Source: a virus
DNA: 64,000 nucleotides
IMG/VR virus record: IMGVR_UViG_3300044815_000115
Coordinates: 39,320-103,319 of that record
Direction: 5' to 3' (one strand)
Shown: piece by piece, positions 1-64,000 of the stretch
How positions within the stretch are numbered: the stretch's first letter is position 1
Layout: each line of letters opens with the position of its first letter
The notes under the pieces: generated by a model
What the model saw: the letters and a program-made list of their open reading frames with translations, nothing else
What the model was told of the DNA's origin: nothing
Database searches by the model: none
Made by a program: the position numbers and the translations under genes

Positions 1-1
1 G

Positions 2-295
2 TTGACCACCCGTGACCGGTACGGCCTGGCCACCCCGGATGTGGATGCGATTGCGGACGGCTTCGACCTGGACGACGTCCTGTTCCGGATGCTCGCGCCG
101 CATGAGATTGCGCGGGCGATGGCGTTCGCGCCGACCTACCTGACGTCGGCAAAGGACAAGCGTACCCAAGTGCGTCTATATGGGAATGCTGTTACGGCGC
201 CGGTGGCCGAGGTCATCATGTCGGCACTGGTCGAGTGCATCACCGGTGTGGAGCTTGAGCGCACCGTCTCCCAACCTGAGCTGGTGGCAGCATGA
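2..295 (+). CDS. DNA (cytosine-5) methyltransferase, C-terminal fragment
   Basis: Only the C-terminal 97 residues lie in the window; the gene begins upstream. The order TTRDRYGLATP, then FRMLAPHEIARAMAF, then GNAVTAPVAEVIMSALVE matches the end of C5-cytosine methyltransferases (target-recognition tail plus motifs IX and X). The family transfers a methyl group from S-adenosylmethionine to cytosine C5; the catalytic PC motif would be outside the window. Phage copies usually protect phage DNA from host restriction. The stop overlaps the next start (ATGA at 292-295). The TTG at 2 is probably an internal codon, not the start. Confidence 0.75.
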   Translation: MTTRDRYGLATPDVDAIADGFDLDDVLFRMLAPHEIARAMAFAPTYLTSAKDKRTQVRLYGNAVTAPVAEVIMSALVECITGVELERTVSQPELVAA

Positions 296-474
296 CCGCC
301 GGAACGTCTGACCGCGGCTGGTGGCTCCGTCTGAGGGCGCGTACCGCCGACGTCCCGCCGTGGCCTGCCGGTGAGCTCGGCCTGTGGAAGTCGCGGGCCC
401 AGTTGGAGCGGGAGCGGGCCGAGAAGAACCGCCGGGCGAACCGGTGCTGGCTGCGGCCGGGGCGTGTGTCGTGA
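292..474 (+). CDS. small basic hypothetical protein
   Basis: A 60-residue Arg/Trp-rich protein with no recognised domain. Its ATG overlaps the methyltransferase stop by four bases and its TGA overlaps the next GTG, so it sits in a translationally coupled chain. Function unknown. Confidence 0.5.
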   Translation: MTAGTSDRGWWLRLRARTADVPPWPAGELGLWKSRAQLERERAEKNRRANRCWLRPGRVS

Positions 475-749
475 GCGTCGGTGCGGTGTTGCTGACCGCG
501 CTGGGCATGGTCCTGGTCGGTGCTGCGACGGGCTGGGTGGCGTGGACGCTGCTGAGTCACGACGCGTACACGCAGGGCGTGCTGGACGAACGGGCGCGCC
601 TGGCGGAGTTGACGCATGGCGGCTGGTATCCGGTCGTGTCGGAGGGCTGGAACCAGCCGGAACAGTCCGGTCGGCATCGCTCACCGGACCGCAAGGCGCC
701 CAGGCCGGTCGAGCCGCAGCCGCCGACACCCGTCCTCCACCTTTCCTGA
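471..749 (+). CDS. small membrane protein, one N-terminal helix
   Basis: 92 residues from GTG 471, chosen because it overlaps the previous stop (GTGA); an upstream ATG in the same frame at 384 would overlap the neighbour heavily. Residues about 4-27 form a hydrophobic helix (SVGAVLLTALGMVLVGAATG), followed by a polar, proline-rich tail. Likely a single-pass inner-membrane protein of unknown role. Confidence 0.55.
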   Translation: MSVGAVLLTALGMVLVGAATGWVAWTLLSHDAYTQGVLDERARLAELTHGGWYPVVSEGWNQPEQSGRHRSPDRKAPRPVEPQPPTPVLHLS

Positions 750-801
750 CCGTTTTTCTCACCCGTCCCTTTGTCGTTTCAGCTCTACCGGAGGCACCCA
801 T

Positions 802-1098
802 ATGTCCGCTGTCGATACGAACACCAGGATTCTGCGGCCGAGCGCGGAGACACGTCAGGCGATTGCCGAGGGCCGCATCCCGGACTGGCAGGCACCTTTG
901 ATCACCCACCGGACCCATGAGGGCAAGCACCGGCTGAACGAGGATTTGACGACCAGGAAGATCCCGGCCGGGCGGATCGCGGCGTTGCGGGAGCGGGTGC
1001 AGTCGGTGCCGGTCGTGTCGGCGCCGGTCCACGTCCACGCGTCGTCGAGCCCGTCGAAGCTGGCGATGCTGTGGTCGAACCTTCGGGGGCGGCGATGA
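802..1098 (+). CDS. hypothetical protein
   Basis: 98 residues from ATG 802, preceded by a GGAGG at 790-794, which decides the start; the same frame is open further upstream but has no signal. A charged N-terminal half is followed by a Val/Ser-rich tail. No family recognised. It starts a new coupled series after a 50-base T-rich gap. Confidence 0.55.
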   Translation: MSAVDTNTRILRPSAETRQAIAEGRIPDWQAPLITHRTHEGKHRLNEDLTTRKIPAGRIAALRERVQSVPVVSAPVHVHASSSPSKLAMLWSNLRGRR

Positions 1099-1337
1099 CC
1101 GTCGAGCAGTTGGAAACGGTCGAGCACGTCTTCTGGATTGTCTTCGCGGTCGGTGTCGGCATGGTCGTGGTGGGGGCAGCCCGTCTGGTCCTGCCCCGCC
1201 TCGTGGCCGCGTTGCGGGTTGTCTCCGAGGCCAGGCGGGACACGACGCCCGGCGTCTGGCGGGTCAACCCGGACACGTGGGATCTAGCGGAGTCCGTCGA
1301 CCCGGTCCGTGAAATCGGGCGGCCGGTCGATGAGTGA
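1095..1337 (+). CDS. small membrane protein
   Basis: 80 residues from ATG 1095, overlapping the previous stop. Residues about 12-33 (HVFWIVFAVGVGMVVVGAAR) are a clear transmembrane helix; the C-terminal half is soluble and charged. Function unknown; with the gene at 471 it is one of two small single-pass proteins here. Confidence 0.55.
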   Translation: MTVEQLETVEHVFWIVFAVGVGMVVVGAARLVLPRLVAALRVVSEARRDTTPGVWRVNPDTWDLAESVDPVREIGRPVDE

Positions 1338-1536
1338 GCGCCGTAACGACTCGCAGCATTTTCCGGCGCTGAACGGGGGCGGTCATCGCCGCCGGAAGGT
1401 CGTCAACCTGCCCGCTGAGACCAGGTTCGCGCTGGATCCTTACGAAACCCGGGCTTTGGAGATCATCGGCGAGTTGGACCGGTGGCTGGCCGCCGAGCAG
1501 GCGCGCGGCAAGCGGCCCGGTGATTCCGGTGAGTAA
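1330..1536 (+). CDS. hypothetical protein
   Basis: 68 residues from ATG 1330, overlapping the previous gene by 8 bases. Basic N-terminus (GGGHRRRKVV) and an acidic/helical C-terminus. No recognised domain. Confidence 0.5.
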   Translation: MSERRNDSQHFPALNGGGHRRRKVVNLPAETRFALDPYETRALEIIGELDRWLAAEQARGKRPGDSGE

Positions 1537-1792
1537 CGCCGAGGTTGACGCCGCCAGCGTGGTGCTGCAAACCCTTCACGCGAAGTTCGTCGCGGCCACG
1601 GACGCCCGGATCCGGGACACGCTGACGCCGATGCTGAGGGAGTCGTCGCAGACCGCCCACGAGTTGGGTGGCGCGCCGGAGGTCCGCGAGGAACGGTCGT
1701 GGCACATCGGCCGGGCGCAAGGCCTGCTGGATGCGCTGCACGCGCTGGCGCCGGTGTTCGGCGGGGAGACGCCGGATCGGGGTGCGTCGTGA
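1529..1792 (+). CDS. hypothetical helical protein
   Basis: 87 residues from GTG 1529 (an in-frame GTG at 1520 is the alternative). Predicted largely helical, with no cysteine clusters or signal peptide. Overlaps both neighbours, as a coupled cistron does. Unknown function. Confidence 0.5.
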   Translation: MSNAEVDAASVVLQTLHAKFVAATDARIRDTLTPMLRESSQTAHELGGAPEVREERSWHIGRAQGLLDALHALAPVFGGETPDRGAS

Positions 1793-1941
1793 CCTGGCGG
1801 GATTCGTGGTTCGGCGTCTTCACGTCCCTCGGCCTCTTCCGGGGCTGGCATGCCCGGGCTGTGGTGCTGGCTGCTGTCGAGGCCGCGGTGGCCGAACAGG
1901 TTCAGGTCCTCGTGCCGGCGCAGCGGGTGGGTGAGCGGTGA
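1789..1941 (+). CDS. very small hypothetical protein
   Basis: 50 residues from GTG 1789, which overlaps the preceding TGA; the GTG at 1938 of the next gene overlaps its own stop. A mildly hydrophobic middle (RAVVLAAVEAAVAEQVQVLV) looks like an amphipathic helix. Unknown function; supported mainly by the precise overlaps. Confidence 0.4.
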   Translation: MTWRDSWFGVFTSLGLFRGWHARAVVLAAVEAAVAEQVQVLVPAQRVGER

Positions 1942-2867
1942 GCGCCGAACCGATCGCCGAGGTTGTCGCCGACATCCGGGCTGGACGCGTTGACCACCCC
2001 GCCGGGTTCGACGCCACCGGCCGCAGGATCAGCAAGGTCTACCTGGAGCGCGCCCAACTTCCGCAGCCGGTCGTGGACTGCACTGCCATCTACGACTCCT
2101 ACATCAGCACCGACAAGGGTGTGTCGCTGTACGACGACCATCCGTCGATCGTGCCGCCGTGGACGGATTCGCTGCTGTGCTGGGTCAACCAGTACGGCAA
2201 CGTCACCGCCTTGCAGACGCACCGTTCCGACTGGGACGGCTCGACGCCCAGCCAGGAGGACTGGTACACGCAGAACGAGGTGGACTGGCCCCGGGTCCGC
2301 TGGATCGCTGAGACGGCGATCTGGATCGGTGGGAGGTCCGGCGACGGCCGGTACATGCCCACGTCAGGCCCGTGTCATCTCCTGCGCCACGCGATCCACG
2401 ACGACGGCTCAGTGGCGGACATCAACTGGGTGGCGCTGATGCACAAGCGCAGCCTGCAGGGTGAGAGGTACGACCTCGGGGATCCGCACACGGGAGTGTG
2501 GGATACGGCGACGGTGATGGTGGGCGCGGTCCTCAACTTCTTGGGCGCCTCGAATGTGGAGGTGGCGGAGCCGCAGCGTGCCCGCCCGATCCGGCGCCGT
2601 CTGGCTCGGACGGGTGTGGCGGTGCAGACGATCGTGGTCCGGCCGCCGGGGAAGCGTCGCGCGGCGTCGTCGGTGCCGCGTCCGATCGAGGCCGGCGAGC
2701 AGGTGTTCAGTCCGGTGCGCGGGCACTTCAGCCGCTACGGACCCGAATTCAACCGGGGCCTTCTGTTCGGCAAGTTCGCCGGAAAGTTCTGGGTCTCGGC
2801 ACATGTCCGCGGCCAGGACGAAGGCGAACCGAGGGACTACGTACTGAGGCCGGCGGGCGCCGCATGA
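1938..2867 (+). CDS. conserved actinophage-type hypothetical protein
   Basis: 309 residues from GTG 1938. The C-terminal segment, with RGHFSRYGPEFNRGLLFGK then GKFWVSAHVRG, resembles the end of proteins that recur in actinobacterial phages and integrative elements and have no assigned function. The central region is rich in Trp and Asp. It is the largest gene before the first regulatory break and lies within the coupled chain. No catalytic motif seen. Confidence 0.65.
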   Translation: MSAEPIAEVVADIRAGRVDHPAGFDATGRRISKVYLERAQLPQPVVDCTAIYDSYISTDKGVSLYDDHPSIVPPWTDSLLCWVNQYGNVTALQTHRSDWDGSTPSQEDWYTQNEVDWPRVRWIAETAIWIGGRSGDGRYMPTSGPCHLLRHAIHDDGSVADINWVALMHKRSLQGERYDLGDPHTGVWDTATVMVGAVLNFLGASNVEVAEPQRARPIRRRLARTGVAVQTIVVRPPGKRRAASSVPRPIEAGEQVFSPVRGHFSRYGPEFNRGLLFGKFAGKFWVSAHVRGQDEGEPRDYVLRPAGAA

Positions 2868-3118
2868 GCCTCGACGATCACCGCTGCGAAACCGTCGTCG
2901 ACTCCGACGGGACGGTCCTCGGGCATGCCCGCGTCTCCCCTGACCTGTCGGATGAGGGCAGGGGGCATCTGGTCGAGGTGATGAAGGCCGCGATCCGGTT
3001 GATGGCCGAGGAGGACGCAGCCGATCCGGAGGGTGCTGCGGAGCGCGGTCGTCGGCAGCAGGCGGCGATTGCGCGGGTTCGGGAACGGGCCCGGCGGTTG
3101 CAGGGTGAAGCCGGGTGA
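2864..3118 (+). CDS. hypothetical helical protein
   Basis: 84 residues from ATG 2864 (ATGA overlap). The C-terminal half is Arg/Glu/Ala-rich and likely coiled (AAERGRRQQAAIARVRERAR). It ends six bases before the convergent minus-strand gene at 3124, so it closes the first plus-strand block. Confidence 0.5.
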   Translation: MSLDDHRCETVVDSDGTVLGHARVSPDLSDEGRGHLVEVMKAAIRLMAEEDAADPEGAAERGRRQQAAIARVRERARRLQGEAG

Positions 3119-3123
3119 AGACC

Positions 3124-3384
3124 TCAGTCCTCGGAGCGTGGCTTTTTCCTCGACGGCTTACCCGGACGACCACCCGGGATGCCCGCCTCACGAGCCAGCG
3201 TGCGGATGTGGGTGCTGGTGAACGGCACTCTTCCGTAGACCTCGCCGGGCTGGGCTCCTGCCCGAAGTGCTTCCAGGGCGCGTGCGATCACAGCCTCGTG
3301 CGCGCGATTTCTCGCGGCGTCGGCTTCCTTGTAGCGCTCGCTGGCTTCGGTGAGCTCCTTCAGCGCGTCGGTCGGGGTGGTCAT
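3124..3384 (-). CDS. small helix-turn-helix-like DNA-binding protein
   Basis: 86 residues. An N-terminal helical segment (residues about 8-35) is followed by a probable HTH, TSTHIRTLAREAGIPGGRPG, and a basic tail (KPSRKKPRSED). Its layout matches the other minus-strand protein at 12501-12746, a coil followed by HTH. It is divergent from 3484, and the 99-base gap holds CTTACGTAAG-type palindromes, so an autoregulating repressor is the likely role. Target and ligand unknown. Confidence 0.6.
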   Translation of the reverse strand: MTTPTDALKELTEASERYKEADAARNRAHEAVIARALEALRAGAQPGEVYGRVPFTSTHIRTLAREAGIPGGRPGKPSRKKPRSED

Positions 3385-3483
3385 GCCGACACCTTAGCGG
3401 AAGTGGCTTGCGTAAGTCACTGCCGGAGCCGTAAGCTGCTTACGTAAGGCAAATCCGTAAGATCATTTCGGAAGGAATCTCTG
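3385..3483. promoter_or_regulatory. divergent control region with GTAAG operators
   Basis: The gap between the divergent genes at 3384 and 3484 holds GTAAG four times (3412, 3431, 3444, 3457). CTTACGTAAG (3439-3448) is a perfect 10-base palindrome and CTTGCGTAAG (3407-3416) a one-mismatch copy 32 bases away, about three helical turns. GTAAG-CTG-CTTAC (3431-3443) is a further inverted repeat. GGAAGGA at 3470-3476 is the ribosome site for the TTG at 3484. The expected binder is the HTH protein at 3124 or the regulator at 3484. Confidence 0.6.
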
Positions 3484-4346
3484 TTGACTCAGCCCGATCT
3501 CGCTCTGACGGAGTCCCGCACCCTGCGTGCGCAGCACATGACCCGTACCGAGGTGCTCGACAAGGTGGGCTCGCTGAGCCTGCTCGCGGACGACATTCAC
3601 GCGACGACTGACCTGGTCGCCAGCTACTTCGAGGTTGACGCCGAGACCATCAAGAAGCTCGTCCAGCGCAACCGGACGGCATGCGGGTCGTCAAGGGCGA
3701 CGAACTCCGGGCCATGGTGAGGGACAATCCGTCCCTCACCTACGCCAGTTCACTGGCCCTCTTTACCCGACGCGCGATCCTCAACGTCGGCCAACTGCTG
3801 ACCAGTTCCTCGATCGCCGTTGACGTTCGCCGCTATCTCCTCAACGTCGAACACTCCGCGCCATCCGAGGCCCGCGCGGCGGCCGTTCAGGCCGTTGCCG
3901 AAGCGCCAAACCCGGTCATCGAGCGGGCCAATGTTGCGCAGGCTCACCTGGCAGTGATCGAGGCAGCCAAGTCAACTGGCGTGCTCGACGCCGAGTGGCT
4001 CGCCAGCAAGGCGTATGTCGCGGTCGCTCGAGGTTTGAGCGAAGAGCCCGAGGTGCCGATCGAGTTGCACCCGCTCTATGTGCCGGACTACCTAGCGGAA
4101 AAGGGCCTGACGAGGAAGGAGATCACCTCGGAGCAGTCCTGGTTCAGCAAGCGCGTCAAGGCGCTGGCCGAGGCAGATGGCGTCGAGGTTCCTCGCCCCC
4201 GATACGCAGACCTCGTCAACGGCCAGATCCGTAAGACGATCGCTTGGAAGCAGAAGCACCTGCCCTACTTCGAACAGGTCTGGAACACGCATTGCGCTGA
4301 GAAATACGCCCGCCCAATGTTCCTTGAGCTTGGCGGTGCGGCATGA
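3484..4346 (+). pseudogene. phage regulator (antirepressor-like), split by a frameshift
   Basis: Frame A (3484-3720, TTG start with GGAAGGA) gives residues up to TIKKLVQRNR and then an out-of-register tail. Frame B (3681-4346) carries on as GMRVVKGDELRAM, followed by SLALFTRRAILNVGQLL and RRYLLNVE. Together they match the layout of a known actinobacterial phage regulator family, in which YFEV, SLV and NGYRVL motifs lie in one reading frame. Frame B is -1 to frame A, with a few residues missing at the junction. No slippery heptamer is visible, so an indel is likelier than programmed shifting. Frame B could also be made from ATG 3681 by coupling. Confidence 0.55.
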
Positions 4347-4672
4347 CCACCAACGCTGCCGTCTACATCACCGCCGACGAAGCCCTCGCCGCGATCCGCG
4401 ACGCCGCCTGGATCCAGTACGACTACGACAAGGCCACCTGCGGGCATCCCGGCTGTACCGAACACCCCGACGAGAGTCGTCGTCGAATCCACACCCAAAG
4501 TTCGCACGGCTTCGGCGCCGACTGGGACCTCGATAAGGCTGAGGCGTTCGTCCGTACCGCCCAGCGGTGCGCGTGGGTAAACGGCCTCGTCCGTCACGCA
4601 CTAGGCGTCATCGGTGCTGACGGCCGCGCGATCTACTTCGACGCCAAGCGGCCCACGGACGGTGCGGCATGA
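4343..4672 (+). CDS. hypothetical protein
   Basis: 109 residues, ATGA overlap with the regulator upstream. Contains CGHPGCTEHPDESRRRIH, a possible Cys/His metal site, then a Trp-containing C-terminal half. Part of a run of small Cys-containing proteins up to 5723. Unknown function. Confidence 0.55.
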   Translation: MTTNAAVYITADEALAAIRDAAWIQYDYDKATCGHPGCTEHPDESRRRIHTQSSHGFGADWDLDKAEAFVRTAQRCAWVNGLVRHALGVIGADGRAIYFDAKRPTDGAA

Positions 4673-4944
4673 GCGCCCCCGTCTACTTCAACCTGGCCGC
4701 CGCCGAGGCTGCGGAGGACCGGGAGGAGAACGGCGTAGACCTGCTCCCCGGCGACCGCAAGCTGATTGACGCCCTGGACGGCTGGCGCCAGCAGGAGTGG
4801 GACGCCTACTGGCAGCCGATCTGGGAGGCCGAGGACAAGGCGCGGCTGGCCGAGTGGCTGGCCGACAAGTGCCCGGCGTGTGAGGACGGCGGCACCGGCC
4901 CGGTCTGCGACGAGTGCGCCGACGACGAAGAGGCAGCGGCATGA
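4669..4944 (+). CDS. small acidic zinc-ribbon-like protein
   Basis: 91 residues, ATGA overlap. Acidic helical body, then a C-terminal CPACEDGGTGPVCDEC, two CxxC pairs that would bind one zinc. No larger domain recognised. Confidence 0.6.
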   Translation: MSAPVYFNLAAAEAAEDREENGVDLLPGDRKLIDALDGWRQQEWDAYWQPIWEAEDKARLAEWLADKCPACEDGGTGPVCDECADDEEAAA

Positions 4945-5153
4945 CCGACTACGACGCCATGCACGCCGGCCGTTCCTGGTCCGGCACTCCCCTCGAAGAT
5001 GCCTGCCCGTGCCCGAAGAAACCGTGCGGGCTGGTCGCGTACAACGAGGCCGACCCCGACTGTGTGCAGCACGGCCGTAACCACCCGGCGAAGACGATGC
5101 GCCAGGGCCACACACCGGATCGGTGTAAGCCGCGCATGGATGCTGCCTCATGA
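4941..5153 (+). CDS. small Cys-rich conserved actinophage protein
   Basis: 70 residues from ATG 4941 (ATGA overlap). The DACPCPKKPCGLV segment followed by CVQHGRN, KTMRQGH and DRCKPR is a pattern often seen in small actinophage proteins and is probably a metal-binding fold. Function unknown in the family. Confidence 0.65.
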   Translation: MTDYDAMHAGRSWSGTPLEDACPCPKKPCGLVAYNEADPDCVQHGRNHPAKTMRQGHTPDRCKPRMDAAS

Positions 5154-5347
5154 CCGCCCCGCTGGACCGCCGAGAAATCGAGGTCGAGACGCTGCGTCGT
5201 GTCGCCGCCCACGTACACGACATGGCCGAACGTGGCGGATCTCCCGCCGTAGCTGAGGCGTTGCACGCGGTTTCCCGTGCGGTACGCCGGTGGGCCGACA
5301 ACGCCGTCGACGGCACGGACTCCGCCTTCCTGGGTGGTGACTCGTGA
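5150..5347 (+). CDS. hypothetical helical protein
   Basis: 65 residues, ATGA overlap; almost entirely helical and rich in Arg and Ala (RREIEVETLRRVAAHVHDMA). No recognised domain. Confidence 0.5.
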   Translation: MTAPLDRREIEVETLRRVAAHVHDMAERGGSPAVAEALHAVSRAVRRWADNAVDGTDSAFLGGDS

Positions 5348-5511
5348 CCACCCCGACCGTCCACACGATCCAACTCGACCAGTTCCGTCCCGGCCGTTGG
5401 CGGTCCTCCTGCTCGTGCGGCAAGTACAAGTCGTCCGGCTACAGCTACAAGGGCAGCGCTGAGGGCGCCTGGGAGTCACACGTCCGGTCCAAGACCCGGG
5501 GCACCACATGA
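5344..5511 (+). CDS. small Cys-containing protein (55 aa)
   Basis: GTG 5344 overlaps the previous TGA and its own TGA overlaps the ATG at 5508, so it fills the gap exactly. The sequence contains WRSSCSCGKYKSSGYSYKGS and resembles a short zinc-knuckle protein. Unknown function. Confidence 0.5.
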   Translation: MTTPTVHTIQLDQFRPGRWRSSCSCGKYKSSGYSYKGSAEGAWESHVRSKTRGTT

Positions 5512-5723
5512 CCGCGGCCACGACCACCGCCTCGGACACGCTGGCCCGCCTCGACGACGGCAGTCTCCTGCCCGGCGACCGCGCCGTCATTGAGGTGTTC
5601 GAACGCCACCTCCAGTGGGGGGCGCAGCGTTTCTGCCTCGTCTGCGGCGAGCCGGGCGGACCCGAATGCGACAGCTGCCACTCAGCCCATGACCGCACCA
5701 TCACCCGCCTCACAGACATCTGA
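5508..5723 (+). CDS. small zinc-ribbon-like protein
   Basis: 71 residues with FCLVCGEPGGPECDSCHSAH, a CxxC-x7-CxxC ribbon near the C-terminus. Last gene of this small-protein run before the recombination genes. Unknown function. Confidence 0.55.
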   Translation: MTAATTTASDTLARLDDGSLLPGDRAVIEVFERHLQWGAQRFCLVCGEPGGPECDSCHSAHDRTITRLTDI

Positions 5724-5732
5724 GGAGTCACC

Positions 5733-6794
5733 ATGACACTGCGCACCCGTAAGCCCAGCGGCAAAATGGCCCCACCCGTGATCCTCCTCGAAGGAGGCGA
5801 GGGCGCCGGCAAGAGCTGGGCGGCAGCTGCCCTGTCCGCTTCGGACAAGGTCGGGCGTACCTTCTGGCTGCAGGTCGGCACCGAAGTGACCGCCGACGAA
5901 TACGGCGCCATCCCCGGTGTCCGCTACGAGATCGTCGAGCACGACGGGTCCTGGCGGCAGATCTTCGGTGCGGTCACCGACGCCAAGGTCGAGGCCGAGC
6001 AGGAACGCAAGCGCGGAGCCAAGCCGGCCGTCCTGGTCATCGACACCGTCGGTGCCCTTTGGGAGATGCTCTCCGACTGGGCATACAACCGCGCCAAGGG
6101 GTCCAAGAAGAACCAGGCCAAGCTGGCCGAGGATCCGAACGCCGAAATCGACGTCACCACCAACTTCTGGAACGACGCGACCGGCCGCTGGCGCAAGCTC
6201 ATGACCACGGCACTCACCTTCCCCGGCATCGTCGTTCTGCTGTCCCGGGGACGGGAGACGGTTCTCATGCAGAACGGCCAGCCCGTCATGGGCAAGACGG
6301 ACTACAAGGTCGAGGGTCAGAAAGGCCTCACCTTCGACGTCCCGGTGTGGTTGCGGATGACGCGGGACATGGGCCCGCACACCTGCCGGATCATGAAGCT
6401 CCGCTCGGTGCACAACGCGATCGATCCCCCGGTGCCCGGCACAGCTCAGCCCCGCAACCCGGGCAAGGTGCTGCCGGACTTCACCCTCGAGCGGCTGATC
6501 TTCGAGTACATCAAGTTCACCCCGGAGGGCTCCGAGGAGCGGGTGCTGGTGCCGATGAAGCCCGGCTCGGACGCCCCCCTGTCGGAGGCTGCCTCGATCC
6601 TCGAGTTGGCGGTGACGTCGGCCGAGGACGTCGAGAAGCAGTTGCGGGCCGCGTACGGCCGGATCAAGCCCGCATTGGACAACAACGACATCAGCGTCCT
6701 CGAGGCGGACTACCTGAATTCGCTGGTGGCACGCCGCAAGGAAGCGATGTCCGCCAAGCCCGCCAAGGCTGAGCCTGTCGAGGCGGCTGCCTGA
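5733..6794 (+). CDS. Sak4/RecA-like single-strand annealing ATPase
   Basis: 353 residues with GAGGAG at 5722-5727 before the ATG. Walker A is GGEGAGKS at residues 21-28 and a Walker B-like AVLVIDTVG ends in Asp104. Size and layout match the phage RecA-core (Sak4-type, AAA_24) ATPases that promote annealing or recombination in cooperation with single-strand-binding proteins. It lies among DNA-processing genes (HNH nuclease, sliding clamp, VRR-NUC). The Lys/Ala tail after residue 330 is low complexity. An AAA ATPase with another DNA role remains possible. Confidence 0.75.
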   Translation: MTLRTRKPSGKMAPPVILLEGGEGAGKSWAAAALSASDKVGRTFWLQVGTEVTADEYGAIPGVRYEIVEHDGSWRQIFGAVTDAKVEAEQERKRGAKPAVLVIDTVGALWEMLSDWAYNRAKGSKKNQAKLAEDPNAEIDVTTNFWNDATGRWRKLMTTALTFPGIVVLLSRGRETVLMQNGQPVMGKTDYKVEGQKGLTFDVPVWLRMTRDMGPHTCRIMKLRSVHNAIDPPVPGTAQPRNPGKVLPDFTLERLIFEYIKFTPEGSEERVLVPMKPGSDAPLSEAASILELAVTSAEDVEKQLRAAYGRIKPALDNNDISVLEADYLNSLVARRKEAMSAKPAKAEPVEAAA

Positions 6795-7273
6795 TGGGCG
6801 ACATGAAGGCCGGCGGCCGTACCGCGATGGCGGCGAAGCTGATCGCCGACGTGGTGACCGCCGAGCACAAGCCCGCCAAGGCGGGCCTGCTCGCGGACAT
6901 GCTCGATGGTGGTGTGGAGCGGGTCGGGGTCACCGACGATGACGGGGCGAAGCTGGGCGCGGTCTCGTTGACTGTGCGCGGTCCGGCGCCCCAGGTGGTC
7001 GACGACCGGGCGTTCCTCGCGTGGGTGTTGAAGCGCTACCCAGACGAGATCGTTCAGGCGGTCCGCGCGTCGTTCACGGAGAAGCTACTGGCCGGCGCGA
7101 AAGCGGTCGGTGAGCCGATCGACCCGGCGACCGGTGAGCTGATCGACGGCGTGGACATGGTGGCGGGTGAGCCGTATCTGACGGTGCGCCCGACCGCTGA
7201 GGCGAAGGAGCGGATGCGGGAGACGATCCTCGCGTCCGGCCTGCTTCAGCTCACCTCGGGTGACGCGGCATGA
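6794..7273 (+). CDS. hypothetical protein of the recombination cluster
   Basis: 159 residues, TGATG overlap with the Sak4-like gene. Mixed alpha/beta composition with no motif recognised (VDDRAFLAWVLKRYPDEIVQAV, then a C-terminal helical part). The coupling suggests joint expression with the annealing ATPase. Confidence 0.6.
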   Translation: MGDMKAGGRTAMAAKLIADVVTAEHKPAKAGLLADMLDGGVERVGVTDDDGAKLGAVSLTVRGPAPQVVDDRAFLAWVLKRYPDEIVQAVRASFTEKLLAGAKAVGEPIDPATGELIDGVDMVAGEPYLTVRPTAEAKERMRETILASGLLQLTSGDAA

Positions 7274-7656
7274 CTGACGTCGAAGTCACCTCGGTAGCCC
7301 AGCCCACCGAGGCTCAGACCCCGGTTACGGCCGAGGATGCCATCGACTTCTGCATCAGGCAGTTGCGCCGGGCGCCGGACATCATCAAGGAACGTTTCAA
7401 GGCGTACAACGCGTTGAAACACGCCCTAGACATCAAGATGGCGCAGGTCGCCGACGCGACCGAGGGCACTGAACTGGCGAAGAAGCGTGCGGCGACCATC
7501 GCCTGCATCAGCGAGCGGCAGGCGATGGACAGCGCGCACGAGGCGTACAAGTACGCGCAGGCGCGCGCCCGTGCACTGGAAAAGGAACTGTCGGGGCTGC
7601 AGTCGGTCAACAAGTCGGTCACGAACTCGTACAACACGAGCGGGTGGCGGTCGTGA
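7270..7656 (+). CDS. hypothetical helical protein of the recombination cluster
   Basis: 128 residues, ATGA overlap. Largely helical, with a C-terminal YKYAQARARALEKELSGLQS followed by NKSV and a short tail. Similar short proteins recur beside phage recombination genes. No activity can be assigned. Confidence 0.6.
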   Translation: MTDVEVTSVAQPTEAQTPVTAEDAIDFCIRQLRRAPDIIKERFKAYNALKHALDIKMAQVADATEGTELAKKRAATIACISERQAMDSAHEAYKYAQARARALEKELSGLQSVNKSVTNSYNTSGWRS

Positions 7657-8195
7657 AGCGCGGCGGCGAGCTCAAGCGCGCCAAGCCGCTCGAACGGAAG
7701 TCGGCGCTTACCGCATCGCCGCTCGCACGCTCGTCGCTGCACGCCAATCAGGCGAACCAGCGTCACCAGCCGAAAGCGCAGCGCCGCAACACGGGCCCGT
7801 CCGGCAAGGTCGTCGCCCAGATCGCCCAGCGTGACGAGTGGTCCTGTTTCCGCTGCGGCGGTTCGTGTCACGGTCGGCGCGGCGTCGACTGGTCTGTTCA
7901 GCATCGCCGGGCCCGGGGGATGGGCGGGACGAGACGGCCGGACGCGAACGAGCCGCAGAACCTGATCCTGCTCTGCGGGTCCGCGACGTCGCCTGGCGGC
8001 TGTCACCTGCGCGTCGAGCAACGCCACGCCTCCGACGCTTCCGCCGGGTGGGGGATCAAGCAGTCCGAGAACCCGCTGCAGGTGCCTGTTCTGCACTGGC
8101 AGTACGGCCTGGTCTTCCTCTGGGCTGACGGCGGCTTCGGCTCCCGGCCCGCAACGACTTCCAATCCGACCGCCGAGGAGGCGACCTTTTCATGA
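7653..8195 (+). CDS. HNH endonuclease
   Basis: 180 residues from GTG 7653, overlapping the previous stop (an in-frame GTG lies at 7644). A CFRCGGSCHG zinc pair is followed by WSVQHRRARGMGGT (the first H of HNH), ANEPQNLILLCGSATSPGGCHLRVE (the N and final H region). The order matches actinophage HNH proteins that nick or cut DNA with a single metal. The N-terminus is strongly basic. Its place between recombination and clamp genes favours a role in DNA metabolism rather than a homing role. Confidence 0.8.
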   Translation: MKRGGELKRAKPLERKSALTASPLARSSLHANQANQRHQPKAQRRNTGPSGKVVAQIAQRDEWSCFRCGGSCHGRRGVDWSVQHRRARGMGGTRRPDANEPQNLILLCGSATSPGGCHLRVEQRHASDASAGWGIKQSENPLQVPVLHWQYGLVFLWADGGFGSRPATTSNPTAEEATFS

Positions 8196-8830
8196 TCCTT
8201 GTCCCTACCGGTGAACTCACCGGCGTCCTCGGCGACGTCATCCCGTTCGCCTGCCCCGACGACGACCTGCCCACCCTCAACTGTGTCCGCATCGAATGGG
8301 ACGGCGCAATGCTGCACACGCTGGCCACCGACAGGTTTCGGATCGCCTGGTCGATGTGGCACCCCGACGACCAGCCCGACCTCGACTCGCAGGACGACCT
8401 GTTCACCACGTGGGGCGGAGCCGACGACCCATGGCAGGCCACGATCTGCCTGGACGACGCCAAGGAACTCGTGAAGGTGTTCAAGCTGCCCAGCAAGGAG
8501 CAGCGGGTTCCGCTGGCACTCGACCTCGACCGGCAGCAGGTCACCGTCCGCCGCGACCGGGACACCGGCTACACGGCGCTGCGCCTGGACATCCCGGACC
8601 AGCAGGCGGAGTTCCCCGACGTGCGGACGCTGCTGTCGGACAGCGACCGGATCGAACCGGTCACTGGTCTGATGTTCAACGCCAAGTACCTCGCCGACTT
8701 CAGCAAGGTCCGCCCGCGGTCGCCGCTGCAGATGTCGTTCACCGGGTCGACAGGGATCGCGCACGTGTCGATCGGTAAGCGGTTCACCGGAGCGATCATG
8801 CCGGTGCGCGAGGGCGAGACAGCGTCATGA
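8192..8830 (+). CDS. DnaN-like sliding clamp
   Basis: 212 residues, ATGA overlap. The segment WDGAMLHTLATDRFRIAW matches the LxxxATDxxR signature of DNA polymerase III beta subunits. The C-terminal half has NAKYLADF and PLQMSFTG followed by a strand ending in MPVR, like the end of DnaN. At 212 residues it is much shorter than cellular DnaN (about 370) and would hold roughly two of three domains. No phage polymerase is present, so it may load a host polymerase. Confidence 0.65.
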   Translation: MILVPTGELTGVLGDVIPFACPDDDLPTLNCVRIEWDGAMLHTLATDRFRIAWSMWHPDDQPDLDSQDDLFTTWGGADDPWQATICLDDAKELVKVFKLPSKEQRVPLALDLDRQQVTVRRDRDTGYTALRLDIPDQQAEFPDVRTLLSDSDRIEPVTGLMFNAKYLADFSKVRPRSPLQMSFTGSTGIAHVSIGKRFTGAIMPVREGETAS

Positions 8831-9285
8831 TCCGCGCAATCACGATCCGGCAACCCTTCGCGAGCAGTATTTCCGTCGGCGCGAAGACGGTCGAGAACCG
8901 CGGGCGGCGCGTCTCCTGGCGCGGCGAGCTCGCCATCCACGCCGGTCTGACAGTTGACGCCTGGGCGTACGGGGACGAGCGGGTACAGGAGGCGCTCGGC
9001 GAGACCCTGCCCGCCCTTGCCCTGCCCACCGGAGCGGTGATCGCTGTCGCCGAACTGGTCGACTGCCATCCGGCGGAACAGCCGGCGGGCAGACTCGACC
9101 CGACGTGCTGCCAGCCGTGGGGCGAGAAGCGCCACGGCGGCGGTCCCGCCTTCCACCTCATCCTCGCGAACATCTGGGCGTTGGACGTCCCGGTGCCGTG
9201 CCGTGGCTCGCTGCCGATCGGCTGGACGGTGCCGGCTGAGGTCGAGGAGCAGGTTCGGGCGCAGCTCGCTGGGGTGACCCGATGA
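8827..9285 (+). CDS. ASCH domain protein
   Basis: 152 residues, ATGA overlap. Opens with AITIRQPFASSISVGAKTVENRGR, the ASCH signature (RQPxA..i..GxKxxExR), and retains the following Trp-Arg-Gly strand and a late GA-V-AVAEL strand. ASCH folds resemble PUA domains and bind RNA or modified nucleotides. A second ASCH-superfamily gene is at 22826. Confidence 0.75.
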   Translation: MIRAITIRQPFASSISVGAKTVENRGRRVSWRGELAIHAGLTVDAWAYGDERVQEALGETLPALALPTGAVIAVAELVDCHPAEQPAGRLDPTCCQPWGEKRHGGGPAFHLILANIWALDVPVPCRGSLPIGWTVPAEVEEQVRAQLAGVTR

Positions 9286-9539
9286 TGGGCTTCCTCAAGG
9301 ACCGACGGGCCGCGCGCCGTGCAACCGACGAGCGCAAGGTGCTGGCCGCGATCGCCATGCTGCGCCCGTCGCAGGCGTCCGGCTATCCGATCTCCCGGCT
9401 GGCGCACATGGGTGTCGGGAAGGTGTACGCGGTGCTGGCCCGGCTGGAGCGGTCAGGGCAGGTCGTCTCGGACTGGGCTGACGGGCCGTACCCGCGGCGG
9501 CGGCTGTACCGGGCGACTCGGGCCGGGGTGCGGTCGTGA
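9282..9539 (+). CDS. PadR-like winged-helix protein
   Basis: 85 residues. Helices plus SGYPISRLAHMGVGKVYAVLARLERSG and a beta-wing ending PRRRLYRATRAG match a PadR/MarR-type winged helix (recognition helix in MGVGKVYAVLARLE). Transcriptional regulator candidate inside the operon; no separate operator seen next to it. Confidence 0.65.
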   Translation: MMGFLKDRRAARRATDERKVLAAIAMLRPSQASGYPISRLAHMGVGKVYAVLARLERSGQVVSDWADGPYPRRRLYRATRAGVRS

Positions 9540-9898
9540 CCGCGCCAACCATGTCCGAGGACGACCTCCTCTGCGCCGTCCTGGACCTCGCGAAGACGCT
9601 CGGGATCCGCTCGGCGCATTTCCGGCCGGCGCAATCGCAGACCGGGCGGTGGCTGACCGCAGTCCAGGGTGACGGGAAGGGCTACCCGGATTTGACGCTG
9701 GTCGGTAAGGGCGGCGTCCTGTTCCGGGAGTTGAAGTCCGCGAAGGGTGCGCACTACCCGGAGCAGAAGGCGTGGCTGGCGGCGCTGACCGAAGCGGGTG
9801 CTGACGCCGACAGTTGGCGCCCAGCCGACCTGCATTCGGGGCGTATCGAGGCGGAGCTCCGCGCGGTGCGCAAGACGCGAATGCGGTGCCCGCAGTGA
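9536..9898 (+). CDS. VRR-NUC domain nuclease
   Basis: 120 residues from GTG 9536. The core is GKGYPDLTLVG, then LFRELKSAKGAHYPEQKAWL and a final ADSWRPADL. This is the PD-(D/E)xK pattern of VRR-NUC proteins (D of PDL, E and K of ELK). Family members are small Holliday-junction or replication-repair nucleases and often occur in phages. Fits the recombination cluster upstream. Confidence 0.8.
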   Translation: MTAPTMSEDDLLCAVLDLAKTLGIRSAHFRPAQSQTGRWLTAVQGDGKGYPDLTLVGKGGVLFRELKSAKGAHYPEQKAWLAALTEAGADADSWRPADLHSGRIEAELRAVRKTRMRCPQ

Positions 9899-10059
9899 CC
9901 GCCGTCGTCATCCCGCTGCGCAGGTCCGCCGGCCCCTGCAACTCAGGCACTATCCCGGATGGTTTCAGCCCACCGTGCGGGGACCTGGTGACACGCCCCT
10001 ACGTGTGCGGACCTCGATGCGACCGGCACCGTCCCGTCAACCGGCGGGAGGCGTCGTGA
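9895..10059 (+). CDS. small Cys-rich protein (54 aa)
   Basis: GTG 9895 overlaps the previous stop. Contains PCNSG, PPCGD and YVCGPRCDRHRP, six cysteines/histidines suited to one or two zinc ions. Unknown function. Confidence 0.5.
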   Translation: MTAVVIPLRRSAGPCNSGTIPDGFSPPCGDLVTRPYVCGPRCDRHRPVNRREAS

Positions 10060-10871
10060 ACACCGCCCCAATCGACCGTTCCGGCTGTCCCGCCAGACGC
10101 CACGGCGAGTACTGGATGGTCCACAAGGACGGCTGCCGCTGCCCCGACGCGGTCTTCGCCTACTTCCGGTACAACAAGGCGAAGAAGCGCGGAGAGCGCC
10201 GTGTCGTCGACGCGACAGCGGCCCGACGCATCACCCAGGGGCTCGCCTTCCACGGCTTCCACGTCGACCTCATCGCCGAGATGGCGGGTGTCAGCGCCCG
10301 GACTGTGGCCGGTTTACAGTCCGGTTCGAAACCGACCCTGTGGCGCAGCAAGGACGAGGCCCTGCGACAACTCGCCCGGAGCATCCGCCTCGACCAGCCA
10401 CGCAGCGGATGGGATGCGAATCGTGCCCGCTCGGCCGCCCGCCGCAACGGCTGGGTGCCCCTCGCGGCGTGGGATGACGAGACCATCGGTAACCCCACTG
10501 TTGGACCGGAACTGGGCGGCCGGGGTGAGGACATCGTCGACGAGGTTGCTGTCGCTCTCGCCGTCAAAGGCGAAAGGTTGCGCCTGACCGATTCGGAGCA
10601 GGTTGAGGCGCTGCGCCTGGGCGTGAGGCAGGGCGAGCCCCTGTCGGAGGTTTCGAGTCGGCTCGGCATCAACTACTCGGGCGCCCGGCGGCTTGTGGCC
10701 GGCGGTTCGACGCCACGCCGGAGCAAGCAGGCTCGTGTTGAAGCCGAGGTGGTTCGTGTCGGCGCCACCCACGACGACCGTGCTATCGCCGCCCTGGTGG
10801 GCGTGCATTTCACGACCGTTGCCCGCGCCCGCCAGCGTCTCGCTGAGCGGCAACAACAACTTGCGTCCTGA
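10056..10871 (+). CDS. multi-HTH regulatory protein
   Basis: 271 residues from GTG 10056 (GTGA overlap). Three HTH-like segments are visible: LIAEMAGVSARTVAGLQSG (about 74-92), LSEVSSRLGINYSGARRLVAG (about 192-212) and AIAALVGVHFTTVARARQRL near the C-terminus. Between them, NGWVPLAAWDDETIGNP is a motif seen in actinophage HTH proteins. An N-terminal CRCPDA may bind metal. Probably a phage transcription regulator acting on DNA. Confidence 0.7.
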   Translation: MNTAPIDRSGCPARRHGEYWMVHKDGCRCPDAVFAYFRYNKAKKRGERRVVDATAARRITQGLAFHGFHVDLIAEMAGVSARTVAGLQSGSKPTLWRSKDEALRQLARSIRLDQPRSGWDANRARSAARRNGWVPLAAWDDETIGNPTVGPELGGRGEDIVDEVAVALAVKGERLRLTDSEQVEALRLGVRQGEPLSEVSSRLGINYSGARRLVAGGSTPRRSKQARVEAEVVRVGATHDDRAIAALVGVHFTTVARARQRLAERQQQLAS

Positions 10872-10887
10872 AATCGATCGGAGTCCC

Positions 10888-11097
10888 ATGTCCCACACCC
10901 ACATGATCGAGACGACTGGCGGCCTGCCCACGTCGGCCCTGCTACGCGACGCCTTGGAGCAGTTGAGACGGTTCCGCGACTTCACCGAATGGTGCGCCCG
11001 ACTCGACCAGCCGGACCCGCAGCCGTCCGAGGAGCAGGCACGGTTGAGGCTTGAGATCCGGCACGTCGCCGAGACGGCGCGGGCGGTGCTGTCATGA
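10888..11097 (+). CDS. small helical hypothetical protein
   Basis: 69 residues from ATG 10888; the same frame is open upstream over the end of the previous gene, but this ATG follows GATCGGAGTCCC. Helical throughout. Unknown function. Confidence 0.5.
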   Translation: MSHTHMIETTGGLPTSALLRDALEQLRRFRDFTEWCARLDQPDPQPSEEQARLRLEIRHVAETARAVLS

Positions 11098-11402
11098 CCG
11101 TCACCTACATGCCCACGCAGACCGCCGCTTTCCTCGCCGCGGGCTGTTTCCAGCACCTGTGGGATCAGGTGCAGGACGAGCAGTCGCAGGGCTGCTGCCC
11201 CGAATGCTGCGCCCCGTGCAGCGGGTTGCGGGCACTGTTCGAGCTCGGCCAGCTGGACGACCTGTACGCCGCGTATGTGGAGATCGTCGGCGGGGAGCAC
11301 GGGATCTGGGATGCGGCTGCCGGGCGGGTGCGCCGTGACTGGCTGATCCCCGCCTGGTCGGTGGTCCTCGGCTGCCACGGCGAGCGCGGGGAGACGCCGT
11401 GA
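11094..11402 (+). CDS. Cys-rich hypothetical protein
   Basis: 102 residues, ATGA overlap. A central GCCPECCAPCSGL cluster carries five cysteines; the rest is alpha-helical with several Trp residues. Unknown function. Confidence 0.55.
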   Translation: MTVTYMPTQTAAFLAAGCFQHLWDQVQDEQSQGCCPECCAPCSGLRALFELGQLDDLYAAYVEIVGGEHGIWDAAAGRVRRDWLIPAWSVVLGCHGERGETP

Positions 11403-11602
11403 GGAGCGCGGACACCTACAGCGGGCGAGCGTGCAACTGCTTCGAGGCTGTCATCGAAGATGGGGCGGCCGAGTTGTCTGCCCAAGTCGATGCCGTGACT
11501 ACCGACGAGTTGTTCGACCTGCAGTGGCACGCCGAGCGTCTCGCCAAGGTGGCGCGCGCTGAGTGGCTGAACCGGGTCAGGCGACCGGCGGGTGAGTCGT
11601 GA
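11399..11602 (+). CDS. small hypothetical protein
   Basis: 67 residues from GTG 11399, GTGA overlap. Acidic and helical after an N-terminal CNCF. No recognised domain. Confidence 0.45.
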   Translation: MRSADTYSGRACNCFEAVIEDGAAELSAQVDAVTTDELFDLQWHAERLAKVARAEWLNRVRRPAGES

Positions 11603-11844
11603 CCGCGCCCGTCGTGCCGCTGCTCACCGTCACCCAGCTTCGCGTCGTCGAGGTGATCCGCGCCTACGCCGTCGAGCACGGTTTCGCGCCGTCGGTCCGG
11701 GAGATCGCCGAGCTGTCCGGCCTGTCGTCGTCGTCGTGCTGGTACCAGATCAATCAACTCGCGCGTAAGGGCTGGATCCGCCGCCACCCGCACCGGCCGC
11801 GGGCTCTGGTCGTCCTCAACCCGGCGGACGGGAGCGACTCCTGA
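11599..11844 (+). CDS. LexA-type winged-helix DNA-binding protein
   Basis: 81 residues from GTG 11599. TVTQLRVVEVIRAYAVEHGF, then PSVREIAELSGLSSSSCWYQI and LARKGWIRRHPHRPRALVVL give the LexA N-terminal winged helix. The C-terminal autocleavage peptidase is absent, so this is a stand-alone DNA-binding domain. It could compete for LexA-like sites or act as a local repressor. Confidence 0.7.
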   Translation: MTAPVVPLLTVTQLRVVEVIRAYAVEHGFAPSVREIAELSGLSSSSCWYQINQLARKGWIRRHPHRPRALVVLNPADGSDS

Positions 11845-11903
11845 TGATCCGCACGCTGGAGGAGATCAGGGCTGAACGGCCGCCGCTCGGGTGGTTGCTG
11901 TGA
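11844..11903 (+). CDS. tiny bridging ORF (19 aa)
   Basis: ATG 11844 overlaps the stop of the LexA-like gene (TGATG) and its TGA overlaps the GTG at 11900. It encodes MIRTLEEIRAERPPLGWLL. It may be a real microprotein, or its translation may only hand ribosomes to the next cistron. Confidence 0.3.
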   Translation: MIRTLEEIRAERPPLGWLL

Positions 11904-12109
11904 CGAACTACCCGACGACCCGGTTGGCGCGCGGCTCGGCCCGGCGTGAAGTCCTGGACCGCTACCTGGAACGTGCCGTCCGGGACGCACATCGGGACAC
12001 CCGGACTATCGCGTGCGCGGAGGACCGCCATGTCGGCCAGTTGGGCGGGTGTGCGGTGGACGGCACCCGATGCCTGTGCGGCTGCCACGACCCGGCGGTG
12101 ACGTCGTGA
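11900..12109 (+). CDS. small Cys-rich hypothetical protein
   Basis: 69 residues from GTG 11900. Basic N-terminal half and a C-terminal CAVDGTRCLCGCHDP cluster likely to bind metal. Unknown function. Confidence 0.5.
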   Translation: MTNYPTTRLARGSARREVLDRYLERAVRDAHRDTRTIACAEDRHVGQLGGCAVDGTRCLCGCHDPAVTS

Positions 12110-12474
12110 TGAACGGCTACGAGTACGGCTACGCCCGGGGTGAGGACACCGTGTGGTGCATCCGTAAGGACGGTGTGAAGGCGCGGATGTTGTGCGGCCG
12201 GGAGGTCGGGTTCGTGCCCGTCATCCAACCGGAGCATCCGAAAAGTGTGCACCGGGACTGCATTGAGGCCATGTACGGGGCTGTGCAGAGGGCCGTGGAC
12301 CGGCCGTCGTCGCAGGTCGGCTATGCGGTGTGCCCTGCGTGTGCGGGTGAGGCCGCCGTGTTCCAGGGTCGGCTGCAGGCCCACGGTGAGTGGAGGGTCG
12401 GCCCGGACGGTGGGCGGTATCAGTCCGAGGTGCCGTGTGTTGGCGTGAATTTGCCTGCCCGGAGGAAGCGGTGA
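12109..12474 (+). CDS. hypothetical protein with Cys pairs
   Basis: 121 residues from ATG 12109; GTG 12106 is directly before it and gives the usual four-base overlap. WCIRKDG, LCGREVGF, then CPACAGE form a probable zinc site. Last plus-strand gene before the minus-strand regulator at 12501. Confidence 0.55.
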   Translation: MNGYEYGYARGEDTVWCIRKDGVKARMLCGREVGFVPVIQPEHPKSVHRDCIEAMYGAVQRAVDRPSSQVGYAVCPACAGEAAVFQGRLQAHGEWRVGPDGGRYQSEVPCVGVNLPARRKR

Positions 12475-12500
12475 GGGCGGCGGGTGCGGAGGGCTGTCGG

Positions 12501-12746
12501 CTACTCGGTCTGCGCCGCTTCGGCCTTTTCGGCTTCAGAGACCAGTGTGCCGACGTACTCGCGGGTGTACCCGGCCCTGCGGCCGACCTCAGACTTCGAC
12601 ATTCCGGATCTGACTGCCGCAACACAGGCGGCGTGCAGAGTCTCGCGCTGGACGTCGAGCTGCTTCTGGATACGGCTGAACGTACGAGCAGCTTCATCGA
12701 GGGCGAGTGCCTCGTCGGACTTGGTGAGACGGCGAGGACCGGGCAT
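12501..12746 (-). CDS. small HTH DNA-binding protein
   Basis: 81 residues from ATG 12746; the frame is open further upstream, but the palindrome and promoter-like DNA there favour this start. A coil (TFSRIQKQLDVQRETLHAAC) precedes a clear HTH, SGMSKSEVGRRAGYTREYVGTL, and an acidic tail. The layout resembles the protein at 3124-3384. TGTGCG-N7-CGCACA lies across its start, suggesting autorepression. Confidence 0.65.
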   Translation of the reverse strand: MPGPRRLTKSDEALALDEAARTFSRIQKQLDVQRETLHAACVAAVRSGMSKSEVGRRAGYTREYVGTLVSEAEKAEAAQTE

Positions 12747-12764
12747 GTGCGGGATTGTCGCACA
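12746..12764. promoter_or_regulatory. operator palindrome over the start of the HTH gene
   Basis: TGTGCG (12746-12751), seven bases, CGCACA (12759-12764) is a perfect inverted repeat overlapping the start codon of the minus-strand HTH gene and a GACAAT -10-like hexamer on that strand. Best read as its own operator. Confidence 0.5.
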
Positions 12765-12815
12765 AGCGTGATCGCGAAGCAGGGTAGCGGACTCTGTTCT
12801 CGTTTGTCCTTGGGC

Positions 12816-12866
12816 TTGAAAGTGTGAAGTCACTCCGCAATACTAGTTCGCGTACCTAGTCCGCGT
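12816..12866 (+). promoter_or_regulatory. promoter with tandem CTAGT-CGCGT repeats
   Basis: TTGAAA (12816-12821) is followed 17 bases later by AATACT, or 19 by TACTAG (12841-12846). Directly on the -10 lie two 10-base direct repeats, CTAGTTCGCGT and CTAGTCCGCGT, starting at 12843 and 12856 (13-base period). This would drive the series starting at 12890 and may be repressed or activated there. Confidence 0.45.
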
Positions 12867-12889
12867 TAACCCGCCTTGGAGGACGCCGC

Positions 12890-13087
12890 ATGAGCTACCA
12901 GCGACCCGAACTCGGCCCTTACACCCGCAAGTCCGACGGCGCCGACGTTCTCGTCCTCGGCTCCACCGGCAGCGAGTGGAACGACAGCGTCCTCTGCTCG
13001 CGCACGACTGAGGACGGCAAACGCACTTGGCATGTCCGGCTGGAGAACTTCTGGAAGAAGTACGAGCCGAAGGGCGATGCCACGTGA
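12890..13087 (+). CDS. small hypothetical protein, first gene of a new early unit
   Basis: 65 residues, start supported by TTGGAGG at 12877-12883. Beta-rich with Lys/Trp at the C-terminus (LENFWKKYEPKG). It is the first cistron after the promoter at 12816. Unknown function. Confidence 0.6.
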   Translation: MSYQRPELGPYTRKSDGADVLVLGSTGSEWNDSVLCSRTTEDGKRTWHVRLENFWKKYEPKGDAT

Positions 13088-13542
13088 CCGCCGTTCCCGT
13101 CGAGATCGCCTCCGACTTCCTCGATGTCGCCTCCGTCGTAACCGGCGGCTCCTCCCTGCCGCTGACCGGCTGGCAGCGCACCGCCGCCATCCAGGCCATG
13201 CACGCCCTCGACTACCGCATCGAACGCATCCAGCAGGCGTTGCAGATCGAACGGCGCTGGTATCTGGCAAGGGTGGCCCGCGAAGAGGCGGGCATCGACT
13301 TGTACGCGGGCGACGACCAGCCCGACCTGCTCGCCGTCGAATGGGTTCGTGCCGGCGCCCGGCTGCGGCTTCGGGGTGCCGACCGGGACGCGGCGATTGT
13401 CGCGTTGGCGGCTGACGGCAAATCCGCGCCCGAGATCGCCCGGCGGATCGGCATCTCGTCCACCGAGGTTTCGAAGGCCGCCCAACGGCTGGGTGTGGCC
13501 ACGAACGCGGGCAAAAACAACCGCACCCTCATCGCCGCCTGA
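13084..13542 (+). CDS. HTH regulatory protein
   Basis: 152 residues from GTG 13084 (overlap). Two HTH-like parts: helices around LDYRIERIQQALQIERRWYLARV, and GKSAPEIARRIGISSTEVSKAAQRLGV near the C-terminus. Looks like a phage DNA-binding regulator of the early operon. Confidence 0.6.
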   Translation: MTAVPVEIASDFLDVASVVTGGSSLPLTGWQRTAAIQAMHALDYRIERIQQALQIERRWYLARVAREEAGIDLYAGDDQPDLLAVEWVRAGARLRLRGADRDAAIVALAADGKSAPEIARRIGISSTEVSKAAQRLGVATNAGKNNRTLIAA

Positions 13543-13557
13543 CCCCCTGGAGGAACC

Positions 13558-14148
13558 GTGACCGACACAAGGACCACCGACCCCTGCTACTACTGCAACG
13601 ACGCAGGCTGCGCCAGCTGCGACGCCACACTCGACACCACGCCCGGCGGCATCGTCCGTCTCGCCGCGGACAGGATCGGCGAGAGCGGCTACACCGACAC
13701 CAGCATCTACGCGCTCACCGCCGACCTGCTCCAGGTCATCGGTGACGACATGGCCGACTCCGGCGCCAAAGAGCAGGAGTACCCGAACCATGCCGCGTTC
13801 GCCCGCTGGCAGGTCGTCGACGAGTACGGCAAGGGATGGATCAACCATCCCGGCTGGGATGAGGCACTGAAGCTGGCCCGCGCGATCCTCGGCCAGTCGG
13901 AACCGAACCGGGCCGACCATGTCGTTGACTCGCAGGCCGTCGTGGATCACTGGAACGAACAGCACCCGGTCGGCACCTCGGTTCGCTACTGGACCGGCGA
14001 CCGGCAGGGCGACGGGAAGGTCAGCCGGACCCGCTCGCGCGCCGATCTGCTGGGTGGCCACACCGCCGTCGTCTGGGTCGAGGGGCACGGTGCCTGCATC
14101 GCCCTGTCGCACATCCGCGTGCTCACCGAAGCGGAGGCGGCCCGATGA
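13558..14148 (+). CDS. actinophage-type hypothetical protein
   Basis: 196 residues from GTG 13558 with GGAGG at 13550-13554. N-terminal CYYCNDAGCASC, a four-Cys zinc site, then a helical middle and a C-terminal beta part (GTSVRYWTGDRQGDGKVSRT) like a small SH3-type barrel. Unknown function. Confidence 0.55.
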   Translation: MTDTRTTDPCYYCNDAGCASCDATLDTTPGGIVRLAADRIGESGYTDTSIYALTADLLQVIGDDMADSGAKEQEYPNHAAFARWQVVDEYGKGWINHPGWDEALKLARAILGQSEPNRADHVVDSQAVVDHWNEQHPVGTSVRYWTGDRQGDGKVSRTRSRADLLGGHTAVVWVEGHGACIALSHIRVLTEAEAAR

Positions 14149-14504
14149 CCGATCAACTCGTCCGGGTGAGCTCGTACGGCCAGCCGGTCTTCCAGGGTCT
14201 CACCGGCCCGCTATGGCGCCATGCATGCGGGCATCTCACCTCCGTGGACCTGCTCGCCGATGGCGACGCCCAGCTTCAGCCCTGGCAGCGCCCGTGCGAG
14301 GGCTGTGGTGTTCGTGACGGCTGGATTCCTTACGGCAACTGTGACGGCTGGCTCCCGCTGCTCACCTACACCGGGCCGCTGTGTGACCAGTGCCAGGGCA
14401 ACGGCTGGGTGCCCATTGCAGGAAAAGTGAACAGCGCTCCGTACGGATTCGTGACGGTCACAGAGTGCACAGCGTGCGAGGCGTCTGGGATGGACACCCG
14501 ATGA
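14145..14504 (+). CDS. zinc-ribbon-like hypothetical protein
   Basis: 119 residues, ATGA overlap. Three Cys pairs (CEGCGVRDG, CDQCQGNGW, CTACEASG) resemble the repeated CxxCxGxG zinc centre of DnaJ-type domains. No J domain present. Unknown function. Confidence 0.55.
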   Translation: MTDQLVRVSSYGQPVFQGLTGPLWRHACGHLTSVDLLADGDAQLQPWQRPCEGCGVRDGWIPYGNCDGWLPLLTYTGPLCDQCQGNGWVPIAGKVNSAPYGFVTVTECTACEASGMDTR

Positions 14505-14812
14505 CCACCTACGTAACCAAGGTTCAGTCGAACGGCAAGCTGAAGCGCGGCCCGTGCGTGTCGGTCCCGAACCGGGAGTGGAGCGAGCCGATCCCGGACG
14601 AGCTGCTGACCCTGATCGACGCGGCCCAACTCGTGGTCGACGACAACGACCACGCGTACACCGTCTACGACTGGGGGAAGGCGGTTGGCTTTGCTCGGCT
14701 CGACGCCGAGGGTGAGTGGCTTGTCTGGCAGGTCGGCGCAGAAGCCCGGCGGGTGCCGACCCGCGACGGCGCGCTGACGGCCCTCGTCGCTGAGGCGGTG
14801 AGCGTCCGATGA
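14501..14812 (+). CDS. hypothetical protein
   Basis: 103 residues from ATG 14501 overlapping the previous stop. No cysteine motif; mixed fold with several Trp and Asp residues. Unknown function. Confidence 0.5.
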   Translation: MTTYVTKVQSNGKLKRGPCVSVPNREWSEPIPDELLTLIDAAQLVVDDNDHAYTVYDWGKAVGFARLDAEGEWLVWQVGAEARRVPTRDGALTALVAEAVSVR

Positions 14813-15132
14813 GTGACGACAACGTCATGATGGGAATCTGCGGCTCCGACGGCTTGTGCTCGCTGTGTGCCGCCGAGGACCGCACCGGCAGCGACGGATG
14901 CGGCTCGTACTTCCGGGCCGGCACCGCCCGTCCTGGGCTGTCCATCACCACGATTGAGATCACCCACCCGCAGGGGTTCGGGGATCACGAATTCGAGTAC
15001 GACGCGGGCAACGACCTGTTCAAGTGCACGCACTGCGGCGGCTACGAAATCGCGTTGCGCAATCCCGAGACCGGCGAGATCCCGCAGTGTCCCGGACCTG
15101 AGCGCACGAACGGCGGCGTGGACCATGCCTGA
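14809..15132 (+). CDS. zinc-binding hypothetical protein
   Basis: 107 residues, ATGA overlap. N-terminal GICGSDGLCSLCAAED and C-terminal FKCTHCGGYEI provide two Cys pairs; a late CPGP may be a fifth ligand. Unknown function. Confidence 0.55.
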   Translation: MSDDNVMMGICGSDGLCSLCAAEDRTGSDGCGSYFRAGTARPGLSITTIEITHPQGFGDHEFEYDAGNDLFKCTHCGGYEIALRNPETGEIPQCPGPERTNGGVDHA

Positions 15133-15388
15133 CCTGACGATGATCTACATCACCGCCGACCCGCAGGACGGCGCTGCGGAGCTCCGGTGCACGGACCACC
15201 CGGAGTGGTGGGCCGACGCCGACGGCACCGACTTGCCGTCGGCGGTCCGGACCGCGAGGGGCCATTTCCGCGACGAACACCGGGCGCACGTGACCGACTG
15301 CATGTGCAGCGGCACACAGGTGATTGATCAGCGGTGCATCCCGGACGTCGCGGTCACCGTGCCCAACCCGTCGGGCGGTACGTCGTGA
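15125..15388 (+). CDS. hypothetical protein
   Basis: 87 residues from ATG 15125. RCTDHPEWWADADGTDL then HFRDEH and TDCMCSG give a scattered Cys/His set similar to a C2H2-like finger. Unknown function. Confidence 0.55.
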   Translation: MPDLTMIYITADPQDGAAELRCTDHPEWWADADGTDLPSAVRTARGHFRDEHRAHVTDCMCSGTQVIDQRCIPDVAVTVPNPSGGTS

Positions 15389-15681
15389 TCTTCAGCGAAG
15401 CGCATGGGCCGGACTTTGACCTGATCGTCTGCGGCACGCCAGGGCCGAAGTCGGCCCACCGATTCCCGGACAAGTACGTCAGCTGCGAGCACGGCCCGGA
15501 GGGCGCGGACGATGGCACTACCGACTCCGATCCGTTCCGATGCGTCTGCCCGGTCGATCCGTACGCGGGCCGCGTCACCCGGGCCGCCGCCGATTGCCCG
15601 GCACACCAGGCCCGATACGCCGCTCAGCAGTTCGCGAGCGATAACGCTTCCTCGCAGGCCGAGGGTGGTGGAGACCGGTGA
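15385..15681 (+). CDS. hypothetical protein with Cys residues
   Basis: 98 residues from GTG 15385 (GTGA overlap). Contains VSCEHGPEG, FRCVCPVDP and ADCPAHQ. Possibly metal-binding; no family recognised. Confidence 0.5.
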   Translation: MIFSEAHGPDFDLIVCGTPGPKSAHRFPDKYVSCEHGPEGADDGTTDSDPFRCVCPVDPYAGRVTRAAADCPAHQARYAAQQFASDNASSQAEGGGDR

Positions 15682-16025
15682 TCCACGACGAATCGTCGCC
15701 GGACGGCGCCCTCGACGCCCTGCTCGACGCGCCCATCCGGTTCTGGCAGTGCCCCGTTGAAGGCCATCGCTACCGGACCGACCGCGACGGCTTTCCCCTC
15801 GCAACCGTCGAATGGGACGGCGGCGTCGCAGGCTGCCTCTTCCGCGGCTGCGGACGCATCTCAACCGACCCCGTCCCCCGCGGCGAATGCTGGTGCGACG
15901 GCGATACCCCCGACGGCGAGGAATGCGCAGGCGAATGCTGCGGGATCGGGCAGTGCTCGTGCACCCCGGACCAGGCAGCGACCGACGCCGGCTCAGGCCT
16001 CTCCGGCGGTGACAGCGATGCCTGA
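15678..16025 (+). CDS. Cys-rich hypothetical protein
   Basis: 115 residues from GTG 15678. Carries FWQCPVEGH, GCLFRGCGR and a dense CWCDGDTPDGEECAGECC cluster, ending in an acidic Ser/Gly tail. More than ten Cys residues. Unknown function. Confidence 0.55.
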   Translation: MIHDESSPDGALDALLDAPIRFWQCPVEGHRYRTDRDGFPLATVEWDGGVAGCLFRGCGRISTDPVPRGECWCDGDTPDGEECAGECCGIGQCSCTPDQAATDAGSGLSGGDSDA

Positions 16026-16347
16026 GCCCATGGACATCCGCGCCGTTCAGGCCGCGCTGTGGAAGAACAAGGTCGCGAAGGGTTTCAACCTGACCGACGT
16101 GCCACTCGAGTTCTGCCTTCTGCAGGGTGAGGTCGCCGAGGCGTTCGTTGCGTGGCGCAAGAGCCTGCCGGACCTTGACGAGGAGTTGGCCGACGTCGTC
16201 CTGTACGTGGCCGCGCTCGCCGAGATGACCGACATCGACCTTCAGGACGCCGTGGAGCGGAAGTTGGCGAAGAACGCCGGGCGCACGTATGTCACCGGGG
16301 CGAACGGCTACATGGTGCGCGTTGGCTCGGGCGGTGAAGGCCGGTGA
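16018..16347 (+). CDS. MazG-like nucleotide pyrophosphohydrolase
   Basis: 109 residues from ATG 16018 (ATG 16030 is an alternative). LLQGEVAEAFVAW carries the ExxxE pair and DEELADVVLYVAALAEM the ExxD pair of all-alpha NTP pyrophosphatases, in the right spacing, followed by an Asn/Lys helix (VERKLAKNAGR). These enzymes hydrolyse NTPs to NMP and pyrophosphate with Mg2+; phage copies may adjust nucleotide or alarmone pools. Confidence 0.75.
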   Translation: MPEPMDIRAVQAALWKNKVAKGFNLTDVPLEFCLLQGEVAEAFVAWRKSLPDLDEELADVVLYVAALAEMTDIDLQDAVERKLAKNAGRTYVTGANGYMVRVGSGGEGR

Positions 16348-16613
16348 CCTGCCTGCGCATCAAGGGTCCGGGGGGAACCCCCATCATGCTCTGCTCCGAG
16401 ATCGAGAAGACGCATCCCGACCCGGACTGCCCGAACGCGGACCAGCACACACCCCACCCGGCGGGTTACATCCAGCACTCGGACTGGGCCGAATCGATGC
16501 TCACGACCCACCGCCAGCAGCGATGCGAGGGCTGCGGGAACTGGAACATCTGGACGCCCAAGGGCCACTCCGGCGCCAATACCGGTTCAAGCCCCTCTGG
16601 CGGCCCCTCATGA
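16344..16613 (+). CDS. small Cys/His-containing protein
   Basis: 89 residues from GTG 16344. HPDPDCPNADQHTPHP and CEGCGNWN are possible metal ligands. Unknown function. Followed by a nine-codon ORF before the next real gene. Confidence 0.5.
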   Translation: MTCLRIKGPGGTPIMLCSEIEKTHPDPDCPNADQHTPHPAGYIQHSDWAESMLTTHRQQRCEGCGNWNIWTPKGHSGANTGSSPSGGPS

Positions 16614-16639
16614 CCGCCGCCGAGAAGGAGATGCCGTGA
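16610..16639 (+). CDS. nine-codon bridging ORF
   Basis: ATG 16610 overlaps the upstream stop and the TGA at 16637-16639 overlaps GTG 16636. Encodes MTAAEKEMP, with GAAGGAG-like purines serving as the next ribosome site. Most likely a coupling device rather than a product. Confidence 0.25.
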   Translation: MTAAEKEMP

Positions 16640-16821
16640 GCGTCTACATCGAGGTCGAGCTCCGCTGCGACGGCGTCGAAGGCGACCCGTTCGGTTGCAC
16701 CGCGCAGGTCTTCGCGGGCACCGGCACTCGGGCACGCGCGGACGCCCGCTCGGCTGGCTGGAAAGTTAACGCGCCTGGCGGCAAGGACTACTGCCCTGAC
16801 CACCGCGGGGACGCCCGATGA
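16636..16821 (+). CDS. small Cys-rich actinophage-type protein
   Basis: 61 residues from GTG 16636 (an AAGGAGATGCC precedes it). LRCDGVEGDPFGCTAQV then GKDYCPDHRG resembles small zinc proteins of actinophages. Unknown function. Confidence 0.55.
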   Translation: MSVYIEVELRCDGVEGDPFGCTAQVFAGTGTRARADARSAGWKVNAPGGKDYCPDHRGDAR

Positions 16822-17390
16822 CCGCCACCGAACCGCTGCACACCATCCACGGCGTCGACCTGTACGACGACGGCCTCGGCGGGCTGAAGGCGTACCGCGG
16901 GCACCAGTTCGTCGGGGCCGCCTTCCCGAGCGTCGTCCCTGAGCCGGCCGGTTCCTGGTTCGGCCGCCGTCGGGGTGAGACGGCCCGACGTTTCGGCACC
17001 CGGCATGCGGCACTCGCCTACCTGGTGGGTCCACGCCGTGTCCGGGTCCTCGGCGACCTGTACCACGGCCGGATCCCTGACGGTGCCGTCTACGTCGGCC
17101 GTGCCGCCCCAGGTCTGCCACCAAGCCCGTACGCCAACCCGCACAAGGTCGGGAAGCCGTGCCGTCTGTGCCGTGTCGAGCATGACCGGGTGGGCGCGGT
17201 GGACGCGTACCGCCGGGCACTCATGCAGCAACCCGAGTTGCTCGCCGCCGCACACCGGGACCTGGCAGGGCGTGACCTGGCCTGCTGGTGCCGACTCGAC
17301 GAAGGACCGTGCCACGCCGACGCACTGCTTGCCCTGGTCAACCCCGACGTTCATGCACCCGAGCACGACATGACCAAGGGGACGCGATGA
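16818..17390 (+). CDS. DUF4326 domain protein
   Basis: 190 residues. The C-terminal half has PYANPHKVG, then YRRALMQQPELLAAAHRDLAG and DLACWCRLDEGPCHADALLALVN, the pattern of DUF4326 (YANP, a helical middle, CWC..PCHxD). DUF4326 function is not established. The N-terminal ~90 residues are an extension not recognised. Confidence 0.75.
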   Translation: MTATEPLHTIHGVDLYDDGLGGLKAYRGHQFVGAAFPSVVPEPAGSWFGRRRGETARRFGTRHAALAYLVGPRRVRVLGDLYHGRIPDGAVYVGRAAPGLPPSPYANPHKVGKPCRLCRVEHDRVGAVDAYRRALMQQPELLAAAHRDLAGRDLACWCRLDEGPCHADALLALVNPDVHAPEHDMTKGTR

Positions 17391-17722
17391 GCGAGCCGAC
17401 CGTCGAGAGTTTGCAGGCGGAGATCGCCGAACTACGTGCTGAGCATGAGCGCGACGACATCAAGATTAACCGCTACTTCGACCGGCTCACCCAACGGCGC
17501 GGCGCGGTCGAGGCGGAGCTCCGCGAGGCGACCGGCGAGATCACCGAACTGCGGGTCCAACTCGACTCGGCGCGGCGCCGTGTGCAGGAACTCGCCGACA
17601 TGACGAATGCCTATTCGGACGACCTGGAGTCGGAACGGGCCCGGTCCGCGCAGCTTGTCCGGGTGATCGAGGAGCTGGGTCGGAAGCTGCTGTCCGCCGA
17701 CTTGACTGAGGAGAAGCGATGA
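17387..17722 (+). CDS. coiled-coil protein
   Basis: 111 residues from ATG 17387. Nearly all is heptad-like helix (AEIAELRAEHERDDIKINRY; VQLDSARRRVQELADMT), predicting a long coiled coil. Unknown function. Confidence 0.55.
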   Translation: MSEPTVESLQAEIAELRAEHERDDIKINRYFDRLTQRRGAVEAELREATGEITELRVQLDSARRRVQELADMTNAYSDDLESERARSAQLVRVIEELGRKLLSADLTEEKR

Positions 17723-17910
17723 GCGACATGTGGATCGAGTTGGCCAAGCGAATCACTGCCTCTGAGCGTGCCTACCGGAACCTGGCCGAACAGGACTGGC
17801 GAGACGGCGACGTCATTCGGGCGGTCCGCTATCGGGGCATGGCTGAAGGGCTGGCGATGGCCTGTGAGCACCAACGCAACCTGGCAGCCGAGTCGAGGGG
17901 AGAGCAGTGA
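17719..17910 (+). CDS. small helical hypothetical protein
   Basis: 63 residues, ATGA overlap; helical and amphipathic. Nothing recognised. Confidence 0.5.
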   Translation: MSDMWIELAKRITASERAYRNLAEQDWRDGDVIRAVRYRGMAEGLAMACEHQRNLAAESRGEQ

Positions 17911-18143
17911 GCGACCCGATGGCGACCTTCGTGGTCGAGTACCCCTGCGACCGGCGGTGTCAGGTCGAACTGGACCTGTCCGACATTCACCTGCGGTTCA
18001 CCCACGGGCAGATGCTGCGGACAGCCGAGGACGCGCACCTGGAGGCGCATGAGGCGGATGCGGTCAAGGTGTTCAGCCCGCGGCCTGAAGTGGTCGTGCG
18101 GGCCGGCGTGCTGGACTCCGTCTTGACGGGCGGTCCGCGATGA
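17907..18143 (+). CDS. small hypothetical protein
   Basis: 78 residues from GTG 17907. Beta-strand start (ATFVVEYPCDRRCQVELDLS) with a Cys pair, then mixed. Nothing recognised. Confidence 0.5.
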   Translation: MSDPMATFVVEYPCDRRCQVELDLSDIHLRFTHGQMLRTAEDAHLEAHEADAVKVFSPRPEVVVRAGVLDSVLTGGPR

Positions 18144-18328
18144 ACCCGGCGCCCACGTCCGCCGGTTTCGTGCTGGTCCTGAAGTACTTCGACGGCAGCG
18201 GGATCCTCGGCATCTGGGGGCCGTACGCGACCGAGCAGGACGCGGAGGCCGGCAAGGAAGCGCTGCGGAAGTGGCCGATCGAAGAGGCTGACTGGTCGAT
18301 CGAGCCGCTATTCACGCCGCTCGCCTGA
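18140..18328 (+). CDS. small hypothetical protein
   Basis: 62 residues, ATGA overlap. Aromatic strand-rich sequence (GFVLVLKYFDGSGILGIWGP). Last gene of the second early unit; a bidirectional terminator follows. Confidence 0.5.
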   Translation: MNPAPTSAGFVLVLKYFDGSGILGIWGPYATEQDAEAGKEALRKWPIEEADWSIEPLFTPLA

Positions 18329-18371
18329 CGCACCTTGCACCGTCCCGCACCGCCTACATCCACAGCGAGGA

Positions 18372-18417
18372 GAAGCCCGTGACTGTCGACGAGAGCCGAG
18401 GGGTCACGGGCTGCTTC
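18372..18417. terminator. bidirectional stem-loop between convergent genes
   Basis: AGCCCGTGAC (18374-18383) pairs exactly with GTCACGGGCT (18403-18412) across a 19-base loop, flanked by GAAG/CTTC. It lies between the converging ends of the genes at 18328 and 18421. Confidence 0.6.
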
Positions 18418-18420
18418 GGG

Positions 18421-18612
18421 TCAGTCCTTGCGGGGTGGGCGCTCGGGGAGCTTGGCGCCGGGCTCCCGGAGGTACCAGGCGACGAGGGCGCGGATGACCT
18501 CCGAGCGACCGCGGTCGCCGACGAGTAGGCCTAGCCGATCCCAGAGATCACCAGAAAGCGCGATCTGGCGGCGGGGTGTGATCCGCCGCTTGTTCGGGTT
18601 CTCCTCGGCCAT
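18421..18612 (-). CDS. ribbon-helix-helix repressor
   Basis: 63 residues. RRQIALSGDLWDRLGLLVGDRGRSEVIRALVAWYLR is the ribbon-helix-helix shape of CopG/ParD-type repressors: a short strand then two helices with a polar turn. Its upstream gap holds three near-identical palindromes, so it is probably autoregulated. It could be an antitoxin-like factor, but no toxin lies beside it. Confidence 0.65.
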   Translation of the reverse strand: MAEENPNKRRITPRRQIALSGDLWDRLGLLVGDRGRSEVIRALVAWYLREPGAKLPERPPRKD

Positions 18613-18628
18613 CCCCTAAAGGTACGGC

Positions 18629-18710
18629 GTGTCGGTACACGATTCGCCGCACTCTGTCTTGCGTGTACGTACACGAAGCGGTAGCCTCAGGATTGCTCGT
18701 GTAGGTACAC
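18629..18710. promoter_or_regulatory. three GTGT-NN-GTACAC operators and a promoter
   Basis: GTGTCGGTACAC (18629-18640), GTGTACGTACAC (18663-18674, a perfect palindrome) and GTGTAGGTACAC (18699-18710) are spaced 34 and 36 bases. On the plus strand TTGCGT (18659-18664), 17 bases, TAGCCT (18682-18687) is a good promoter with the second operator in its spacer. The third operator lies just past the start site. Consistent with cooperative repression by the RHH protein. Confidence 0.65.
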
Positions 18711-18748
18711 AGATCCTGCGTTTCACCAGCCTAGAAGGGATCCAGCAC

Positions 18749-18937
18749 ATGCCCCACAAGACGCTCTACGTGTCACCAAAAGACGAGTCGCTCTGGGCAG
18801 CAGCACAGCGTGTCGCAGACAAGGCAGGGACCAGCGTTTCCCAGATCGTGACGCAGGCACTGAAGAACGACCTGCCACGTGTCGTTGCGGAACTTGATCA
18901 GCCCAAAACTGACGAGTGGGCTGATCTGGCCGCATGA
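18749..18937 (+). CDS. small RHH-like protein
   Basis: 62 residues from ATG 18749 with AGAAGGGATCC upstream. KTLYVSPKDESLWAAAQRVADKAGTSVSQIVTQALKND is a strand plus two helices, the second ribbon-helix-helix candidate at this locus and similar to the N-terminus of EXLDI-type proteins. It is expressed divergently from the RHH gene at 18421. Confidence 0.55.
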   Translation: MPHKTLYVSPKDESLWAAAQRVADKAGTSVSQIVTQALKNDLPRVVAELDQPKTDEWADLAA

Positions 18938-19545
18938 CCGCCCCGTCGATTCTCTTTCCGAAATACATCGAGCCGTTCGCCGAGCCACGCTGGTGGAAGC
19001 GCGACATTGCATCTCCGTTGCCGAACGGACCCGTGCCGCCAGGACTTCACGTGCGCTGCGCGACCCACGTGAAGTACGCGCTGAGTTGCCGTCAGTTCGA
19101 TCGGTTGCTCGCCCGCTCGGGCGGATGTTGCGAGGCGTGTGGGATGCCGGCCGCCGAGAACCGGTTCGGCACCCTATGCATCGACCATGAGCACGACCTC
19201 GGCGATTGGGCCGTTCGCGGACTTCTCTGCACTCCATGCAACGCGGCGCTACACCCTGGCGCTGCTACCCAGCCAAGATTCCGAGCGTATGTCCGGCGCT
19301 CGTTCTACCTGACGCTTCTCGCCGAGGCGGCCGTCACGGAGCTCAAGCCAGACGAACCTCCGCTGGGCACCGTCATGCTTGATCAGGGTGGACGCCCCTG
19401 GCGCCATGAGCCGGATTGCCTTCCCGGTTTGCGCTGGTATCCACGCCACCGCCACTACCCGCAGTCGCCCCGGAGCTGGGGCTGGCTTCTTAAGCGCGTC
19501 GGGCCGCTCTACCTCCGTCCGCATATCACCGTCGACGCGGCCTGA
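18934..19545 (+). CDS. recombination endonuclease VII (HNH superfamily)
   Basis: 203 residues, ATGA overlap. A central CCEACGMP, then LCIDHEHDLGDWAVRGLLCTPCNAAL carries the DHxH and CxxCNxxL core of endonuclease VII. T4 endo VII resolves branched DNA during packaging; homologues are common in actinophages. Flanking regions (residues 1-60 and 130-203) are not recognised. Confidence 0.8.
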   Translation: MTAPSILFPKYIEPFAEPRWWKRDIASPLPNGPVPPGLHVRCATHVKYALSCRQFDRLLARSGGCCEACGMPAAENRFGTLCIDHEHDLGDWAVRGLLCTPCNAALHPGAATQPRFRAYVRRSFYLTLLAEAAVTELKPDEPPLGTVMLDQGGRPWRHEPDCLPGLRWYPRHRHYPQSPRSWGWLLKRVGPLYLRPHITVDAA

Positions 19546-19579
19546 TCAACCCCCACGACATGGAGCAGGAGGCTTCCGC

Positions 19580-19792
19580 ATGCCAAGGAAAGACGGCCGG
19601 CCGGATCTGACGTACCGCGCGCCGATTCTGAGCGTCGATCTGGGCCCGTTCGGCTGGGAGATCTGGCCGTGCCACGAGTGCCTGCCCTGGCATGTGGAGT
19701 TCGTCCTCGACGACGGAAACTACTACGCCCGCGAGTGGCACGCGGCCGAGTGCCCGGTCCTAGTCGAACTTCTCAACCAGGGCCAGGCCTGA
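19580..19792 (+). CDS. small hypothetical protein
   Basis: 70 residues from ATG 19580, preceded by GGAGCAGGAGG. Aromatic, strand-rich; PCHECLPWHVEF and a late HAAECP may bind metal. TGATG overlap couples it to the initiator-like gene. Confidence 0.55.
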   Translation: MPRKDGRPDLTYRAPILSVDLGPFGWEIWPCHECLPWHVEFVLDDGNYYAREWHAAECPVLVELLNQGQA

Positions 19793-20943
19793 TGTCCCGC
19801 AACTACGCCCAGTTCACCACCGCCATCTGGCGCCCGGGTGACGACTTCGGCAACCTCACCCGCAACGGCCAATGGGTTTACTTCATGCTGTCCACCCAGC
19901 CTGATATCAGCGCGGCCGGCACCTTGTCGCTCAACGTCCGGCGCTGGTCCGGCCGGTGCGCAGACGGGTCAAAGCAGGACGTGATCGACGGCCTCCAGGA
20001 GTTGAGCACCCATCGGTTCGTCTTCTACGACTACGACACCGAGGAGGTACTGCTGCGGGGCTTCATCAAGGCTGATGGCGGCTACGGCAACCGCAAGCGG
20101 AAGCCAGTGATCGAGCGCGCTGTCCGGGATGTGGAGTCGCCAACGCTGCGGAAGGTGCTCGCGGAGGAGCTGGCGAAGGTCGGCCTACCGGCGGAATGGG
20201 CATCGGATAGCCCATCGGACGTTCATCGCATGGCCTATCCGCTTGACGGTGACGAACCGCCGGAGGCAACGGGACGGGGGCAATCAGATTCAACGTTTCC
20301 GCAGGTCGATAGCCTATCCGATACCCTATCGGGTACGGCATCCGATAGCACATGCCGTTCTGACGGGGTTGTGGTTACTCAAGCTCTAGTAGTAGATCCC
20401 CAACCCTCAACCCGCAATCCTCAACCCGTTCCGCCCCCGGCGGACAGCGCTTCCGCGCCGTCGGAGCAAGTGGCGTTCGAGGGGATGCCCGAGGTGCCTG
20501 TCGTCGCAGAGACCGAGGAGCAGACCAGCTGGCGGCTGGCGCGGGCCTGGGAGAAACGACGACAGGACGCCCGGAAGCCGATCATCGCTCGCGGCAGCAA
20601 GAAGAAGCCCGACCAAGTCCTCATGCCGTTGAAGAACCTCATCCGCGGTGCCCTGATTGCGAAGTACACCGAGGGCGAGGTGAACGCAGCCCTTGAGGCG
20701 TGCAACGAGGGGATTCCGACGGGCAACAGGTTCGACAAGGTCATTGCGGATCTCCGAGATGCCGCTGCGGCAGAAGACCCAAACAACCAAGGGCGCGCCG
20801 GTTCATCGCTCGCCCGCAGGCCGATGCCGGACCAAGTACGTCGTTCAACATCAGCGCTGCGCGCCGAGCAGGCGCTCTCTGTCGCTGACGAACTTGATCG
20901 TGAATACGGACACGGGCTCTATGCCCAGGAAGGAACCCAATGA
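19792..20943 (+). CDS. replication initiator-like protein
   Basis: 383 residues from ATG 19792 (TGATG overlap; longer reading upstream is out of the neighbour's frame). N-terminal ARNYAQF-type winged-helix part, with IWRPGDDFGNLTRNGQWVYFMLSTQPDISAAG, resembles actinophage DNA-replication proteins that carry an HTH and lie before a loader and DnaB. A polar Ser/Asp linker (residues about 135-205) is encoded by a cluster of GATAG/CTATC repeats. A C-terminal helical part follows. Its role is probably to bind the origin and recruit the helicase. Confidence 0.65.
   Translation: MSRNYAQFTTAIWRPGDDFGNLTRNGQWVYFMLSTQPDISAAGTLSLNVRRWSGRCADGSKQDVIDGLQELSTHRFVFYDYDTEEVLLRGFIKADGGYGNRKRKPVIERAVRDVESPTLRKVLAEELAKVGLPAEWASDSPSDVHRMAYPLDGDEPPEATGRGQSDSTFPQVDSLSDTLSGTASDSTCRSDGVVVTQALVVDPQPSTRNPQPVPPPADSASAPSEQVAFEGMPEVPVVAETEEQTSWRLARAWEKRRQDARKPIIARGSKKKPDQVLMPLKNLIRGALIAKYTEGEVNAALEACNEGIPTGNRFDKVIADLRDAAAAEDPNNQGRAGSSLARRPMPDQVRRSTSALRAEQALSVADELDREYGHGLYAQEGTQ
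20201..20350. other. iteron-like repeat cluster, candidate replication origin
   Basis: GATAG or its complement CTATC occurs six times: 20206, 20235 (CTATC), 20308, 20314 (CTATC), 20326 (CTATC) and 20344. Nested inverted repeats include GATAGCCTATC (20308-20318), CCGATA-CCC-TATCGG (20318-20332) and TACCC-TATC-GGGTA (20322-20335). The cluster lies inside the initiator-like gene, and an AT-richer tract follows. Lambda has the same arrangement, with iterons within gene O. The repeats may partly reflect the Ser/Asp codons of the linker. Confidence 0.5.
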
Positions 20944-21386
20944 CACCCGGAGAGGCGGCCAGGCTGCTCGCGGCCTGCGCCATGTACGACTTCCGAACGG
21001 TCGAGAAGGCCGACGGGATCGCATGGCATCACGTGATCGGCGATCTCGACTTCGACGATGCGATGGAGTCGGTGCGCCAGCACTACCAGAACTCGACGGA
21101 CCGCATGATGCCCGCCCACGTCCGCCAGGGCGTGAAGGCGATCCGGGCCGAACGGCGTCGACAGGAACCGTCGGAGGCGACTGCGCTGCCGTCACCGTTC
21201 GAGCAGGACATGAACCGGCAGGTCCGTATGGAGGCTGGCGCGGCCAGTGTCCGGGAGGTGCTGGCAAGGATCACCTCCCACCTGGACCAGAAGTCCCCGG
21301 CGCCGGTGTCGGCGATGGAGCAGCTGCGGGCGATCACTCCAGGACCGGACTGGGCCGGCGACGAGCAGGACGGGGATCAGCGATGA
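20940..21386 (+). CDS. candidate helicase loader
   Basis: 148 residues, ATGA overlap. Helical N-terminus (TPGEAARLLAACAMYDFRTV, then AMESVRQHYQNSTDRMMPAHVRQGV) is a form often found directly before phage DnaB genes. It lacks a Walker motif, so would be a non-ATPase loader or adaptor. Assigned mainly by its place between initiator and helicase. Confidence 0.5.
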   Translation: MTPGEAARLLAACAMYDFRTVEKADGIAWHHVIGDLDFDDAMESVRQHYQNSTDRMMPAHVRQGVKAIRAERRRQEPSEATALPSPFEQDMNRQVRMEAGAASVREVLARITSHLDQKSPAPVSAMEQLRAITPGPDWAGDEQDGDQR

Positions 21387-22726
21387 CCGAGGGCAGGTCC
21401 GACCGGATGCCGCCGCAGGACGTCGAGGCGGAGCAGGCGACGCTGGGCGGGATGCTGCTGTCGAAGGACACCATCGACGCCGTGTCGGAGATCCTGGCTC
21501 CGGGAGACTTCTACCGGCCGATCCACAAGACGGTGTTCGACGCGATCGTCGGGTTGCACGCGAAGGGCGAGCCGGCCGATTCCCGCACCGTCACCGGGGC
21601 ACTGTTCGACTCCGGTGACCTGGTGCGGGTCGGTGGTGCCCCGTACCTGCACACCCTGACGGAGTGCGTCCCGACCGCGGCGAGCGCCCCGTACTACGCG
21701 CGGATCGTCGCCGACCGGGCCGTGTCCCGGCGTCTGGTCGAGGCGGGCATCCGTATCACCCAGTTGGGTTACGGCTCCGCTGCCGGTGACGGGGTTGAGT
21801 TGTCCGATGTCGTCGACCTGGCGCAGCAGGCCGTGTACGACATCACCGTCGACCGTGGCGCGAGCGAATACTCGCGGCTCGACGAGATGCTGCAGCCCAC
21901 CCTCGACGACATCGAGGCCGCCGCCGGCAAGGACGGCCGGATGTCGGGGGTGCCGACCGGTTTCATCGACATGGACCGGCTCCTCAACGGCCTACAGCCA
22001 GGTCAGGTCATCGTCGTTGCTGGACGGCCAGGGCTCGGCAAGTCGACGGTGGGTTTGGACGTCGTCCGGCATGCGGCGATCCGGGCGGATATGGCGTCGG
22101 CGTTCTTCACCTTGGAGATGAGCAAGGTGGAGGTGGTCACGCGCCTACTGTCGGCCGAGGCCCGCGTGCCGATGCATGTCCTGCGCTCGGGGCAACTTTC
22201 CGACGACGACTGGGCACGACTGGCCCGACGCATGGGGGAGATCTCCGAAGCGCCGATCTTCGTCGACGACACCCCGAGCATGGGTTTGGCGGACATCCGT
22301 GCCAAGGCGCGGCAGTTGAAGAAGCGCCACAACCTGCGGCTGCTGGTCGTCGACTATCTGCAGCTGATGACCTCGCCGAAGCGGACGGAGAGCCGGCAGC
22401 AGGAGGTTTCGGACCTGTCGCGGAGTCTGAAGCTGCTGGCGAAGGAGATCGAGTGTCCGATCATCGCGGTGAGCCAGTTGAACCGGGGCCCGGAGAATCG
22501 TCAGGACAAGCGTCCGCAACTGTCCGACCTGCGCGAGTCGGGTTCGATCGAGCAGGACGCTGACGTGGTGATCCTGCTGCACCGCGACGACTACTACGAC
22601 AAGGAGTCGGCCCGCGCAGGCGAGGCGGATTTCATCGTGGCTAAACACCGCAATGGCCCGACGGACACGGTCACGGTCGCCGCCCAACTGCACTTCTCAC
22701 GCTTCGTCGATATGGCGATCGCATGA
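21383..22726 (+). CDS. dnaB: replicative DNA helicase (DnaB)
   Basis: 447 residues from ATG 21383 (ATGA overlap; the frame is open 230 codons further up but over the neighbours). The N-terminal helical domain opens PPQDVEAEQATLGGML. The RecA-fold domain has Walker A AGRPGLGKST (Lys about 220), a Walker B-like LRLLVVDYLQLM, and ISQLNRG/ESGSIEQDADVV motifs of hexameric DnaB. It would unwind DNA 5' to 3' ahead of a host polymerase. Host DnaG is presumably used since no primase is present. Confidence 0.95.
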   Translation: MTEGRSDRMPPQDVEAEQATLGGMLLSKDTIDAVSEILAPGDFYRPIHKTVFDAIVGLHAKGEPADSRTVTGALFDSGDLVRVGGAPYLHTLTECVPTAASAPYYARIVADRAVSRRLVEAGIRITQLGYGSAAGDGVELSDVVDLAQQAVYDITVDRGASEYSRLDEMLQPTLDDIEAAAGKDGRMSGVPTGFIDMDRLLNGLQPGQVIVVAGRPGLGKSTVGLDVVRHAAIRADMASAFFTLEMSKVEVVTRLLSAEARVPMHVLRSGQLSDDDWARLARRMGEISEAPIFVDDTPSMGLADIRAKARQLKKRHNLRLLVVDYLQLMTSPKRTESRQQEVSDLSRSLKLLAKEIECPIIAVSQLNRGPENRQDKRPQLSDLRESGSIEQDADVVILLHRDDYYDKESARAGEADFIVAKHRNGPTDTVTVAAQLHFSRFVDMAIA

Positions 22727-22732
22727 CGTACC

Positions 22733-22765
22733 GGGGACCTGAACGATCTCAGCGCTCAGGTCCCC
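22733..22765 (+). terminator. strong stem-loop after dnaB
   Basis: GGGGACCTGA (22733-22742) pairs perfectly with TCAGGTCCCC (22756-22765), 13-base loop, seven bases after the helicase stop. No T-run follows, as is common in actinomycete terminators. Confidence 0.6.
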
Positions 22766-22825
22766 GCACCCCTGGTTCTACCGCACCGCTCGCACGAACC
22801 CAAGCCAATCGACCAAGGAGTGATC

Positions 22826-23110
22826 ATGCTTCATGAACTGAAGACCTGGCCCGGCTACTTCGAGCGGATCGCTGACGGCACGAAGACGTTCGAGATCCGC
22901 CGTAACGACCGTGGCTTCCAGACGGGCGACACGCTGCAATTGCGCGAGTACAACCCGGCGGGCGACCACGACGAGTGCGCCGACGACCAGTGCTCGACGA
23001 AGCGATACACCGGTCAGGAGGCGTTCCGCAAGGTCGGCTTCGTTGCCGCTGGCACCCTGTTCGGCCTGGAACTCGGCGAGTACGTCGTCATGTCGCTGGT
23101 GCGCTCATGA
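22826..23110 (+). CDS. DUF3850 (ASCH superfamily) protein
   Basis: 94 residues from ATG 22826; AAGGAG at 22814-22819 is spaced for this ATG and not for the GTG at 22820. HELKTWPGYFERIADGTKTFEIRRNDRGFQ then GDTLQLREY is the DUF3850 pattern, with the conserved K, E and R of ASCH folds. Probably binds RNA or nucleotides. It starts a third early unit after the dnaB terminator. Confidence 0.75.
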   Translation: MLHELKTWPGYFERIADGTKTFEIRRNDRGFQTGDTLQLREYNPAGDHDECADDQCSTKRYTGQEAFRKVGFVAAGTLFGLELGEYVVMSLVRS

Positions 23111-23535
23111 CTACAGATGAGGCGATCTGCACGTTGAGCCACGCCGAGCACTTCGCCACCTGGCAATCGTGGCGCGACGACTGCGACGGGTGCGGCTTCG
23201 GGATGCAAGACCCCGACCAGTGCGACCGCGGGCATCCCGACGACGGGGTCACGTTCTGTGGCGTCTGCGGTTGGGACGTCGTCTACAACGCGCTGAAGGT
23301 CGGCGAGCTGTCGGCGATCTGTGACAAGGCGGAGGCGTCCGGGGTGAGCACCGACGGCTGGTCCATCGCCGAGACGATCCGCGCGTTCCCGCTCACCGAC
23401 GAGGAGCGGGTGAAGGTCCGCCGGGATCAGGAGGCGGCGCAAGCCCGTGCTCGCGCGAACTGGACGCCGGAGCAGTGGGCGTCGTTCCGGGCGAACTGCG
23501 AGCGGGCCGACCGCTACTGGGAGGCGATGGCGTAA
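23107..23535 (+). CDS. zinc-binding hypothetical protein
   Basis: 142 residues from ATG 23107. Cys pairs CDGCGF, QCDRGHPDDG and FCGVCGWD precede a helical C-terminal half. Unknown function. Confidence 0.55.
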   Translation: MTTDEAICTLSHAEHFATWQSWRDDCDGCGFGMQDPDQCDRGHPDDGVTFCGVCGWDVVYNALKVGELSAICDKAEASGVSTDGWSIAETIRAFPLTDEERVKVRRDQEAAQARARANWTPEQWASFRANCERADRYWEAMA

Positions 23536-23537
23536 CC

Positions 23538-23606
23538 ATGCTGACCTGCGACGGACCGGCGGATACGACCCGCCCCCAGCCTGCCGAACCAGTCCAGAAA
23601 GATTAA
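23538..23606 (+). CDS. tiny ORF (22 aa)
   Basis: ATG 23538 to TAA 23606, two bases after the previous stop; product MLTCDGPADTTRPQPAEPVQKD. No ribosome site beyond the purines of the preceding gene. May be a microprotein or only a spacer. Confidence 0.25.
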   Translation: MLTCDGPADTTRPQPAEPVQKD

Positions 23607-23610
23607 TCCC

Positions 23611-23805
23611 TTGCTCGCCTGTCACGCCTGGCTCCGCACCGACTGGCTGGTCCGTGCCGGCTTCACCCTCGAGACCACCGCGGACGGCGGCCGCTGGGCT
23701 GTGCGTGACGGGCGCCGATTCGATCTCGACCCGGGGTGCGCGTGCGGGCAGGACGTCTGCCCGCCGCACCCGATCACCTATCTGAGCCTCAAGGAGGCGG
23801 CATGA
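23611..23805 (+). CDS. small Cys-rich hypothetical protein
   Basis: 64 residues with a TTG start. RRFDLDPGCACGQDVCPPHP is a compact Cys/His site; aromatic strand-rich N-terminus. Unknown function. Confidence 0.5.
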   Translation: MLACHAWLRTDWLVRAGFTLETTADGGRWAVRDGRRFDLDPGCACGQDVCPPHPITYLSLKEAA

Positions 23806-24224
23806 CCGACACGACACCATCGCTGGCGTTACTGCGTCGCCAGGTCGCTGCCCTGCTGTCGGAGATCGACACCGCGACACTGCCCCGCCCCGACAAGCTG
23901 AACGGCCGCGCCACGAAGAAGCCCGGCTGCGAGTGGAAGCCGCGCAAGGGCTGGTCGGTGTTCACGATCGAGAACGGCGACAGTGCCGGCATGGTGTACC
24001 TCGACCACGAGTGCGACGACATCGACTACCGCTGGGGCGAGCCGGGCGACTGGGAGTCCCTGCGCATCGAGGACGCCCGCGCGATTGGCCTTGCGTTCCT
24101 GGCTGCCGCCGCGCGGGCTGAGGAGTTGTTCGTCGGCGTGACCCGCCTACCAGAGCGGCAGCCAGTCGACGGCGAGCAGGACGGCGAGGCTGCGCAGGTG
24201 CGCGAGTTCAGGAGCCGCAGATGA
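23802..24224 (+). CDS. hypothetical protein
   Basis: 140 residues from ATG 23802 (ATGA overlap). Contains CEWKPRKGWSVFTIENGDSAG and a DDIDYRWGEPG stretch. No family recognised. Confidence 0.5.
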   Translation: MTDTTPSLALLRRQVAALLSEIDTATLPRPDKLNGRATKKPGCEWKPRKGWSVFTIENGDSAGMVYLDHECDDIDYRWGEPGDWESLRIEDARAIGLAFLAAAARAEELFVGVTRLPERQPVDGEQDGEAAQVREFRSRR

Positions 24225-25003
24225 CCACGGAGCACACCTTCACGGCCCTGCGCGCCCACGAGCGCACCACCGCAGCCCTGATGGCCGACCCGCAGATCGT
24301 CGGGGATCTTCTCCTCGTCGGGCTGTGGCTGTCCCGCGCCGTCCACCTGCAGGAGCCCGCGCCGGGTGAAGGCGGCTGGTCGATGCGGGACATGGCCGCC
24401 GACCTGTTCCCGCCGTGCACCCCGCTTCCGGTGGGGTCGTTCAACGGCGTCCCCGACCGACCCGACCCGGACCTGAACCTGCGGCGGATCCGAGAGGTCG
24501 TCAAGAACGACGTCCGCCGGTACGACCCGTGGGCCGACCTGCCCGCTGGTAGACCCAAGACCACCCCGTGCGCCGGCCCGGCCGCACGCAAGCCGGTGTG
24601 CGGGAAGCCCGCGTACACGTGGTCAATGGTCACCGACCCCGCCACGGGACGGCGGCGGATGCTCGGTGCGTGCCGTAGACACATCGACTGGTACTGGCAG
24701 GAACGGGACGCGAACCGGGCTGCGTGCGAGGCTGTGGCGGTTCCGCGCCCACCGGCGAACACCGGCGGGAACCTGGCCCGGCACATCGACGCGATTGACT
24801 GGCCGGCGCTGTGGGGGGTGTTGGACCCGGAGTGGACGGCACCGCCGGAGTGCGACTCGTGGGTGCGTCCGAAGCTCAAGCTGCTGACGGGTGATCTCGA
24901 CGCCCGGCAGGCTGGGCTGGCCGAGAAGCCACGGGCTCCCCGTCCGAGGTTCGGGGTCATCGACGGCGCGATGTCGTCCGAGTCCGCACTGGCGCTTTCG
25001 TGA
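24221..25003 (+). CDS. actinophage-type hypothetical protein
   Basis: 260 residues, ATGA overlap. Central PCAGPAARKPVCGKPAYTWS, then LGACRRHIDW, is a Cys-x-Cys...Cys-x-x-H site found in a recurrent actinophage protein family without known role. The N-terminal third is helical. Confidence 0.55.
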   Translation: MTTEHTFTALRAHERTTAALMADPQIVGDLLLVGLWLSRAVHLQEPAPGEGGWSMRDMAADLFPPCTPLPVGSFNGVPDRPDPDLNLRRIREVVKNDVRRYDPWADLPAGRPKTTPCAGPAARKPVCGKPAYTWSMVTDPATGRRRMLGACRRHIDWYWQERDANRAACEAVAVPRPPANTGGNLARHIDAIDWPALWGVLDPEWTAPPECDSWVRPKLKLLTGDLDARQAGLAEKPRAPRPRFGVIDGAMSSESALALS

Positions 25004-25269
25004 CCGCCTGGCCCACGGTGACAGCGACCGGCCGCCATCCGGCGGGTGCGTTCTCCGCAGGCGTGCCGCAGCGGACACGAATCAGGCGCCGAGCAGCGAA
25101 CTACAGCCCTGTACTTCCGGCCGCAATGTTGTCGCTGGCCTGCGGAAACGGCACCGTTGACAACGTTGGGGGCGCCCGTTCGGTGGAAGCAATGGGCCTC
25201 TGGATAGCCATGCCCACCCGGCCGTCCGGGTTCCCCCACCAGCCCGTGTACCGGCCGGGCACGGTCTGA
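25000..25269 (+). CDS. hypothetical protein
   Basis: 89 residues from GTG 25000. Basic, low-complexity; no domain recognised. Its stop is directly followed by the next ATG. Weaker coding evidence than neighbours. Confidence 0.4.
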   Translation: MTAWPTVTATGRHPAGAFSAGVPQRTRIRRRAANYSPVLPAAMLSLACGNGTVDNVGGARSVEAMGLWIAMPTRPSGFPHQPVYRPGTV

Positions 25270-25491
25270 ATGTTCCCCGACCCGACCCCGATACCCCGCG
25301 CCCGCTGCGAGGACTGCGGGACGCTGGCGCGCGTGGATCGTATGGTCCACGGCCTGGGGTCGAAGTGTGCCCGCGACGCTGGCCTGATCGTGTCAACACC
25401 CCGGCTGCGCACGGACGCGCAGACTGGCCCGGACCTGTTGGACCTGCTCGACGACGAACCGGAGGATCACTGTGACGGATGGGATCGGTGA
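25270..25491 (+). CDS. zinc-finger protein, DUF6011-like
   Basis: 73 residues. RCEDCGTLARVDRMVHGLGSKCAR fits the small treble-clef pattern (CxxC...GLGxxC) of DUF6011-like proteins; the C-terminus is acidic. Function unknown. Confidence 0.6.
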   Translation: MFPDPTPIPRARCEDCGTLARVDRMVHGLGSKCARDAGLIVSTPRLRTDAQTGPDLLDLLDDEPEDHCDGWDR

Positions 25492-25933
25492 CCCGTCAAC
25501 CCCTGAGGGCCGACTGCTCGGCGAGGCGGTCCGCGCAAGTGGCCGTTCCGTCAGGGCCTTCGCCCGTGAGTCGGGTATCAGCGACACCCGCTGGCGTCAC
25601 ATTGTCGCGGGCTGGCAGTCGGCGCCTGGTGGGGGCCGCACCGATGCTCACGCCACGGCGGCCACTCTTGCCCGGATGGCATTCGTTGCCGGCGTCACTG
25701 AGCAGCAGTTGGAGGAGGCCGGGCGGGCGGATGCGGCGGTGAGGCTGGCGGAACTCCGGGCCGTATCGGACAGGGGAACCGGCGGCCCGACCGCGTTCGA
25801 AGATCTGGAACTGATCTTCAGTTCATCACTGTCGGCCGAGCGGAAGTTGACGGTGATCCGGATGGTGTTGCAGCTGCATGCGGAGATTGAGGGCCAGTTG
25901 CCGCCCGGCGGCGGGCAGGATGTGCAGCCGTGA
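25472..25933 (+). CDS. Xre-like HTH protein
   Basis: 153 residues from GTG 25472. LGEAVRASGRSVRAFARESGISDTRWRHIVAGW is a helix-turn-helix with the Xre spacing, followed by a helical regulatory tail (AEHEAR absent; ends ERKLTVIRMVLQLH). A phage regulator candidate. Confidence 0.6.
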   Translation: MTDGIGDPSTPEGRLLGEAVRASGRSVRAFARESGISDTRWRHIVAGWQSAPGGGRTDAHATAATLARMAFVAGVTEQQLEEAGRADAAVRLAELRAVSDRGTGGPTAFEDLELIFSSSLSAERKLTVIRMVLQLHAEIEGQLPPGGGQDVQP

Positions 25934-26343
25934 CCGAGCCGCCCGAGCACCGCGTCTGCCGTACCAAGACCACACCGGAGCGCCGGGGTGTCGAGTCCGC
26001 GCTGAACGAGTGGCGGCTCGGGGACTCCAACTGGCGCAACGTCTACATCGGCACCCGGCATGTCGGCGTGATCTGGGAGTCCGGACTGCCCGCGCTGGTC
26101 ATCGCGGCGATGAACGGTGACCCGGATCGTGATGAGCGGCTGCGGCATGCCGGGGCGGTCGGGGCGGCCCGTGACATCGAAGCGGAGCTGCAGACCCATT
26201 TCGACCTGACCGGCGATCCGGGTGTCCGGGAGGCTGCGGCTGTCGTGCGGGCGTACGTCGCGCGGGGCTTCCAGCGGCACGCAGAGCCTCCAGAGTGGCC
26301 CGGTGGGCACACGGGTACCCCCGAACCGCCACAGACGCTCTGA
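25930..26343 (+). CDS. hypothetical protein
   Basis: 137 residues from GTG 25930. Contains NWRNVYIGTRHVGVIWES and a helical C-terminal half. Nothing recognised. Last gene before a 112-base gap. Confidence 0.5.
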   Translation: MTEPPEHRVCRTKTTPERRGVESALNEWRLGDSNWRNVYIGTRHVGVIWESGLPALVIAAMNGDPDRDERLRHAGAVGAARDIEAELQTHFDLTGDPGVREAAAVVRAYVARGFQRHAEPPEWPGGHTGTPEPPQTL

Positions 26344-26392
26344 ACGGGTTCGGCGGGTCAGCCGGTTGAACGATCGGCGTGCGGTCTCCGAT

Positions 26393-26425
26393 GTGGCAGG
26401 CTGTGACCTCGTTGCGTGGCAGGCT
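26393..26425 (+). repeat. direct repeat in an early gap
   Basis: GTGGCAGGCT occurs at 26393-26402 and 26416-26425, 23 bases apart, in the gap before the gene at 26456. A TACACT hexamer sits at 26448-26453. May be a regulator site; weak. Confidence 0.3.
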
Positions 26426-26455
26426 CGCATGTGGCCTGACCTGCGGATACACTAA

Positions 26456-27043
26456 ATGGACCTGGGGGTGAATGTGGAACTACTCGACCGAATCACGGCC
26501 GCGATCGACGGCAGATGCCCGTGCGGCGCCGAACCGCGCGACGGGTCCGCGTACTGCTCGTACGACTGCGAACCGACCCACGTCTCGATCCACACCGATC
26601 AGCGGGAGGTCGGCGAGTACGCCACCCCGATGCGGTGGCGGCCCGACCTCGTCACGGCGGCCGACGACACCGACCTGACCCTGCTCAGCTCGGAGACGTT
26701 CTACACCGGTCGCTTCCACGCCCAACTCTTCCAGCGGGGCGAACTGGTCCGCGGTGCCATCGTCTGGCACCTGCGTTTGGACGACGGGTATCGCTTCGTC
26801 GGCGTCGACATGGACACAACTGGGACGCCTGCCGAGTTGTCCGACCGCATCGACGGTAGGTGGGCGGCGCTCGAACGGGAACTCGGCAACAGCCGGCACG
26901 TCGAAGCCGATCCGTGGGCGGACGTCATGCGCGATGTCGGCGAGCAGATCGACCGGCAGATCAACCCCCGCTTCCACTGGTACTGGCCCGCATCTGCGCC
27001 GGTCGGCACCCCGGCAAGCCTCCGGATCATCCTGACCGCATAG
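26456..27043 (+). CDS. hypothetical protein
   Basis: 195 residues from ATG 26456; GTG codons at 26468 and 26474 have a better purine stretch (GGGGG) and are alternatives. CPCGAEPRDGSAYCSYDC gives an N-terminal zinc-like site, then an alpha/beta body with many Trp residues. No function recognised. Confidence 0.5.
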   Translation: MDLGVNVELLDRITAAIDGRCPCGAEPRDGSAYCSYDCEPTHVSIHTDQREVGEYATPMRWRPDLVTAADDTDLTLLSSETFYTGRFHAQLFQRGELVRGAIVWHLRLDDGYRFVGVDMDTTGTPAELSDRIDGRWAALERELGNSRHVEADPWADVMRDVGEQIDRQINPRFHWYWPASAPVGTPASLRIILTA

Positions 27044-27050
27044 ACGGGAA

Positions 27051-27080
27051 GGCGGCGCCGGAACACACCCCGACGCCGCC
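27051..27080 (+). terminator. possible stem-loop terminator
   Basis: GGCGGCG (27051-27057) pairs with CGCCGCC (27074-27080) just after the stop of the upstream gene. No T-run. Modest support. Confidence 0.35.
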
Positions 27081-27169
27081 GAACAGTCGCCCATCCTCCA
27101 CCGCGCTCGAAGTTGCCGCCTCGATCGCTGGCCAGCAAGGTACACGACCAGCGCATTCAGGGGTGGACC

Positions 27170-27961
27170 ATGCACGAAGACACGCGAACCTGCCTCAACG
27201 GCATCCGCTGCAAAGCGTACGAACCGGTCGGCAAACACGCCTGCCCCACCAGCGACCCGCTCTGCTACGCCTGCCTCGACGCCGCCGGACGCGACATTCG
27301 GCCCCTCGTCTACGACTATTTGGACCTCGCCCAACTCCACGAGGCCACCTTGTCGCAGGCCATCACCGAAAAGGCGTCGGGCAGCAAAGAGAAACAGATG
27401 CTGCTCGTCGGCCACGTCGAAGCGTTGCAGGCCGAGATGGTGCACGTGGCCACCACCTGGGAGTACGAGGTGCGGGTCGCCGCGCACCTGTCCGACCCCA
27501 CCGCACCCGTCCCTGTCGCGGACTGGCACACCACCCTCAGCAAACCCCCACCCCCGGCGAAGATGCGCGGCGGTGCCCAACTGCAGCGGGCGGTGAACGT
27601 CCTCAGCTCGCACCTGCGGGTCCTGTCACTGATCCCCGCCACCGCGGTCTGCCCGACCGGGGTCGAGGACGACCCGGTCGACGTGACCGGCTGGGAGGCA
27701 GTCCTGCAGCTTCAAGGGCTGCACCGGAGCGCACGCGCCAGGCTCGGGCGCACCCGGCGGATCCTGTCGCTGCACGGCACCTGTCCGAACAAGACCTGCA
27801 CCGCCCAGGCCCTGTACCGGCTCGAGCCGCAGGACTTCAAAGACGAGCCGCCCGTCTGGTGCGACACCTGCAAGGCGTCCCGGCTGTACTCCGACTACGA
27901 ATGGTTCATGGTCCATCTCACCTGGCCGGAGAGTGCAGAGACAGAGGAGGTCGCAGCGTGA
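27170..27961 (+). CDS. zinc-binding hypothetical protein
   Basis: 263 residues from ATG 27170 (an in-frame ATG at 27113 is possible). N-terminal CLNGIRCKAYE and CPTSDPLCYACLD, and C-terminal CPNKTCTAQALY with CDTCKAS, make two zinc ribbons bracketing a helical core. This pair of ribbons resembles a common actinophage protein of unknown role. Coupled to the HTH gene at 27958. Confidence 0.6.
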   Translation: MHEDTRTCLNGIRCKAYEPVGKHACPTSDPLCYACLDAAGRDIRPLVYDYLDLAQLHEATLSQAITEKASGSKEKQMLLVGHVEALQAEMVHVATTWEYEVRVAAHLSDPTAPVPVADWHTTLSKPPPPAKMRGGAQLQRAVNVLSSHLRVLSLIPATAVCPTGVEDDPVDVTGWEAVLQLQGLHRSARARLGRTRRILSLHGTCPNKTCTAQALYRLEPQDFKDEPPVWCDTCKASRLYSDYEWFMVHLTWPESAETEEVAA

Positions 27962-28389
27962 ACCCGGAGATCGACAAACAGCCGCGCTCGAACCGTGCCA
28001 AGTGGCCGCACTCGGGAGACACCCCGCTCCAGAGGGCGCGGAGGATTGTCGGCGCCTACCGTGCCCGGCTCAAAGCGATCGCGCCGGATGCCTGCGCTGA
28101 CGTCGACGCGACGATGCGTGCGTTCGGCGAAACCTGGATGCTTGAGCAGTTGGTGACGACAGACGCAAAATCGATGGTGACGACAGCCGACGCGGCCGAG
28201 CTTGCCGGCGTCGACGTGGAAACCATCCGGCAGTGGCGCCGTCGCGGCTACATCTCCCGGGCCGGCGCGAGAGGGAAGCTCGAGACGCGGGGCCTGAGTC
28301 GCGACGGGCGGCCGATGTTCCTTGCTTCAGAGGTGCTCGAGATTGCGGCGACGACACGCGAGAGGAGACTTCGGCGGCGCGTTGCTTGA
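27958..28389 (+). CDS. MerR/excisionase-type HTH protein
   Basis: 143 residues from GTG 27958. TTADAAELAGVDVETIRQWRRRGYISRAG, then DGRPMFLASEVLEIAATTRERR, is the MerR-like winged HTH with a recognition helix followed by the wing. The N-terminal helical part may dimerise. In phages such proteins serve as excisionase, late activator or terminase-linked regulators; it precedes the late region. Confidence 0.65.
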   Translation: MNPEIDKQPRSNRAKWPHSGDTPLQRARRIVGAYRARLKAIAPDACADVDATMRAFGETWMLEQLVTTDAKSMVTTADAAELAGVDVETIRQWRRRGYISRAGARGKLETRGLSRDGRPMFLASEVLEIAATTRERRLRRRVA

Positions 28390-28414
28390 TCCTGTCGGAT
28401 GGGTTCTGTACCGT
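28386..28414 (+). promoter_or_regulatory. candidate promoter of the T5orf172 gene
   Basis: TTGATC (28386-28391), 17 bases, TACCGT (28409-28414), overlapping the upstream stop codon and about 90 bases before the GTG at 28503. Confidence 0.4.
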
Positions 28415-28502
28415 GTGCATCACCAAGGGACGAATCCGCCCGGCGCGTCGAGTATCCCGTATTGAATCCCAGGTCAGAGCCCATTCGATGAGGTAATGGG
28501 AC

Positions 28503-29135
28503 GTGACTGAAACCCCCGGCCGCAACAAGCCATCCCGGTCCGCAACCTGTGTTCGACCCCAGGCCCGCGGCGTCTGCGGCAAGCCCGTCCCCGACGATGC
28601 CCCGATCCCCATGTGCATGCCTCATCTGGCGCAAGCCTGGGAGTTCTGCGGCAACGCGGTCAGCCGCGAACGTTACGACAGGTCCAGCGACCCCCAGGAG
28701 CTTGCCGAGCGCTGGGACGACTTCCTCCGGCTCTCCAGGGAGGGCCTGGGCGAGCGAGACGCCATGCTCGCCGGACTCGCTGCGGACGCCGAGGTCGATG
28801 ACATGGATTCGGTCGTTTACTACCTGAAGTTCGCCGACCGGATCAAGATCGGCTTTTCACGAAACCTCGGACAGCGACTCCTCGCCATCCCTCACGACGA
28901 GTTGCTCACCGTCGAACCGGGAGCCCGACTCGTCGAGGCGCGGCGCCACCGACAATTCGCGGAACACCGCATCGTCGGCGAGTGGTTCGCTGCGGCGCCC
29001 GTCCTGCTCGAGCACGTTGAGATGCTTCGCCTGAAACACGCCGATCGTGAGCAATGGCGTGAGAAGGCGCAGCAAGCTTTTGCCAGACTTGAGCACAGCG
29101 AAGGCGATGCTGAAGTACTCGCCTTGTTGAAGTGA
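28503..29135 (+). CDS. T5orf172 (GIY-YIG superfamily) protein
   Basis: 210 residues from GTG 28503. The C-terminal half, VYYLKFADRIKIGFSRNLGQRLLAI then VEARRHRQFAEHRIVGEWFA, is the T5orf172 pattern, in which the GIY-YIG fold is reduced to Y..K.G.S..l..R and an E at the end. N-terminal CGKPV and MCMPHL may bind zinc. It has its own promoter-like site and a true terminator, so it behaves like an independent moron gene. Nuclease or DNA-binding role not settled. Confidence 0.75.
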   Translation: MTETPGRNKPSRSATCVRPQARGVCGKPVPDDAPIPMCMPHLAQAWEFCGNAVSRERYDRSSDPQELAERWDDFLRLSREGLGERDAMLAGLAADAEVDDMDSVVYYLKFADRIKIGFSRNLGQRLLAIPHDELLTVEPGARLVEARRHRQFAEHRIVGEWFAAAPVLLEHVEMLRLKHADREQWREKAQQAFARLEHSEGDAEVLALLK

Positions 29136-29140
29136 CCCAT

Positions 29141-29171
29141 GCCCGCCGAGCAGCAGCTCAGGCGGGCTTTT
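29141..29171 (+). terminator. intrinsic terminator
   Basis: GCCCGCC (29141-29147) pairs with GGCGGGC (29161-29167) with GAG/CTC extension inside, followed by TTTT (29168-29171), starting six bases after the stop at 29135. This is one of the few terminators here with a T-run. Confidence 0.8.
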
Positions 29172-29192
29172 CGCATTCCGGGGGTAGACCCT

Positions 29193-29612
29193 GTGAAGCG
29201 TGGCGTGTGGCTGCACCGCGGCCTGGCGATCCTGTTCGTGCTGCTGGCCATCCCCGCTGTCCTGTGGTGGAAGCAGAGCATCCTGTTCGTGATCCTGTTG
29301 TCGCTGGCCACGCAGGTTTCCACTGAATTCGGGGCAGCCGCGGCAGCCGACGATCGGGAAGTCGCCGACCGCCTCGACCGGATCGAGCACCGGCTGACCG
29401 CGCTCCTCGAACGTGAAGGGCCGGCGATGTCCGACGAGATGCCGTTCAGCCTCGACTGGCTCGCCGGTGCCGCCGCCAAGGTTCGCCCTCTCGCCGTGTG
29501 CGAGGACGGCCACCTGGTGGTTCAGGGCCGGACCCATTGGTCCCCGGTCCGTTTCTCGCCCGACCTCAAGGCCCTGTACTGCCGTGTGACCACACACGAG
29601 GAGTCCACGTGA
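29193..29612 (+). CDS. membrane protein with two helices
   Basis: 139 residues from GTG 29193, chosen because the upstream ATG 29139 lies inside the terminator. Residues about 9-25 (GLAILFVLLAIPAVLWW) and 28-41 (SILFVILLSLATQV) are hydrophobic; a coiled region (EVADRLDRIEHRL) and a soluble C-terminal domain follow. Unknown function; precedes the late operon. Confidence 0.5.
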   Translation: MKRGVWLHRGLAILFVLLAIPAVLWWKQSILFVILLSLATQVSTEFGAAAAADDREVADRLDRIEHRLTALLEREGPAMSDEMPFSLDWLAGAAAKVRPLAVCEDGHLVVQGRTHWSPVRFSPDLKALYCRVTTHEEST

Positions 29613-29953
29613 CCGCACCGAACCCGAGCCTGCCAGCGCTGATCCGGCACTGGCTGGGAACCGACCGTATCCCCCACTTGGAGGCCGCCATGGCTACAGC
29701 AGCCGAGCAGATCAACACCCTGTCGACGAAGGTCGACGGCATCTCCGCCGTCGTCGCCGACGTCCACGCCGACTACAGCGCCCTCGTCGCCGCGATGCAG
29801 GCGGATCGGGAGAACCTGTCCGCGTCTGGTCAGGCCGCCCTCGACGCCGCCAACGCGAAGCTGGACGACGCGTCCGCGAAGCTCGCCGACCTGGATGTGG
29901 CCGTCGGCGACGCGGACGGCTCCGACACCCCGCCGGCCGAGCCGACTGCTTGA
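29609..29953 (+). CDS. helical coiled-coil protein
   Basis: 114 residues from GTG 29609; ATG 29690 has a far better ribosome site (TTGGAGG at 29678-29684) and may be the true start, giving 87 residues. The C-terminal part is a long Ala/Asp helix (ALDAANAKLDDASAKLADLD) with an acidic tail. Similar small actinophage proteins are known without assigned role. Confidence 0.5.
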   Translation: MTAPNPSLPALIRHWLGTDRIPHLEAAMATAAEQINTLSTKVDGISAVVADVHADYSALVAAMQADRENLSASGQAALDAANAKLDDASAKLADLDVAVGDADGSDTPPAEPTA

Positions 29954-30012
29954 TCCGTGGATGGCGTGCGGGCCGTGCTGCTGCGAACGCCGCGGCCCGC
30001 GCCGTCCACGGA
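29954..30012 (+). terminator. long stem-loop before the late genes
   Basis: TCCGTGGA-T-GGCG (from 29954) pairs with CGCC-G-TCCACGGA (ending 30012), closing a GCGGGCC/GGCCCGC inner stem; about 19 pairs with two small bulges. It directly follows the stop at 29953. Probably a terminator that isolates the late promoter. Confidence 0.55.
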
Positions 30013-30116
30013 GAGTGACGCCGATTCTGGCAGCCTGGCCTAGTTGATCTCCATTCGCGGGTCCGACACCGGCAGCCAACTACTAAGCGTGAGCACGCTG
30101 GGCAAGGGGGTGGTCC

Positions 30117-30674
30117 GTGGTCACGACAGGCCGAGGTCACGGGAACCAGCCCCGATCCGGCCGCGGACGCTTCGTCAAGAGCCTCGAAACGGCCAAGCGA
30201 GACGCCGAGGCGGCCCAACTCCGCGCCGAGGGCAAGACTTACGACCAGATCGCCGAAGCGCTCGACTTCAGTGACCGGTCGCTGGCCCGTCGATCTGTCG
30301 AACGCGCCCTCGCGGCAACCGTCCGCGAGCCTGCCGACGAGCTCCGTCAGCTCGAGCTGATCCGCCTCGACGCTCTCTGGGTCGAAGCCGTCAAGGTCAT
30401 GACCACCGAGCACATCACCGTCAACAACGGACGCGTGATCGAAGTCGACGGGGTGCCACTCAAGGACGACGGCCCGACCCTGTCCGCCATCGACCGCCTC
30501 CTGAAGATCATGGAACGGCGGGCGAAGCTGGTCGGACTCGACTCGGCCACGAAGGTCGAGGTGTTGAGTGTCGACGCCCTCGATCGCGAAATCGCCAAGC
30601 TCACCGCAGAGCTTGGCGGAGCTGAAGCTGATGAAGCTTCGGCAGTTGAAGGAACTCAAACAACGGAAAGCTGA
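30117..30674 (+). CDS. terminase small subunit-like protein
   Basis: 185 residues from GTG 30117. RAEGKTYDQIAEALDFSDRSLARRSVERAL is a DNA-binding HTH near residues 35-66, followed by helices and an acidic tail. Size, HTH and position directly before the large subunit match phage small terminases, which recognise packaging sites and stimulate the large subunit. The tail overlaps the large-subunit start. Confidence 0.7.
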   Translation: MVTTGRGHGNQPRSGRGRFVKSLETAKRDAEAAQLRAEGKTYDQIAEALDFSDRSLARRSVERALAATVREPADELRQLELIRLDALWVEAVKVMTTEHITVNNGRVIEVDGVPLKDDGPTLSAIDRLLKIMERRAKLVGLDSATKVEVLSVDALDREIAKLTAELGGAEADEASAVEGTQTTES

Positions 30675-32148
30675 ACGGGATCGCAAACTCGCGGCAATCG
30701 AGGCCAGTCGGTACGTCCGCGACCCGGCGGGTTGGGTTCAGGACAAGCTGTCCGAGCATCTGTGGAGCAAACAGCGAGAGATCGCCGAGTCGGTCCGGGA
30801 CAACCGGTACACCGCTGTCCAGTCTTGCCATGACGCCGGCAAGAGCTTTTGCGCCTCGCGCCTAGTCGCGTGGTGGCTCTCGGTCCACCCCGATGGGGAC
30901 GCGTTCGCAGTCACGACCGCGCCGACCGCGGCTCAGGTTTCGGCGATCCTGTGGCGTGAGATCCGTCGGGCGCACCGCAAGGGCGGCCTGCCCGGCTACA
31001 CCACCCAGGGTGCCGTCCCGGAGTGGAAGCTTGCCGACGGTGAGCTGATCGGCTACGGCCGCAAGCCCGCCGACGAGGACCAAGCCGCATTCCAGGGCAT
31101 CCACGCCCTGCACCCGCTCATCGTCGTCGACGAAGCCGGCGGCGTACCCAAGAACCTGTTCGACGCCGTGGACGCGCTGGCCACCAACGAGAACGCCCGC
31201 GTGCTTGCGATCGGCAACCCCGATGCGCCCTCCAGTCACTTCGCCAGCGTCTGCAAGCCCGGCTCCGGGTGGAACGTCATCCGGATCGACGGGCTGCAGA
31301 CCCCGAACATGACCGCTGAGGCGCTCGCCGAACTTCCTGAACTGGCGGACCTGTTCGCGCGGCTCGGTCTCGAGCCCGTCGACGAGGACGTGCCGGACAA
31401 CCTTCGGCCGCTGCTCCTTTCACCGCTGTGGGTGGCCGAGCGGATCCACCGCTGGGGTGTCGAGTCGCCGATCTTCACGGCGAAGGTCCGCGGCGAGTTC
31501 CCCGACATCGGCGAGGACGTCCTCATCCCACCGTCGTGGATCCGTGCCGCGCAGGAACGCACGCTGGACCCGGGGCCGTGGTCGGTACTGGGCGTGGACG
31601 TAGCCCGTTTCGGCTCGGACCGATCCGTATTCATGCTGCGTCGAGGGTCGGTCGCCCGCATGGTTGGCGACCACTCCAAGCAGGCGACGACCGTAACCAC
31701 CGGCCAGGTCATCGCGGCGAAGCGTGAATATGGCGTGGATGAGATCCGCGTTGACGGCGTCGGCGTCGGCGGCGGTGTTGTCGATCAGCTTCTCGAGCAG
31801 GGGCATGACGTCGTCGACATGCAAGCGGGTGGCGCCGCCATCGACAGTGAGCATTTCCTGAACGCCCGGGCTGAGTGGTACTGGGCACTGCGGGAACGGC
31901 TCGAGGCCGGCGACATGGATCTCGACCCAGCTGACGATGAACTCGCTGCCCAACTGGGCGCGATCAAGTACAAGTTCACGTCTCGCGGGCAGATCCAGAT
32001 TGAAAGCAAAGTCGATTCGAAAAAGAGAGGGCTTCCCTCACCGGACCGCGCTGACGCGTTGATGCTGACGGCTGGCAGGGTCGCACCACCCGATGACGTC
32101 GTCGAGGACGCTGAACACGACGAGTACACCATCGGCGCCGCGTACTGA
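30631..32148 (+). CDS. terminase large subunit
   Basis: 505 residues from ATG 30631 (a GTG at 30568 is possible upstream). ATPase motor: P-loop-like SCHDAGKSF (Lys71) and Walker B PLIVVDEAGG (Asp167, Glu168). C-terminal RNase H-like nuclease: LGVDVARFGSDRS, VDGVGVGGGV and the late RADALMLTAG Asp. It drives DNA into the prohead and cuts concatemers. Confidence 0.9.
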   Translation: MKLRQLKELKQRKAERDRKLAAIEASRYVRDPAGWVQDKLSEHLWSKQREIAESVRDNRYTAVQSCHDAGKSFCASRLVAWWLSVHPDGDAFAVTTAPTAAQVSAILWREIRRAHRKGGLPGYTTQGAVPEWKLADGELIGYGRKPADEDQAAFQGIHALHPLIVVDEAGGVPKNLFDAVDALATNENARVLAIGNPDAPSSHFASVCKPGSGWNVIRIDGLQTPNMTAEALAELPELADLFARLGLEPVDEDVPDNLRPLLLSPLWVAERIHRWGVESPIFTAKVRGEFPDIGEDVLIPPSWIRAAQERTLDPGPWSVLGVDVARFGSDRSVFMLRRGSVARMVGDHSKQATTVTTGQVIAAKREYGVDEIRVDGVGVGGGVVDQLLEQGHDVVDMQAGGAAIDSEHFLNARAEWYWALRERLEAGDMDLDPADDELAAQLGAIKYKFTSRGQIQIESKVDSKKRGLPSPDRADALMLTAGRVAPPDDVVEDAEHDEYTIGAAY

Positions 32149-32171
32149 CAGAGGGAACCGGGGGTACCTCG

Positions 32172-33842
32172 GTGACCACTCGCAGTCGCACTCGCCGCCG
32201 CACCGAACCGGCGCCGGCAGCCCGCACGGATCTTGTCAAGGAGCAGATCCGTCAGCGCGACGACACGATCGACTTGCTCCAGGAGTCTTTGAACGACTTG
32301 GAGCGCAGTCTTTCCGATCCGGGCTGGATCAGGTTGACGGCGCAGTTCGAGCAGGAGTTCACCCCAGAAGGCCTGCGTCAGATGCGGGCCATCTGCCGCG
32401 TTTTCGCCACCGCACATCCACTAATAAAGCGCGGACTGAACCTCCGCGTCGCCTACGTCTGGTCCCAGGGTGTCGAGATCGCCGCCCGTGCGAACGGTAA
32501 GAAGCGCCGCGAGCAGGACGTGCACGCTGTCGTCGCCGCGTTCCTGAACGATCCCGGCAACGAACGCGCGTTCACCGGCGGTGCCGCGAGGGAGCGTCTC
32601 GAGCGCTGCCTGGGCACGGACGGCGAGTTCTTCCCGACGATGTTCACCCGCCCCACCACCGGTGAGGTGCAGGTTCGGGTCGTCGGCGCCGACGAGATCA
32701 CCGACATCATCTGCAACCCGCAGGACCGATCTGAACCCTGGTACTACCGGCGGGTGTGGGTCCAACAGACCCTGAACCCGGACGGTTTGACCGTCGACAA
32801 GCAGATGGAGCAGTTCCACCCGGCCCTGGACTACCAGCCCAAGAACAAGCCGAAGTCGTTCGGGCAGATCCCGGTGGTGTGGGACGCCCCGATGATGCAC
32901 GTCAAGGTCAACGACCTGGAGGGCTGGCAGCGCGGCGTCCCCGACGCGTACGCCGCCGTCGACTGGGCGCGGGCCTACAAAGAGTTCCTGGAGGACTGGG
33001 CGCGGCTGGTCAAGTCGCTGGCCCGGTTCGCGTGGCGGCTGACCGCGAAAGGCAACCAGCGCACCCAGGCCCGCACCCGGCTGGCCGCGCCACCCGTCGA
33101 CGCGAACGGCCGGGTCAGCGACGTCGGCAACGTTGCGATCATCCCACCCGAGCAGCAGCTGGACGCCATCCCCAAGTCCGGGGCGACCATCGACTCGGAG
33201 TCGGGCAAGCCCCTCGCAGCGATGATCGGCGCCGCGTTGGACGTGCCGGTGACGATGCTGCTCACCGACCCCGGCCAGACCGGGGCGCGGGCGGTCGCCG
33301 AGACACTGGACCTGCCCACCGAGTTGGCGATGGGTCAGCGGCGGGGGCTGTGGGCCGGCGTGTACAAGCGGATTTTGCAGTACGCCATCGCGGAGGCGGT
33401 ACGGGCGCCTGACGGCACCCTCAAGGGCTCGATCGTGGTTGACGGGTATGGCCGGGAAACGGTGAAGCTGAACGGCAACACCGTCGCCGACGTCGACATC
33501 GACTGGCCGGACCTGGACTCGGACCCGGACAAGGTCATCGCGTCCATCGTCGCCGCGTCCGCCACGGGCACCATCCCCCCGGAGATCGTCGCCCGGCTCA
33601 TCCTCACCGCGCTCGGTGTGAAGAACGTCGAAGGACTCATCGACGCCATGACCACCGATGACGGGGAATTCTTGTGGCCGGACGGTCCGCCGCTCGGGAA
33701 GGCCACCCCGCCGCCGCCGACGGATCCTAACGCGATCGGTAACGGGTCGATGAAGCCCGACAGCCCGCCCTCCGGTGACCCTGCAACCGACGATCACCCG
33801 GTCGATCCGAACGCGGAACCGGCGCCCACACCGACGGGGTGA
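32172..33842 (+). CDS. portal protein
   Basis: 556 residues from GTG 32172. The order MRAICRVFATAHPLIKRGLN, VGADEITDIICNPQDRSEPWYY, PVVWDAPMMHVKVN and AKSLARFAWRL-like helices, with IGAALDVPVTMLLTDPGQTGARA, matches actinophage portal proteins (SPP1-like/phage_portal families). It forms the dodecameric DNA channel and terminase dock. The last ~50 residues are Pro/Asp-rich and probably disordered. Confidence 0.85.
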   Translation: MTTRSRTRRRTEPAPAARTDLVKEQIRQRDDTIDLLQESLNDLERSLSDPGWIRLTAQFEQEFTPEGLRQMRAICRVFATAHPLIKRGLNLRVAYVWSQGVEIAARANGKKRREQDVHAVVAAFLNDPGNERAFTGGAARERLERCLGTDGEFFPTMFTRPTTGEVQVRVVGADEITDIICNPQDRSEPWYYRRVWVQQTLNPDGLTVDKQMEQFHPALDYQPKNKPKSFGQIPVVWDAPMMHVKVNDLEGWQRGVPDAYAAVDWARAYKEFLEDWARLVKSLARFAWRLTAKGNQRTQARTRLAAPPVDANGRVSDVGNVAIIPPEQQLDAIPKSGATIDSESGKPLAAMIGAALDVPVTMLLTDPGQTGARAVAETLDLPTELAMGQRRGLWAGVYKRILQYAIAEAVRAPDGTLKGSIVVDGYGRETVKLNGNTVADVDIDWPDLDSDPDKVIASIVAASATGTIPPEIVARLILTALGVKNVEGLIDAMTTDDGEFLWPDGPPLGKATPPPPTDPNAIGNGSMKPDSPPSGDPATDDHPVDPNAEPAPTPTG

Positions 33843-33845
33843 TCC

Positions 33846-34919
33846 GTGGCGGTCACCCGGCATTCCCTGGCCCTGCTGCAGCAACTGCGGACCGAGGTCG
33901 GTGAGCTTGCCGACGACGCCGTCCGCCACGTCGCTGAGGCGTGGCTTGCCGCGTGGGAGAACCTCACCCCGCAATGGCAGGCGGCTGTCGCCGCCGCCGT
34001 CGACCAGGCCGCCCGATCGGGTACCTGGCCGTCGTCGTGGCAACTCGCCCGCATCCCCGAGGTCGCCTCCGCCGTGGCTGCGACAGAGCAGTCGTCGAAC
34101 GAACTCGGCGCGACCGTGGTCGAGGTGGCAGTCGCTGCGGCTGTCGGTGCTGTCGCGGTCACGGCCGCCGCGGAGCCGCTCATCCTCGCCTCGCAACTAC
34201 CGTCGTCGCTTGCTGCTGCAGCTCTGGCCGGTTTCCGGTCGAGGCTTCTACCCGGCCGACTCGACACTATCCGCGCCAGCACCCGCAACCGGGTCACCTC
34301 GCTGGTTCAGCCGCTTGCCGCCCAGGCGCTGTCCGCCGCGAAGCAGGCGCTGGTGCGCGGTGTCCCCATGGGAGACGACCCAGTCGCCGCGGGCAAGGGG
34401 ATACTCGGGCGACTTCAGGCGGCATTCTTCGCTGTGAGGGATCGGGCCATCAACGTGGCGCGAACCGAATCGCTCGATGCCATGCGCGCCACATCCGACT
34501 ACGTGCACGAGATCAACGCCGACTCGCTCGCCGGATGGACGTGGTGGGCGAGTCTGGGGCCGAACTGCTGTCCGGCGTGCTGGGCGCTGCACGGCACCTT
34601 CCATCCGCTGACCGAGGCTGGACCTGCAGATCACAATCAGGGCCGCTGTGTACGGCTGGTCCGACTCAAGTCCTGGTCGCAACTCGGTATCACCCAAACC
34701 GAGCCGGCCGATGTGCTTCCCGACGCGGAGGCGCAGTTCCGGAAGTTGTCGCTCACCGACCAACTCAAGGTCATGGGTCCGGCGCGCCACGAACTGTGGG
34801 CCTCGGGCGACATCGCCTGGACGGATTTGGCCGTGCTGAGGGGCACCCGCGGGTGGCGTGATTCCTACGTCCCGCGCACAGTCACGGACCTTCAACGGAT
34901 CTCCGGCCGCCGCAGCTGA
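33846..34919 (+). CDS. MuF-like capsid morphogenesis protein
   Basis: 357 residues from GTG 33846. N-terminal helical Ala-rich region, then ARTESLDAMRATSDYVHEI, WWASLGPNCCPACWALHGTFHPL and NQGRCVRLVRL: the Phage Mu F domain with its CPxCxxLHG motif and HPxCRC-like end (here HNQGRCVR). Such minor head proteins sit at the portal and are often injected. Placement after the portal agrees. Confidence 0.8.
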   Translation: MAVTRHSLALLQQLRTEVGELADDAVRHVAEAWLAAWENLTPQWQAAVAAAVDQAARSGTWPSSWQLARIPEVASAVAATEQSSNELGATVVEVAVAAAVGAVAVTAAAEPLILASQLPSSLAAAALAGFRSRLLPGRLDTIRASTRNRVTSLVQPLAAQALSAAKQALVRGVPMGDDPVAAGKGILGRLQAAFFAVRDRAINVARTESLDAMRATSDYVHEINADSLAGWTWWASLGPNCCPACWALHGTFHPLTEAGPADHNQGRCVRLVRLKSWSQLGITQTEPADVLPDAEAQFRKLSLTDQLKVMGPARHELWASGDIAWTDLAVLRGTRGWRDSYVPRTVTDLQRISGRRS

Positions 34920-34934
34920 TAGGTGGTGGTGTTG

Positions 34935-35444
34935 ATGGACCGACCGTTCAAAGAACTCAGCGACTCCGGCCTGCTGTGGCTCATCAACCGGACCGTGTTC
35001 CACCCGCGCGGGTACGCGCTGGCCATCACCGTTGAGGACGGCAAGGCGACGGGCTGGTCGATGCTCGGCGACGGATCCGAGCCGTGGCAGTTCGGTGGCG
35101 ACGAGAACGACAACTTCCGCCGGGCCGAAGCGACACTTGCTGGCCAGCGGCCACCGGACGTGACTCCGGCCGAACGCGGCCCAATCGGGACCCTCAAGCT
35201 CAGCAAATCGGCGGACGGCCGGTACGTCATCGGTCAGGCCGATCAGTCCATCGACGTGTCCTTGGTGCTGCTGAAGGAACTCCTCGGCCCGTGCGCGAGC
35301 AACCGCGACGGTTTGGTGGTCTTCTCCGGCGTCGACGCAGATGGGCAGCCCCGCGAGGTGGCCTACCGAGAGGTCGGCTTCAACCCCACCGCCAACCCTG
35401 AGGCGAACGAGGGCGGCTTCATACTGCTCGAGCGCGTGCCGTGA
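34935..35444 (+). CDS. hypothetical head-region protein
   Basis: 169 residues from ATG 34935 (GTG 34923 possible). DRPFKELSDSGLLWLINRTVFHPRGYALAI is a motif seen in an actinophage protein of unknown role in head gene clusters. The rest is beta-rich with a GGFILLERVP end. Confidence 0.65.
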   Translation: MDRPFKELSDSGLLWLINRTVFHPRGYALAITVEDGKATGWSMLGDGSEPWQFGGDENDNFRRAEATLAGQRPPDVTPAERGPIGTLKLSKSADGRYVIGQADQSIDVSLVLLKELLGPCASNRDGLVVFSGVDADGQPREVAYREVGFNPTANPEANEGGFILLERVP

Positions 35445-35572
35445 TGGGCGATCGCGCGCAGAAGCTTGATCCCGTCGGCGTGAAATCGATCCCGCCACCA
35501 GCCAAGACCGTGCCTCCCCTGCCGACGCCCTCCGCCGGTTCGTCCCGCTGCAACTGCGGCTGCAAACCCTGA
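35444..35572 (+). CDS. tiny Cys-tailed protein (42 aa)
   Basis: ATG 35444 overlaps the previous stop (TGATG). Pro-rich, Lys-rich sequence ends SRCNCGCKP, a CxCxC tail that could bind metal or form disulphides in the virion. No family recognised; supported by overlap and the absence of any other gene in the gap. Confidence 0.4.
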   Translation: MGDRAQKLDPVGVKSIPPPAKTVPPLPTPSAGSSRCNCGCKP

Positions 35573-35611
35573 CCTTCATCCACCCTCTGCCCGTTGTCGG
35601 GAGGCTCCTTC

Positions 35612-37300
35612 ATGTCCAACCGTCGACGCCTGCGCGTGCCCGGACGCTACGAACACCAGCCGCAAGTCCACGCCGTTCAGGAACCGGCCGAGGCGATCCG
35701 CCCGCTGGTGCAGGCACTGGCCGGGTCGATCCGCCGCAAGGCTGTCGCCGAATCCACCGCGACCCTCGAGCGGCCTGCGACCCGCACCGCCGTACGTGAG
35801 GCCTCCGTCGGCGGTGCCACCACCACCGGACCCGGCCGGATGCTCCTCCGGCTGATCTCCGCCGGGTGGTCACTCAACGGGAACATGTATCCGGCCGAGG
35901 TGCTGCGCCGCGACGGTCCCACTGCCTGGCCCGCCGGAACCCGTTGCTACGTGGACCACGCCAGCGACGAGGAGGAGCAGGCGCACCCGTCGGGCAGCGT
36001 CAAGAACCTCGCCGCGATCCTCACCGAGGACGCCCGCTGGGACGAGGCTTCACAATCTCTGATCGCCGAGGCGCGCTTGTTCGAGCCGTGGCGCGGACCC
36101 CTCACCGACATGGCCGAGGCGAACGCGATCGGCATGTCGATCCGTGCCTGGGTCACCGGGGAGCAGGGCGCCCGCGAGGGCCGCGAGGGCTACATCGTGG
36201 ACTGGGTCGAGGGTCGCAGCGTCGACTTCGTGACCGTCCCCGCGGCGGGAGGCGGGATCATTTCCGTCCTCGAAGCCGTCGGTAACCCCACCCCCGTCGT
36301 CGAGGCCGCGAACCTCGGGGCCTGGCTGGAGTCGCGTCTGCACCTGGCGTTGACCGCGTACGCCGACGACATGTACGGCGACGGCCGCCTGACCCGCGAG
36401 GAGCGCCTCACCCTGTCGGCGGCGATCGGTGACGGCTTGCAGGCCTGGACAGCGCGGGTTGAGGCGGACGCCCCCCAACTGTTTCTGCGTTCGCGTTGGG
36501 AAGAGCCGGAACCGCTGTCGGCCCCCGTCGCGGCCGGTGAGTCCACGCCCGCCGAACCCGAGGTCCGGCCGGAGACGCCGCCGGGCGAACCCGCACCGAC
36601 CACACCTGTGGTCATCCCAGACGTGACGGACGGCGCCCCGCCCTCCGCACCCGAAACACCATCCGATCCTGAGGAGGAACCCGTGTCGGGTATCCAGACC
36701 GGCGCACCGCCGGAGCAGGCGGGGATCGCTACGGTCCCCGACAACGGGCAGCCGCCGACCCCCGTCGTGGCACCCGCGGTTGAGGCTGCCCCGCAGCCGA
36801 CCGCCGAGGCCATGTCCGCCGCCGTCCAGCAGATGCTGGCCGAGGCGATGCGCCCGCTCACCGAGCAGCTCGCCCAGGTGACCGCCCGGGAGAACGCGCG
36901 TGACGCCGAGAACCGGGCGCTGCGCAACCGCCAGACCGCCGCCGAGGCTGTCACCGCCGCCCTGCGCGCCACCGAACACGCGGATGTGACCGCGTCTATC
37001 GCGGCCCGGGTCAACACCCGGGTCCTCGCCGACGTGCCCACCACCACCGAGGGTGCCGTCGACGACGCCCGCCTCGGCGAGGTCATCGCGGCGGTCATCA
37101 CCGACGAGGCCACCCACGTGCGCCGGGAGCGGGCCAACGCGCTCGCCGAGGCCGGCGTGGGCCTGCCGTTCGGCATGGGTGCGACCACCGCCCAGGAATC
37201 GGCCGACGACGGTCTGGACGCCGAGCTGGAGACCTTCTTCTCGGGCTCCCTGGGTCTGTCGACAGAGGCCGCCAAGATCGCGGCGCGAGGAAGGGGCTGA
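35612..37300 (+). CDS. capsid maturation protease with scaffold tail
   Basis: 562 residues from ATG 35612 (GGGAGG at 35599-35604). N-terminal protease part: PGRMLLRLISAGWSLNGNMYPA, CYVDHASDEE, then IGMSIRAWVTG and VEGRSVDFVTVPAAGGGI, the pattern of phage Mu-gpI/S49-like or HK97-type serine proteases (His and Ser candidates in CYVDH and GRSVDFV). A Pro/Glu linker and a helical C-terminal scaffold-like part (MLAEAMRPLTEQLAQVTARE) follow. An internal GTG with a strong ribosome site lies at 36683. Confidence 0.8.
   Translation: MSNRRRLRVPGRYEHQPQVHAVQEPAEAIRPLVQALAGSIRRKAVAESTATLERPATRTAVREASVGGATTTGPGRMLLRLISAGWSLNGNMYPAEVLRRDGPTAWPAGTRCYVDHASDEEEQAHPSGSVKNLAAILTEDARWDEASQSLIAEARLFEPWRGPLTDMAEANAIGMSIRAWVTGEQGAREGREGYIVDWVEGRSVDFVTVPAAGGGIISVLEAVGNPTPVVEAANLGAWLESRLHLALTAYADDMYGDGRLTREERLTLSAAIGDGLQAWTARVEADAPQLFLRSRWEEPEPLSAPVAAGESTPAEPEVRPETPPGEPAPTTPVVIPDVTDGAPPSAPETPSDPEEEPVSGIQTGAPPEQAGIATVPDNGQPPTPVVAPAVEAAPQPTAEAMSAAVQQMLAEAMRPLTEQLAQVTARENARDAENRALRNRQTAAEAVTAALRATEHADVTASIAARVNTRVLADVPTTTEGAVDDARLGEVIAAVITDEATHVRRERANALAEAGVGLPFGMGATTAQESADDGLDAELETFFSGSLGLSTEAAKIAARGRG
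36683..37300 (+). CDS. scaffold protein from an internal start
   Basis: In frame with the protease, GAGGAGG (36671-36677) is five bases from GTG 36683. Translation would give 205 residues, mostly Ala/Glu helix and coiled coil, the usual make-up of a scaffold. Lambda Nu3 is made from inside the protease gene C in the same way. Confidence 0.6.
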   Translation: MSGIQTGAPPEQAGIATVPDNGQPPTPVVAPAVEAAPQPTAEAMSAAVQQMLAEAMRPLTEQLAQVTARENARDAENRALRNRQTAAEAVTAALRATEHADVTASIAARVNTRVLADVPTTTEGAVDDARLGEVIAAVITDEATHVRRERANALAEAGVGLPFGMGATTAQESADDGLDAELETFFSGSLGLSTEAAKIAARGRG

Positions 37301-37301
37301 C

Positions 37302-37658
37302 ATGGCGAAGAACTGCACGATCATGTGGACCAAGTCGCGGGCGATGACCTGCACCTCCCCCGCCACCCCGGCCTCTGGTGATCCGGTCGTCTGCGGGCAG
37401 ATCCCCGGCGTCGCCCTCGCCGCCGAAGACGCCAACGGGCTGACCACCTGCGCCCTGGACGGCGAGTTCCAGCTGTCCGTCAAGGGCGAAAACCAGTCCG
37501 GCAACTCCGCCGTCGCCGACGGCGACATCCTCTACTACGAGGCCGGACAGACCCCACCCGTCAACAAGGACGCCACCAACGGCGTCCGCTTCGGGTACGC
37601 CCGCGGCGCCGTCGTGTCCGGGGCCACCACCACCATCGCCGTCGAGATCGGGTACTGA
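37302..37658 (+). CDS. head decoration protein, DUF2190-like
   Basis: 118 residues from ATG 37302. GDPVVCGQIPGVALAAEDANGL, then LSVKG and NGVRFGYARGAVVSGATTTIAVEIGY match DUF2190 capsid-associated proteins: a strand-rich barrel with a Gly-rich end. It would coat the capsid outside. Confidence 0.75.
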   Translation: MAKNCTIMWTKSRAMTCTSPATPASGDPVVCGQIPGVALAAEDANGLTTCALDGEFQLSVKGENQSGNSAVADGDILYYEAGQTPPVNKDATNGVRFGYARGAVVSGATTTIAVEIGY

Positions 37659-37659
37659 C

Positions 37660-38892
37660 ATGACTAGCGCAACTCTTGACGCTGGCCTGGGCTCGCTCGG
37701 CCGGCTCGACACGTACGCCGGCGGCTCTGAGGCCTCCGGTACGGACAGCATCTTCGCCGCCGAAGGCCAGTCGATTTCCCGCCGTTCGCGGCGGGCGCAG
37801 ACCAAGGAGTACCGGCAGCGCCTCGCCGGTCTGGTCCGGCTGTACCAGGGCACCATCGAGGGTGACCGGCGGGCCACGTACGCCTTCCAGGAGGCGATGT
37901 CCCGCAGCGACTTCACGTTCCTGTTCGGTGACGTCATCGACCGGCAGCTGCTGGCCTCCTACCAGACCCGGCCGGTGCAGTGGCCCTCCTACGCGAAGCG
38001 TGGCCGGGTGCGGGACTTCCGCACCGTGAAGCGGTTCACGTTGGACGGCGGCGAAGCGGTCCTGGACAAGGTGAAGGAGCTGGCCCCGTACAAGAACCGG
38101 GCGGTCACCGACGCCGGCTACTCGTACGCCGTGGAGAAGTACGGCGACCAGATCGCCGTGTCGTGGGAGACGATCGTCAACGACGACCTGGGTGCTCTCA
38201 CGGACCTGCCGACCCGGCTCGGGAACGCGGCCCGGCGCACGGAGGAGAAGTTCGCAGCGCAACTGTTCTCCGGCTCGGCCGGGCCGAACAGCACCTACTT
38301 CTCCACGGCGAACAAGAACGTCATCAACACGACGGTGATCGGGTCGACGGTCACGCCGAACCCGGCTCTGACCGTCGTCGGCCTGCAGCAGGCCATGCAG
38401 GTGATGGGCCAGCAGGTCGACACGGACGGCGGACCGATCTACGTCGAGGGTGTCACCCTCGTCGTCCCTCCGGCTCTCGAGGTCGCCGCGAACAACATCA
38501 TCAACGCGACGGAGATCGTCGCCGCGACCGGCGGCGGCGACGGCACCGGCAACGACCAGCTGCGGGTTGCGAACTGGATGCGCAACCGCGTGTCGGTGGT
38601 CGTGAACCCGTGGTTGCCGATCGTGAACACCACGAACGGCAACACGGCCTGGTATCTGTTCGCGAACCCGACGGTGGGTCGTCCGGCAATGGAGATCGGT
38701 TTCCTCACCGGTCACGAAACCCCGGAGCTGTGGGTGAAGTCGCCGAACGCTATGCGCGTCGGTGGCGGACCGATCGCGCCGGAGGAGGGCGACTTCGAGC
38801 ACGACGCCATCCAGTACCGGGTTCGCATGGTTTTGGGCGGGACATTGATGGACGTCAAGTCCTCGGTGTCCAGCACTGGCGCGGGGGTCTGA
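37660..38892 (+). CDS. major capsid protein
   Basis: 410 residues from ATG 37660. Features of the HK97-fold/Mu gpT-like capsid: N-terminal helix (YRQRLAGLVRLYQGTIEGDR), RPVQWPSYAKRGRVRDFRTVKRF, VEKYGDQIAVSWETIVNDDLGALTDLPTRLGNAARRTEE, and a late FEHDAIQYRVRMVLGGT. Near-identical in layout to actinophage major capsids with no delta-domain. It is expected to be the most abundant virion protein; a strong terminator lies shortly downstream. Confidence 0.9.
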   Translation: MTSATLDAGLGSLGRLDTYAGGSEASGTDSIFAAEGQSISRRSRRAQTKEYRQRLAGLVRLYQGTIEGDRRATYAFQEAMSRSDFTFLFGDVIDRQLLASYQTRPVQWPSYAKRGRVRDFRTVKRFTLDGGEAVLDKVKELAPYKNRAVTDAGYSYAVEKYGDQIAVSWETIVNDDLGALTDLPTRLGNAARRTEEKFAAQLFSGSAGPNSTYFSTANKNVINTTVIGSTVTPNPALTVVGLQQAMQVMGQQVDTDGGPIYVEGVTLVVPPALEVAANNIINATEIVAATGGGDGTGNDQLRVANWMRNRVSVVVNPWLPIVNTTNGNTAWYLFANPTVGRPAMEIGFLTGHETPELWVKSPNAMRVGGGPIAPEEGDFEHDAIQYRVRMVLGGTLMDVKSSVSSTGAGV

Positions 38893-38897
38893 CCGCG

Positions 38898-39311
38898 ATG
38901 GCCCGCCAGCGTCCCGCACTGGGTACCCCGTTCGGCGCTGACGGGCCGTGGCTGGCGGCGATCGTGGACGTCCTCGCCGACCTTCACGACCTGCTCGACG
39001 CCCGCCTGCCCCAACCCGCGAACAACGACAATGGGGGGCCGGTCCGCATCAGCGAGCCGGCCCCAGCTGGGCCCCCACCAAAGGCTGTGCCCGTATCGGA
39101 GCCGGCACCCGACGGTCCACCCGAGGAAGAGGCCGAGGCGGTCACCGAACCGGCGCCGGACCTTCCCGACCCTCCACCGCGCGCCGGCCGGGGCTCCTCG
39201 CTTGCCGCCTGGACATCGTGGGCGCAGCGGGCGGACGTCGCCGTCACTGACGGCATGTCCCGCGACGACATCATCAACGCCTGCATCTCCGCAGGCGTCC
39301 TCAGCAGATAG
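38898..39311 (+). CDS. head-associated hypothetical protein
   Basis: 137 residues from ATG 38898. N-terminal helix (WLAAIVDVLADLHDLLDARL), a Pro/Glu disordered middle, and a C-terminal SAP-like module (MSRDDIINACISAGVLSR). No fixed function; head completion or connector role possible. Confidence 0.5.
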   Translation: MARQRPALGTPFGADGPWLAAIVDVLADLHDLLDARLPQPANNDNGGPVRISEPAPAGPPPKAVPVSEPAPDGPPEEEAEAVTEPAPDLPDPPPRAGRGSSLAAWTSWAQRADVAVTDGMSRDDIINACISAGVLSR

Positions 39312-39314
39312 GAC

Positions 39315-39932
39315 GTGGCCGTGGGCCTCACCGCGAAGGGCGTGGCCGGCGGCCTCGCCACACTCAACACCAACGGCAAGCTCACGGCGGTCTCCAGTTC
39401 GCAGTGGACTCTCGACGGCTCCCCCGCCGGGCTGCTGCGGGCGAACCTGCGCCGCTCCGAGTGCGGCGGCAACCTGGCCGCGCTGACCACTCAGGTCATG
39501 ACGTCGGTTGCGCTGTACCTGGAGGCCGGTGACGTCGTCACCAACCTGACGTTCTGCTCGGCGACCACGGCGGCGGGCACCCCCACCAACTGGTGGTTTG
39601 CGCTCTACAGCACGGCAGCCACCCCGGCCCTGCTGGCGCAGACCGCCGACCAGACGACGACGGCTTGGGCGGCGAACACCGCCAAGACGGTCGCTCTGGC
39701 CACCCCGTACACGGTGCCGACCACGGGCGTCTACTACGCGGCCGTGCACGTGAAGGCGACCACCGTGCCGACCCTGCTCGGTGCGTCGCTGAACGTGAAC
39801 GCGTCCGCTGCTGTGGTGACGGGTCAGAAGGTGCTGGCGCTGACGTCCGGGACGTCGCTGACCGACACGGCCCCGGCGACGATCGCCACCGCGACGGCCG
39901 TCGCGACCGTGCCGTACTGCATCGCGTCCTGA
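39315..39932 (+). CDS. virion structural protein
   Basis: 205 residues from GTG 39315. Beta-rich Thr/Ala sequence with TNWWFALYSTAATPALLAQT and TTGVYYAAVHVKATTVPTL, as in jelly-roll decoration or fibre proteins. Comes right before the terminator at 39953. Confidence 0.65.
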   Translation: MAVGLTAKGVAGGLATLNTNGKLTAVSSSQWTLDGSPAGLLRANLRRSECGGNLAALTTQVMTSVALYLEAGDVVTNLTFCSATTAAGTPTNWWFALYSTAATPALLAQTADQTTTAWAANTAKTVALATPYTVPTTGVYYAAVHVKATTVPTLLGASLNVNASAAVVTGQKVLALTSGTSLTDTAPATIATATAVATVPYCIAS

Positions 39933-39952
39933 CGACCCGCTGTCCTGACGAC

Positions 39953-39995
39953 GTGGGGCCGGGCTGTTCGGACGTGGACAGCCCGGCCCCGCACC
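39953..39995 (+). terminator. strong stem-loop after the capsid genes
   Basis: GGGGCCGGGCTGT (39955-39967) pairs exactly with ACAGCCCGGCCCC (39978-39990), ten-base loop; outer GTG/CAC adds to it. It should reduce read-through from the highly expressed capsid genes. Confidence 0.75.
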
Positions 39996-40045
39996 ACCCT
40001 TTCGCCGTCTCGGGCGGCCCGTTGCCCCATGAACGAAGGAAGCCC

Positions 40046-40420
40046 ATGTCCAATATCGGCAACGGCCGGGTGCTGCGGGTCTGTGACCTGTGCGGCCAAG
40101 TGGACGACCACCCCCGGCATGTCATCGCGGGCAGTGAGGCTGGCAAATTTCCGTTGCCCGTAGGCGACATGGCCCGGCTCGTGATGCAGAACTCAGCCAA
40201 CCTGTCAGTCGAAGAACAGAACCGGCTTCTCACCGACCTGATCGACACTTCGTCGTCGGACCGGCACCTCGACTGCTGCGCTACGGCGGGCTGCCCGACG
40301 AACACGTGCGGCCCGCAAGTCGCCGACGGCAAGGGCAAGACCGGTACGGCGATGCTGAACCACCTCACGTCCATCGAGGACCGGTTCACGGCCCGCCCCG
40401 ACGTTGTGACGGGAGTCTGA
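40046..40420 (+). CDS. zinc-binding structural-region protein
   Basis: 124 residues from ATG 40046 (GAAGGAAGCCC upstream). RVCDLCGQVDDHPRH and CCATAGCPTNTCG give a Cys/His site. Similar short proteins occur after actinophage capsid genes. Function unknown. Confidence 0.55.
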   Translation: MSNIGNGRVLRVCDLCGQVDDHPRHVIAGSEAGKFPLPVGDMARLVMQNSANLSVEEQNRLLTDLIDTSSSDRHLDCCATAGCPTNTCGPQVADGKGKTGTAMLNHLTSIEDRFTARPDVVTGV

Positions 40421-40421
40421 A

Positions 40422-40814
40422 ATGGCGCGTGGTCTCTCGGCGGTCAACACCGCGAACGCCTGGCTGAACGTCATCTCCGGCACCACCTTCACCGGTGCCG
40501 CCGGTTCGTTTATCCAGCTGCACACCGCCGACCCGGGCTCGGCCGGCACGACTGCAGTGTCGTCGGTGACGACCAGACCATCGGCGACCTGGAACGCCGC
40601 CTCGGCCGGCTCGAAGTCGATCAGCAACACGCCGACCTGGACGAGTTGGGCGGGTACCTCGCCGGAGACGGTCACCGACGTGTCCGACTGGTCGGCGTCG
40701 AGCGCCGGCACGTTCTACTTCTCGGTTCAGTTGACCGCTTCCAAGACGGTCCAAACCGGTGACTCGCTCACGCTGAGTTCACTCAGCGTAAGCATCGCGC
40801 CACTAGCGGCTTAG
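40422..40814 (+). CDS. virion structural protein
   Basis: 130 residues. SFIQLHTADPGSAGTTAV is a motif of a recurrent actinophage virion protein, and the rest is Ser/Thr-rich beta sequence. Likely a tail or fibre-associated structural protein. Confidence 0.6.
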   Translation: MARGLSAVNTANAWLNVISGTTFTGAAGSFIQLHTADPGSAGTTAVSSVTTRPSATWNAASAGSKSISNTPTWTSWAGTSPETVTDVSDWSASSAGTFYFSVQLTASKTVQTGDSLTLSSLSVSIAPLAA

Positions 40815-40824
40815 CTGTTGCTCG

Positions 40825-40868
40825 CCCCGTTGGCCGCATAGATGTCCTCGGTGTGGCCGATCGGGGCT
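40825..40868 (+). terminator. stem-loop between structural genes
   Basis: GCCCCG (40825-40830) with CGGGGC (40863-40868), and GGCC (40833) with GGCC (40856), form a two-part stem 15 bases before the fibre gene. Possible attenuator. Confidence 0.45.
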
Positions 40869-40882
40869 AGGGGGCAGCCGGG

Positions 40883-43333
40883 ATGGCGCGCTTGTGGTCT
40901 TCTGGCTTCGAACTCCAGTCGGCCACCGCTGGCATCGAGGTCGACACGGTCACCGGCACCCTGTCCATCTCGACGACGACCGTACGGTCCGGCGCGGCGG
41001 CGCTGCGGTGCAACCCGGCCGCGGCGACCGGGTACATCACCCACCGGTTCGCCCCCAACGCCATCCGCAACCAGTACATCCGCTTCTACGTCCGGTTCGC
41101 GAGCTTCCCGACAGCCGACTGCGACCTGTTCAACTGGTGGGACGGCACCGCCGGTTTCCCGTCGATCCGGTTCATCGCCGCCACATCAAAGCTCCAATGC
41201 CGCGACGGCACCCCGGCGAACGTCGGCTCGGCGTCGGCGACCCTGACGCTGAACACATGGTACCGCGTCGAAATGCAGTACAACGACACCACCGGCGACA
41301 CGGTCAACGCGTACCTGGACGGCACCATCTTCTGCTCGGCGGGTGTCGGCGGCGACATCGGCGGGCTCGGGCAGTTCCGCCTCGGCGTGATCACTTCGAC
41401 GACCGCCGACGTGTTCTTCGACGACATCGCGGTCAACGACGACACCGGCACCGCTCAGGCCGGCCTGCCCGGCTCAGGGAAGATCGTCCACCTGCTGCCC
41501 AACGCGGCAGGCGACAACAACGTGTGGGCCACCGCTGTCGGCGGCACAGCGGGAACAGCCAACAACTTCACCCGGGTTGACGAGATCGTCCCGGACGATG
41601 CGACCACCTACAACCAGACCACCGTCACCGGCACGACGAACACCGACGACTTCAACGTCACCGACAGTTCTACCGCCGGTGTCGGCGCGTCCGACACGAT
41701 CACCCTCGTCGGGGTGGGCTGCCGGTGCGGGAGTTCCGCGACGACTACGGCGAGCATCGTCACCCGGCTCAAAGGGCAGGCGTCGGGCACGACCACGGAG
41801 TCCGCGTCGATCTCCGTTGCGGTCGCCGCGTTCCGCACCGGCGGTGTGGTCGCGGCGAACACCCCGCAGCCGTGGGCGAACATCGTCGCCTACTCGAATC
41901 CGCAAACGTCCACGGCGTGGACGCCGACCACGCTCGACTCGATGCAGGTCGGCTACCGCACGAACGTCGCGCAGACGTCGGTGCGGCGGGTCACCACGAT
42001 GTGGGCACTCGTCGAGTACGTGCCGTCCACCGCAGTCTCCGCCAGCGCGGCGCTCGCCGTCACGGCGACGCTCGCCGCGGGTGTCACCGCGTCCCGGCCG
42101 GTCAGTGCAGCCCTCGCGGCTACGGCCACGCTGACTGCTGTTGCGGCAGGCGCGCGTCCGGCGGATGCGGCGCTGGCAGTCACCGCGACTCTCGCCGCCT
42201 CGGCAGTGGCTTCGCGACCGGCGGATGCCGCGCTCGCTGCGACCACAACCCTGACCGCCGCCTCGGCCGCGACCCGCCCCGCGGATGCCGCACTGGCGGT
42301 CACAACAACACTTACTGCCGTAGCCGCGCGCACCGCGGTCGGGACAGCCGCGCTCACTGTCACAGCGACCGTTTCGGCGGCAGCGGCGCTCAGCGCGGTG
42401 GGCTCGGCGGCGGTCGCGGTCACCGCCACCCTGGCGGCAGCGACCACAGCCGACCGGCCCGCAACGGCATCCCTCACCATTGCAGCCACCACGGCCGCGG
42501 CTGCGGCGCTCGGCGCTGTCGTGGCGGCGGCATTGCCGGTGACGGCAACACTCGCGGCAGCGGCGACCGCAACCCGCTCTGCGGATGCTGCGCTGACGAT
42601 CACAGCTGCGCTTGCAGCGGCAGCGGCGCGGACCGCCATCGGGGCTGCCCCGCTCAACGTGACGGTGACGGTTTCAGCGACCGCAGCGCTCGCCGCAGTG
42701 GGCGCGGCGACCCTCGCAGTAACCGCCGCCGTCGCGGCGGCAACGACCGCGGCCCGGCCCGCAGCCGCATCCCTCGCCGTCGCCGTCTCGGCCGCCACCT
42801 CCGCGACCGCCACGCTAGGCGCTGTTGTGACGGCCACGCTGCCGGTGACAGCGACACTCGCCGCAGCCTTGACAGTCAGCCGTCCCGCCCAGACCGCGCT
42901 CGCTGTGACCGCCGCATTGAACGCCGCATCCGCCCGCACCGCCGTGGCATCTGCCGCGCTACCGGTCACGGCGGCGCTGACGGGCGCAGCTACCGCCACC
43001 GGCGCGGGTGCCGGCGCGGACCTTGCGGTGACCGCCACCACGTCGGCCGCCGTCGTCGCCGTCAGGCCCGGTACGGCGGCCCTCACCGTCACCACGACCC
43101 TCACCGCGGCGGCAACCTCAATGGGTGCCGCTACTGCCGCCTTGGCTGTCACGGCGACCATGTCGGCTGCGGCTGTTACCACCGGCGGGACAGCGGTCGT
43201 CACCGGCGCCGCCACCGTCATTGGCGACCCGCGAACCGTGCAGGTGATCGGCGTGGCCCGGCCGTACACGCTCACCGCAGCCCAGCTCACCGCCACCGTC
43301 GCAGGTGACGCCTCCACCGGAGGGATCCGCTGA
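40883..43333 (+). CDS. fibre-type protein with LamG-like head and 20-residue repeats
   Basis: 816 residues. Residues 1-200 look like a LamG/concanavalin-type beta sandwich (QYIRFYVRFASFP, LNTWYRVEMQYN, VFFDDIAVND). Residues 201-387 are beta-rich. From 388 to 769 nineteen units of about 20 residues follow (AALAVTATLAAx-RPA type), then a short C-terminal domain. A ligand- or sugar-binding head on a stiff repeat shaft fits a capsid or tail fibre. The opposite strand is open over the repeats only as a codon artefact. Confidence 0.7.
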   Translation: MARLWSSGFELQSATAGIEVDTVTGTLSISTTTVRSGAAALRCNPAAATGYITHRFAPNAIRNQYIRFYVRFASFPTADCDLFNWWDGTAGFPSIRFIAATSKLQCRDGTPANVGSASATLTLNTWYRVEMQYNDTTGDTVNAYLDGTIFCSAGVGGDIGGLGQFRLGVITSTTADVFFDDIAVNDDTGTAQAGLPGSGKIVHLLPNAAGDNNVWATAVGGTAGTANNFTRVDEIVPDDATTYNQTTVTGTTNTDDFNVTDSSTAGVGASDTITLVGVGCRCGSSATTTASIVTRLKGQASGTTTESASISVAVAAFRTGGVVAANTPQPWANIVAYSNPQTSTAWTPTTLDSMQVGYRTNVAQTSVRRVTTMWALVEYVPSTAVSASAALAVTATLAAGVTASRPVSAALAATATLTAVAAGARPADAALAVTATLAASAVASRPADAALAATTTLTAASAATRPADAALAVTTTLTAVAARTAVGTAALTVTATVSAAAALSAVGSAAVAVTATLAAATTADRPATASLTIAATTAAAAALGAVVAAALPVTATLAAAATATRSADAALTITAALAAAAARTAIGAAPLNVTVTVSATAALAAVGAATLAVTAAVAAATTAARPAAASLAVAVSAATSATATLGAVVTATLPVTATLAAALTVSRPAQTALAVTAALNAASARTAVASAALPVTAALTGAATATGAGAGADLAVTATTSAAVVAVRPGTAALTVTTTLTAAATSMGAATAALAVTATMSAAAVTTGGTAVVTGAATVIGDPRTVQVIGVARPYTLTAAQLTATVAGDASTGGIR
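42044..43189 (+). repeat. nineteen 60-base coding repeats
   Basis: Units of 20 residues (two of 22 and two of 19) start at 42044. A higher-order period of five units is visible: units 5-9 (42284-42583) match units 10-14 (42584-42889), with endings AVG, AVG, RPA, AVV, RSA then AIG, AVG, RPA, AVV, RPA. Unit 15 starts a third cycle. Confidence 0.75.
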
Positions 43334-44070
43334 TGCCGCAAACCGTGTTCACCGTCGGCAACCCGATCACCAGCCGGTTGACCCTCGGTGTCACCCCTGA
43401 CGGTTCCACGGCCGCCACCCTCACCGTGTTCAAACCCGACGGTGCAGCCATCGCCGCCCCGGCTATCTCCGCGTGGACGGGTGACGAGAAAACCGCGCAG
43501 TGGTACGCCACCGACGACGGCACCTCCGGTTCGACGACGCTCGTGGCGGCCGGGGACTGGGTGGCGCTGTGGCAGGTCACCGGCACGGGTGCGGTCACTG
43601 CGGCGAAGGTGTACAACGTCGCCCCGCTGCCCACTACAGGCACCCGGCCCGACTGGTCACCGTTCCTTTCCGAAGTCGCCGACCACGTGCCGTGGCTGAC
43701 CGTCGACCGGGTATCCGTCGGCTCAGACACCTACCTGGGCACGTTCAACGGACTCACCACCCCCACCGACGAGCAGGCACAACGGCACGTCGACAAGGCC
43801 GCCGCGCCGATCCTCGCCCTCAGTATCGTGTCCGAGCCTTTGCACGCGTTCGCCCGCGGCATCGTCGCGCTGCGGGCCGCCGCATCCCTGGCCCGGGCGT
43901 TCCCCCGCTACAACGACAACGCGCTCGCCATTGCCGCCGCCCTCGGTCAGCAGGCCGACGCCGACTGGACGTCCCTGTTGGGGCTACTCGATGACGACGA
44001 CGGCGCCCTCGTCGAGGCACCCGCACTATCGCACTGGTTGTCCCCCGACACGGGTTACCGCCGCTACTGA
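43333..44070 (+). CDS. head-tail connector-like protein
   Basis: 245 residues from ATG 43333. N-terminal beta part (TLGVTPDGSTAATLTV, TAQWYATDDG) and a C-terminal helical part (PILALSIVSEPLHAFARGIV; ALRAAASLARAF). The order beta strand then helical bundle resembles head-tail adaptors; its position between head and tail genes supports it. Confidence 0.55.
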   Translation: MPQTVFTVGNPITSRLTLGVTPDGSTAATLTVFKPDGAAIAAPAISAWTGDEKTAQWYATDDGTSGSTTLVAAGDWVALWQVTGTGAVTAAKVYNVAPLPTTGTRPDWSPFLSEVADHVPWLTVDRVSVGSDTYLGTFNGLTTPTDEQAQRHVDKAAAPILALSIVSEPLHAFARGIVALRAAASLARAFPRYNDNALAIAAALGQQADADWTSLLGLLDDDDGALVEAPALSHWLSPDTGYRRY

Positions 44071-44100
44071 TCTTTGAACCCACTACCTGTAGGAGCATCC

Positions 44101-44424
44101 ATGGCCGACTATCCAGCGGCGGGGACGCGCAGCGCCGCGGGCACTGCCATCACCAAACGCACCGGCACCGCATCCGCCGACCGGGTGCCCGCAGGCAACA
44201 GTGTCCTGTTCGTGAACGCCGGCGCGGGCGTGCACGTTGTCACCCTCACCAACACGGGCACCCTGAACGGCCTGACGGTCGGCAACCGCACGTACACGAT
44301 CGCGGCCGGGTCCGGCTATCTCGCCTACATCGACCCCGCCCTCGACGGCGACGGTGACGGCTATGTGGCGGTCGGTATCGACGGCACCGCCACCGAGATT
44401 TCCTACTACGTGATGGGGGTCTGA
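44101..44424 (+). CDS. small virion structural protein
   Basis: 107 residues from ATG 44101 with TGTAGGAG at 44087-44094. All-beta, Gly/Thr-rich (VLFVNAGAGVHVVTLTNTGTL). Likely a neck or decoration component. Confidence 0.55.
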   Translation: MADYPAAGTRSAAGTAITKRTGTASADRVPAGNSVLFVNAGAGVHVVTLTNTGTLNGLTVGNRTYTIAAGSGYLAYIDPALDGDGDGYVAVGIDGTATEISYYVMGV

Positions 44425-44426
44425 TC

Positions 44427-44945
44427 GTGCCTTTCGAACCGCGCGACTACACGGCCCTCGAAAAGATCGAGGTCAACGGCGTGGCCGGTGCCTGGCCGGG
44501 TGACGCGGTCACCCGCAACCAGGTGGAAACCCTCGGCCTCAGGGTGGGCGTGCAGGTCCGCCCGGAACGTTCCGGGCTCGTGCCCGTGCCCGCGAAGACC
44601 GACCTGCGTGAGGTGTGGGTGGACTACGCCCTCAACCAGGGCGGGCGGCCGGACGAGCTGCAGGACCTGTCCCGCGCCGACCTGATCGCCAAGTACGGCA
44701 ACCCCGACACCGCACCGGTGGTGGGTGCCGCACCGGCCTTAAGCGCGAAGAAGCCGGACTGGGTGGCGTACGCGCGCAGCCGGGAGCCGCACCTGTCGGA
44801 GGAGGACGCGAACGTGCTCACCCGCGACGAACTGGTGGCCCGCTACAGCGAAGGCGGGGCACTGGACCGGGAGCTCACCTCCGGCATCACCGCGGCGGGT
44901 GCCCTGCCCGACCCGGACGCCCCCGGCCAGCCCCGGCAGAAGTAG
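44427..44945 (+). CDS. neck-region protein with two SAP-like motifs
   Basis: 172 residues from GTG 44427. Contains LSRADLIAKYGNPDTAP and TRDELVARYSEGG, two short helix-turn modules at a similar spacing, and an N-terminal VRPERSGLVPVP. Probably structural. Confidence 0.5.
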   Translation: MPFEPRDYTALEKIEVNGVAGAWPGDAVTRNQVETLGLRVGVQVRPERSGLVPVPAKTDLREVWVDYALNQGGRPDELQDLSRADLIAKYGNPDTAPVVGAAPALSAKKPDWVAYARSREPHLSEEDANVLTRDELVARYSEGGALDRELTSGITAAGALPDPDAPGQPRQK

Positions 44946-44951
44946 CCGACC

Positions 44952-45398
44952 ATGGCCAGTGAGGTGCGGGTGGAAATGTCCGGCGGCTGGCGGGAAACCC
45001 TCGCCGCCGAGGCTGTGCCGCTGGTGCGGGCCCGGATCGCCGAGCCGATCGCCGCCGCCATGCGGAAGAACATCCCCATATCCCCGATCGGGCCCGACGA
45101 GGACGGCTCGGACGGCCGACCCGCCGGGTACGCCCGCGACCACATCATCGTCGAGCAGGGGGTGTCGGGGGCGGGCGTCCACTTCGATGTGGGCACGACC
45201 GCGCACACCGCGGACGGTTTCCCGTATCCGGCGGTGCTCGAGTTCGGCTCCCGGCCGCACGACATCACCGCGCACGGCGACTATCCGCTGCGCGACAAGC
45301 ACGGGCACGTGTTCGGGCGGACCGTGCATCATCCGGGCACCCCGGAGTATGCGTGGGCGCGCCGGTCGATCGCCGCCGTGATCGGGGCTGCGGTGTGA
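44952..45398 (+). CDS. head-tail joining protein, HK97 gp10-like
   Basis: 148 residues from ATG 44952. PYPAVLEFGSRPHDI near residue 97 and the YPLRDKHGHVFGR strand, plus an N-terminal helix, match the HK97 gp10 (tail completion) fold: P-x-V-EFG-S. Order before the tail terminator agrees. Confidence 0.7.
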   Translation: MASEVRVEMSGGWRETLAAEAVPLVRARIAEPIAAAMRKNIPISPIGPDEDGSDGRPAGYARDHIIVEQGVSGAGVHFDVGTTAHTADGFPYPAVLEFGSRPHDITAHGDYPLRDKHGHVFGRTVHHPGTPEYAWARRSIAAVIGAAV

Positions 45399-45829
45399 TC
45401 GTCGTCGACGCTGAAGCCGCCGCCCGCGCGTGGATAAACAGCCGTACGGGCACGCTGGTCGGCCCGGACCATCCGCTGCCGAAAGGTGCCGTTTTGACCC
45501 GGCTGGACGGGCCGCCACCGCCGGTGTATGTGCTGGTGACCGATCCGGTGGGGGCGTCGCTGGCGTTCGGGGTGGAGTCGCCGGACATGCGCGCCCCGCT
45601 GTCGTTCCAGGTGTACGGGCCGACGAAAGGCGCGGCGGCGGCGGGTGCGCTGGCGCTGGCGAACGAAATGCTGTCGGAGTTGGCGGGCAGACCGGCGCTG
45701 GTCGACCTGCCGGACGGTTCGTCCGCGACGATCCTCGTCGTCGACAACGTGGACGGTCCCGCATGGCAGCCGGACTTCGGTTCCCCCCGATACGTGGTCA
45801 CCGCGGACTGGTACTTCTCCACCGGGTGA
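45395..45829 (+). CDS. tail terminator-like protein
   Basis: 144 residues from GTG 45395. ASLAFGVESPDMRAPLSFQVYGPTKGAAAAGALALANEML and a last strand SPRYVVTADWYFSTG match the size and fold order of siphovirus tail terminators (lambda gpU-like). It caps the tail and joins it to the head. Confidence 0.65.
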   Translation: MIVVDAEAAARAWINSRTGTLVGPDHPLPKGAVLTRLDGPPPPVYVLVTDPVGASLAFGVESPDMRAPLSFQVYGPTKGAAAAGALALANEMLSELAGRPALVDLPDGSSATILVVDNVDGPAWQPDFGSPRYVVTADWYFSTG

Positions 45830-45872
45830 CCCTCGCCGCCCCGGCGGCCTTCTTCCTCGATAGCAGACGCAC

Positions 45873-45950
45873 GGCCCCCTCAAGGAGGCGGGCCGCCTTT
45901 GTCGTGCCCGGAACACGACCGCTGGCAAGGCCGCCCACCTGATCGGTGGG
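45873..45950 (+). promoter_or_regulatory. three hairpins in the leader of the major tail gene
   Basis: GGCCC-CCTC/GAGG-GGGCC (45873-45894, followed by TTTG), GTCGTG/CACGAC (45901-45919) and CCCACC/GGTGGG (45934-45950) lie in the 154-base gap before the major tail gene. The first resembles a terminator; the others may protect the transcript or hide a ribosome site. Confidence 0.5.
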
Positions 45951-45983
45951 TTATCGGGGGCAAGGCTCCCAAGATCAAAGGAT

Positions 45984-46571
45984 GTGATTGCGATCCCCGC
46001 TGTTACCGTGCCCAAAAACGCCCTCAGCCTGGGTGCCGGATACCTTTTCTGGGCTCAGCTCGGCACCGCCGAACCCGGCTGGACCATCGCCGGTTCCGTG
46101 TTTACCGACGCCTGGACCGGCTGGTCCCTGCTCGGTGTCACCCGTGAGGGCCACGAACTCACCTACGAGATCTCCACCGACACCATCGAGGCCGCCGAAT
46201 ACCTGGACCCGCTCATGTACGTCACGACTGGGCGCACCGCCGGGATGAGCTTCGACATGATGCAGGTCCACGCCACGAACTTCCGGCGCGCCCTCAACGC
46301 CGGTTCGCCCACCACGACCGGTTCGGGCACCACCCTGCGCACCACGGTTCGCCCCCCGGCGATCGGCGCGGAGATTCGTGTGCAGCTCGGCTGGGAGTCC
46401 ACCGCGAACGACGAACGGCTCATCGCCCTGCAGTGCTTCCAGACCGGCAACATCACGGTGCAGCGCAAGAAGGGCGCGGACAATGCGTCCATACCGGTCG
46501 AATACCGCTTCGAAATAGATTCGAACGGCGACCCTTTCAGGTACGAGACAGCGGGAACCCTCCGTGGCTGA
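45984..46571 (+). CDS. major tail protein
   Basis: 195 residues from GTG 45984 (start weak; GTG 46008 possible). TEPGWTIAGSVFTDAWTGW-type strand, THEISTDTIEAAEYLDPL, FDMMQVHATNFRRAL and a C-terminal RFEIDSNGDPFRYETAG match actinophage major tail tube proteins. It is the tube subunit, polymerised on the tape measure. It precedes the assembly chaperones as expected. Confidence 0.85.
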   Translation: MIAIPAVTVPKNALSLGAGYLFWAQLGTAEPGWTIAGSVFTDAWTGWSLLGVTREGHELTYEISTDTIEAAEYLDPLMYVTTGRTAGMSFDMMQVHATNFRRALNAGSPTTTGSGTTLRTTVRPPAIGAEIRVQLGWESTANDERLIALQCFQTGNITVQRKKGADNASIPVEYRFEIDSNGDPFRYETAGTLRG

Positions 46572-47283
46572 TCTCAGCGAAAGCGGAACCATTCTCGACA
46601 GTTCCGGGAACTCAACGAACGGCAACGGCTGGCATCCGCCGAATAGTGCCGCCCAGCAGTTCACCCCGCGCATGCAGCCCTACACGCCGCCGCAGCCCGC
46701 AGCCGTGGCCGCCGCCGACATCCAATCCCGGGGGGAAGGGGCGCACACCGGCGAAGTCACCACCGACGGCACCCACATCGACTTCATGGGCCGCCCCTTC
46801 CGCATCTCCGGCAGGGTCGGCCTGATGCCGCTGCTGCGGTTCGCGCACTCCGCCCGCAATACCGAAGACAGCACGGACCCGGCGGCGCTGCTCGCCCTGT
46901 ACGACCTGATCGCCGACTGCGTCGACCAGGACCGGCCGCAACGCATCAAAGTGGACCCGGCGACCGGGCGCGAAGAGATCGACCCTGTCACCGGTCTACC
47001 GGTGACGGAAGACGCCGGACCGTCGCAGTGGGACCTGTTCCAGGACTACGCCACCAGCGAGAAAGCCGACGACGAAGACCTGATGGACTTCGTCGGCAAA
47101 GTCATCGAGGTGTTGTCGGCCCGCCCAAAACGGCGGCGTGGCAGCTCGCCGGATGGGCGGACACCCACCTCGGGGAGCTCGAAGGCCGCCTCACCCTCGC
47201 CGGTCTCCGCCCCGACGGCCGCACGCTTGCCGGACGGCATGGAAGGCCTGGTACCGGTGACCCAACTCGTGCCTCGGTCCTAG
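46564..47283 (+). CDS. tail assembly chaperone, unshifted product
   Basis: 239 residues from GTG 46564, overlapping the previous stop. Helical core with LMDFVGKVIEVLSAR just before a CCCAAAA slip site. The layout (after major tail protein, before tape measure) is that of lambda gpG. The unshifted end is Ser/Pro-rich. Confidence 0.8.
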   Translation: MADLSESGTILDSSGNSTNGNGWHPPNSAAQQFTPRMQPYTPPQPAAVAAADIQSRGEGAHTGEVTTDGTHIDFMGRPFRISGRVGLMPLLRFAHSARNTEDSTDPAALLALYDLIADCVDQDRPQRIKVDPATGREEIDPVTGLPVTEDAGPSQWDLFQDYATSEKADDEDLMDFVGKVIEVLSARPKRRRGSSPDGRTPTSGSSKAASPSPVSAPTAARLPDGMEGLVPVTQLVPRS

Positions 47284-47492
47284 ACGAGCTGCCACTACGC
47301 GTCGTCCTCAACGTCGCCTACGCCCTGCTCGTCGACGGCCTGGACTCCGACGGGCGCGCCGAGTTCGACAACGACCTCAACACCGGCGGCCCCGGCTCCT
47401 GGGCTGACATGCAAGACGCCGCCCTCGCGCAACTCGACGCCATAGCCGACGCGCAAGAAACAGGCACCCACGCAACCGGACAGGGGGCCTGA
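46564..47492 (+). CDS. tail assembly chaperone fusion by -1 frameshift
   Basis: Slippage at CCCAAAA (47124-47130) joins the first product to a second frame: ...SARPK then TAAWQLAGWADTHLGELEGR and a helical VVLNVAYALLVDGLDSDG end. The fusion is 309 residues (join 46564-47130 and 47130-47492). It matches the gpG-T scheme of siphoviruses. Confidence 0.8.
47124..47130 (+). other. slippery site for -1 frameshift
   Basis: CCCAAAA is read C-CCA-AAA in the first frame and re-pairs as CCC-AAA after a one-base slip. GC-rich DNA that could form a stimulating stem follows. Confidence 0.8.
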
Positions 47493-50400
47493 TGGCATCC
47501 CTGTTCAGTGTGTTCGCCCGCGTCCACCTCGACACCTCTGCCGTCGAGAAGGAAGCCCAGCAGTCGGGTACCAAGTCGGGCAAGGCATACGCGGACGGCT
47601 TCTACAAGGACTCCTCCGGCAGGCTGCGCCAAGCCAACGGCCGGTTCGCCACCGACGCCCAGAAGGCGGCGCTCACCTCCGGCAGCGGGGCGGGCACCAA
47701 GTTCGGCAACGAGTTCGGCAACAAAGCCGGCAAGGGCATGACCTCCAAGTTCAAGGACCAGCTGAAAGGGCTGGCCGGGTTTTCCGCCGCCGCGTTCGTG
47801 CCGCTCGGCATCGCCGGTGCGGTCGCCGCCATCGGCAAGATCGGCATCCAGTACGAGAACAACCTCAACATTTTCAAAGCCGTGTCGAAGGCGACCGGTG
47901 AGCAGATGGCGCAGGTCGCGGCGAAGGCCCGCGAGTTGGGTGCGGACGTCAAACTGCCGGGCGTGTCCGCAGCCGGTGCGGCCGAGGCGATGACCGAGCT
48001 GGCCAAGTCGGGGCTGAACGTGCAGCAGTCGATGGACGCCGCCCGGGGTGCCCTGCAACTGGCCCGTGCCGCGTCCATCTCCGAGGCTCAGGCGGCGGAG
48101 ATCACCGGTAACGCCATCAACGCGTTCGGGCTGCAAGCCCAGGACAGCACGTTCCTCGTCGACGAGTTGGCCGCCGCCGCGAACAGCAGCTCCGTCGAAG
48201 TGCAGGACGTGTCCAACGCGTTCAAAATGGCCGCCGCCGTGTTCTCGTCCTTCCAAAGCCCGACCGTCGGCGCGAAAGAATCCGTCACCGAACTGAACAC
48301 GGCGATCGCGATCCTAGGCAACGCCGGTATCAAAGGCTCCGACGCCGGCACGTCTCTGAAGCAGGCACTTCTGCAGCTGACCGGCCCCAGCATGCAGGCG
48401 AAAGACCAGATGGCTCTGCTCGCGCAGCGGGCTGCCGGGGCGAACATCAGCCTGGAGGAGCAGAACGACGTCCTGCGAGGCTCCAAGTCGGTGCGGGAGA
48501 AAGCCCTCGCGGCGATCGCGAAACACAACCGGGGGTTGCAGGACACCGGTGACATCGCGTTCACGTCGGCGGGCAAAATGCGCGCCCTGCCCGAAATCAT
48601 CGACCTGGTGACCCGGGGCACGAAAGGTATGACCGACGAGGAGAAGGACTACGCGATCACCCAGATTTTCGGCGCGGACGCCTCCCGCGCGGTGATCGCC
48701 CTCATGAAGGGTGGGCTGCCCGCCTACAACAAGATGCGCACGGCGATCATGCAGCAGGGGGCCGCCGCCCAAGTGTCGGCTGCGAAGAACGCGGGCATGG
48801 GCGGGGCGATCGACAACGTCAAGTCGCAGATCGAGAACGCGTCGATCGCCGTCTACAACGCGGTGAAGGGGCCGATCACCACCGCGCTCAACGCGATCGC
48901 AGCCGCCCTGCCCGGCATTTTCGCGACGATCGGCGGGTTCTTCTCGTTCCTCGGCCAACACATCGGCCTGATCCGGGACCTGGCCATCGAAGTGGGCATC
49001 ATGGTCGCCGCGTTCAAGACCTACCAGCTGACGTTGCTCGCGGTGACCGCAGCCACCAAGGCGTACGCCGCAGTCCAGACCCTCATCGCGTTCGTGCAGC
49101 TGGCCGCGCAGGTCCGTAACTTCGCGGGGGCGATGGCGCTGCTCAACGCCACCTTCCTGGCCAACCCGGTCGGTATCGTCGTCGTCGCCATCGCCGCCCT
49201 CGTCGGCGGGCTCATCCTGGCCTACAAGCATGTGGGCTGGTTCAGGGCCGCCGTCGACGGGGCGTGGAAGGGCATCAAAATCGCCATCTCGGCGACCGTC
49301 GGCTGGATCACCGGGACGGTCTGGCCCGCGCTGAAAACCGCCTGGGATGCGATCGCCGCCGCCGCGATGTGGCTGTGGCACAACGTGTTCGAACCCGTCT
49401 GGAAGGGCATCCTCGCGGCGGTCCGGTTCGCCATCGCCTTCATCACCGCCGAAATCAACATCGGTAAGGCGATCTTCAACGGCATCGCCACCGTTGTCAG
49501 CTGGCTTTACAACAACATTTTCAAGCCCGTCTGGAGTGCGATCGCCACCGCCGTGCACAACGCGTGGACGATCATCCAAGTCGTTTTCGCGATCATGAAG
49601 ATCGGCGTCAGCGCGCTCTTCGCCTGGTACAAGGCGGCCTGGGACAACGTCCTGCACCCCGTCTTCAACGCCATCGTGTCGGTCGTCAAATGGGTGTGGA
49701 ACAACGGCATCAAACCGCAGTTCGAGTTGATCAAAGCGGCCTGGACAGCCGTCGCCGGCTGGTTCACGGGCATCTACAACAGCAAGGTGAAACCCCTCTT
49801 CAACACCCTCTCCCTCTACATCGCAGCGATCATCATCGTCCTCAAGGCGAAGTTCGAGTTGGTGAAGGCCGCCTGGACGACTGTCTGGTCGGCGATCTCC
49901 ACCTTCTACACCACCAACATCAAACCGATTTTCACGAAGCTCATCGGCTTCCTGCAGGACTACGTGGTGAAGGGCTTCACGAACACCGTCAACAACATCA
50001 AGTCGGCGTGGGCGAAGGTGCAGGACGCCGCCAAGAAACCGGTGACGTTCGTCGTCAACTCCGTCATCAACCCGCTGATCAGGGGTTTCAACAAGATCGC
50101 AGGGGCGGTCGGGGTGAAGGACCGCATCGCGGAGATCGGCGGGTTCGCCGCAGGTGGCCGGATTCCCGGTGCGCCGAGTGCCGTCGACAACCGGCTCGCG
50201 CAGGGCCCCGGCGGGCTACTGAAGGTCGCCAGCGGTGAATACATCGTCAACGCCCGGGACACGGCGAAGGCGTTGCCGCTACTGAAGTGGGTCAACGCCG
50301 GGATGAAGGGCGGACCCGGCAAGGCCGCCGAATACCTCGGCCGGAAGGTCACCGACTATCCGGGCGACGGATCCGAAGGGTGGGCGTTCTCCCACGGCGG

Positions 50401-51286
50401 CCGGATCCCCGGCTACGCCGACGGTGGTTTGGTGGGCTGGGTGAAGAACCTCGGCAAGGATGTGTGGGGTGCGCTGTCCAACCCGACGAGCCTGATCAAG
50501 GCACCGCTCGAGGCGGCACTCAGCAAAATCCCCGGCTCGGGCATGATCCGCAACTTCCTCGTCGGCACGGGCAAGAAACTGATCAACGGTCTGACCGGCT
50601 TCGCGAGCAAGATTGTCGGCGGCGGGGGGAGCACCCCGGTCGGCGGGCGGGTCGGCGCGGCAGCCTCGTTCATCAAAGCGCAGGACGGCAAACCGTACGT
50701 ATGGGCATCAGCCGGACCAAACGGGTACGACTGTTCGGGTATCGTCTCAGCTGCATATAACATACTCAAAGGCCGCAATCCGAACCAGCACACGTTCTCC
50801 ACTGCGAACGCCGAAAGCTACTTCAACCAGCACAGCCTCTCCGGTCCGCTGATCGCCGGCTGGTCACACCCCGGACAGTCACCCGCCTCCGCATCCGTCG
50901 GACACATGGCCGGCCAGATCGCCGGAATGCCATTCGAATCCCGAGGGAGTCGCGGGGTCATCGTCGGCTCCGGCGCCCGCAGAGTCGGCCAGTTCGCGCA
51001 ACGCGGCGCGGCCGGGCTCGCCCACGGCGGACTCGTCGGCAACCGGCAAGTACAGCTCATGGACCAGGGCGGGGCGTGGCCGACAGGCACCGTCCGGGCC
51101 AACATGTCCGGGCACACCGAGCAAGTCCTCACCGGCGGCCCCGGCGGCGACATCAACACCCTCGCCGACCTGCTCACCGCCATCCTCGACAGCATCCGCG
51201 CCCTCGGCCCGGAAGTGGCCGCCGCACTCGAACGCCCCACCCGCCGGGCTGTGCAACTCGGCCGCAGCCGGGGCGCCGCAACATGA
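47492..51286 (+). CDS. tape measure protein with NlpC/P60-like domain
   Basis: 1264 residues from ATG 47492 (TGATG overlap). N-terminal phage tail tape region (IQYENNLNIFKAVSKATGEQ, SAAGAAEAMTELAKSGLNVQ; TP901-type core), a hydrophobic middle (about 500-800) with several transmembrane-like helices, repeated Ala/Trp helices (NGIKPQFELIKAAW), and a C-terminal domain. That domain has KPYVWASAGPNGYDCSG with Cys1081, then VGHMAGQI, an NlpC/P60-like pattern. Such domains open peptidoglycan during DNA entry. Its length sets tail length; about 0.15 nm per residue gives a tail near 190 nm. Confidence 0.9.
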   Translation: MASLFSVFARVHLDTSAVEKEAQQSGTKSGKAYADGFYKDSSGRLRQANGRFATDAQKAALTSGSGAGTKFGNEFGNKAGKGMTSKFKDQLKGLAGFSAAAFVPLGIAGAVAAIGKIGIQYENNLNIFKAVSKATGEQMAQVAAKARELGADVKLPGVSAAGAAEAMTELAKSGLNVQQSMDAARGALQLARAASISEAQAAEITGNAINAFGLQAQDSTFLVDELAAAANSSSVEVQDVSNAFKMAAAVFSSFQSPTVGAKESVTELNTAIAILGNAGIKGSDAGTSLKQALLQLTGPSMQAKDQMALLAQRAAGANISLEEQNDVLRGSKSVREKALAAIAKHNRGLQDTGDIAFTSAGKMRALPEIIDLVTRGTKGMTDEEKDYAITQIFGADASRAVIALMKGGLPAYNKMRTAIMQQGAAAQVSAAKNAGMGGAIDNVKSQIENASIAVYNAVKGPITTALNAIAAALPGIFATIGGFFSFLGQHIGLIRDLAIEVGIMVAAFKTYQLTLLAVTAATKAYAAVQTLIAFVQLAAQVRNFAGAMALLNATFLANPVGIVVVAIAALVGGLILAYKHVGWFRAAVDGAWKGIKIAISATVGWITGTVWPALKTAWDAIAAAAMWLWHNVFEPVWKGILAAVRFAIAFITAEINIGKAIFNGIATVVSWLYNNIFKPVWSAIATAVHNAWTIIQVVFAIMKIGVSALFAWYKAAWDNVLHPVFNAIVSVVKWVWNNGIKPQFELIKAAWTAVAGWFTGIYNSKVKPLFNTLSLYIAAIIIVLKAKFELVKAAWTTVWSAISTFYTTNIKPIFTKLIGFLQDYVVKGFTNTVNNIKSAWAKVQDAAKKPVTFVVNSVINPLIRGFNKIAGAVGVKDRIAEIGGFAAGGRIPGAPSAVDNRLAQGPGGLLKVASGEYIVNARDTAKALPLLKWVNAGMKGGPGKAAEYLGRKVTDYPGDGSEGWAFSHGGRIPGYADGGLVGWVKNLGKDVWGALSNPTSLIKAPLEAALSKIPGSGMIRNFLVGTGKKLINGLTGFASKIVGGGGSTPVGGRVGAAASFIKAQDGKPYVWASAGPNGYDCSGIVSAAYNILKGRNPNQHTFSTANAESYFNQHSLSGPLIAGWSHPGQSPASASVGHMAGQIAGMPFESRGSRGVIVGSGARRVGQFAQRGAAGLAHGGLVGNRQVQLMDQGGAWPTGTVRANMSGHTEQVLTGGPGGDINTLADLLTAILDSIRALGPEVAAALERPTRRAVQLGRSRGAAT

Positions 51287-51654
51287 TCCTCACCCTGAAC
51301 AGGCTGTGGCTCAACCGGATCGACACCGGCGAAGCCATCTCCGGCGGATCCGGCCGCGACCGCTCCACCGGATGGAGCATCGACGGGTCCGTACGCACCT
51401 TCGCGTCCGGGAGGAGACGCTCCATCGCCGTCGCCGGGGTCCGCGGCGAAGTACCCCGCACCATGGTCGCCCTCGACCTCGCCACCAAAGACCTACTGGT
51501 CAGCTGGCTGGGAACCCAAGTACAGATGCGCGACCACCGGGGCCAGAAATGGTTCGGGGTGTTCTACGCGGTCGACGTCGCCGAATACATGCACCCCGGC
51601 CTGTACTCGGCGACCATCACCCTGCAGTCCGTCACCACAATAGAAGGGGTGTAG
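51283..51654 (+). CDS. distal tail-like protein
   Basis: 123 residues from ATG 51283. Beta-rich, with LWLNRIDTGEAISGG, RTMVALDLATKDLLVSWLG and a late HPGLYSATITLQSVT. Place and size fit a distal tail or first minor tail protein. Confidence 0.6.
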   Translation: MILTLNRLWLNRIDTGEAISGGSGRDRSTGWSIDGSVRTFASGRRRSIAVAGVRGEVPRTMVALDLATKDLLVSWLGTQVQMRDHRGQKWFGVFYAVDVAEYMHPGLYSATITLQSVTTIEGV

Positions 51655-51658
51655 ACCG

Positions 51659-52804
51659 GTGCCGATGCAGCCACACGTCGACACCCCCCGGTCGGCGCTC
51701 ACCTCCGCGCAGGTGGTGCAGTTGTTGCAGAACGAGGACGTGATCACCCTCACCGGCGGCCTCGAAATCGTCGACATCAACCTCGACCTGGTCGAGGACA
51801 TCAGCGACTCCCTGGCCGGCGGGAACGTTGAACGTAACTCGTACAACACGTTGCACGGCACAGCACGGCTGTCGATCACCCGCACCGTCGACTGGGGCGG
51901 TGACCTGCTCCGCCCCTACATCATCATTTCCGGTGGGGGTGTCACCGCCCGTTTCAACCTCGGCGTGTACCACCCGTCCACCCCCGACTGGCCGTTGGGG
52001 GAAAGCCCACCCACCTACGACGTGGAGGGCTACGACATTCTTTTGCGCCTCAACCAGCCCGTCGGTGACGCCTACTCCATCGCCGCAGGCGAAACGTACC
52101 TGACCAAGGTCGAAACGATTCTGTCGGCGCGCGGCTACACCAAATACGCCATCGACCAGAGCGCCGCCGCGAAAACAGCACCCACCTCACGGACGTGGGC
52201 GTTCGACGACACACTCACCTGGCTGACCGTCGTCAACGACATGCTCGCCTCAGTCGGCTACGCCGGTGTGTGGTCGGACTGGGACGGCCGTCTCCGCCTC
52301 GACCAGTACGTCAACCCTGTAGACCGCAGCTCCGAATGGACGTACACCGACGAGCAGGCCACCACCATGCTCGGCACCAACCGGACCGTGTCACGCGACT
52401 ATTTCGGCGCCCCGAACCGGTGGGTCATCTACCGCAGCAACCAGGTGGACGGCGAAGCACCAGTCGAAGGCGACGGCATCTACACCTACGTCAACCAGGC
52501 CGTCGGGGACACCTCGGTCGACGCCCGCCGAGGCCTGGTGATCACCAAACCGGTAGGTGTCGACGCCGCCGACCAGTCATCGCTCATCGCCCGCGGCAAC
52601 GAACTCATCAACGCCGACATGATGATCCCCACCCTGTACAACGTGGAAGTATCCCCGAACCCGCTGCACTGGCACTTCGACCGGTTGTTGCTGATGGACT
52701 CGGCGTCCATCCCCGCCGCCGACGTGATGTGCACCCAGTGGTCGCTGCCCCTGCCACCGGACGGGGGCCTGATGGCCCAACAGTGGCGGGTCCTGGTCAG
52801 ATGA
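51659..52804 (+). CDS. minor tail protein (hub)
   Basis: 381 residues from GTG 51659. Follows the distal-tail-like gene and has alpha/beta parts such as LRPYIIISGGGVTARFNLGVYHPSTP and DVEGYDILLRLNQPVGDAY, typical of the second minor tail protein in actinophages. It probably forms the baseplate hub. Confidence 0.7.
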   Translation: MPMQPHVDTPRSALTSAQVVQLLQNEDVITLTGGLEIVDINLDLVEDISDSLAGGNVERNSYNTLHGTARLSITRTVDWGGDLLRPYIIISGGGVTARFNLGVYHPSTPDWPLGESPPTYDVEGYDILLRLNQPVGDAYSIAAGETYLTKVETILSARGYTKYAIDQSAAAKTAPTSRTWAFDDTLTWLTVVNDMLASVGYAGVWSDWDGRLRLDQYVNPVDRSSEWTYTDEQATTMLGTNRTVSRDYFGAPNRWVIYRSNQVDGEAPVEGDGIYTYVNQAVGDTSVDARRGLVITKPVGVDAADQSSLIARGNELINADMMIPTLYNVEVSPNPLHWHFDRLLLMDSASIPAADVMCTQWSLPLPPDGGLMAQQWRVLVR

Positions 52805-53505
52805 GCACCGTCGACCAAAACCTGATCGACCTGGTCGATCAGCGTATCCGCCTGTCCACCGCCCGCACCCGCGCGGCAGGCACCTGCGTCACCCGGGCCA
52901 CCACCGGCCCCGCCGCCGACGTCATCTACGACGGATCCACGGTGGCGATGCCCGTGAAAGTCCTCGGCTCTGTGTTCCTGCGGCCCGGAGACCGGTGCGT
53001 GCTCGACCTGTACGGCACCGACTGGGTCGTCACCGGATCGTTCACCGCGCAAGGCTTCGGCGAATCGTCGAAGCAGTCGTTCGGGCCGGTCGCGGGCACC
53101 GGCAGCCTGTCCTCCAGCACATTCCTGGACCTGTCCGAAATCGGCCCGATGATCTTCGACAAGGCGTTCGACAACACGTACGTGCGGATGGCCCTGTCAG
53201 CGTCCGCCTACATCACCTCAGGCACCCCACCCGCGATGGTCCAGTTCGGTTTCCGGGTGACCCCCGTCGACGCCAACGGCTACACCGCCACCGACCATTC
53301 GCTCACCTCCATCATGTTGGACACCACCACCAAACACGAGTCCAGCTACTACAGCGTCCGCGCCACCGGCCTGCCCGCCGGACGGTATTCGATACAACTC
53401 CGGTGGCGCCGGTCATCAGGCACCGCACTCATCAAAGTCGACGGCAACGACGTCTTCTCGCTGGAGGTGGACGAAGGTGTCCGTGCGGTCAACCCGGTGC
53501 TCTGA
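52801..53505 (+). CDS. minor tail protein
   Basis: 234 residues from ATG 52801 (overlap). N-terminal LIDLVDQRIRLSTARTRAAG coil and OB-like strand (VFLRPGDRCVLDLYGTDWVVTG), then a beta domain (MVQFGFRVTP; GRYSIQLRWRRSSG). It is likely a baseplate or fibre component. Confidence 0.65.
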   Translation: MSTVDQNLIDLVDQRIRLSTARTRAAGTCVTRATTGPAADVIYDGSTVAMPVKVLGSVFLRPGDRCVLDLYGTDWVVTGSFTAQGFGESSKQSFGPVAGTGSLSSSTFLDLSEIGPMIFDKAFDNTYVRMALSASAYITSGTPPAMVQFGFRVTPVDANGYTATDHSLTSIMLDTTTKHESSYYSVRATGLPAGRYSIQLRWRRSSGTALIKVDGNDVFSLEVDEGVRAVNPVL

Positions 53506-53514
53506 GGAGACGGC

Positions 53515-56112
53515 ATGGCGACAGTAGGCACCTCCACCCAAACCGATGTGCTCGCCTACCCGGTGCACCCGGCGATCGCCCGGGACATGAGCACCGGCAG
53601 CATCGGCGGGCGGCTCTACTCGGTGATCCGCACCGCGGCGGACACACTGACCGTCTACCGGTCGACCGACGCCGGCGGTTCGTGGTCGTCGTGGGCGTCG
53701 TTCACCCACACCGGCCTGCAGGAATGGTCAAGGCTGATCATCGACCGGGTCGGGTACGGGCACATCGCCTACCGGGTCGGCACGGGCAGCGCCGACACCA
53801 TCTGGTACCGCCGGGTAGGGTTGCTGTCCGCCTCGTTCACCAGTGGTCTGCAATGCTCCAACACCGACGCGAACGGCGGCACCATCGGATCCCGCTGGCA
53901 AGGCGTCGACCTAGCCGTCGCCCGCAACTCGGACGGCTCGTACGCCATCGCGGTCGGCGGGGCGCACTCCTACTCCACGTCAGGGCCGTACGGCATCATC
54001 GTCAACGGGGTCACCATCAGCCCGAACGGTGTGATCGCCCTCAACAACGGGATCATCGTCAACAACCGCGGCTGGAATGTGCCCGGCACCCCACCCGGCC
54101 GGTCCGGCATCGCCATGGAAGTCGAACACAACGGGGACGGTTTCACCTCCACCACCCCGCACCTGTGGATCTGCTGGGGCCGCACCACACTGCGGCAGGT
54201 GAAACTGGCCTGGCAGGGCGCTGCGATCGGCTGGTCCGGGCCGTCCAACCACCAGATCATCCGAACCGGCCTCACCGCCCACAACTATGTGGGCGGGCGC
54301 TGGGACGGCAGACAATGGCTGATGGCCGTCGTCAACCCCGACGACGCCACCACCGTCCGCGTCTACCAACGTAACCAGGCCAACAGCCTCACCACCGTCT
54401 ACGACACCCCCACCCACCCCACCGGCACTGTCACGCAGATGGCGACCAGCTACGACAACGCCACCAAAGACATCCGGGTGTACGCGGTCGGCACCAGCAC
54501 GGCGGTGCTCTACTACTGCGACTACACCCGGGCCACCGGCGTGTGGACCGCATGGGCGACCGTCGTCGCCACCGCCGTCCTCGGCAGCAGCGAATGGTCG
54601 GTGCGGGGCGCCGGTAGTTACGGCAACGCCAAACTGGATGTGCTCACCACCGCGTCCGGGTCACCTAACACGGTCACGCACACCGCGCAGGCCGCGTCGT
54701 CGGTGCCGAACATCGCCTCGTGGAACACGTCCGGGCAGCCGTACGCCGACGGTGGCGCCGCAGACGTGGGCGCAGCGCTCACCCTCGACTGGGACTTCAG
54801 CGACCCCGACCCCGGCCAGACGCAGGGGTCGTATGCACTGTCACGGCAGATCGGGGTGGCCGCCGTCCAGTACTACACGGCGGCCGGCGCAACGTGGGGC
54901 GGAACAGAAGTGCAGAACTCGACCGCCACCACACAGGTCACCCTGGCGTCCGGGTGGGGGTCGGGCACCGACGCCGTCCACACCTACAAGGTGAAGGTGT
55001 GGGACTCCACCTCTGTGCCCGCCGTCGCCTACTCCAGTGCGCTCACCCTCATCCCCTCCGTCAAAGTCAACCCGACGATCACCGCCCCGACCGCCGCCCA
55101 GGTCATCAACGGCAGTGGTGTCGTCATGACCTGGACAGTCTCCGAGCAGACCACCTACCGGGTGCGGCTGCTCGAAATGCCCTCCGGTCTGCAGCTGTAC
55201 AGCTCCGACGACGTGGCAGGCACCGTCACGTCGTACGCGGTGCCGTACGAGCTGCGCAACGACGGGTCGTGGCGGCTGGAGTTGCGCACCAAAAACAATG
55301 AGGGTCTGCTGTCCAACACGGTCACCGTCGACTTCACCACCGTGTACGCGGCGCCGCCCGCCCCGATCAGCACCCTCGTCGCGTCCACCACCGGCGGCAC
55401 CATCGGGGTCACGTCCAGCGCGCTCACCCCCGTCGGGAGCCAGCCGGCAATCGTCGCCATGGACCTGTACCGGCGTAAAGCGGCGACACCGGTACTCAAC
55501 ACCAACCCGGGTTTCGCCGGGAACGTCACCGGCTGGCAGGTCGGCGGAGGCGGAACACCGGGCACCCTCACCTATTCGACCGTGCAGTTCCACGACGGAC
55601 CCGGCGCGGCCCGGTATGTGCCCGCCGTGTCCGGCGGATCCGCCACCCCGTCAGTCGAACAATCCACCAACGTGCTGCTCGACCTCACCAAGCAGTACCT
55701 CGGATCCGCGTGGATCCGGCCCGACACGGCCAACAAACCGGCCATCATCTACCTCAACTGGTACACGTCGGCCGGCGCCTACATTTCCTCCACCACCATG
55801 CAGGTGACCACACCGGTCGCCGGGGCCTGGCAGTACCTGGAGGTCCGCGGCGATCCCAGCAGCATCGCGACCGCCGCCCGCGCCACCGTCTCCGCCGGAG
55901 TGGGGAACACACCCGCGTCGACTGACGCCTTCTACCTCGACGAGGTCGAGTTGGAGGTGTACGACCCCGACCCGGGTGTCCGGGTCGCCGCAGGGGTCAA
56001 CTCGCCTGCCGTCGTCGCGGACTGGGGCCCGGCGTCGGGCGTCGACTACGAGTACCGGTGGACGGCGAGAGGCAGCAACGGCACAACCGTGACCGGACCG
56101 TGGACCAGCTGA
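53515..56112 (+). CDS. large minor tail protein, candidate receptor-binding protein
   Basis: 865 residues from ATG 53515 (TGAGGAGACGGC before). N-terminal half has a BNR/Asp-box motif (RSTDAGGSWSSW, residue about 50) and further beta-propeller-type repeats (YIAVGGAHSYS; HLWICWGRTTLRQVKLAW). Two Fn3-like regions follow (TITAPTAAQVINGSGVVMTW, APPAPISTLVAST), and then a carbohydrate-binding-like module (NPGFAGNVTGWQVGG, WIRPDTANKPAIIYLNWYTSAG). The combination points to host-surface recognition. Confidence 0.7.
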   Translation: MATVGTSTQTDVLAYPVHPAIARDMSTGSIGGRLYSVIRTAADTLTVYRSTDAGGSWSSWASFTHTGLQEWSRLIIDRVGYGHIAYRVGTGSADTIWYRRVGLLSASFTSGLQCSNTDANGGTIGSRWQGVDLAVARNSDGSYAIAVGGAHSYSTSGPYGIIVNGVTISPNGVIALNNGIIVNNRGWNVPGTPPGRSGIAMEVEHNGDGFTSTTPHLWICWGRTTLRQVKLAWQGAAIGWSGPSNHQIIRTGLTAHNYVGGRWDGRQWLMAVVNPDDATTVRVYQRNQANSLTTVYDTPTHPTGTVTQMATSYDNATKDIRVYAVGTSTAVLYYCDYTRATGVWTAWATVVATAVLGSSEWSVRGAGSYGNAKLDVLTTASGSPNTVTHTAQAASSVPNIASWNTSGQPYADGGAADVGAALTLDWDFSDPDPGQTQGSYALSRQIGVAAVQYYTAAGATWGGTEVQNSTATTQVTLASGWGSGTDAVHTYKVKVWDSTSVPAVAYSSALTLIPSVKVNPTITAPTAAQVINGSGVVMTWTVSEQTTYRVRLLEMPSGLQLYSSDDVAGTVTSYAVPYELRNDGSWRLELRTKNNEGLLSNTVTVDFTTVYAAPPAPISTLVASTTGGTIGVTSSALTPVGSQPAIVAMDLYRRKAATPVLNTNPGFAGNVTGWQVGGGGTPGTLTYSTVQFHDGPGAARYVPAVSGGSATPSVEQSTNVLLDLTKQYLGSAWIRPDTANKPAIIYLNWYTSAGAYISSTTMQVTTPVAGAWQYLEVRGDPSSIATAARATVSAGVGNTPASTDAFYLDEVELEVYDPDPGVRVAAGVNSPAVVADWGPASGVDYEYRWTARGSNGTTVTGPWTS

Positions 56113-56129
56113 CCACCTGGAGGAGCCTC

Positions 56130-56561
56130 ATGCCCGACCCCAACCCGATCTTCGACTTGGGCGACCCCATCTGGATTCAGGTTGTTGCCGTCGCTGAAAC
56201 CCCACCCGGCATGGTCGGCTACAACGGCCGGTACCTGTCCGTGCCCACCCAGGCGGTGCTGCCACCGCTCGGCACCCGCGGCATCATCCGGGTGTCCGGC
56301 GTCGACGTTCCCGGTTATCTGCGCCAGGGTGCCGGCGGCTACGAGTGGGTGATGATGCCGCCCGTGGACCCGGTCATCGCCCTGGTGGATTCGCTGCCCG
56401 GCCCGCAGGGCTGGTCGGACCTGCCGTCCAGGGACACGTGGCGGTCGATCGCCGACTACCTGCGAGGCCTCGGGGTCAGCCAGCCGGATCTCAGCAACGG
56501 CCTGACCGCCCTGTACAGCTCGGCCCGGACCAACCTGCTCACCGAGTACGGGGTCGTCTGA
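56130..56561 (+). CDS. tail-region hypothetical protein
   Basis: 143 residues from ATG 56130 (TGGAGGAG at 56118-56125). N-terminal strand part (IWIQVVAVAETPPGM, GTRGIIRVSGVDVPG) and a C-terminal helical end. Last tail-module gene. Confidence 0.55.
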   Translation: MPDPNPIFDLGDPIWIQVVAVAETPPGMVGYNGRYLSVPTQAVLPPLGTRGIIRVSGVDVPGYLRQGAGGYEWVMMPPVDPVIALVDSLPGPQGWSDLPSRDTWRSIADYLRGLGVSQPDLSNGLTALYSSARTNLLTEYGVV

Positions 56562-56580
56562 CCCCCAGGGCTACCCCATA

Positions 56581-56681
56581 GTCGGCGCCCCGGACGTCCA
56601 CCGCGCTGATGCCCCCATTACGCGCGGTCCCCGAATCACATTCGACGGACGTCCGGGGCGTCCCCATTTCCGTGCGCCGAC
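56581..56681 (+). ncRNA. structured element: predicted three-way RNA junction
   Basis: P1: CGCCCCGGACGTCC (56586-56599) pairs fully with GGACGTCCGGGGCG (56647-56660), 14 pairs. Inside, P2: ACCGCGC/GCGCGGT (56600-56606 with 56622-56628) abuts P1, and P3: CGAAT-CAC-ATTCG (56632-56644). Only 3 and 2 unpaired bases link the helices. GTCGG (56581) can pair with CCGAC (56677-56681) outside. It lies in the 136-base gap before the endolysin gene; its ribosome site is 56686-56692. A terminator, an attenuator or a structured RNA are all possible. Confidence 0.6.
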
Positions 56682-56697
56682 CATCCAGGAGGGCCAC

Positions 56698-57645
56698 ATG
56701 ACCCAGTCGACCGAATACCCGGACCTGAAGTGGATGCCGCCGAAAGCATTCGGCACCGGCCGCGACGGCAAGGCCGTCCGGTACATCGTCATCCACTACA
56801 CCGCAGGCGCCGAACGGAACACGTCGGCCGAGGACGGCGCGGTCTACGACCAGAACCGCACCGACGGCACGTCGACGCACTACTTCGTCGACTCCAACAG
56901 CGTCGTGCAGTGCGTGCTGACGAAGAACCGGGGTAACGCCGCACGGACCAAGGGCAACCGGTTGGGTATCCAGTACGAGCTGTGCGGCACGGTGCAGACC
57001 CGGGCGCAGTGGCTCGACGCGGCCAGCCTGCCGACGCTGAAGAACGCCGCCCGGCAGGTGGCCCGGGACTGCAAGAAGTACGGGATCCCGGTGCGGCGGC
57101 TGTCCGTCGCCGAGACCCGCCGGGCCTGGGACGAGTTCCCGGCCGGGCCGAGGGGCATCGTCGGGCACGTCGACTGTACGAACGCCTACCCGGAAGACGG
57201 CGGCGACCACACCGACCCGGGAACGCAGTTCCCATGGGATGTGTTCCTGGACCTCGTCCAGGCCGAACTCACACCGAAGGAGCCAGACGTGAACCTCACC
57301 GACAAGGTTGGCAGCAAGGCGTACCCGGCCCGCACCGTCGGCAACGTCCTCAACGACCTGGAAGGGCTACGCGACACCCTCATCGGCGATGCCACCGGCA
57401 CCAAGGCCGCAGCCGTCAAGGCGGGCTCACCGGTCGGCAAGCTCATGGCGATGCCTGCCCAGCTCGACACCATCGGCAAAGCACTGCTCGCCGCGGTCGC
57501 CGCCAGCAAAGGTGCCGACGTCGACGAAGACGCCATCGCCGCCGGTGTCCTCGCCGGGCTCACCCCCGAGAAGATCGCCGCGTGGATTCCCGAAGGCGTC
57601 GCGCAAGAGGTCGTCGACCTGCTCGCCGCCCGCCTGCAAAGCTGA
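56698..57645 (+). CDS. endolysin, N-acetylmuramoyl-L-alanine amidase
   Basis: 315 residues from ATG 56698 with AGGAGGG. Amidase_2 domain (residues about 28-190): zinc ligands His33 (YIVIHYTAG), His157 (GHVDC) and a third at His171 (GDHTDPG); STHYFVD around His61 and an N-linked Glu/Tyr region. It cleaves the amide between N-acetylmuramate and L-alanine. The C-terminal 110 residues, with helical repeats (GNVLNDLEGLRD; AIAAGVLAGLTPEKIAAW), may bind the wall. Adjacent holin-like genes complete the lysis cassette. Confidence 0.9.
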   Translation: MTQSTEYPDLKWMPPKAFGTGRDGKAVRYIVIHYTAGAERNTSAEDGAVYDQNRTDGTSTHYFVDSNSVVQCVLTKNRGNAARTKGNRLGIQYELCGTVQTRAQWLDAASLPTLKNAARQVARDCKKYGIPVRRLSVAETRRAWDEFPAGPRGIVGHVDCTNAYPEDGGDHTDPGTQFPWDVFLDLVQAELTPKEPDVNLTDKVGSKAYPARTVGNVLNDLEGLRDTLIGDATGTKAAAVKAGSPVGKLMAMPAQLDTIGKALLAAVAASKGADVDEDAIAAGVLAGLTPEKIAAWIPEGVAQEVVDLLAARLQS

Positions 57646-57686
57646 CCGGTCAACACCCGTAGTCCGCTCAACGCCGCGGGGGCGAC

Positions 57687-58010
57687 ATGAACTACCTCCT
57701 GGCCGAGGCCGCCGGCACCTCACCCGACTACGCCGCCACCATCCTGCAATGGGGTCCGGGCGGCGTCGTTCTGGCACTGCTGCTCTCCGGCCTCCTCATC
57801 ACCAAAGGCAGCCACGAGGACGTCAAAGCCGAACGGGACCGGTGGCGGGACGCCTACGAGAAGGAACGCTCCGGTCACGAACTCACCCGCGAAGCGCTCG
57901 CCGACTCGTCCAAATCGGCAGCCGCCGCAGTGGAGACGGCGAAGACGACTGCGGCGCTGCTGACACACCTGGGTCACCCGGCGGCGAGATCGGGAACAGA
58001 TGCCTCATGA
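57687..58010 (+). CDS. holin-like membrane protein
   Basis: 107 residues from ATG 57687. One helix at about 25-40 (GGVVLALLLSGLLIT) and a charged coiled tail (RDRWRDAYEKERSGHELTRE). Size and location after the endolysin suit a class III-type holin or a lysis accessory protein. It could also be a spanin-like or antiholin factor. Confidence 0.55.
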   Translation: MNYLLAEAAGTSPDYAATILQWGPGGVVLALLLSGLLITKGSHEDVKAERDRWRDAYEKERSGHELTREALADSSKSAAAAVETAKTTAALLTHLGHPAARSGTDAS

Positions 58011-58246
58011 AATGGCGGCAGATGATACGAGCAATGACCCGGTTCGGCAGGCACACCACGAACGGCGGGTCCGTCGAGGCTGTCCGAGCCGCCGAACAGT
58101 CACACGCCCAGGCTGTTGACGACCGGGTTCAGGCCGCCCACACCCGGGCGGTGGCGGAACAACTGGAGGCGCAGGTGCGCCAACACAACACCGCCAACCG
58201 GTATGACTCGTTCCTGCAGCGGCTCACCCAGGAAGGACGGAACTGA
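58007..58246 (+). CDS. small helical protein in the lysis cassette
   Basis: 79 residues from ATG 58007 (ATGA overlap). Amphipathic helices; no membrane segment. Unknown function. Confidence 0.5.
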   Translation: MKWRQMIRAMTRFGRHTTNGGSVEAVRAAEQSHAQAVDDRVQAAHTRAVAEQLEAQVRQHNTANRYDSFLQRLTQEGRN

Positions 58247-58596
58247 TGCCGGGCCAGATCATCTACCAGACGGTCGTGCTGATCCTGCTGATCGCCGGAT
58301 TCCTGCTCGGTGCGAGCTTCATCATCCAGCACCGGCCCCGGCAGTGGCGGCGGCTCGCAGCGTGGGACGCGTCAGGGTTTGTGCTGATCGCCACCGCCAT
58401 CTACGCGCGCAACATCGTGCTCGTGCTGGCCCGGTGGCCGGGCAGCGCACAGGGAGGACTAGGCAACGCCATCTTCGCGGTCGTCTCCCTGGTGGTCATC
58501 GACGCGCTGTTCCTGCTGCGGGTGGTGTCATACAGGTCGTTCGCCCAGCGCGACGCGGAACGAATCTCCGAGGGCCGCGACGATGCCATCACCTGA
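58246..58596 (+). CDS. three-helix membrane protein, possible holin
   Basis: 116 residues, TGATG overlap. Hydrophobic segments at about 7-26 (QTVVLILLIAGFLLGASFII), 42-62 (ASGFVLIATAIYARNIVLVL) and 75-95 (AIFAVVSLVVIDALFLLRVV), with a charged C-terminus: layout of a class I holin. One of two holin candidates here. Confidence 0.55.
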   Translation: MPGQIIYQTVVLILLIAGFLLGASFIIQHRPRQWRRLAAWDASGFVLIATAIYARNIVLVLARWPGSAQGGLGNAIFAVVSLVVIDALFLLRVVSYRSFAQRDAERISEGRDDAIT

Positions 58597-58609
58597 CAGG
58601 GGGCCCGCC

Positions 58610-58828
58610 GTGACCGACTCCGCCGATCGCACCCTCGGCCTACCCGACCGGGCCGACTTCACCCTCCTGCACTGCGCGACTCCGATGCGGCTCCTGGGGT
58701 GGTCGACCAGGTGGCTCGGTAAGCCGGGGCAGGGATCGGAGACCACCACCTGCCGGTACTGCTGCGACGGCTGCGGGGCAACCCTCGAACTGGTACTGAA
58801 CGAGCCGGACAGGGTTGCCACCACTTAG
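58610..58828 (+). CDS. small Cys-rich protein
   Basis: 72 residues from GTG 58610 with AGGGGG at 58598-58603, preferred over an ATG at 58583. CRYCCDGCGATLE is a Cys cluster. Unknown. Confidence 0.5.
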   Translation: MTDSADRTLGLPDRADFTLLHCATPMRLLGWSTRWLGKPGQGSETTTCRYCCDGCGATLELVLNEPDRVATT

Positions 58829-58842
58829 GCTTGGAGGGCGAG

Positions 58843-59031
58843 ATGCGAGACTGCCCGGTCGGCACCAAGGGCATGTGCCAGCAGATGACCAGCGGCTTCA
58901 ACATCTGCGACGAAGGCGAGTGTATTGGTCAGGACGAGGCCGACCGTGTTGCCACAACTCGGCGGCGGTCTGCCGACTGGGGAAAGCCCGCCAGGCTGGC
59001 CGCGCTGCCGGATGTGACTACGACACCGTAG
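58843..59031 (+). CDS. small Cys-containing protein
   Basis: 62 residues from ATG 58843 with GGAGGG at 58833-58838. DCPVGTKGMCQQMTSGFNIC with a following EC gives Cys pairs; helical remainder. Unknown. Confidence 0.5.
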   Translation: MRDCPVGTKGMCQQMTSGFNICDEGECIGQDEADRVATTRRRSADWGKPARLAALPDVTTTP

Positions 59032-59034
59032 CCC

Positions 59035-59337
59035 TCAGCCGTCCGACGTCGGCGGCAGCGGAACGGACATCGGGTCGAGTGTCGACGCGTGCCACAGTGG
59101 GCCCTCAACCTGACTGAGCCACGCCTTCCAGCGCTTCCGGAACCTCGGCTGACCGTGGGCGGACTCAAACCACAACGTCACCAGCAGCTCGTGGCGGGTC
59201 AGCTCGTAGTCGTCCTCAACCTCGGACTCGCCGTGCGCCCAGTACAGGTCGGCGAGCATCTCCGTACCGATCCCCTTCATATGGGGCTGACCAAACCGAT
59301 GCGCCGGCGACACCGACACTTGCGGGCTGGGGTTCAT
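59035..59337 (-). CDS. minus-strand hypothetical protein
   Basis: 100 residues. Acidic helical part (VEDDYELTRHELLVTLWFES) and several Trp; no domain recognised. It is convergent with the small gene at 58843-59031 and divergent from 59401. Confidence 0.5.
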   Translation of the reverse strand: MNPSPQVSVSPAHRFGQPHMKGIGTEMLADLYWAHGESEVEDDYELTRHELLVTLWFESAHGQPRFRKRWKAWLSQVEGPLWHASTLDPMSVPLPPTSDG

Positions 59338-59400
59338 GCTCCGATCGTCTCACCCAGGCAGAGCCGGATATGGCCACCGCAACTCACGAAGGAGAACAAC

Positions 59401-59625
59401 ATGATCACCGCCAAGGTGAAGTGCTACCAGAAGACCGAGAGCGGCGTGGGCGACGCCCGGCAGGTGCAGGTCGACTTCAACGCCGACTACAACGACGGCC
59501 GCAACAAGGAGTGGTCGCTGTACACCCCGGCGCTGTCGCTGTCGATGACGCTCAAGGGCGACGTCGCCGACCGCTTCGAGATCGGCAAGGCGTACACGCT
59601 CCAGTTCGTCGGCGAGGAGGACTGA
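59401..59625 (+). CDS. conserved small beta protein
   Basis: 74 residues from ATG 59401 with AAGGAG at 59390-59395. DFNADYNDGRNKEWSLYTPALSLSMTL then FEIGKAYTLQF matches a small single-domain protein recurrent in actinophages, with unknown role. Last plus-strand phage-type gene before the tRNA-like remnant. Confidence 0.65.
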   Translation: MITAKVKCYQKTESGVGDARQVQVDFNADYNDGRNKEWSLYTPALSLSMTLKGDVADRFEIGKAYTLQFVGEED

Positions 59626-59638
59626 CCGCTCCCCAAGC

Positions 59639-59727
59639 GTGCCCGGCCCGACCTCGAAGTCGTTAACCAGGCGGCTGAGGGTAAGCAGCGGGGGCCTTCG
59701 CGAGTTCGACTCTCGTCGGGTACACCA
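59639..59727 (+). other. tRNA-like 3' end, candidate attachment-site remnant
   Basis: GCGAG-TTCGACT-CTCGT (59700-59716) is a normal T-arm with the TTCGA loop, followed directly by acceptor CGGGTAC (59717-59723), A and CCA (59724-59727). GTGCCCG at 59639-59645 can pair with the acceptor, but no D-arm or anticodon arm with a 7-base loop is present in between. It fits the 3' half of a tRNA duplicated at an integration boundary, or a decayed tRNA. Confidence 0.5.
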
Positions 59728-59754
59728 CGTAACTCATCGACCGGTGTGAGCGGG

Positions 59755-60075
59755 CTAGAGGATCGGCCCGTCGGCCTGCGCGTTGCGTTCCAGCCGCCAC
59801 CGCTGCCAGTCGGCCACCTGCTGCGCCCGCACCTCGTCCGCGCCCGCCGCCCGCAGCAAGTCCACCACCACCGCGAACCGGTCCTCAGTTTCCGCCCGTA
59901 CCAGATACGCGCCCAGCACGTGACCCAACACCAGCGGATCCCGACTCACCGCGTGCACCACAGCGACCGCATCATCCACGGGGATCGGTCCGGCACTGGA
60001 CATCAGCCGCTCCACCGTCCCCGACACGCGAGCATCGGCGAGGCGCTGCCCGCCGGTCAGCTTCGGGAGACGCAC
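59755..60075 (-). CDS. AICE-type hypothetical protein
   Basis: 106 residues from GTG 60075; longer readings start at 60135 and a shorter one at ATG 60003. PVDDAVAVVHAVSRDPLVLGHVLGAYLVRAE, then LRAAGADEVRAQQVADWQRWR, is a small helical protein family of actinomycete mobile elements. Overlaps the next minus-strand gene. Confidence 0.5.
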   Translation of the reverse strand: MRLPKLTGGQRLADARVSGTVERLMSSAGPIPVDDAVAVVHAVSRDPLVLGHVLGAYLVRAETEDRFAVVVDLLRAAGADEVRAQQVADWQRWRLERNAQADGPIL

Positions 60076-60323
60076 GAGGGCTCCGTGATCTCGGCCCAGC
60101 CGCCCGGGCGGATCCAACGCTCCACGGTCACGCACGCCGCCCGCTCATGCCAGGCAAGCCACGACCTGGTTCCGCTGCGCCCGGACCGCTGCACCCACCA
60201 GCCGCCCGCGAACGTGCCCATCGCGATCCGCTCGTAGGTGACGGCCGCCGGATCGCCACGGCCCCACGCCCGCAACTCGGCCACCTCGGTCTGCCCATCC
60301 AAGTCGATGCGCTGATACCCCAT
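60057..60323 (-). CDS. AICE-type hypothetical protein
   Basis: 88 residues from ATG 60323 (the reading goes up to 60380). YQRIDLDGQTEVAELRAWGRGDPAAV then TFAGGWWVQRSGRSGTRSWLAW: basic, Trp-rich. Coupled to the gene at 60075. Unknown function. Confidence 0.5.
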   Translation of the reverse strand: MGYQRIDLDGQTEVAELRAWGRGDPAAVTYERIAMGTFAGGWWVQRSGRSGTRSWLAWHERAACVTVERWIRPGGWAEITEPSCVSRS

Positions 60324-60431
60324 GACCTCGGACGGTACCGCGACCCTGCGACAAATCGTGCCGCCTATAAATCTCAGCACCCAAATGCAAGCCGATCCCG
60401 GTTCGCTTTCAATCCAAGATCAGGAGCCGTC

Positions 60432-60812
60432 ATGCAGAAGTACGGAAAGGCCGTCGTCGCCGTGCTGGTTGCGGCCGTCGTCTACGCCTACCAGGCGCTG
60501 TCCGGCGACAACCACATCAACGCCACGGAGTGGGTGTCCGTCGCGATCGCCGGCGTCACCGCCCTCGGCGTGTACGTCGTGCCGCTCGCCCCCGGCGCGA
60601 AGTGGGCCAAGACCGGCGTTGCGGTCGTGCTCGCCGTGCTGCAGATCCTGACGACCGCGATCCTCGGCGGGCTCGGCACCGACGAGATCCTGCTCATGCT
60701 GATCACGGCGGCCGGTGCGGCCGGCATCTGGATCGCCCCAGCGACCACTACGGTCGGCGACCCGGTCGAGGGCCGCTCTGCGGTGTCCGTCGGCGTGGGC
60801 TCCGACAGCTAG
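60432..60812 (+). CDS. holin-like membrane protein
   Basis: 126 residues from ATG 60432, CAGGAG at 60421-60426. Hydrophobic segments at about 5-22 (GKAVVAVLVAAVVYAYQA), 32-52 (WVSVAIAGVTALGVYVVPLA), 58-80 and 82-102. This matches actinophage holin-type proteins (KYGKAVVAVLVA...HINATEW...GVYVVP). A second holin beyond the tRNA-like site is unexpected. Confidence 0.6.
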   Translation: MQKYGKAVVAVLVAAVVYAYQALSGDNHINATEWVSVAIAGVTALGVYVVPLAPGAKWAKTGVAVVLAVLQILTTAILGGLGTDEILLMLITAAGAAGIWIAPATTTVGDPVEGRSAVSVGVGSDS

Positions 60813-60814
60813 CC

Positions 60815-60940
60815 GTGAAGCTCAAGCGCTGCACCCTCTGCCCCTACGCGATGTACGCGCAGCTCGTCAGGAACAGCCGCTACGACGTCTGGGTCATCTA
60901 CTACTGCGAACACTGCGACCGGGACACCACGACCAGATAG
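60815..60940 (+). CDS. tiny zinc-ribbon protein (41 aa)
   Basis: GTG 60815, three bases after the previous stop. RCTLCPYAMY and YYCEHCDRD make two CxxC pairs. Ends before the terminator at 60981. Unknown function. Confidence 0.45.
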   Translation: MKLKRCTLCPYAMYAQLVRNSRYDVWVIYYCEHCDRDTTTR

Positions 60941-60980
60941 GCAGATCGCCCGTCAAGCTCGCCCAGTCGACCACACAGAA

Positions 60981-61030
60981 GACCCCGTACCCCTGAGCCA
61001 TCTCGGCTCGGCGGGTACGGGGTCTGTTTT
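60981..61030. terminator. strong intrinsic terminator, bidirectional
   Basis: GACCCCGTACCC (60981-60992) pairs perfectly with GGGTACGGGGTC (61013-61024), followed by TGTTTT (61025-61030), and an inner GAGCC/GGCTC hairpin. It separates the plus-strand unit from the minus-strand antitoxin-like gene. Confidence 0.85.
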
Positions 61031-61055
61031 GCGTTTGAGGCCACCGACGGTCAGG

Positions 61056-61466
61056 TCAGTAATCGCGGGCGTCTTCCCACCGCTCTACGGCGTCCTGCGA
61101 CTGGTCGCGAACCTGCTGGTCGTCCAGCGTGTAGGCGGGGTCCAGGCCGGTGTCCGCGTCGGCACCGTTCCAGACCGCGATGCGCCACGGGCCGCCGTCG
61201 AGGAGGTTCTGGTTGGAGTAGACGTCGAGCGCGACCTGCTCGGCACTGCCGTTGTCGGTGACGGTCTCGGCCGGGTGCATGGCCTGCCAGATCGTCCCGT
61301 CCTCATTGCCCGCCTGGATCTCGACGGTGTAGGCAGTCACGGGGACGATGCGAGCGGCCGGCTTGCCGTTACGGGTGAGGATGATGTTGGCGCCCTGCTG
61401 GACGCTGGTGACGAGGTCGCCAAGCGTTTTCCGGGCCTCTTCGATTCCTATGTTTTTGCTGCTCAT
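61056..61466 (-). CDS. Phd/YefM-type antitoxin-like protein
   Basis: 136 residues from ATG 61466. IGIEEARKTLGDLVTSVQQGANIILTRNGKPAARIVPV is the Phd/YefM DNA-binding fold (EARxxLxxLxxxV...l.R.gkpva.ivp). The remaining ~85 residues are an unusually long acidic extension without match. No toxin gene lies next to it on either side, which is unusual for the family. The promoter overlaps its palindromes, so it is probably autorepressed. Confidence 0.7.
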   Translation of the reverse strand: MSSKNIGIEEARKTLGDLVTSVQQGANIILTRNGKPAARIVPVTAYTVEIQAGNEDGTIWQAMHPAETVTDNGSAEQVALDVYSNQNLLDGGPWRIAVWNGADADTGLDPAYTLDDQQVRDQSQDAVERWEDARDY

Positions 61467-61472
61467 GTGCAT

Positions 61473-61518
61473 AACCTTAAGGTCTGTGAGGACGCTCGTC
61501 AAGGGAGACCTTAAGGTT
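61473..61518 (-). promoter_or_regulatory. promoter bracketed by ACCTTAAGGT operators
   Basis: ACCTTAAGGT occurs at 61474-61483 and 61508-61517, as part of a 13-base inverted repeat AACCTTAAGGTCT/AGACCTTAAGGTT. On the minus strand TTGACG (61502-61497), 17 bases, TAAGGT (61479-61474) places -10 in the first palindrome. The start codon at 61466 follows by about seven bases, so the transcript may be leaderless. Confidence 0.65.
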
Positions 61519-61786
61519 TCTCTGTTTCAGACTCAGGCCCACCGGGACCTACGTCGAGGTGCGGCCGGTTCTTCCCGCGACCCGCCCGCGCGCACCGGAT
61601 CAGCCACCGGCCGAACCGCTCCGCGTCAGCCGCGGACACCCGCACTGTCACCCCCGCCCCGTTGTACGCGTTCACCCAGATACGGCCGTCGTCGCGGACA
61701 CCACCGGTCAGCTCACCGCCGTCATGCCGGCTCCCCACCCGCAACCGGTCCGGCATCTGATCCTCGGGGGGCTCGGGCGCGCTCAT
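61511..61786 (-). CDS. small hypothetical protein
   Basis: 91 residues from ATG 61786 (overlaps the stop of the next minus-strand gene, ATGA). RIWVNAYNGAGVTVRVSAADAERFGRWLIR looks like a beta hairpin plus helix. Its end overlaps the distal operator of the antitoxin gene. Unknown function. Confidence 0.5.
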   Translation of the reverse strand: MSAPEPPEDQMPDRLRVGSRHDGGELTGGVRDDGRIWVNAYNGAGVTVRVSAADAERFGRWLIRCARAGRGKNRPHLDVGPGGPESETEKP

Positions 61787-62445
61787 CGCGACCACCGCCT
61801 CAACTTGCGGAACCGGCGCCGCCACAGCCGCCACGAATCCGGCCTGCGCAACACGCCCCACAGCAGCAACACCGTCGACGCGACACAAGCGCTGAGGGCG
61901 TCCGTCGACATCGGCCAATGCCCGTGACGGGCCATCGCACCCCACCCGACGGACGTCAGCAGCACCCACGCAGTCGACCACAAGCACGCCTTCACTTGCC
62001 ACGGACTCCACGTCCGCCGCACGGACACCACCGGCGACGACTGCCGTACACCGACCGACGCACGGTCGCCCGGATGCACCCAGCGTGGCTTGCCCCTCGC
62101 CGCATCCCGGGCCCTACGCTGCCGGATCGCATCCGGCGGGATGATCCGATGCGGATTCCGCTCATTGCCCTTCACGTTGTACAGCGGCATCTCGGAGCGG
62201 ATCGCCTGCGCCTCAGCCTCGAGCACCGCGCCCTTACCCGCGAACACCCGCGGATCCCGCTCCCAACGCGTCACCGTGTCGATCCACGGCTGCACATCGA
62301 CGTGCTCCATCAACCGCTCGAACGGCCGGCGCACCGTCTCCCCGACGTAGCCGAGAACCTCCTCCCCGGTTTCGGGATGCTCAACCCAGAACCGGTACAG
62401 GCGACAGTCCCGCAGGTCCGTGGTAGACGACAGGGTCGCGGTCAC
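61783..62445 (-). CDS. GIY-YIG-like domain with C-terminal membrane helices
   Basis: 220 residues. CRLYRFWVEHPETGEEVLGYVGETVRRPFERLMEHV is GIY-YIG-like (LYR...GYVGET..P..R...H), then VLEAEAQAIRSEMPLYNVKGNERNP includes a late E and N-x-P. After about residue 145 two hydrophobic stretches (CLWSTAWVLLTSVGW; SACVASTVLLLWGV) follow and a basic tail. The combination is seen in actinomycete transfer elements near traB. Whether it cleaves DNA is not shown. Confidence 0.6.
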   Translation of the reverse strand: MTATLSSTTDLRDCRLYRFWVEHPETGEEVLGYVGETVRRPFERLMEHVDVQPWIDTVTRWERDPRVFAGKGAVLEAEAQAIRSEMPLYNVKGNERNPHRIIPPDAIRQRRARDAARGKPRWVHPGDRASVGVRQSSPVVSVRRTWSPWQVKACLWSTAWVLLTSVGWGAMARHGHWPMSTDALSACVASTVLLLWGVLRRPDSWRLWRRRFRKLRRWSR

Positions 62446-62492
62446 CGGAGCCCGCGCTTTCCAATTCCGCAGGTGTCGGTCACTATGGGCGC

Positions 62493-62720
62493 ATGTATCA
62501 GATCAAGCTGTTGCACGCCGGCAAGGAGTACGACCCGGTCGTCAGCGAAACCCTGTCGACGCCCTTCGAGCCGCGCGAAGGTTTGATCTACCGGTTCCGC
62601 GAAAGCCGCGACACTGTCCGCGCTGTTCGGTACAAGGTCCTGCGCATCGAGATCGATCAGCAGTGGGGCGACACCGCCAACGGTGTCGCCTGGGTGTACG
62701 TCACCAAACTGACCGAATAG
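62493..62720 (+). CDS. small hypothetical protein
   Basis: 75 residues from ATG 62493; beta-rich with alternating charges (YRFRESRDTVRAVRYKVLRI). Divergent from the gene at 62445 and convergent with the FtsK-like gene. Confidence 0.5.
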   Translation: MYQIKLLHAGKEYDPVVSETLSTPFEPREGLIYRFRESRDTVRAVRYKVLRIEIDQQWGDTANGVAWVYVTKLTE

Positions 62721-62725
62721 TTCGC

Positions 62726-63997
62726 TCACGCCGACTCCTCGACGGCCTGTTCCGCCGCGTGTTCCTCGGCTACCAGGTCCCCGAAGAGCGTCCTGGCCAG
62801 CGCCGCAGCACGAGCCTGGCCCTTCTCGGTGACCCGGTAGCCGCCCTCACGAGTCAGCAGGCCCTCGGTTTCGAACTTCGCGCCAGGCTTGGTGATCGTG
62901 GACAGTGCCGGAGCCTTACCTCCTGCAGCCGCCTTCAGCCACACCGAATGCCGGCTGATCGCCGTAGGGCCAAGGCCGGGACTCCGGTAGGCGACCGCCA
63001 GAACCACATCCTCGGCCTGCATCGCCTGACCCGCGAACGGGCCAAGAGACTCGACCGTCACCCCCGACGGGACATCGGGCAGATACGACAACAGCCGCCG
63101 CTTCCCACCCGGGCCCTGGCCGGCACGCCACAAATCCATCAGACCTTCCCGCTCGTACACCTCGACCGTCTCCGCAGGCAGAACGGGCGCGGTCAGGATC
63201 GGATTGTTGTCCCGGTCGAACAGGTGGTCGTAGATGTTGCCGTCCTCGTCCCGGCGGTGCACGTAGGCGCCACGGACCGGCACGGCAGGCGAATCCGCCT
63301 CAACCATCAGCATCATGCCGGGCAGGCGCGGCAGCTCCGACGGCATGTAGTCGCCCTTGTAGCCGGTCAGGCGCGCCTGACCGTCACCCATGCGCATCAC
63401 CTGCATGGCAATCTGGTTCAGGTTGTCACGCAGCACACTGTTGCCCGTATCGGCAAGCCCGCCGCCCTGGGTGGCGATTTCAAGCATCGTTGCGGTCGAG
63501 CGCTGCAGACGCAACAGCTTCGTCAGGCCGGCGACGAAGTCGTCATCACCGGCGTGCAGGTGGAACTCCTCGATCGTCCACCGCTGCGGTGGGCCGTCCC
63601 GCTCCGGCGTCCACAACGCTTCCACCGGCGCCGGACGTCCGTGACGGTCCCTGGATTCGAGCATCGTCAGCATCTGCTGCCGACGCTCCATCTCGGCCGT
63701 ATACGAAACCAGCATCACGTCACGGTGCTCGACAGTGCAGCCCATGGGGATGACGCCGATGAACTCGGCGAAGTCCATGAAGTTCTTGCCGTCCCACAGG
63801 CCCGGGAAAATTCCGGCGTACAGGTCGTTCAACAGCGCGATCTGCGTGACCACGGTCTTGCCGGAGCCGGTGACCCCGTATCGGCCGCCGCCGCCGGCCT
63901 GGCCCGGCACCCACAGAATCCGCTCGGCGTCATCGCCTAGCAACGTCTGGCCGGCGTGCCCGTACAGGCCACCGTCGGAGCCCTTGCGGATGCCCAC
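62726..63997 (-). CDS. FtsK/TraB-like DNA translocase, truncated by the window
   Basis: At least 423 residues; the start may be GTG 63997 or lie beyond the window. Walker A is YGVTGSGKT (residues about 40-48) and RWTIEEFHLHAG a possible Walker B. The rest has the alpha/beta core of SpoIIIE/FtsK/TraB motors used by actinomycete plasmids and AICEs to move double-stranded DNA between mycelia. A C-terminal winged-helix-like part (KFETEGLLTREGGYRVTEKG) would recognise transfer repeats. An ATPase of another HerA/FtsK type cannot be excluded. Confidence 0.6.
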   Translation of the reverse strand: MGIRKGSDGGLYGHAGQTLLGDDAERILWVPGQAGGGGRYGVTGSGKTVVTQIALLNDLYAGIFPGLWDGKNFMDFAEFIGVIPMGCTVEHRDVMLVSYTAEMERRQQMLTMLESRDRHGRPAPVEALWTPERDGPPQRWTIEEFHLHAGDDDFVAGLTKLLRLQRSTATMLEIATQGGGLADTGNSVLRDNLNQIAMQVMRMGDGQARLTGYKGDYMPSELPRLPGMMLMVEADSPAVPVRGAYVHRRDEDGNIYDHLFDRDNNPILTAPVLPAETVEVYEREGLMDLWRAGQGPGGKRRLLSYLPDVPSGVTVESLGPFAGQAMQAEDVVLAVAYRSPGLGPTAISRHSVWLKAAAGGKAPALSTITKPGAKFETEGLLTREGGYRVTEKGQARAAALARTLFGDLVAEEHAAEQAVEESA

Positions 63998-64000
63998 GCG

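What the first reader, a model, noticed from the sequence alone, without database searches (positions are those of the whole stretch)
56581..56681. Compact three-way-junction element before the endolysin gene
A 14-pair stem encloses two perfect hairpins with almost no free bases. It is more elaborate than a terminator and adjoins the lysis start and ribosome site. No known riboswitch matches. It could time lysis, terminate late transcripts, or act on DNA, for example in recombination.
Basis: partly seen in the sequence, partly recalled or inferred. Interest (0 to 1): 0.65.

Follow-up and report, generated by a model that had tools for sequence, protein, structure and literature searches.

The report
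Branched hairpin between phage gene modules
The folded three-way-junction element really exists just before the endolysin gene of this actinobacterial phage, but related phages lack it and it most likely acts as a terminator-like RNA hairpin, of unusual branched shape, at the border between the tail genes and the lysis genes.

Summary
A perfect 14-bp stem (56586-56599/56647-56660) encloses a 12-pair and a 5-pair hairpin with 5 junction bases. It fills the 136-nt gap between the last tail-module gene and an Amidase_2 endolysin. RNA folding z = -6.7 on the coding strand; 14-bp inverted repeats at such spacing are expected about 0.07 times per window. No Rfam family, BLAST match or covariance-model relative was found. 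In more than 50 IMG/VR relatives of the endolysin, DNA similarity starts at 56681 or later and never enters the stem. Most have little or no gap there; only one (L008) has a comparably strong but unrelated structure. The element is thus lineage-specific, on a module boundary, and covariation cannot be tested. The same record has other strong U-less hairpins at gene ends and one U-tailed terminator between convergent genes, so the likeliest role is an I-shaped (U-less) terminator, attenuator or mRNA-end protector, here branched. Predicted ribosome-site accessibility does not change with the element, which argues against a translational lysis timer. Each attribute has precedent (phiC31 U-less terminators, Ms6 lysis-leader terminator, a branched Enterococcus terminator). 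Modest interest; function untested.

The parts
56586..56599 (+). 5' arm of the 14-bp closing stem (CGCCCCGGACGTCC)
56600..56628 (+). hairpin 1: 12 pairs, CCCC loop, one bulged C, one G-U pair
56632..56644 (+). hairpin 2: 5 pairs, CAC loop
56647..56660 (+). 3' arm of the closing stem (GGACGTCCGGGGCG), followed by TCCCCATTTCC, no U-tract
56582..56589 (+). 5' arm of outer 8-bp inverted repeat GTCGGCGC; mutually exclusive with the base of the 14-bp stem in RNA
56676..56683 (+). 3' arm of outer inverted repeat GCGCCGAC, shortly before the ribosome site
56687..56693 (+). Shine-Dalgarno region AGGAGG of the endolysin gene
56130..56561 (+). upstream gene, 143 aa, last gene of the tail module; relative only in L026 (39%)
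56698..57645 (+). endolysin, N-acetylmuramoyl-L-alanine amidase (Amidase_2, 315 aa)

Best explanation
The element is an intergenic, terminator-type RNA structure of branched shape and without a U-tract, starting 24 nt after the stop codon of the last tail gene. During late transcription the GC-rich stem closes behind RNA polymerase. It most likely pauses or partly terminates transcription and blocks 3'-5' decay of the tail mRNA, so that less transcript continues into the lysis genes. Shown: the structure, its + strand bias, its place between modules, the absence of a U-tract, and similar U-less hairpins at other gene ends of the record. Inferred: transcription through it, partial termination, and end protection.
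For: The fold is far stronger than shuffles and stronger on the + strand. It lies 24 nt after the stop codon, with no consensus promoter found in the region. The record has several other strong intergenic hairpins without U-tracts, directly after stop codons or in gaps: window 22732-22766, 39953-39992 after the head genes, L024 17783-17813. A U-tailed hairpin (about 60980-61025) lies between the convergent genes beyond the lysis region. A published survey finds terminator hairpins mostly within 80 nt of the stop codon, often clustered and without poly-U (PMC8355165). I-shaped elements within 50 bp of stop codons are described for mycobacteria (PMC12288462), and one inside an operon lowered reporter expression in vivo (PMC5335608).
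Against: No transcript data. Mycobacterial polymerase in vitro needs a U-tract (Czyz 2014, cited in PMC12288462 and PMC5335608). Strong termination here would silence the lysis genes unless read-through or antitermination occurs, since no promoter was found and only 37 nt remain after the stem. Most related endolysin genes do without any such structure.
Confidence: 0.55

Rival explanations
1. A regulated attenuator (antitermination leader) that delays lysis: the branched structure stops late transcripts until a phage factor lets polymerase through, so lysis genes are expressed last.
For: Position directly before the endolysin; the title of a cited paper on mycobacteriophage Ms6 (Garcia 2002, reference seen) states that its lysis genes depend on a terminator in the leader RNA; a branched shape offers more protein surface than a plain hairpin (inference).
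Against: Not conserved in more than 50 relatives of the endolysin; no promoter found; no alternative fold that would free or mask the ribosome site; no antiterminator identified.
Confidence: 0.15
2. An mRNA processing or stability element only: the structure shields the 3' end of tail mRNA and the 5' end of lysis mRNA after endonuclease cleavage, without terminating transcription.
For: Compact GC-rich fold with few free bases, placed between the stop codon and the ribosome site and leaving about 36 nt free before the start; the U-poor flank argues against efficient intrinsic termination.
Against: No direct evidence of cleavage.
Confidence: 0.17
3. A DNA element: a recombination or insertion scar (MITE-like, hairpin-forming DNA) that created or marks the tail-lysis module junction.
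For: Sits just upstream of where similarity to other endolysin cassettes begins (56681 or later); forms a nested outer inverted repeat in DNA; both arms hold the palindrome GGACGTCC.
Against: Single copy in the record; no copy found in phages, plasmids or 395 actinobacterial genomes; GGACGTCC is not enriched in the window; two G-U pairs would be mismatches on the complementary strand, and the + strand RNA score is much better.
Confidence: 0.1
4. Chance structure in a GC-rich gap.
For: GC-rich DNA folds easily, and one coding segment reaches z = -6.
Against: 14-bp perfect arms expected 0.07 per window; 0 of 200 shuffles fold as well; the most significant intergenic fold of the structural-gene region.
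Confidence: 0.03

Closest known systems
U-less (I-shaped) intrinsic terminators of actinobacteria and of actinophage phiC31 (Unniraman 2001; Ingham 1995, both cited in PMC5335608)
   Same: GC-rich stem-loop shortly after a stop codon, no poly-U tail, in a GC-rich actinobacterial phage
   Different: As a rule single hairpins; this one is a three-way junction. Termination has not been tested here.
Branched factor-independent terminator of Enterococcus faecalis (Johnson 2014, cited in PMC5335608)
   Same: Branched RNA structure in a terminator-like position
   Different: That one has a trailing U-tract and belongs to another host group; no sequence comparison was possible (paper not held)
Mycobacteriophage Ms6 lysis-leader terminator (Garcia 2002, reference seen)
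   Same: Structure before the lysis genes that could limit their transcription
   Different: [quoted passage not shown] here no promoter was found. The paper is not held
Structured gap before the endolysin in IMGVR_UViG_3300029174_000035 (L008/L139)
   Same: About 139-nt gap before a 47%-identical endolysin, filled by strong GC-rich hairpins without U-tract
   Different: No sequence similarity; a long interrupted hairpin plus a second one rather than a three-way junction

Membership tests
Canonical intrinsic (L-shaped) terminator | GC-rich stem-loop directly followed by a U-tract | tested here: not met
   Flank is TCCCCATTTCC; the terminator scan found no site here
I-shaped (U-less) terminator | Stable hairpin without U-tract, within about 50 nt of a stop codon | tested here: met
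   Stem starts 24 nt after the stop at 56561; z = -6.7 (definition from PMC12288462)
I-shaped (U-less) terminator | Causes termination or reduced downstream transcript | not testable with these tools
   No transcript data
I-shaped (U-less) terminator | Single unbranched hairpin (usual form) | tested here: not met
   Three-way junction with two inner hairpins; hence 'works like', not 'is', an I-shaped terminator
Known riboswitch or RNA family | Score above an Rfam gathering threshold | tested here: not met
   None at gathering; one chance match at E 6.8, 14 bits against a cut-off of 43
Conserved cis-regulatory RNA of lysis cassettes | Present with covariation before related endolysins | tested here: not met
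   No convincing model hit in 80 loci (best E 0.5); DNA similarity stops at 56681
Repeated mobile element (MITE or REP) | Several copies in this or other genomes | tested here: not met

The most novel reading that the evidence does not exclude
A branched cis-acting RNA that times phage lysis: a conditional U-less terminator before the endolysin gene, relieved by a phage or host factor late in infection.
Probability: 0.1. Interest if true: 0.6.

Novelty: new member of a known kind. Interest (0 to 1): 0.22.

Why it matters
If it terminates or attenuates, it would be a clear natural test of whether U-less, branched hairpins work as terminators in high-GC actinobacterial phages, a disputed point, and of how a newly acquired lysis module is set to the right expression level. 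As it stands it is one lineage-specific element with no evidence of function.

Tried and rejected
Rfam at both thresholds. BLAST of the gap in phages and plasmids: only short chance matches. A pattern with two GGACGTCC arms in IMG/VR: 47 stretches, none sharing the element's sequence or fold when inspected. A loop-sequence pattern: none. A covariance model from the single sequence in relatives and 395 actinobacterial genomes: chance-level hits only, best E 0.005 for one genome out of 395. CCCCAT occurring three times in the gap: not significant, 710 of 2000 shuffles have some 6-mer three times. Ribosome-site masking: mean unpaired probability 0.50 with or without the element. Tail-gene, 143-aa-gene and holin-position proteins as bait gave no close syntenic relative; L025, the nearest tail-gene relative, ends before the gap. 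Hammerhead-like core: considered and dropped (no GAAA motif, CUGAUGC not CUGAUGA, no Rfam hit).

Full report
What is there. The window is part of a 103,319-base virus record of IMG/VR, an actinobacteriophage judging by its protein relatives. Its late region runs from the terminase (30.6 kb) through the head genes and tape measure (47.5-51.3 kb) to tail genes, an Amidase_2 endolysin at 56698-57645 and small genes up to 58596. The gap 56562-56697 is almost filled by the element. The perfect stem 56586-56599/56647-56660, hairpin 1 (56600-56628) and hairpin 2 (56632-56644) form a tight three-way junction with five unpaired junction bases. The RNA z-score is -6.74 on the + strand and -2.72 on the - strand. 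Two G-U pairs (56585/56661 and 56608/56619) exist only in + strand RNA. The long arms are not expected by chance. The outer inverted repeat 56582-56589/56676-56683 cannot form together with the whole stem and has probability near zero in the RNA ensemble.

Is it conserved? No. The endolysin has many relatives, up to 83% identical. In a BLASTN comparison of 56101-57200, every match starts at 56681 or later (most at the ribosome site, the start codon or inside the gene), and none reaches the stem. Of 54 relatives checked, 33 have a gap of at most 45 nt or an overlap before the endolysin; in 15 the crude gene caller saw a larger gap and in 6 none could be called (five loci repeat records already fetched). 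In 24 relatives, including nearly all of the latter two groups, the 136 nt upstream of the start fold no better than z = -2.5, except L139/L008 with z = -4.1. Seven named actinophages with related endolysins have gaps of -8 to 55 nt by their annotation. The upstream 143-aa gene has a relative only in L026, where another sequence follows. So the element sits on a junction of two independently inherited modules and is private to this lineage as far as the collections show. The covariance model built from it finds nothing convincing in 80 endolysin loci, ten relative records or 395 actinobacterial genomes, and BLAST finds nothing in phages or plasmids. A model from one sequence is weak, so a similar element with unlike sequence could be missed.

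What does it do? The best comparison is inside the record. Strong GC-rich hairpins without a U-tract lie in several other gene gaps: window 22732-22766 right after a DnaB-like helicase gene, 39953-39992 after the head genes, and several in the left part. A hairpin with a U-rich tail lies between the convergent genes in 60941-61055. The element fits that set by position (24 nt after a stop codon), GC content and lack of U-tract, and differs by its branching. I therefore read it as a U-less terminator-type boundary hairpin that pauses or partly terminates polymerase and protects mRNA ends. Whether U-less hairpins terminate in actinobacteria is disputed: in-vitro work says a U-tract is needed, in-vivo reporters show reduced expression (PMC12288462, PMC5335608), and a survey of 13 genomes found poly-U unnecessary (PMC8355165).

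Lysis timing. The cited Ms6 work (reference only) makes a leader terminator before lysis genes plausible, but here neither a promoter nor conservation supports it. The predicted accessibility of the ribosome site is the same with or without the element, which argues against a translational switch.

Verdict. Observation confirmed; interpretation partly supported; a lineage-specific, branched, U-less terminator-like hairpin at a module junction, of modest interest.

Noticed in passing
window 39953-39992: 15-bp GC-rich hairpin GTGGGGCCGGGCTGT...ACAGCCCGGCCCCGC without U-tract in the gap after the head genes.
   Followed up: partly
window 22732-22766: 14-bp U-less hairpin 5 nt after the stop of a DnaB-like helicase gene (21383-22726).
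   Followed up: partly
window 60980-61025: Terminator-like hairpin with U-rich tail between convergent genes beyond the lysis region.
   Followed up: partly
window 61056-61520: Gene on the - strand (61056-61466, 136 aa) with a Phd/YefM antitoxin domain, preceded by two perfect ACCTTAAGGT palindromes 34 bp apart (61474-61483, 61508-61517), the only ones in the window: possibly autoregulatory operators; no partner toxin was looked for.
   Followed up: partly
L008 2853-2991: A relative with a 47% identical endolysin has a 139-nt gap filled by a long GC-rich hairpin plus a second one, unrelated in sequence to this element.
   Followed up: partly
L024 13541-13600 (record about 33.4 kb): Two adjacent GC-rich hairpins containing GACGTCC just after a stop codon, before a gap of about 1.8 kb without confidently called genes.
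   Followed up: no
L023 4759-4880: Long G-run region (G-rich inverted repeats; possible quadruplex or sequencing difficulty) in a 543-nt gap.
   Followed up: no
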